NCBI GenBank assembly: GCA_023143935.1
Contig: JAGLGQ010000018.1
Span: 1 to 13,350, forward strand
Length of the DNA stretch: 13,350 nt
Source of the DNA: Minisyncoccota bacterium
Lineage (GTDB): Bacteria; Patescibacteriota; Minisyncoccia; Phycocordibacterales; GCA-2747955
Reading direction: 5' to 3'
A program made the position numbers and the translations under genes. Under the pieces are notes generated by a model. The model was not told where the DNA came from. It saw only the letters and a program-made list of their open reading frames with translations, and searched no databases. This document shows, one piece after another, positions 1 through 13,350 of the stretch (position 1 is its first letter; each line of letters opens with the position of its first letter).

Positions 1-51
1 AAAGCAAGGCTTAACACATAGAAAATTTTTCTATGTGTTAAGCCTTGCTTT
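1..51 (+). terminator. Long perfect hairpin at left edge, probable terminator of an upstream gene
   Basis: Bases 1-25 are exactly complementary to 27-51, giving a 25-bp uninterrupted stem around a single central base (in practice a 3-5 nt AT loop). It lies directly before the promoter of the next gene. The other gene ends here carry similar perfect stems, so a terminator for a plus-strand gene left of the window is the simplest reading. The tail after the stem is only TTT then GTG, a poor U-tract. The left boundary may extend beyond the window. Confidence 0.5.
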
Positions 52-76
52 GTGAAAAAGATAAATATGATATAAT
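50..76 (+). promoter_or_regulatory. Promoter of the DedA-family gene, leaderless type
   Basis: A perfect -10 hexamer TATAAT lies at 71-76, with 6 nt before the ATG at 83, so transcription should start on or next to the start codon. A weak -35 candidate TTGTGA (50-55) has a 15-bp spacer. No ribosome binding site is visible. Confidence 0.6.
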
Positions 77-82
77 CTCGCA

Positions 83-730
83 ATGATTGAATTTATTGAA
101 TGTATTTCTATTTTTATACAAAATCATACGGAAATGATGTATATGGTTGCATTTTTTGCCGCTATGGCTGAGGGAACAATATTCTTGGCGTTAGTTCCCG
201 GTTCTACTTTTATTTTATCTTTAGGAGCGTTTGCCGCCAATGGAGATTTATCTTTTGCTATTTTATTTATCATTGTAGTTATCGGAGCATTTTTAGGAGA
301 TAATTTGGGATATTTAATTGGTAGATTTTTTGGTAGAAATATTATGAAATTTGAGTGGATAGATAAAAAATATTATGTTTTTACTGAATCTTTTTTGTTA
401 CAGCACGGGAGAAAATCTATATTTTTCGCTCGTTTTATTTCAGGAATAAAAGAAATTGCTCCTTTTGTCGCTGGTGTAATGGATATGAATAGAAAATCTT
501 TTGCAGTTTGGAATTTAGTTGGAGGATTTTTTTGGGCAATATTATGGCTTGGTTCTGGATATATATTTGGGCAAGATTTAAATTCTGTAACTGGAATTTT
601 AAAGGGAATTGCAATTTTGGGATTGATAGGTTTTTTTTCTTGTGTAACTTTATTTTATTTAAAAAACAGAATTCTTTTACAAGAACAAAAATTTATTATC
701 GATGAAATTTTAAAAAAAGAACATGAGTAA
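83..730 (+). CDS. DedA family (SNARE-associated/VTT) integral membrane protein
   Basis: 215 residues, the usual size for DedA proteins, which are polytopic inner-membrane proteins. Characterised relatives flip polyprenyl phosphate or phosphatidylethanolamine and support membrane energetics. The family pattern is visible: E30 and the re-entrant segment VPGSTF (38-43), GDNLGYLIGR (72-81), then ARFISGIKEIAPFVAG (116-131) and a final helix pair from W143 to about residue 195. Where many members have R-F-x-P-G-x-R, this one has RFISGIK, so the proline is replaced and the second arginine is lysine. The start follows a TATAAT box by 6 nt. Its last 8 nt overlap the start of rsmI, suggesting coupled translation in a two-gene operon. 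The substrate cannot be read from sequence, though uppS elsewhere in the window makes carrier-lipid recycling a reasonable guess. Confidence 0.88.
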   Translation: MIEFIECISIFIQNHTEMMYMVAFFAAMAEGTIFLALVPGSTFILSLGAFAANGDLSFAILFIIVVIGAFLGDNLGYLIGRFFGRNIMKFEWIDKKYYVFTESFLLQHGRKSIFFARFISGIKEIAPFVAGVMDMNRKSFAVWNLVGGFFWAILWLGSGYIFGQDLNSVTGILKGIAILGLIGFFSCVTLFYLKNRILLQEQKFIIDEILKKEHE

Positions 731-1412
731 ATTTTTTGTAGTAGCAACGCCAATAGGTAATTTAGATGATATTTCTTTTCGAGCTATTGAAATTTTAAAA
801 TCAGTTGATTTGGTTTTAGCTGAGGATACGCGAGTAAGTAAAAAACTTTTTGATAGATATAAAATAAATACTAAACTTGATTCTTATAATTCTTTTTCTA
901 CAGAAAGAAAAAAAAATAAAATCATTGATTTATTAAGAGATAAAAAAGATATTGCTTTAATTTCAGATGCCGGTACTCCCACAATTTCAGACCCTGGAGT
1001 AAAAATAGTTTCAGATTTATATAAAGAATTTGGAAATAATCCAGAGATAGAAATTATTCCAATTCCGGGAGCTTCTGCTGTACTTTCTGCGTTGTCTGTA
1101 TCTGGATTTCCATCATCTGAGTTTATTTTTTATGGATTTTTGCCACACAAAAAAGGAAGAGAAACTATTTTTAAAGAAATTACTGAAAATAAAAAAACAT
1201 CAGTTTTTTACGAATCACCACACAGACTAACAAAAGCTTTAGATTCTTTGGAAAAATTTTGTGAAAAAGATAGAGAGATTTTTGTTGCTCGTGAGCTTAC
1301 TAAAATGTACGAAGAAAAAATCAGAGGAGGCGTAAAAGAAGTAAAAGAATTTTTTGATAAAAATTCCAAAAAAATTAGGGGAGAATTTGTAATAGTTGTT
1401 TCTGGAAAATAA
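723..1412 (+). CDS. rsmI: 16S rRNA (cytidine-1402-2'-O)-methyltransferase, short form
   Basis: RsmI uses S-adenosylmethionine to methylate the ribose of C1402 in the 16S rRNA decoding centre. All family motifs are present: ATPIGNLDD (8-16), AEDTR (33-37), SDAGTPTISDPG (81-92), the PGASA loop (115-119), FYESPHRL (162-169), ARELTK (189-194) and the closing GEFVIVV (220-226). The protein stops at 229 residues right after the tetrapyrrole-methylase fold. E. coli RsmI is about 286 residues and carries an extra C-terminal domain, which is absent here. The ATG at 723 lies inside the last codons of the DedA gene (ATGAGTAA overlap), which supports an operon and explains the missing ribosome binding site. 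A strong hairpin follows at 1443. Confidence 0.95.
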   Translation: MSKFFVVATPIGNLDDISFRAIEILKSVDLVLAEDTRVSKKLFDRYKINTKLDSYNSFSTERKKNKIIDLLRDKKDIALISDAGTPTISDPGVKIVSDLYKEFGNNPEIEIIPIPGASAVLSALSVSGFPSSEFIFYGFLPHKKGRETIFKEITENKKTSVFYESPHRLTKALDSLEKFCEKDREIFVARELTKMYEEKIRGGVKEVKEFFDKNSKKIRGEFVIVVSGK

Positions 1413-1442
1413 TTTTATAAAAATTTTGTTTTATTACTATAA

Positions 1443-1487
1443 TAACCCCCCGTTTAAATGTACGTTTAAACGGGGGGTTAATTTTTT
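1443..1487 (+). terminator. Terminator between convergent rsmI and dut
   Basis: A 16-bp perfect stem (1443-1458 with 1465-1480) has six consecutive G:C pairs and a 6-nt loop, followed by a T6 run at 1482-1487 for plus-strand transcripts. The stop codon of dut on the minus strand (1478-1480) is built into the right arm. The stem therefore also ends dut, although its minus-strand tail is AT-rich rather than a pure U-run. Its G-run is the most GC-rich stretch nearby. Confidence 0.85.
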
Positions 1488-1903
1488 CCTGTTGACCCAA
1501 ATCCTTTTTTTCCTCGGTCCGTTTCTTCTAAAGTATCTGTTTCAATTATTTCTGGTTGTTCTATTTTTTGAATTAATATTTGAGTTATTTTATCACCCTC
1601 TTCAAAAATTTGTTCTTTGTTGGAAAGATTTATTAATCCAACTAATATTTCCCCCCTATATCCTGAGTCCACCACTCCTCCAAGAATTTTAATACCTCTT
1701 TTTATGGCTACCCCTGATTTATCCCAGATAAGACCCACATGTTTTTCTGGAATTTGCATAGCAATACCCGTTGAAGCCACAATTTTTTCATTAGGTTTTA
1801 GTATAATTTTTTTTGTAGTATATAAATCCATTCCAGCGTCTGTAGGATGTGCAAAGTTTGGACTTTTTGCTTTTTCTGTTAATTTTTTAAATTTTAGTTT
1901 CAT
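1478..1903 (-). CDS. dut: dUTP diphosphatase (dUTPase), trimeric type
   Basis: Hydrolyses dUTP to dUMP and pyrophosphate, keeping uracil out of DNA and feeding thymidylate synthesis. At 141 residues it has the normal size for the homotrimeric family. The five motifs are in order: I AGMDLYT (23-29), II WDKSGVAIKRG (60-70), III GGVVDSGYRGEI (75-86) with the catalytic aspartate D79, IV GDKITQILI (103-111), and the flexible C-terminal motif V RGKKGFGSTG (130-139) that closes over the nucleotide. Motif II reads WDKSG instead of the common RSS-type serine pair; I recall this form from other divergent dUTPases. The start lies within the last 17 nt of the flavoprotein gene upstream, so the two are almost certainly translated from one mRNA. 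Confidence 0.95.
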   Translation of the reverse strand: MKLKFKKLTEKAKSPNFAHPTDAGMDLYTTKKIILKPNEKIVASTGIAMQIPEKHVGLIWDKSGVAIKRGIKILGGVVDSGYRGEILVGLINLSNKEQIFEEGDKITQILIQKIEQPEIIETDTLEETDRGKKGFGSTGKN

Positions 1904-3176
1904 GTTTTTTTATCGTTATATCTTTTCCAGCCACATATCCCGTCGTCCAGCATAATTGTAGGGAAAATCCTCCAGAAGGTCTATTAATATTTAAGACATC
2001 ACCCAAAACATATAAATTAGGATAAAGTTTTGAGCTCATATTTGAAAAATTTACTTCGTTTAATATTAAACCACCATCTGCTATTACCGCCTTATTTAAT
2101 CCTAAAGTATCAATAATTTGCATTGTTAGATTTTTCATTTTTTTTACTATTTTTTTTCTTTCTTCTTTTGAAACTTCGTTTATTTGTTTATTAGATAATT
2201 CTTTTGGAAAATATTCTAGTATTGCTTCTGCAAGTTTTTTTTGTAACAATTCTGGCAAAACATTTTTAAGTTTTTTAGTTTGATTTTTTTCAAATAATCT
2301 CCAAAGTTTTCTGTCTAATTCTGGTTCTTCCGTGTCTGGAAATAAATCAATAGAAGCCTCAACTACTCCATTTTTTAAAAGATTTCTTACTTCGTAAGAA
2401 GAATTTAAGATTAAGGGAGCCGAAAGACCAAAATGAGTAAATAAAATTTTTCCTTTTTTTGAGATTTCTGTTTTTTTATTTTGGATAAATCGTATTTTAC
2501 AGAAAGACCAAGAAGTACCTGAAATTTTATGTAATATTTCGGAATCTGTTTTTAAAGGTACTATATTTGGATTTGGTTTTTTAATTGTATGACCAAGACG
2601 TTCTAAAAATTTAAATCCATCACCCGTTGAACCAGTTTCTGAGTGAGCAACACCACCAGTCGCAATAGCAAAGTTTTTTCCAAAAAAAGTTTCTCCTGAT
2701 TTTGTTTTTACGGAATCAAGAATATTTTTTCCATTTGATGAATCAATTTTTTTAATTTTTATAACTTGTTGATTTGTAAGAATTTTAACTCCATTGTTTC
2801 TCATTATTTTTTCTAGAGTTTTAAAAACATCAGTTGCTTTTTGAGATTTTGGAAAAACTCTATTCCTAGCTTCTACAGTTAAGGGTAAATTATTTTTTTC
2901 AAAAAAAGTTAAAGTATCTTTTACTGAAAATTTTGCAAAAGGAGAAAATAAAAATTTTTTAGAATTACCAAAATTTTCTAAGAATTTTTTGTTGTCTAAT
3001 TCTTTATTGGTGATATTACATCTTCCACCCCCCGTAATTTTAAGTTTTTTTCCTAATTCTGTATTTTTTTCCAACAATAAAACAGATGCTCCATCTTTTG
3101 CAGCAGTAATAGACATCATCATTCCAGCAGGTCCACCTCCAATAATAATTAGGTCATAAATCTTTTTATTTTCCAT
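1887..3176 (-). CDS. HI0933/BaiN-family NAD(P)/FAD-dependent oxidoreductase
   Basis: A 429-residue flavoprotein of the YhiN/HI0933/BaiN family. The N-terminal Rossmann fold shows the dinucleotide motif IIGGGPAG (11-18), an acidic residue at the end of beta-2 (E36), and the family hallmark TGGGRCNITN (48-57). The C-terminal FAD-contacting block is also recognisable: ADGGL, then GDVLNINRPSGGFSLQ (392-407) and GYVAG (413-417). Family members are usually 390-430 residues, so it is full length. The physiological substrate is generally unknown for this family; BaiN acts on bile-acid intermediates in gut clostridia, which should not be transferred here. It is the first gene of a minus-strand pair with dut. 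The ATG is preceded, 6 nt upstream, by TAAAAT, so the mRNA is predicted to be leaderless. Confidence 0.9.
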   Translation of the reverse strand: MENKKIYDLIIIGGGPAGMMMSITAAKDGASVLLLEKNTELGKKLKITGGGRCNITNKELDNKKFLENFGNSKKFLFSPFAKFSVKDTLTFFEKNNLPLTVEARNRVFPKSQKATDVFKTLEKIMRNNGVKILTNQQVIKIKKIDSSNGKNILDSVKTKSGETFFGKNFAIATGGVAHSETGSTGDGFKFLERLGHTIKKPNPNIVPLKTDSEILHKISGTSWSFCKIRFIQNKKTEISKKGKILFTHFGLSAPLILNSSYEVRNLLKNGVVEASIDLFPDTEEPELDRKLWRLFEKNQTKKLKNVLPELLQKKLAEAILEYFPKELSNKQINEVSKEERKKIVKKMKNLTMQIIDTLGLNKAVIADGGLILNEVNFSNMSSKLYPNLYVLGDVLNINRPSGGFSLQLCWTTGYVAGKDITIKKHETKI

Positions 3177-3204
3177 TTGAGTATTTTAACATAAATATTA
3201 TAAT
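3177..3204 (+). promoter_or_regulatory. pgk promoter, leaderless type
   Basis: TTGAGT (3177-3182), a 16-bp spacer and a perfect TATAAT (3199-3204) are followed by 6 nt and the pgk ATG at 3211. The predicted transcript starts at the ATG. The whole promoter lies in the 34-bp gap to the divergent flavoprotein gene, so the two promoters overlap. Confidence 0.65.
3183..3188 (-). promoter_or_regulatory. Leaderless-type -10 box of the flavoprotein-dut pair
   Basis: On the minus strand TAAAAT sits 6 nt before the ATG at 3176. No convincing -35 is found at 16-18 bp. The 6-nt spacer itself (3177-3182) is the -35 hexamer of the divergent pgk promoter. Confidence 0.45.
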
Positions 3205-3210
3205 AACCTT

Positions 3211-4380
3211 ATGACAAATAATTTTTTTTTAAGTAATGCGAATAATTTAAAAGGTAAAAGGGTTTTAGTTAGGGTTGGGGTGAATGTACCATTAGATGAA
3301 AAAGGGAATATAGAAAGTGATTTTAGACTTAAGGCTGTTTTGCCTACTTTAAAATTTTTAATTGATAAAAAAGCTAAAATAATTTTAATTGGGCATATTG
3401 GTAGAGATTCAAATTTAACTTTAAAAAAAATTTTTAAATATTTTAAAAAAAAGGAGAAATTACCCATTAGTTTTGATGAAAAAACTTTTGTAAATTTTAA
3501 TAATCAAAAAGTTGAAGAATTAAAATCTCAAATTTCTAGTATGAAAAAAGGAGAAATTTTATTTTTAGATAATTTAAGGGCTACTGATTTAGAAAAAGAA
3601 AATAATGTTTTGTTTGCAAAAAATTTATCAGAGTTTGCGGATGTTTATGTAAATGAGGCATTTTCTGTTTCTCATAGAAAACATGCATCAATTTCGGAAT
3701 TGCCGAAAAATTTTACAGAAAAATATTTTGGTATTCAATTTGAAAAGGAGCTTGAATTTTTAAATAAAATAAAAGAGTTGAAGAAGGAAAGTAATAGCAT
3801 CTTTGTTTTAGGTGGGGCTAAAATTAAATCTAAATTACCAATTTTGGATATTTTAACTGATAAATTTGATAAAGTGATTGTTGGTGGAGCAATTATAAAT
3901 AATTTTTATAAATTTTTAGGTTATGAAATAGGAAATTCTGTATATGATAAAGAAGAAATGGATTTACAAAAATATATAGATAAAAAAAATTTATTTATCC
4001 CAAATTTAGTAATTGTAAAAAACAAAAAAGGAAAAGTAGAAAAAGAAATTTCAGAAGTAAATAAAGATGATAAAATTTTAGATATTTCACCATCGTCATT
4101 TTTAGAAATAGAAAAAGAGTTAAAAGAAGCTAAAATAATATTTTTTAATGGACCATTGGGATATTACGAAGGGGGATTTAAAGATGGAACAAAATATTTA
4201 TTTGAAATTTTAGCAAATAAAGAAAATTTATTTATTGCTGGTGGTGGAAATACATCTTCTGTAATATATGAAATGGGGTTAGGAGAAAATGTTGATTTTA
4301 TTTCTACAGGGGGAGGTTCTTTAGTGGAGTATATTGCACACGGAACTTTATTGGGAATTGAGGCAATAATAAATAAATAA
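3211..4380 (+). CDS. pgk: Phosphoglycerate kinase, divergent
   Basis: Catalyses ATP formation from 1,3-bisphosphoglycerate and ADP in glycolysis, in the cytoplasm. At 389 residues it matches the two-domain family. Recognisable parts are GKRVLVRVGVNVP (15-27), the H-x-G-R element (H62, R65), LDNLR with R123, VNEAFSVSHR (147-156), the nucleotide-domain start GGAKIKSK (201-208), GGAIINNF, FFNGPLGYYE (311-320), GGGNTSS (344-350) and STGGGS (365-370). Several usually invariant positions differ. The substrate-binding aspartate of RVDFNVP is glycine (G23). HxGRP is HIGRD. LENxRF is LDNLRA, and VNDAFG is VNEAFS. The key basic residues remain, so the gene is probably functional, but 3-phosphoglycerate binding may be altered. 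It is a single gene with its own promoter. Confidence 0.9.
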   Translation: MTNNFFLSNANNLKGKRVLVRVGVNVPLDEKGNIESDFRLKAVLPTLKFLIDKKAKIILIGHIGRDSNLTLKKIFKYFKKKEKLPISFDEKTFVNFNNQKVEELKSQISSMKKGEILFLDNLRATDLEKENNVLFAKNLSEFADVYVNEAFSVSHRKHASISELPKNFTEKYFGIQFEKELEFLNKIKELKKESNSIFVLGGAKIKSKLPILDILTDKFDKVIVGGAIINNFYKFLGYEIGNSVYDKEEMDLQKYIDKKNLFIPNLVIVKNKKGKVEKEISEVNKDDKILDISPSSFLEIEKELKEAKIIFFNGPLGYYEGGFKDGTKYLFEILANKENLFIAGGGNTSSVIYEMGLGENVDFISTGGGSLVEYIAHGTLLGIEAIINK

Positions 4381-4443
4381 ATAATCACAGTTTATCCACA
4401 ATGTAAATATTGACGATTATAAAATATGTTTTATACTTTCTTA

Positions 4444-4521
4444 AATCTGTTAAATAAATTAAATTAGTTATTAATAACAGGAAAAAAGGTGGAAAATTGC
4501 TTTGCAATTTTCCACCTTTTT
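4444..4521 (+). ncRNA. Candidate small RNA, about 75 nt
   Basis: A TTGACG/TATACT promoter with a 16-bp spacer predicts a start near 4444, and the 18-bp hairpin with U-run ends at about 4521. The transcript would carry a 6-bp CTGTTA/TAACAG stem followed by the terminator stem, with no reading frame worth naming. I do not recognise a known RNA family. It could equally be an extended 3' end of pgk with a chance promoter match. Confidence 0.25.
4483..4521. terminator. Bidirectional terminator between pgk and the CorA-like gene
   Basis: A perfect 18-bp stem (4483-4500 with 4504-4521) has a TTT loop. The outer A:T pairs provide a U-run in either direction, so it suits both convergent genes. Its apex reads TTGC-TTT-GCAA. 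Confidence 0.9.
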
Positions 4522-4540
4522 ATTTTAGTTATTTATAAAA

Positions 4541-5461
4541 TTACCACCATTTTTTTATTTTTGAAATTCCAGCCATTACTATAAGCATTGTAATACTTGT
4601 GACAATTATTAAATTAAAGTCATTATTATGACCTAAAAATAAATGTCCTTGTTTTGTGGGAATTGAAATAATTGAAATAAAAAGAGTTATGGGTAAAGTT
4701 AAAAATGCAATTAAAGTAAAAGTTTTTGAAGATTCACCTAATTTTGCATTTAAAAGAGAATTGTTAGTATCTCTTAATTCCCACAGATTTTCTTGTAATT
4801 GTTCTGCTTGAGATAGCGCTTTTTGATAAGAGAGTACAATTCCTTCCAATGTGGTATAAGAATTTTTTTGAGGGAAAAAAGTTTTTGATAAATCTAAGAA
4901 AATTTTCCAACTATCATCGTGAGTTTTTAAATATCTCCTAAAATCAATTAATTTTCTGTTTACTTTTGAAATTCTAACAACCATTTCTTTTTCTTTATTT
5001 GAAAATATTTTTTTTTCTATATTTTCTATTTCCGAAGATACATCTTTTAATTCAAAAAGCATATTTTCATATATTTTTTCAAAAATATGTAAAAATGAAT
5101 ATACAATTGGATTTTCATAATCCCTCCCTTTTCCCAAATGGGCATTTTTTTCAAAATCTGCTTTAAATTTTTCAATTCCTTCATTTTTTGTACTACTAAA
5201 AGATATAATATAATCTTTTCCTATTATAAATTTTAATACTTGTTTATTAAATTCTTCATCTTTTAAATCTGGTATAGATAAAGAAAAAAATAAATGTCCA
5301 TTAATAACTAACGCTTTATCTCTATTTATATCTCCCAAAAATCTTCTAGAAATATAATCATCTATATTATATTTTTTTACTAATTCTAAAAAGTTACCCT
5401 CTGTAATAATATCTTGAAAATTGTGCCAAACAATATTTCTGTAATAGTTTGTTGTTAACAT
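4541..5461 (-). CDS. corA: CorA-like divalent cation transporter lacking the GMN motif
   Basis: 306 residues with CorA architecture: a soluble alpha/beta N-terminal domain (about 1-115), a long helical stalk (about 115-245) containing the family-like stretch RRYLKTHDDSW (175-185), and two C-terminal membrane helices (about 247-267 and 283-300) followed by the basic end KIKKWW. CorA proteins are pentameric Mg2+ or Co2+ channels whose selectivity ring is the Gly-Met-Asn triplet at the end of the first membrane helix. Here that place reads ISIISIPTKQG (262-272) and no GMN exists. The periplasmic loop still ends in a family-like NNDF (279-282). Transport of another ion or loss of selectivity is possible. 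It is transcribed alone, divergent from pheS; the gene end faces the shared hairpin at 4483-4521. Confidence 0.82.
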   Translation of the reverse strand: MLTTNYYRNIVWHNFQDIITEGNFLELVKKYNIDDYISRRFLGDINRDKALVINGHLFFSLSIPDLKDEEFNKQVLKFIIGKDYIISFSSTKNEGIEKFKADFEKNAHLGKGRDYENPIVYSFLHIFEKIYENMLFELKDVSSEIENIEKKIFSNKEKEMVVRISKVNRKLIDFRRYLKTHDDSWKIFLDLSKTFFPQKNSYTTLEGIVLSYQKALSQAEQLQENLWELRDTNNSLLNAKLGESSKTFTLIAFLTLPITLFISIISIPTKQGHLFLGHNNDFNLIIVTSITMLIVMAGISKIKKWW

Positions 5462-5470
5462 ATAGTAAAT

Positions 5471-5499
5471 AGTATAACAAACTATTTTGTGGGACTCAA
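5471..5499 (-). promoter_or_regulatory. Promoter of the CorA-like gene
   Basis: On the minus strand TTGAGT (5499-5494), a 17-bp spacer and TATACT (5476-5471) are followed by 9 nt before the ATG at 5461. The predicted 5' leader is only a few nucleotides. The -10 and spacer overlap the left arm of a 14-bp inverted repeat. Confidence 0.6.
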
Positions 5500-5515
5500 C
5501 TAAATAGTTTGTTAT
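5474..5515. repeat. 14-bp perfect inverted repeat between divergent corA-like and pheS promoters
   Basis: Arm 5474-5487 (ATAACAAACTATTT) is the exact complement of arm 5502-5515, with a 14-bp gap. The left arm covers part of the corA-like -10 and spacer; the right arm covers the pheS -35. An 11-bp direct copy of the right-arm core, AATAGTTTGTT, lies at 5443-5453 in the first codons of the corA-like gene, 60 bp from its partner at 5503-5513. The geometry suggests an operator for a DNA-binding protein controlling both promoters, but no regulator is encoded nearby. Confidence 0.55.
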
Positions 5516-5536
5516 TTATTATTTAAATGATAAAAT
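5509..5536 (+). promoter_or_regulatory. pheST promoter, leaderless type
   Basis: TTGTTA (5509-5514), a 16-bp spacer and TAAAAT (5531-5536) are followed by 7 nt before the pheS ATG at 5544. There is no room for a T-box or peptide-type leader, unlike many PheRS operons elsewhere. Confidence 0.6.
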
Positions 5537-5543
5537 ATTTTCT

Positions 5544-6317
5544 ATGACAAGTATTGATGTAACTGCTCCAGGAAGTAAAGCTAAAAAAGGAAACGCCCAT
5601 GTTTTATCAAAGGCGAGAAGAGAATTAGAAGATATTTTTGAATCTATGGGGTTTTCTATTATTTCTGGTCCAGAAGTAGAGAAGGAGTTTTATAATTTTG
5701 ATGCTTTAAATGTACCAAAAAATCATCCTGCTCGTGATATGCAAGATACATTTTGGGTAGATAAATTAGATGAGACAGTTTTGAGGACACATTGTACATC
5801 TGTAGATATAAGACATATGCAGAATAATAAACCGCCAATTCGTGTTTTGGCACCAGGTAGGGTTTTTAGAAATGAAGCAATAGATGCTACACACGAAGCT
5901 CAATTTCATCAGTGGGATGGATTGGTTGTAGGAGAAAATATTTCATTGGCTAATTTAAAATTTATTTTAGCTTCTGTTTTGAGAAAGTTTTTAAATGATG
6001 ATTCAATTGGCGTTAGACTTCGACCAGGATTTTTTCCTTTTGTAGAGCCTGGTGTGGAACTTGATTTGACCTGTTTTAAGTGTCCAAAAAATAACCCGAG
6101 TTCTTCTTGTAATGTTTGTAAGGGGTCGGGGTGGATTGAGCTTTTAGGGGCTGGAATGATTCATCCTAATGTTTTAAAAGCTGTGGGAATAGATTCAAAA
6201 AAGTATCAAGCTTTAGCTTTTGGTCCAGGGTTAGAAAGATTAGTAATGTTAAAATACGGAGTAGATGATATTAGAGATTTCTACGATGGGGATATTCCAT
6301 TTTTAAAACAGTTTTAA
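5544..6317 (+). CDS. pheS: Phenylalanine--tRNA ligase alpha subunit, without the N-terminal coiled coil
   Basis: Catalytic subunit of the (alpha-beta)2 enzyme that charges tRNA-Phe. Class II motifs are clear: GPEVEKEFYNFDALNVP (42-58) with HPARDMQDTFW, motif 2 GRVFRNEAIDATHEAQFHQ (105-123), and motif 3 GPGLERLVMLKYG (227-239). A Cys4 zinc-ribbon-like insert C177-x2-C180 ... C189-x2-C192 precedes GWIELLGAGM, a variant I recall from other bacterial PheS. The protein is 257 residues, against about 330-350 usually, and begins directly at the IDVTAPG segment that normally follows the tRNA-binding coiled coil. An in-frame stop at 5505-5507 and the promoter just upstream show that the missing domain is not an annotation error. 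It is followed after 11 nt by pheT. Confidence 0.96.
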   Translation: MTSIDVTAPGSKAKKGNAHVLSKARRELEDIFESMGFSIISGPEVEKEFYNFDALNVPKNHPARDMQDTFWVDKLDETVLRTHCTSVDIRHMQNNKPPIRVLAPGRVFRNEAIDATHEAQFHQWDGLVVGENISLANLKFILASVLRKFLNDDSIGVRLRPGFFPFVEPGVELDLTCFKCPKNNPSSSCNVCKGSGWIELLGAGMIHPNVLKAVGIDSKKYQALAFGPGLERLVMLKYGVDDIRDFYDGDIPFLKQF

Positions 6318-6328
6318 TTTATAGTATT

Positions 6329-8299
6329 ATGAAATTTAGTTATAATTGGTTACAAGAATATTTTGATAAAAAATTACCAGAAGTTCAGAAATTAGCTGAA
6401 AAAGTTGGTTTGCATGCTTTTGAATTAGAGGGGGTGGAAAAGCTTGAAAGTGGAGATTTTTTAATTGAGTGGGATGTTTTACCGAACAGATCTTCAGACT
6501 GTTTTTCTTATGATGGAATTGCTAGTGAAGTTTCTGCAATTTTAGATATACCTAGAAAATATGACATTTTTAATTTAGATGGTAAAGAGTATGGTAAAGA
6601 ATTAAAGACATCAGATTTTGTTTCACTTTTAATTCAAGAAAAAAATTTAATAAATAGAGCCACAAAGAGATTGGCTGTGGATGTAAAAGTAAAACCATCA
6701 CCAGATTGGTTAAAAGAAAAATTAGAATCAATTGGGCAGAAAAGTATAAACAATGTGGTTGATATTACAAACTATGTTATGTGGGTTACTGGTCAACCAG
6801 TACATGCTTTTGATTTTGATAAATTGGATGGAAAAAAGAAAAATATCAACATTAGATTTGCCAAAAAGGGAGAAAAAGTTATAGACCTTTCGGGGGCGGA
6901 ACATGAATTAGATGAAAAAATGTTAGTTTTAGCTGATGATAAAAAAGCTATGGATATCGCTGGAGTTAAGGGGGGAGAAATAACTGGTATTGATGAAAAT
7001 ACTACTAAAATTGTAATGTCTGCTGTAAATTTTAATTTTGAAAATATTAGGAATACCGCCAAGAGATTAAAATTGCAGACAGATGCTTCAAAGAGGTATG
7101 AAAATGAAGTACCTTTATGTAGGATTGATGACGCTTTAGCTTTAATGTCTTATTTATTTGAGACAGAGTGTGGGGCAAAAATTTCAAATGAAATTTTAGA
7201 CACTAATAAAGAATTTAAAAAAAATAAGTCAGTAAGAGTAACTTTAGATAAAATTAATTCTGTTCTAGGGGTAGATTTAGAAGAAGATGAGGTAATGAAA
7301 ATTTTTAATAGACTTAATTTTAAAACAGAAGCCGAAAGTGGAATTTTTATAGTTACATCACCAATACAAAGATTAGATTTAAATATAGAAGAAGATTTTA
7401 TAGAAGAAGTTGGTAGAATTTATGGATATACAAATATCCCAGAAACACCAATTGAAGAAGGATTTATTATTCCTCAAAAAAATATAGTTAAAGATAGTAT
7501 AAATTTTGTTTCTGATGTTTTAGTTTCTGATGGTTTTTTTGAAGTTTATTCTAGGACATTAGTAGATAGTGGAGTTGTAAAGTTAAAAAATTCTCTTAAT
7601 GCTCGTGCTACAACTTTGAGAAAAAATTTATTAGATTTGTTAAAGGAAAAAGTTGAAAAAAATTTAGTATATTCTGATGAACCAAAATTATTTGAAATAG
7701 GAAAAGTTTTTGAAGGATATGAAAATAGTGATGAGAGTAAGGTTGTAAATGAGTATTTTTCATTTGCGGGAATTATTGGAAAAAGAAAAATAAAAGAAAA
7801 ACAAAAAGAAGAATTATTTTATAGAACGAAAGGATATTTGGAAAAAATTTTTGAAGTACTTTCTGTAAAAAACATAGAGTGGAAAAAATCAAATGATAAA
7901 AATTTTGTAGCTGATATTTATTGTGCAGATATTATGGTTGGTGGTGTGGGTATTAATTTTTGGGAAATTAATTTTGAGAAATTGGTAGAAAATATAAATG
8001 AATCTGTTGATTATAAAAAAGTTTCTAAATATCCAAAAATTGAAAGAGATGTGGCTTTTTGGGTACCAAGTAAATATACAGTAAAAGAAGCAGAAGAATT
8101 TATTAAAAATTTTTTACCAGAAGAAGCTATAAAATTATCTTTATTTGATATTTTTAAAAAAGATGATGAAGATAAAAAATCTTTTGCTTTTTCTATAATA
8201 TTTCAATCTTATGAAAAAACTTTATCTGACATATTTGTAAATGAAATAATGGATAAAATTTATAAAAAGTTGGAAGAGAATGGTTTTGAAATAAGGTAA
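6329..8299 (+). CDS. pheT: Phenylalanine--tRNA ligase beta subunit, without the OB-fold (B2) domain
   Basis: Structural and editing subunit of phenylalanyl-tRNA synthetase. At 656 residues it is shorter than the usual 780-800. Domain order: split B1 (1-75, MKFSYNWLQEYF, then directly IEWDVLPNRSSD at 46-57); B3/B4 editing domain (about 110-275, with VVDITNYV, GQPVHAFD at 155-162, GGE at 215-217, QTDASKRYEN at 250-259); B5 (about 303-375, ending in the GRIYGYTNIPETP-like turn); the synthetase-like core (about 385-560); and the C-terminal FDX-ACB domain (about 565-656, KYPKIERDVAFWV). The EMAP-like tRNA-binding OB fold normally inserted in B1 is missing. With PheS also trimmed, this is a minimal heteromeric PheRS. 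It has no ribosome binding site and is probably coupled to pheS. Confidence 0.96.
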   Translation: MKFSYNWLQEYFDKKLPEVQKLAEKVGLHAFELEGVEKLESGDFLIEWDVLPNRSSDCFSYDGIASEVSAILDIPRKYDIFNLDGKEYGKELKTSDFVSLLIQEKNLINRATKRLAVDVKVKPSPDWLKEKLESIGQKSINNVVDITNYVMWVTGQPVHAFDFDKLDGKKKNINIRFAKKGEKVIDLSGAEHELDEKMLVLADDKKAMDIAGVKGGEITGIDENTTKIVMSAVNFNFENIRNTAKRLKLQTDASKRYENEVPLCRIDDALALMSYLFETECGAKISNEILDTNKEFKKNKSVRVTLDKINSVLGVDLEEDEVMKIFNRLNFKTEAESGIFIVTSPIQRLDLNIEEDFIEEVGRIYGYTNIPETPIEEGFIIPQKNIVKDSINFVSDVLVSDGFFEVYSRTLVDSGVVKLKNSLNARATTLRKNLLDLLKEKVEKNLVYSDEPKLFEIGKVFEGYENSDESKVVNEYFSFAGIIGKRKIKEKQKEELFYRTKGYLEKIFEVLSVKNIEWKKSNDKNFVADIYCADIMVGGVGINFWEINFEKLVENINESVDYKKVSKYPKIERDVAFWVPSKYTVKEAEEFIKNFLPEEAIKLSLFDIFKKDDEDKKSFAFSIIFQSYEKTLSDIFVNEIMDKIYKKLEENGFEIR

Positions 8300-8325
8300 T
8301 TCTTTTTTTGTTAGTTTTTTTGTGT

Positions 8326-8331
8326 TAAAAT
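8326..8331 (+). promoter_or_regulatory. Leaderless-type -10 box of the hemerythrin-like gene
   Basis: TAAAAT (8326-8331) ends exactly 6 nt before the ATG at 8338. The 38-bp gap after pheT contains only T-rich sequence besides this and no hairpin terminator, so read-through from pheT is also likely. Confidence 0.45.
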
Positions 8332-8337
8332 TAAATT

Positions 8338-8769
8338 ATGTTAAAGAGTTTGGTAATTAAATTAAAAAAACAACATAGAGATATTGAAAAAAAAATTGCA
8401 GATATTTCTTTGGAGTTAAAAAAAGATGAATGGGATTATGAAAATATTTCTAAGTTACTTTTTTCTTTAAAAAATGATATTGCTGAACATTTAAAATTAG
8501 AAAATGAAGAATTTTATCCAAATTTTATAAAAATATTAGTTAATTCTGGTGGGTCTGCTGGTGGCGTGGAGGGTTTTATGAAGCAAATGGATTTTGTATT
8601 ATCTAGAATTAATACTTTTTTTATATTTTTTGATACAGAAGAAAAAATAAAATGTTCAGATAAAGATATTTTTAAATTTGAATTTTCAAGAATAATGTCA
8701 GAATTAGAAACTAGATTGAATGTAGAAGAGTATTTTGTTTACAAAAGAGCTCTTAATTATGAAGTTTAA
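8338..8769 (+). CDS. Hemerythrin-like (HHE) four-helix protein, incomplete metal-ligand set
   Basis: 143 residues, all-helical in appearance. The first two helices match hemerythrin/HHE cation-binding domains: LKKQHRDIEKKI with H13, then DIAEHLKLENEEFYPNF (48-63) giving H51 and E55 in the H-x3-E arrangement that binds a non-haem di-iron site. The second half should supply further histidines, but none is present after H51. The last helix reads LETRLNVEEYFVYKRAL (123-139), with glutamates in the place of the usual H-x4-EE-x-x-L-x-P block. It may bind one metal, use carboxylates, or have lost metal binding. There is a glycine-rich loop (GGSAGG, 71-76) between the halves. It is 11 nt upstream of map. 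The fold call is moderate; the function is unknown. Confidence 0.6.
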   Translation: MLKSLVIKLKKQHRDIEKKIADISLELKKDEWDYENISKLLFSLKNDIAEHLKLENEEFYPNFIKILVNSGGSAGGVEGFMKQMDFVLSRINTFFIFFDTEEKIKCSDKDIFKFEFSRIMSELETRLNVEEYFVYKRALNYEV

Positions 8770-8780
8770 GATATTTATTT

Positions 8781-9554
8781 ATGTATCAGTTTTATTCTAA
8801 AGAAGAACGGGAAGTTTTACGTGAGGGCGGAAAAAAACTTGCCTGGATTTTAAAACAATTAGAAAATTTTTTACATGTTGGATTAGGGGTTTCAAATATA
8901 GAAAAAAAATCTTTGGAACTTATAGAAGAAGTCGGAGCAACTCCTGCCACAGTAGGTTATGCACCGAGTGGAGCAAGTTACCCCTTTCCGTCTGCTGTTT
9001 GTACATCTATTAATAACGAAGTAGCACATGGAATTTCAAAAAATAATAAATATAGATTAAAAGATGGAGACGTTGTTTCTTTGGATATAGTTATAAAATA
9101 TAAAGGACTTTTTGTTGATATTTGTAGAACATATGGAGTTGGAAAAATGTCTAAAAAAGATTTAGAGCTTATAGCAACAGCAAAAGAGGTTACAAGAGAA
9201 GCCGTTTTGCAAGCAAAAATTGGAAATACTACGGAAGATATTGGAGGAACAGCTGAAAAAGTAGCGAGGGAATTTAATTTTGATACCGTAAAAGAACTTG
9301 GTGGGCATGGAGTGGGAAGAAAAATTCACGACAAGCCTTTTATTCCTAATGGAAAAAATTTAGGAGTTCCTGTTGTAAAAATAGAAGAAGGAATGGTTTT
9401 AGCGATTGAACCAATAGTGTGTGAAGGAGATTGGGGAATTAAAATTGCTAAAGATGATTATTTATTTTTGACGAAAGATGGAAAAAAAACTGCTCAATTT
9501 GAAAATACTATTTTAGTAACCAAAAATGGTCCAGAAATTTTGACAAAATTATAA
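8781..9554 (+). CDS. map: Type I methionine aminopeptidase
   Basis: Removes the initiator methionine from nascent proteins whose second residue is small. At 257 residues it is the standard size for the short bacterial type Ia enzyme. All five metal ligands of the pita-bread fold can be placed: D102 (SLDIVIKY), D113 (GLFVDICRTYG), H176 (GGHGVGRKIHD), E210 (AIEPIV) and E241 (QFENTILV). Substrate-contacting H83 (NEVAHGI) and a second histidine at H183 are also present. The start follows the hemerythrin-like gene by 11 nt with no ribosome binding site and no clear promoter, so it is likely co-transcribed with that gene. An AT-only 8-bp hairpin (9553-9560 with 9565-9572) after the stop is a weak terminator candidate. 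Confidence 0.97.
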   Translation: MYQFYSKEEREVLREGGKKLAWILKQLENFLHVGLGVSNIEKKSLELIEEVGATPATVGYAPSGASYPFPSAVCTSINNEVAHGISKNNKYRLKDGDVVSLDIVIKYKGLFVDICRTYGVGKMSKKDLELIATAKEVTREAVLQAKIGNTTEDIGGTAEKVAREFNFDTVKELGGHGVGRKIHDKPFIPNGKNLGVPVVKIEEGMVLAIEPIVCEGDWGIKIAKDDYLFLTKDGKKTAQFENTILVTKNGPEILTKL

Positions 9555-9596
9555 TTTTATTGCGATAAAATTCTTTATTTTATGTAATAGGTAATG

Positions 9597-9602
9597 TATA
9601 AT
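9597..9602 (+). promoter_or_regulatory. Possible -10 box for the secreted coiled-coil gene
   Basis: A perfect TATAAT lies 76 nt before the ATG at 9679, in a 124-bp AT-rich gap. No good -35 is seen. If used, this gene would have a real 5' leader of about 70 nt, unlike its neighbours, and that leader would include the CATTTAAA repeats. Confidence 0.3.
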
Positions 9603-9653
9603 ATTTAATGTAAATAATATTTTTTATTATTAATCAATTATTATAAATTATTA

Positions 9654-9677
9654 CATTTAAACATTTAAACATTTAAA
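9654..9677 (+). repeat. Three tandem CATTTAAA units abutting a start codon
   Basis: The 8-bp unit CATTTAAA occurs three times head to tail, and a fourth begins as the CAT of CATG, so the ATG at 9679 is part of the array. It may be a slippage-prone spacer or an A/U-rich standby site for ribosomes; no Shine-Dalgarno sequence is present. Confidence 0.8.
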
Positions 9678-9678
9678 C

Positions 9679-10665
9679 ATGAAGAAATTATTTTTATTAG
9701 GGGCGTTATTATTTATGGTATCTAGTTCTGTTTTTGCAGTAGGTGCTTTATCAATTGATGGAGCTGTTTCAAATACATCAATAAATCCAATATTGGAAGC
9801 ATGTAAAAAAAAATTAGGTCCAAATGCTAGTGATTTTGCAATTAAGAATTGTGTGAATAGTGGAGCAATTCAAAAAGTTAAAAAAGAATTCAAAGAAGAA
9901 AAACAAGTAATTAGTCAAGAAAAAAAAGAAATTTTAGATCAAAAAAAAGAAATTGAAAAAAAAGTTCAAATTCAAACAACTGAAGCAAGAAGAGTTATTC
10001 AAGCAGAAAGAATGGAATTTAGGGAGGAAGTGCAAAATGAAAGAGAAGATTTTGCAGAAAAAATGAAAAATGCTGAAACGGATGAAGAAAGAACACAAAT
10101 TAGGAAAGAAGCTGAAATGAGAAAGGGTGAACTTCAAGATGAAGCAGAAGTAAAAAGAGCAGAAATCAAAGAAGAAAGAGAAAAGAGATTGGTAGAAATA
10201 AGAAATAAGAGAATTATTTTTGCAAAGCAAAAATTGGAAAATACTTTAAGAAAATTAAAGGCATATGAAAACAAGGCTACAAAAATTAACGAAAGAGTAA
10301 AAGAAAGATTAGAGATATTAAAGGAAAAAGGATATGATATATCAAATTTGGAAGAAAAAAGAGTAAGGGGGGAAGAGTATATAGAAAAAATAAGAGCAAA
10401 AATAGTAGATTTAGCAGGAAAAATTGAATCTTTTGATCCTCAAAGTACAGACAAAGAAGAATTAAAGAAAATTTTTGAAGAAGTTAGGGCAGTATATAAA
10501 TCTGTTAGAGAAGATTTTAAACAATATTTTTTAAATGTAAGAGAGATTATGAAGGAATTAAGAGAACTTATTAGAGTAAATAGATCAGAAGTAGATTCAG
10601 ATGATACTGACAACGATGACGATGATGATAATGATGGAGAAGAAAATGAAGACGGAGAAGCATAA
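9679..10665 (+). CDS. Secreted, highly charged coiled-coil protein with acidic tail
   Basis: 328 residues, function not recognised. A typical Sec signal peptide (KK, hydrophobic core LFLLGALLFMV, cleavage likely after VFA at 18-20) sends it across the membrane. The mature N-terminus has two cysteines, C42 and C58, 16 apart, suitable for one disulfide in a small helical cap. Residues about 63-190 are almost entirely Lys/Glu/Arg/Gln with heptad-like spacing, a long coiled coil. A second helical part (about 180-300) contains LEILKEKGYDISNLEEK (211-227), a pattern I associate with periplasmic proteins of uncultured Parcubacteria. The last about 25 residues are an Asp/Glu run (from D306) that could bind calcium. 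It is a single gene, followed by a palindromic terminator. The charge pattern makes homology searches prone to false matches. Confidence 0.8.
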   Translation: MKKLFLLGALLFMVSSSVFAVGALSIDGAVSNTSINPILEACKKKLGPNASDFAIKNCVNSGAIQKVKKEFKEEKQVISQEKKEILDQKKEIEKKVQIQTTEARRVIQAERMEFREEVQNEREDFAEKMKNAETDEERTQIRKEAEMRKGELQDEAEVKRAEIKEEREKRLVEIRNKRIIFAKQKLENTLRKLKAYENKATKINERVKERLEILKEKGYDISNLEEKRVRGEEYIEKIRAKIVDLAGKIESFDPQSTDKEELKKIFEEVRAVYKSVREDFKQYFLNVREIMKELRELIRVNRSEVDSDDTDNDDDDDNDGEENEDGEA

Positions 10666-10685
10666 TAATAACTTTTAGTTATATT

Positions 10686-10716
10686 AAAACTTTCTAAAAT
10701 TTTAGAAAGTTTTTTT
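10686..10716 (+). terminator. Terminator after the secreted coiled-coil gene
   Basis: A perfect 28-bp palindrome, AAAACTTTCTAAAA with its complement (10686-10699, 10700-10713), runs into a T-tract that ends at 10716. It sits 21 nt after the stop and directly before the uppS promoter. Confidence 0.85.
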
Positions 10717-10734
10717 ATTATTTTTTTAACATGT

Positions 10735-10740
10735 TATAAT
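10735..10740 (+). promoter_or_regulatory. Leaderless-type -10 box of uppS
   Basis: A perfect TATAAT ends 6 nt before the ATG at 10747. The region of a -35 element is a T-run shared with the preceding terminator, with no clear hexamer. Confidence 0.55.
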
Positions 10741-10746
10741 GAAAAA

Positions 10747-11436
10747 ATGAGTAAAATTAAATCAATAGCTATTATTATAGATGGTAATAGGAGATGGGCC
10801 GTTAAAAATGGATTAAAAAAAACAGAAGGTCATGAATATGGTTTGAAGAAAATAAATAAAACAATTTCTTGGATTAAAGAAGAAGGTGTTGAAAATATGA
10901 CTTTTTATGTTTTTTCTACGGAAAATTGGAATAGGTCAAAAAATGAGGTAAATATATTAATGATACTTTTTGAGAAAGTTTTTACTGAAAAAATAGAGGA
11001 ATTTATGGATATGGAAGTATCCATAAAATTTGTTGGTTCCATAGATAAATTTTCAAAAAAATTGCAAAAAATAATAAAAGACACGGAAGAAAAAACAAAA
11101 CATTTTAAAACAAAAGTTTTTTTTGCCGCATCTTATGGAGGAAGAGCTGAAATTGTAGATGCTGTAAAAAATGCTGGTAAAGATTTAACAAAAAAAGAAT
11201 TAGAAAAAATGACAGAAAAGAAATTTGAGAGCTTTTTGTGGACAGCAGATATTCCAGACCCAGAAATAATTATTAGAACAGGAGGAAACAGAAGGTTGTC
11301 TAATTTTTTGTTATGGAAAGGGGCGTATTCTGAAATTTATTTTTTAAATACTTTATGGCCAGATTTTTCGAAAAAACTTTTGGGAAAAATTTTGGAACAT
11401 TATTACAAAAAAGTTAAAATAAATAAAGGGAAATAA
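10747..11436 (+). CDS. uppS: Isoprenyl transferase (undecaprenyl diphosphate synthase)
   Basis: A cis-prenyltransferase that extends farnesyl diphosphate with isopentenyl units to the C55 carrier lipid used for peptidoglycan and surface glycans. At 229 residues it is close to the usual 230-250. Motifs: IDGNRRWA (11-18) with the catalytic aspartate D12, FSTENW (56-61), YGGRAEI (130-136), IIRTGGNRRLSNFLLW (175-190) and YSEIYF...LWPDF (194-207) with the Mg-coordinating glutamate E196. Two normally strict positions differ: DGNGRWA is DGNRRWA, and RTGGExR is RTGGNRR. The catalytic Asp and the conserved arginines remain, so activity is expected. In most bacteria uppS precedes cdsA; here it stands alone and ends in a terminator shared with a small convergent gene. 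Confidence 0.95.
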   Translation: MSKIKSIAIIIDGNRRWAVKNGLKKTEGHEYGLKKINKTISWIKEEGVENMTFYVFSTENWNRSKNEVNILMILFEKVFTEKIEEFMDMEVSIKFVGSIDKFSKKLQKIIKDTEEKTKHFKTKVFFAASYGGRAEIVDAVKNAGKDLTKKELEKMTEKKFESFLWTADIPDPEIIIRTGGNRRLSNFLLWKGAYSEIYFLNTLWPDFSKKLLGKILEHYYKKVKINKGK

Positions 11437-11471
11437 AAAAAACAGATTTTGCAAAGCAAAATCTGTTTTTT
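11437..11471. terminator. Bidirectional terminator between uppS and the small basic gene
   Basis: A perfect 16-bp stem (11437-11452 with 11456-11471) has an AAA loop. The six outer A:T pairs give a U-run in both directions. Its apex, TTGC-AAA-GCAA, mirrors that of the pgk-corA hairpin. Confidence 0.9.
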
Positions 11472-11478
11472 AAAAGAA

Positions 11479-11610
11479 TTATTTCTTTTTACCCACTTTT
11501 TTCTTTGTTGCCTTTTTTTCAAGCATAACTTTTTTAATAGCTAATCTTTTTGCAGTTTTGTGGTTTCTTGTTGTTTTATTTTTTCCAACACCTGTATCTC
11601 TTTTTGCCAT
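11479..11610 (-). CDS. 43-residue lysine-rich basic protein, unknown
   Basis: A complete small reading frame with its own terminator at 11437-11471 and a promoter-like TATAAT just upstream. It begins MAKRDTGVGKNKTTRNHKTA, continues through a short hydrophobic helix (RLAIKKVML, 22-30) and ends in a lysine tail (KKKVGKKK). About 40% of residues are Lys or Arg, with two acidic residues only, so it almost certainly binds nucleic acid. Size and charge resemble small ribosomal proteins or nucleoid-associated peptides, but I do not recognise a family, and it is not bL34, bL35, bL36 or THX by sequence. It is divergent from the ABC-F ATPase gene across the 11-bp repeat array. The strong palindromic terminator and sensible codon content make a real gene likely. 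Confidence 0.7.
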   Translation of the reverse strand: MAKRDTGVGKNKTTRNHKTAKRLAIKKVMLEKKATKKKVGKKK

Positions 11611-11620
11611 AATATATTGT

Positions 11621-11626
11621 ATTATA
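11621..11626 (-). promoter_or_regulatory. -10 box of the small basic gene
   Basis: On the minus strand TATAAT lies 10 nt before the ATG at 11610. A weak -35 (TTTCAA, 11649-11644) has a 17-bp spacer. An overlapping alternative, TACAAT, ends 5 nt before the ATG. Either way the leader is only a few nucleotides. Confidence 0.5.
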
Positions 11627-11659
11627 CACTAAAATTTAAAAAATTGAAATATACTTTGA

Positions 11660-11703
11660 AATGTTACAGCAATGTTACACCAATGTTACAGCAAAGCTAC
11701 AAC
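11660..11703. repeat. Four tandem 11-bp direct repeats between divergent promoters
   Basis: Units: AATGTTACAGC (11660-11670), AATGTTACACC (11671-11681), AATGTTACAGC (11682-11692) and the diverged AAAGCTACAAC (11693-11703). The 11-bp period is about one helical turn, so all units face the same side of DNA. The array ends 2 bp before the -35 of the ABC-F leader promoter and is also upstream of the small basic gene's promoter. This is the geometry of a multi-site binding array for a regulator, but no candidate regulator is visible in the window. Confidence 0.85.
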
Positions 11704-11705
11704 GC

Positions 11706-11732
11706 TTGACTTTTTGTCTTTATACATATAAT
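11706..11732 (+). promoter_or_regulatory. Promoter of the ABC-F leader
   Basis: TTGACT (11706-11711) and a perfect TATAAT (11727-11732) are separated by a short 15-bp spacer. Transcription should start near 11739, about 3 nt before the leader ATG at 11742. The short spacer and the adjacent tandem repeats fit a promoter that needs an activator. Confidence 0.6.
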
Positions 11733-11741
11733 ATAGTCATT

Positions 11742-11789
11742 ATGTTAGAAATGACTACAACGATATCAACAGCTGCCACTACTGTTTAA
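11742..11789 (+). CDS. 15-codon leader peptide upstream of the ABC-F gene
   Basis: The reading frame encodes MLEMTTTISTAATTV and stops with TAA at 11787-11789. Its ATG lies 9 nt after a TATAAT box, the same near-leaderless arrangement as real genes in this window. Six of 15 codons are threonine. Codons 5-7 (ACT ACA ACG) form the left arm of the outer hairpin, and codons 13-15 overlap the left arm of the inner hairpin, so translation must disturb these structures. The stop codon lies 7 nt before the segment able to act as antiterminator. Translation is inferred, not shown; threonine richness may merely reflect pairing constraints. Confidence 0.5.
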   Translation: MLEMTTTISTAATTV

Positions 11790-11848
11790 TACAGTAGAGG
11801 TTTTGTTGTAGTTAAAAATAAAACTTCTTTATGTTAAGAGGTTTTTTT
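11754..11848 (+). promoter_or_regulatory. Putative ribosome-mediated transcription attenuator of the ABC-F gene
   Basis: Three alternative pairings are visible. (1) Outer stem ACTACAAC (11754-11761) with GTTGTAGT (11805-11812), enclosing inner stem CTACTGT (11779-11785) with ACAGTAG (11791-11797). (2) Antiterminator: 11796-11804 with 11820-11828, 9 bp including one G:U. (3) Terminator: 11820-11829 with 11836-11845, up to 10 bp, one G:U, in a T7 run ending at 11848. Pairings 2 and 3 compete for the same AAAACTTC segment (11820-11827). A ribosome stalled on the early leader codons would open the outer stem and free the antiterminator; a ribosome reaching the stop codon would cover it and favour termination. 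Confidence 0.55.
11820..11848 (+). terminator. Intrinsic terminator upstream of the ABC-F start
   Basis: A stem of 8-10 bp (core AACTTCTT 11822-11829 with AAGAGGTT 11836-11843) has a 6-nt loop, followed by T's to 11848. It lies 29 nt before the ABC-F ATG, where a terminator makes sense only as a conditional one. It is less GC-rich than the rsmI-dut terminator. Confidence 0.6.
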
Positions 11849-11877
11849 AGACTAATTAAAAAAATAATTTAAAAAAT

Positions 11878-13350
11878 ATGTCAAAAAATATAGGAATAAT
11901 AACTTTTAAAGATGTTTCATATGAACATCAAGAAAATCAACCAATTTTAATTGATACTAGTTTTTCTATTCGTCGTGGTGCAAAGTTTACTCTTATGGGA
12001 AAGAATGGGGCGGGAAAGAGTACACTTTTTGGGTTAATTACGGGGGAATATGAAGAAACAGATGGGTCTATAAATATAATGCCCAAAACAAGTATTGCGG
12101 TATCAAGACAAGTAATACCTCGCGATGAACTTAAACTTTCTGTAAGAGATTTTTTTCAAAAACTTTTTAAAGAAAAAATATATAATATAGATCCAAAAAT
12201 AGATGAAATTTTAGAAATTGTAAATCTTGGTCCGAATAAAGATTCTGAAGTTTTTGAGATTTTTAAAGATAGGATTATTGATAGTTTTTCTGGTGGACAA
12301 CAAGCCAGACTTCTTTTAGCTTCCGCGTTAATTCAAAATCCCGATGTTCTTTTACTTGATGAACCAACAAATAATTTAGATGCCGAAGGTATTGAGTATT
12401 TAACAAATTTTTTAAAGGAATATAAAAAAACAATAGTAGTAATTTCTCATGATGCTGATTTTTTAAATTCTTTTACAGAAGGAGTTTTATATTTAAATTC
12501 ACAAACGAGAAAAGTTGAAAAATATGATGGAAATTATAATGATGTGGTGGTAGAAATTGAAAGACAGGTTGCAAGAGAAAAAGCAAAGAATACATTATTA
12601 GAAAAAGAAATTAAAGTTAAAAAAGATAGGGCTAGCTCTTTTGGAAACAAGGGCGGGAGATTGAGAGATGTTGCAAAAAGATTAAGGGAGGAAGCGGCAG
12701 AATCTGAAGATAATAAAGTAGAAGTAAGAAAAGAAGATAGAACAATAAGACCTTTTGTTATTGAGGTGCAAAAAAAAATACCCTTAAATATTTTAAAAAT
12801 TTCATCTTATAAAATTTTTATAAACCATGTTTCAAAGGAAATGAAAGCAAATCTTATTTTGCAACGGGGCGACCATATTCATATGATAGGACCAAATGGT
12901 ATAGGGAAAACAACTCTTTTGGAATCTTTATCTTCGGGAAATGCCACGGGAGAAGAAGTGGCAGATGGAGTAAAAATTGGTTATTATAGACAAGATTTTT
13001 CTAATTTAGATTTTGAAAAAACACCTCACGAAATTTTAATGTCTGCAATGGATAAGCCCGATGAACAAAATATGAGGTCAGTGGCGGCAGGATTTTTAGT
13101 AGATGCTGAAATTATAAATGCAAAAATAAGTCAACTTTCAGAGGGGCAAAAAGGACTAGTCGCTTTTGCGAGATTGGTTTTAATGAAACCGGGACTTTTA
13201 ATTTTAGATGAACCAACAAATCATATAAATTTTAGACATATTCCAGTAATAGCAAAAGCATTGGCAGATTACGAAGGGGCAATGGTGCTTGTTTCTCATG
13301 TTCCAGAATTTGTAGAAAAAGTAGCCATTGATGATATTTTTGATTTAACT
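11878..13350 (+). CDS. ABC-F family ATPase (translation factor or ribosome-protection type), cut by window end
   Basis: 491 codons are visible without a stop; the C-terminus lies beyond the window. Two ABC ATPase domains are fused without membrane segments, the hallmark of ABC-F proteins, which bind the ribosomal E site. Domain 1: Walker A GKNGAGKST (41-49), signature FSGGQ (137-141), Walker B LLLDEP (158-163), switch histidine in ISHD (H191). A charged linker (about 215-300) is the presumed P-site-tRNA-interaction segment. Domain 2: Walker A GPNGIGKTT (from G338), signature LSEGQ (420-424), Walker B with D444 and E445, switch H474. Domain 2 departs from consensus: SHVPEF instead of SHDxxF, and DEPTNHINF instead of DEPTNHLD. 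Whether it relieves stalling (EttA/Uup-like) or gives antibiotic resistance cannot be told. The ATG lacks a ribosome binding site. Confidence 0.92.
   Translation, partial: MSKNIGIITFKDVSYEHQENQPILIDTSFSIRRGAKFTLMGKNGAGKSTLFGLITGEYEETDGSINIMPKTSIAVSRQVIPRDELKLSVRDFFQKLFKEKIYNIDPKIDEILEIVNLGPNKDSEVFEIFKDRIIDSFSGGQQARLLLASALIQNPDVLLLDEPTNNLDAEGIEYLTNFLKEYKKTIVVISHDADFLNSFTEGVLYLNSQTRKVEKYDGNYNDVVVEIERQVAREKAKNTLLEKEIKVKKDRASSFGNKGGRLRDVAKRLREEAAESEDNKVEVRKEDRTIRPFVIEVQKKIPLNILKISSYKIFINHVSKEMKANLILQRGDHIHMIGPNGIGKTTLLESLSSGNATGEEVADGVKIGYYRQDFSNLDFEKTPHEILMSAMDKPDEQNMRSVAAGFLVDAEIINAKISQLSEGQKGLVAFARLVLMKPGLLILDEPTNHINFRHIPVIAKALADYEGAMVLVSHVPEFVEKVAIDDIFDLT

Follow-up and report, generated by a model that had tools for sequence, protein, structure and literature searches.

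A putative threonine leader-peptide attenuator ahead of both an ABC-F gene and thrS of a Parcubacterium

Introduction

The thr operon and pheST, the latter with pheM, are controlled by amino-acid attenuators that work through a leader peptide. In the logic of the trp and his attenuators, as given in the available part of PMC1183508, the terminator forms when the ribosome crosses the control codons quickly. Similar devices can stand ahead of two genes, as in bacilli, where the 5' UTRs of hisS* and hisZ closely resemble each other and have predicted histidine leader-peptide attenuators (Naville and Gautheret 2010, PMC2965389, available portion); a thrS leader is not described in the accessible portions of that paper or of PMC13410324. 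Leaders of this general form also precede ABC-F genes. According to the accessible part of PMC9226507, vmlR of Bacillus subtilis is preceded by a uORF, an anti-antiterminator, an antiterminator and an intrinsic terminator, the uORF encoding the tripeptide MIN, the inducers being drugs such as lincomycin, and a hairpin hiding the Shine-Dalgarno sequence; the msrD gene likewise has a leader peptide, which responds to macrolides (PMC10314930, available portion).

Here we describe the leader that precedes an ABC-F gene on a 13,350-nucleotide stretch of DNA, hereafter the window (contig JAGLGQ010000018.1 of the Minisyncoccota assembly GCA_023143935.1, forward strand). Like the trp and his attenuators, as far as these are covered by the source cited above, it has a leader ORF with control codons and a four-strand 1:2 / 2:3 / 3:4 switch. 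Unlike the amino-acid attenuators, it precedes an ABC-F translation factor rather than a biosynthetic operon or a synthetase, it lies in a CPR genome, and its leader start, 7 nt behind a −10-like box, is probably leaderless. With hisS* and hisZ it shares the presence of highly similar predicted leader attenuators ahead of two genes, and it differs from that pair, as described in the portion cited, in the amino acid (threonine, not histidine), in the host (Patescibacteria, not Firmicutes) and in that one gene of the two encodes an ABC-F factor unrelated to the other. Its predicted elements correspond to those of vmlR, and as with msrD the gene behind the leader peptide encodes an ABC-F protein; it differs from vmlR in the uORF and the Shine-Dalgarno-hiding hairpin just mentioned and, on the reading favored here, from both in lacking a drug as inducer. 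The T-box also senses uncharged tRNA, but without a leader peptide. No Rfam family reached its gathering score in the leader region (best E 0.42), and no T-box match was found up to E 5 in 11500-12100. The open-access literature, judged partly by title and with subscription papers mostly outside it, yielded no leader-peptide attenuation in Patescibacteria, CPR or Parcubacteria. If the reading that we favor is right, the Patescibacteria would gain a case both of such attenuation and of an ABC-F factor under amino-acid control. A synthetase gene and a gene for a translation factor would share one complete attenuator cassette, whose switch has been kept at each, and the supply of threonyl-tRNA would be linked, in a way that can be tested, to an ABC-F protein that acts on the ribosome.

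Anatomy of the leader

The leader and the ABC-F gene (11878-13350, with two ATPase domains and its 3' end lost at the contig end) lie on the plus strand, and the leader ORF, protector hairpin, 9-bp antiterminator pairing and terminator of the original prediction can be read directly in the DNA where they had been placed. The ORF (11742-11789) begins with ATG at 11742-11744, runs for 15 sense codons and stops with TAA at 11787-11789. Its peptide, MLEMTTTISTAATTV, has threonine at codons 5, 6, 7, 10, 13 and 14; six threonines in the 14 codons after the start give a binomial P of 1.3e-5, taking as background the window's own threonine frequency of 4.2% and with the residue picked after the ORF was seen. 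The codons themselves make up the 5' strand (region 1) of the protector or 1:2 hairpin (11752-11814), in which the Thr codons ACTACAAC pair with GTTGTAGT in the outer stem and CTACTGT with ACAGTAG in the inner one, in both the minimum free energy (MFE) and the centroid fold. Seven nucleotides separate the leader stop codon from GAGGTTTT (11797-11804), which is part of region 2, the antiterminator 5' strand AGAGGTTTT (11796-11804) that is predicted to pair with 11820-11828. Region 3 (11820-11829), recognized from the folds, the stall-position scans and the alignment, contains AAAACTTC (11820-11827) and is common to antiterminator and terminator, and region 4 with its U-tract (11836-11848), containing AAGAGGTTTT (11836-11845), completes a predicted intrinsic terminator.

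The folding check proposed with the original prediction was run on the 142-nt leader stretch and gave an MFE of −32 kcal/mol against −19.1 ± 3.1 for shuffled sequences (z −4.15), with 0 of 200 shuffles folding as well. The terminator hairpin with its U-tract appears in the MFE fold and is absent from the list of the pattern scan, because the rule of that scan demands three G-C pairs and the stem was counted with two; the sole terminator-like site listed is the inner protector hairpin. The same scan found a sigma-70-like promoter match (11706-11734), TTGACT at 11706-11711 and TAATAT at 11729-11734 with a spacer of 17 and a score of 9/12 (alternatively TATAAT at 11727-11732), which was duplicated together with the leader and aligns to the copy described below. 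Since the scan returned 5 promoter-like sites in all versus 2.4 ± 1.2 in shuffles, this candidate is plausible but ordinary. Its −10-like hexamer ends 7 nt upstream of the leader ATG. The ORF would therefore begin at or near the 5' end of the mRNA, and its translation would probably be leaderless. That the whole is a set of chance hairpins in an AT-rich spacer, with no regulatory function, is hardly credible: the weakness of promoter and terminator in simple scans would fit such an origin, but the shuffles do not, and homologous leaders stand at thrS in two genomes, so that the paralogue and the sister genome introduced below already contradict it.

A second copy of the cassette ahead of thrS

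When 11700-11900 was used as a query against the window's own assembly (G000, 88% complete), one further match extended over most of it (query bases 5-177, 76% identical), on contig C68 and directly upstream of thrS, the threonyl-tRNA synthetase gene (591 bits with the NCBIfam thrS model, cut-off 384). Five weaker DNA matches (L003-L007) were set aside as short, AT-rich starts and terminators, by eye, and not leaders. In blastn of 700-base stretches a single block joined window 11704-11876 to positions 1501-1670 of the thrS locus L002 (75.6% identity over 180 columns, E 2.9e-31). This block begins at the −35 box and extends to around the start codon, so that G000 carries two copies of the entire control cassette; on the thrS side the block ends 11 nt beyond the ATG, in AT-rich sequence. 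The thrS leader peptide, MLAITTTTTTTTA, has 8 threonines in 13 codons and an unbroken Thr run, which is interrupted in the ABC-F leader, and in the thrS copies the Thr codons fit the function of the regulated gene. A related leader, MFKRTTTTTITTETA, precedes thrS (585 bits with the same model) in the sister genome G003, where the ABC-F gene, 77% identical to that of the window, has no leader upstream.

Over promoter, leader and spacer (alignment A1) the two G000 copies are 78% identical, the two thrS leaders 66%, and the ABC-F leader and the G003 thrS leader 62%; over the leader alone (alignment A2) the corresponding values are 78%, 77% and 68%. To judge from these sequences, the cassette was most likely copied from thrS to the ABC-F site, and copying after the split from G003 would be the simplest history, on whose order the two alignments differ. 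The alternative pairings have been kept through this divergence. All 12 consensus pairs of the antiterminator form in all three related leaders; in five of these pairs one side varies, and seven are invariant. We compared the ABC-F leader with 3000 random mutants of the thrS leader that carried 21 substitutions, the number observed; an antiterminator at least as stable was found in 0.8% of the mutants, a terminator at least as stable in 9.4%, and both in 2 of 3000. The terminator of the ABC-F leader (−7.3) is weaker in this test than that of thrS (−11.5). The protector was kept in 0 of 3000 mutants, a soft result because the alignment is uncertain around the inner stem.

These mutants bear on the idea that the cassette was copied mainly as a promoter, leaving an attenuator that sets a constant low level of expression or responds to translation speed in general. 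The duplicated block does take in the promoter, the Thr run is broken in the ABC-F copy, and by eye no such leader precedes the ABC-F genes of relatives among the matches listed. Against such a relic stand the joint retention of antiterminator and terminator, matched so rarely by chance, and a protector that still forms in free RNA, and we hold this account to be very doubtful.

Distribution of threonine-rich leaders

The family of the window comprises ten genomes, of which nine have thrS and five the ABC-F gene when matches are counted at E 1e-60; upstream of the ABC-F genes of G006, G008 and G009 no leader was seen by eye. For a wider survey of the order we looked for short ORFs that start with ATG, are 8-25 codons long and have no fewer than 5 Thr codons, making up 33% or more of the ORF, limits that were set after the leaders were known. 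It covered 95 thrS loci (from 90 of the 184 matching genomes, plus 5 more; 3 of the 95 regions shorter than 400 nt) and 81 ABC-F upstream regions (loci being the best 80 of at least 567; 5 of the 81 regions shorter than 400 nt). Gene starts were set by alignment, and the ABC-F upstream regions were taken from the start of the match even where this lay beyond residue 1.

Upstream of thrS, Thr-rich short ORFs were found in 5 of the 95 regions (G000, G003, G047, G139 and G072) and in none on the reverse strand; with other residues, the same rule gave only serine in 2 regions on the forward strand and lysine in 1 on the reverse. The leader in G047 (family f39) is MLRVLTTTTTNTTTTRFGR, and those of family f64 are MNILLATATTTTRP in G139 and MDLFKKTTATTTTTATT in G072. 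These threonine-rich leaders (L162, L202 and L220, from three genomes of two other families) stand ahead of thrS with a terminator and an antiterminator. At 5 of 95 thrS regions, Thr leaders are a solution adopted by a minority, and three families of the order show them. Among the 81 ABC-F regions (best 80 of at least 567), the window alone has a Thr-rich ORF, against a background of 8 cases for lysine, 3 for arginine and single ones for isoleucine, glycine and serine. Conservation in close relatives, on which the original prediction had staked its proposal, therefore divides by gene: ahead of ABC-F the leader is confined to G000, 1 region in 81 of the best 80 of at least 567 loci, a point that counts against the reading we favor, and ahead of thrS it is kept in one sister genome.

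Broader searches added little. A covariance model of the three leaders (R1) recovered only its own three sequences at E 0.01 with strict filters in 397 genomes belonging to the order, and since it missed the G072 leader (32.8 bits against the model, E 0.007 over 31 sources), absence by this model is unproven. A five-Thr-run pattern, which the window's own leader does not match, gave 10 matches in G000, G003 and G047, not above the reversed control; six are thrS leaders, and L221, L225, L229 and L230 are antisense to reading frames 360 to 1004 codons long. A protector pattern, ACAACAAC..YTTGTTGT, matched in 52 of 397 genomes with control counts of the same order; among the 30 loci fetched only that of G139 is a Thr leader, and the G072 leader (L220) also matched. 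One further match of this pattern, L240 near 1500 (G179), has a 37-aa ORF with 8 Thr. For the other PF00587 synthetases of G000 and G003 (8 upstream regions, one of 51 nt), two Leu-rich TTG ORFs were flagged and rejected, both looking by eye like the coding end of the preceding gene, and pheS in the window has no leader upstream, by eye.

Predicted switching of the leader RNAs

To follow the switch codon by codon, we folded each leader with the RNA blocked as far as the front of the ribosome, which was set at 7, 10 or 13 nt beyond the A site. With the 10-nt edge, the full-length ABC-F leader folds into the 3:4 terminator both as free RNA and with the ribosome at the stop codon. With the ribosome at codons 7-14, region 2 pairs with region 3 in nascent RNA, before region 4 is made; this pairing persists in the full-length fold at codons 10-14 and gives way again to the terminator at codons 7-9. 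At codons 5 and 6, the first two Thr codons, the protector is mostly intact with the 7- or 10-nt edge. The proposal that a ribosome at the leader stop would mask the antiterminator strand agrees with these folds at the 10- and 13-nt edges, which give a clear terminator, and the 7-nt edge gives a mixed state (4.6 pairs of 2:3 and 3.6 of 3:4). The G003 thrS leader also switches with the 10- and 13-nt edges and not with that of 7 nt, where the antiterminator forms at the stop, so the predicted switch depends on the footprint assumed.

At the 10-nt edge the leaders of G003, G047 and G072 switch in the same sense as the ABC-F leader. In G047 a ribosome at Thr codons 6-13 yields the antiterminator, and one at codon 15 or beyond, up to the stop, yields the terminator. 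G072 resembles it, its antiterminator forming at codons 7-15; an alignment of all six leaders sets the G047 antiterminator in a different register. The G139 leader terminates only from codon 13 on, and since its ribosome-free RNA favors the antiterminator it has no strong protector. In the G000 thrS leader the full-length terminator wins at every ribosome position, so switching there would need co-transcriptional kinetics. Sequence and folds together support transcription attenuation by a leader peptide with mutually exclusive pairings, as the original prediction had proposed.

Threonyl-tRNA or antibiotic as the predicted signal

We consider it likely that the leader is an attenuator of the thr/trp/his-operon type that senses the decoding of Thr codons, and that it is a duplicate of the thrS cassette placed ahead of the ABC-F gene. 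With ample Thr-tRNA, the ribosome would reach the leader stop and cover region 2, and the 3:4 hairpin would terminate transcription. When Thr-tRNA is scarce, the ribosome would wait at the Thr codons in region 1, leaving region 2 free to pair with region 3; with 2:3 formed, RNA polymerase would read through into the ABC-F gene, and the ABC-F protein would be made alongside ThrRS as threonyl-tRNA runs low. The ABC-F protein may be of some benefit to the cell at such times; we know of no link between ABC-F proteins and threonine.

The ABC-F ORF encodes 491 aa without a stop before it runs off the contig end. In the G000 assembly (88% complete) a single locus matches this protein at E 1e-60, other matches to the ABC-F model being partial. 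Its named relatives, among the matches listed, come mostly from Parcubacteria-group metagenome-assembled genomes, in keeping with the CPR-like host originally suspected. The solved relatives closest to it in sequence are YbiT (2e-53), PoxtA (1e-52), YheS and Uup, and in the pairwise alignments the interdomain linker has no more than small gaps. With the ribosomal-protection family NF000355 it scores 307 bits against a cut-off of 380, and it lies far below the cut-offs of the named ARE models shown, in both cases with the 3' end of the gene missing; we attribute no role in resistance to it.

The identity of the regulated gene invites the logic of vmlR and msrD, in which an Ala/Ser/Thr-rich leader would be the stall site of an antibiotic-sensing attenuator and the ABC-F protein a protection factor. 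Phenicol/oxazolidinone-like peptidyl-transferase inhibitors (chloramphenicol, linezolid) stall ribosomes with a penultimate alanine and, less strongly, serine or threonine (PMC8987054, accessible part), and codons 5-14 of the leader read TTTISTAATT, nine of ten being Ala, Ser or Thr; at the composition of the window, at least 9 such codons of 14 have P = 3.9e-5. PoxtA, a protein acting on those drugs, ranks second among the solved relatives by sequence, the ABC-F gene is found in five of the ten family genomes and so looks accessory there, and the regulated ABC-F genes of the portions of PMC9226507 and PMC10314930 available respond to drugs. Yet drug sensing makes little sense for the thrS leader, of which this cassette is a paralogue. 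Alanine is present in the thrS leaders of G139 and G072 as well, so composition alone does not decide between threonine and drug sensing. Moreover, YbiT is the best solved match, the linker gaps are small, and the protein stays under the curated ribosomal-protection cut-off. We therefore regard an antibiotic-sensing attenuator as unlikely.

Charging of Thr-tRNA is the better reading, given that the cassette has a paralogue in the thrS leader of its own genome and that leaders rich in Thr precede a few other thrS genes of the order. The leader is thus probably an attenuator common to thrS and the ABC-F gene that senses uncharged Thr-tRNA and not an antibiotic. The likeness to vmlR and msrD in the original prediction stands as regards a terminator/antiterminator leader ahead of an ABC-F gene, and amino-acid attenuation describes a paralogue of the thrS leader better. 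An intermediate course is that the duplicated Thr leader was re-tuned into a mixed sensor, whose Ala/Ser/Thr string would stall both under threonine shortage and under phenicol/oxazolidinone-type inhibitors. We think this quite unlikely; if true, a single switch would join starvation control with ribosome protection, and would show a route from a synthetase attenuator to an antibiotic-type ABC-F attenuator.

Other features of these genomes

In many of the relatives' ABC-F genes (L029-L048 and others) a promoter-like box lies, by eye, within a few nucleotides upstream of the start codon, which suggests that their mRNAs are leaderless. Beside the ABC-F gene of the window, a 43-residue basic ORF beginning MAKRDTGVG lies on the minus strand at 11479-11610, and a frame starting MAKRETGVG lies upstream of the ABC-F gene in L062.

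In-frame TGA codons align with tryptophans of the G000 thrS product at 4 of 4 positions in G003 (L109), 5 of 6 in G004 (L110) and 2 of 4 in G002 (L116). The 13 genes of the window have TAA at all 12 stops seen, 32 TGG codons and no TGA. This suggests that TGA is read as tryptophan in the sister genomes and is unused in the window.

Finally, T-box-like leaders lie upstream of serS, named here from its sequence and not by family search, at L154 357-521 in G000 and at L156 2745-2884 (minus strand) in G003, with 48 and 55 bits, below the Rfam gathering score of 93. With these elements at serS beside the Thr leaders, two tRNA-sensing designs seem to coexist.
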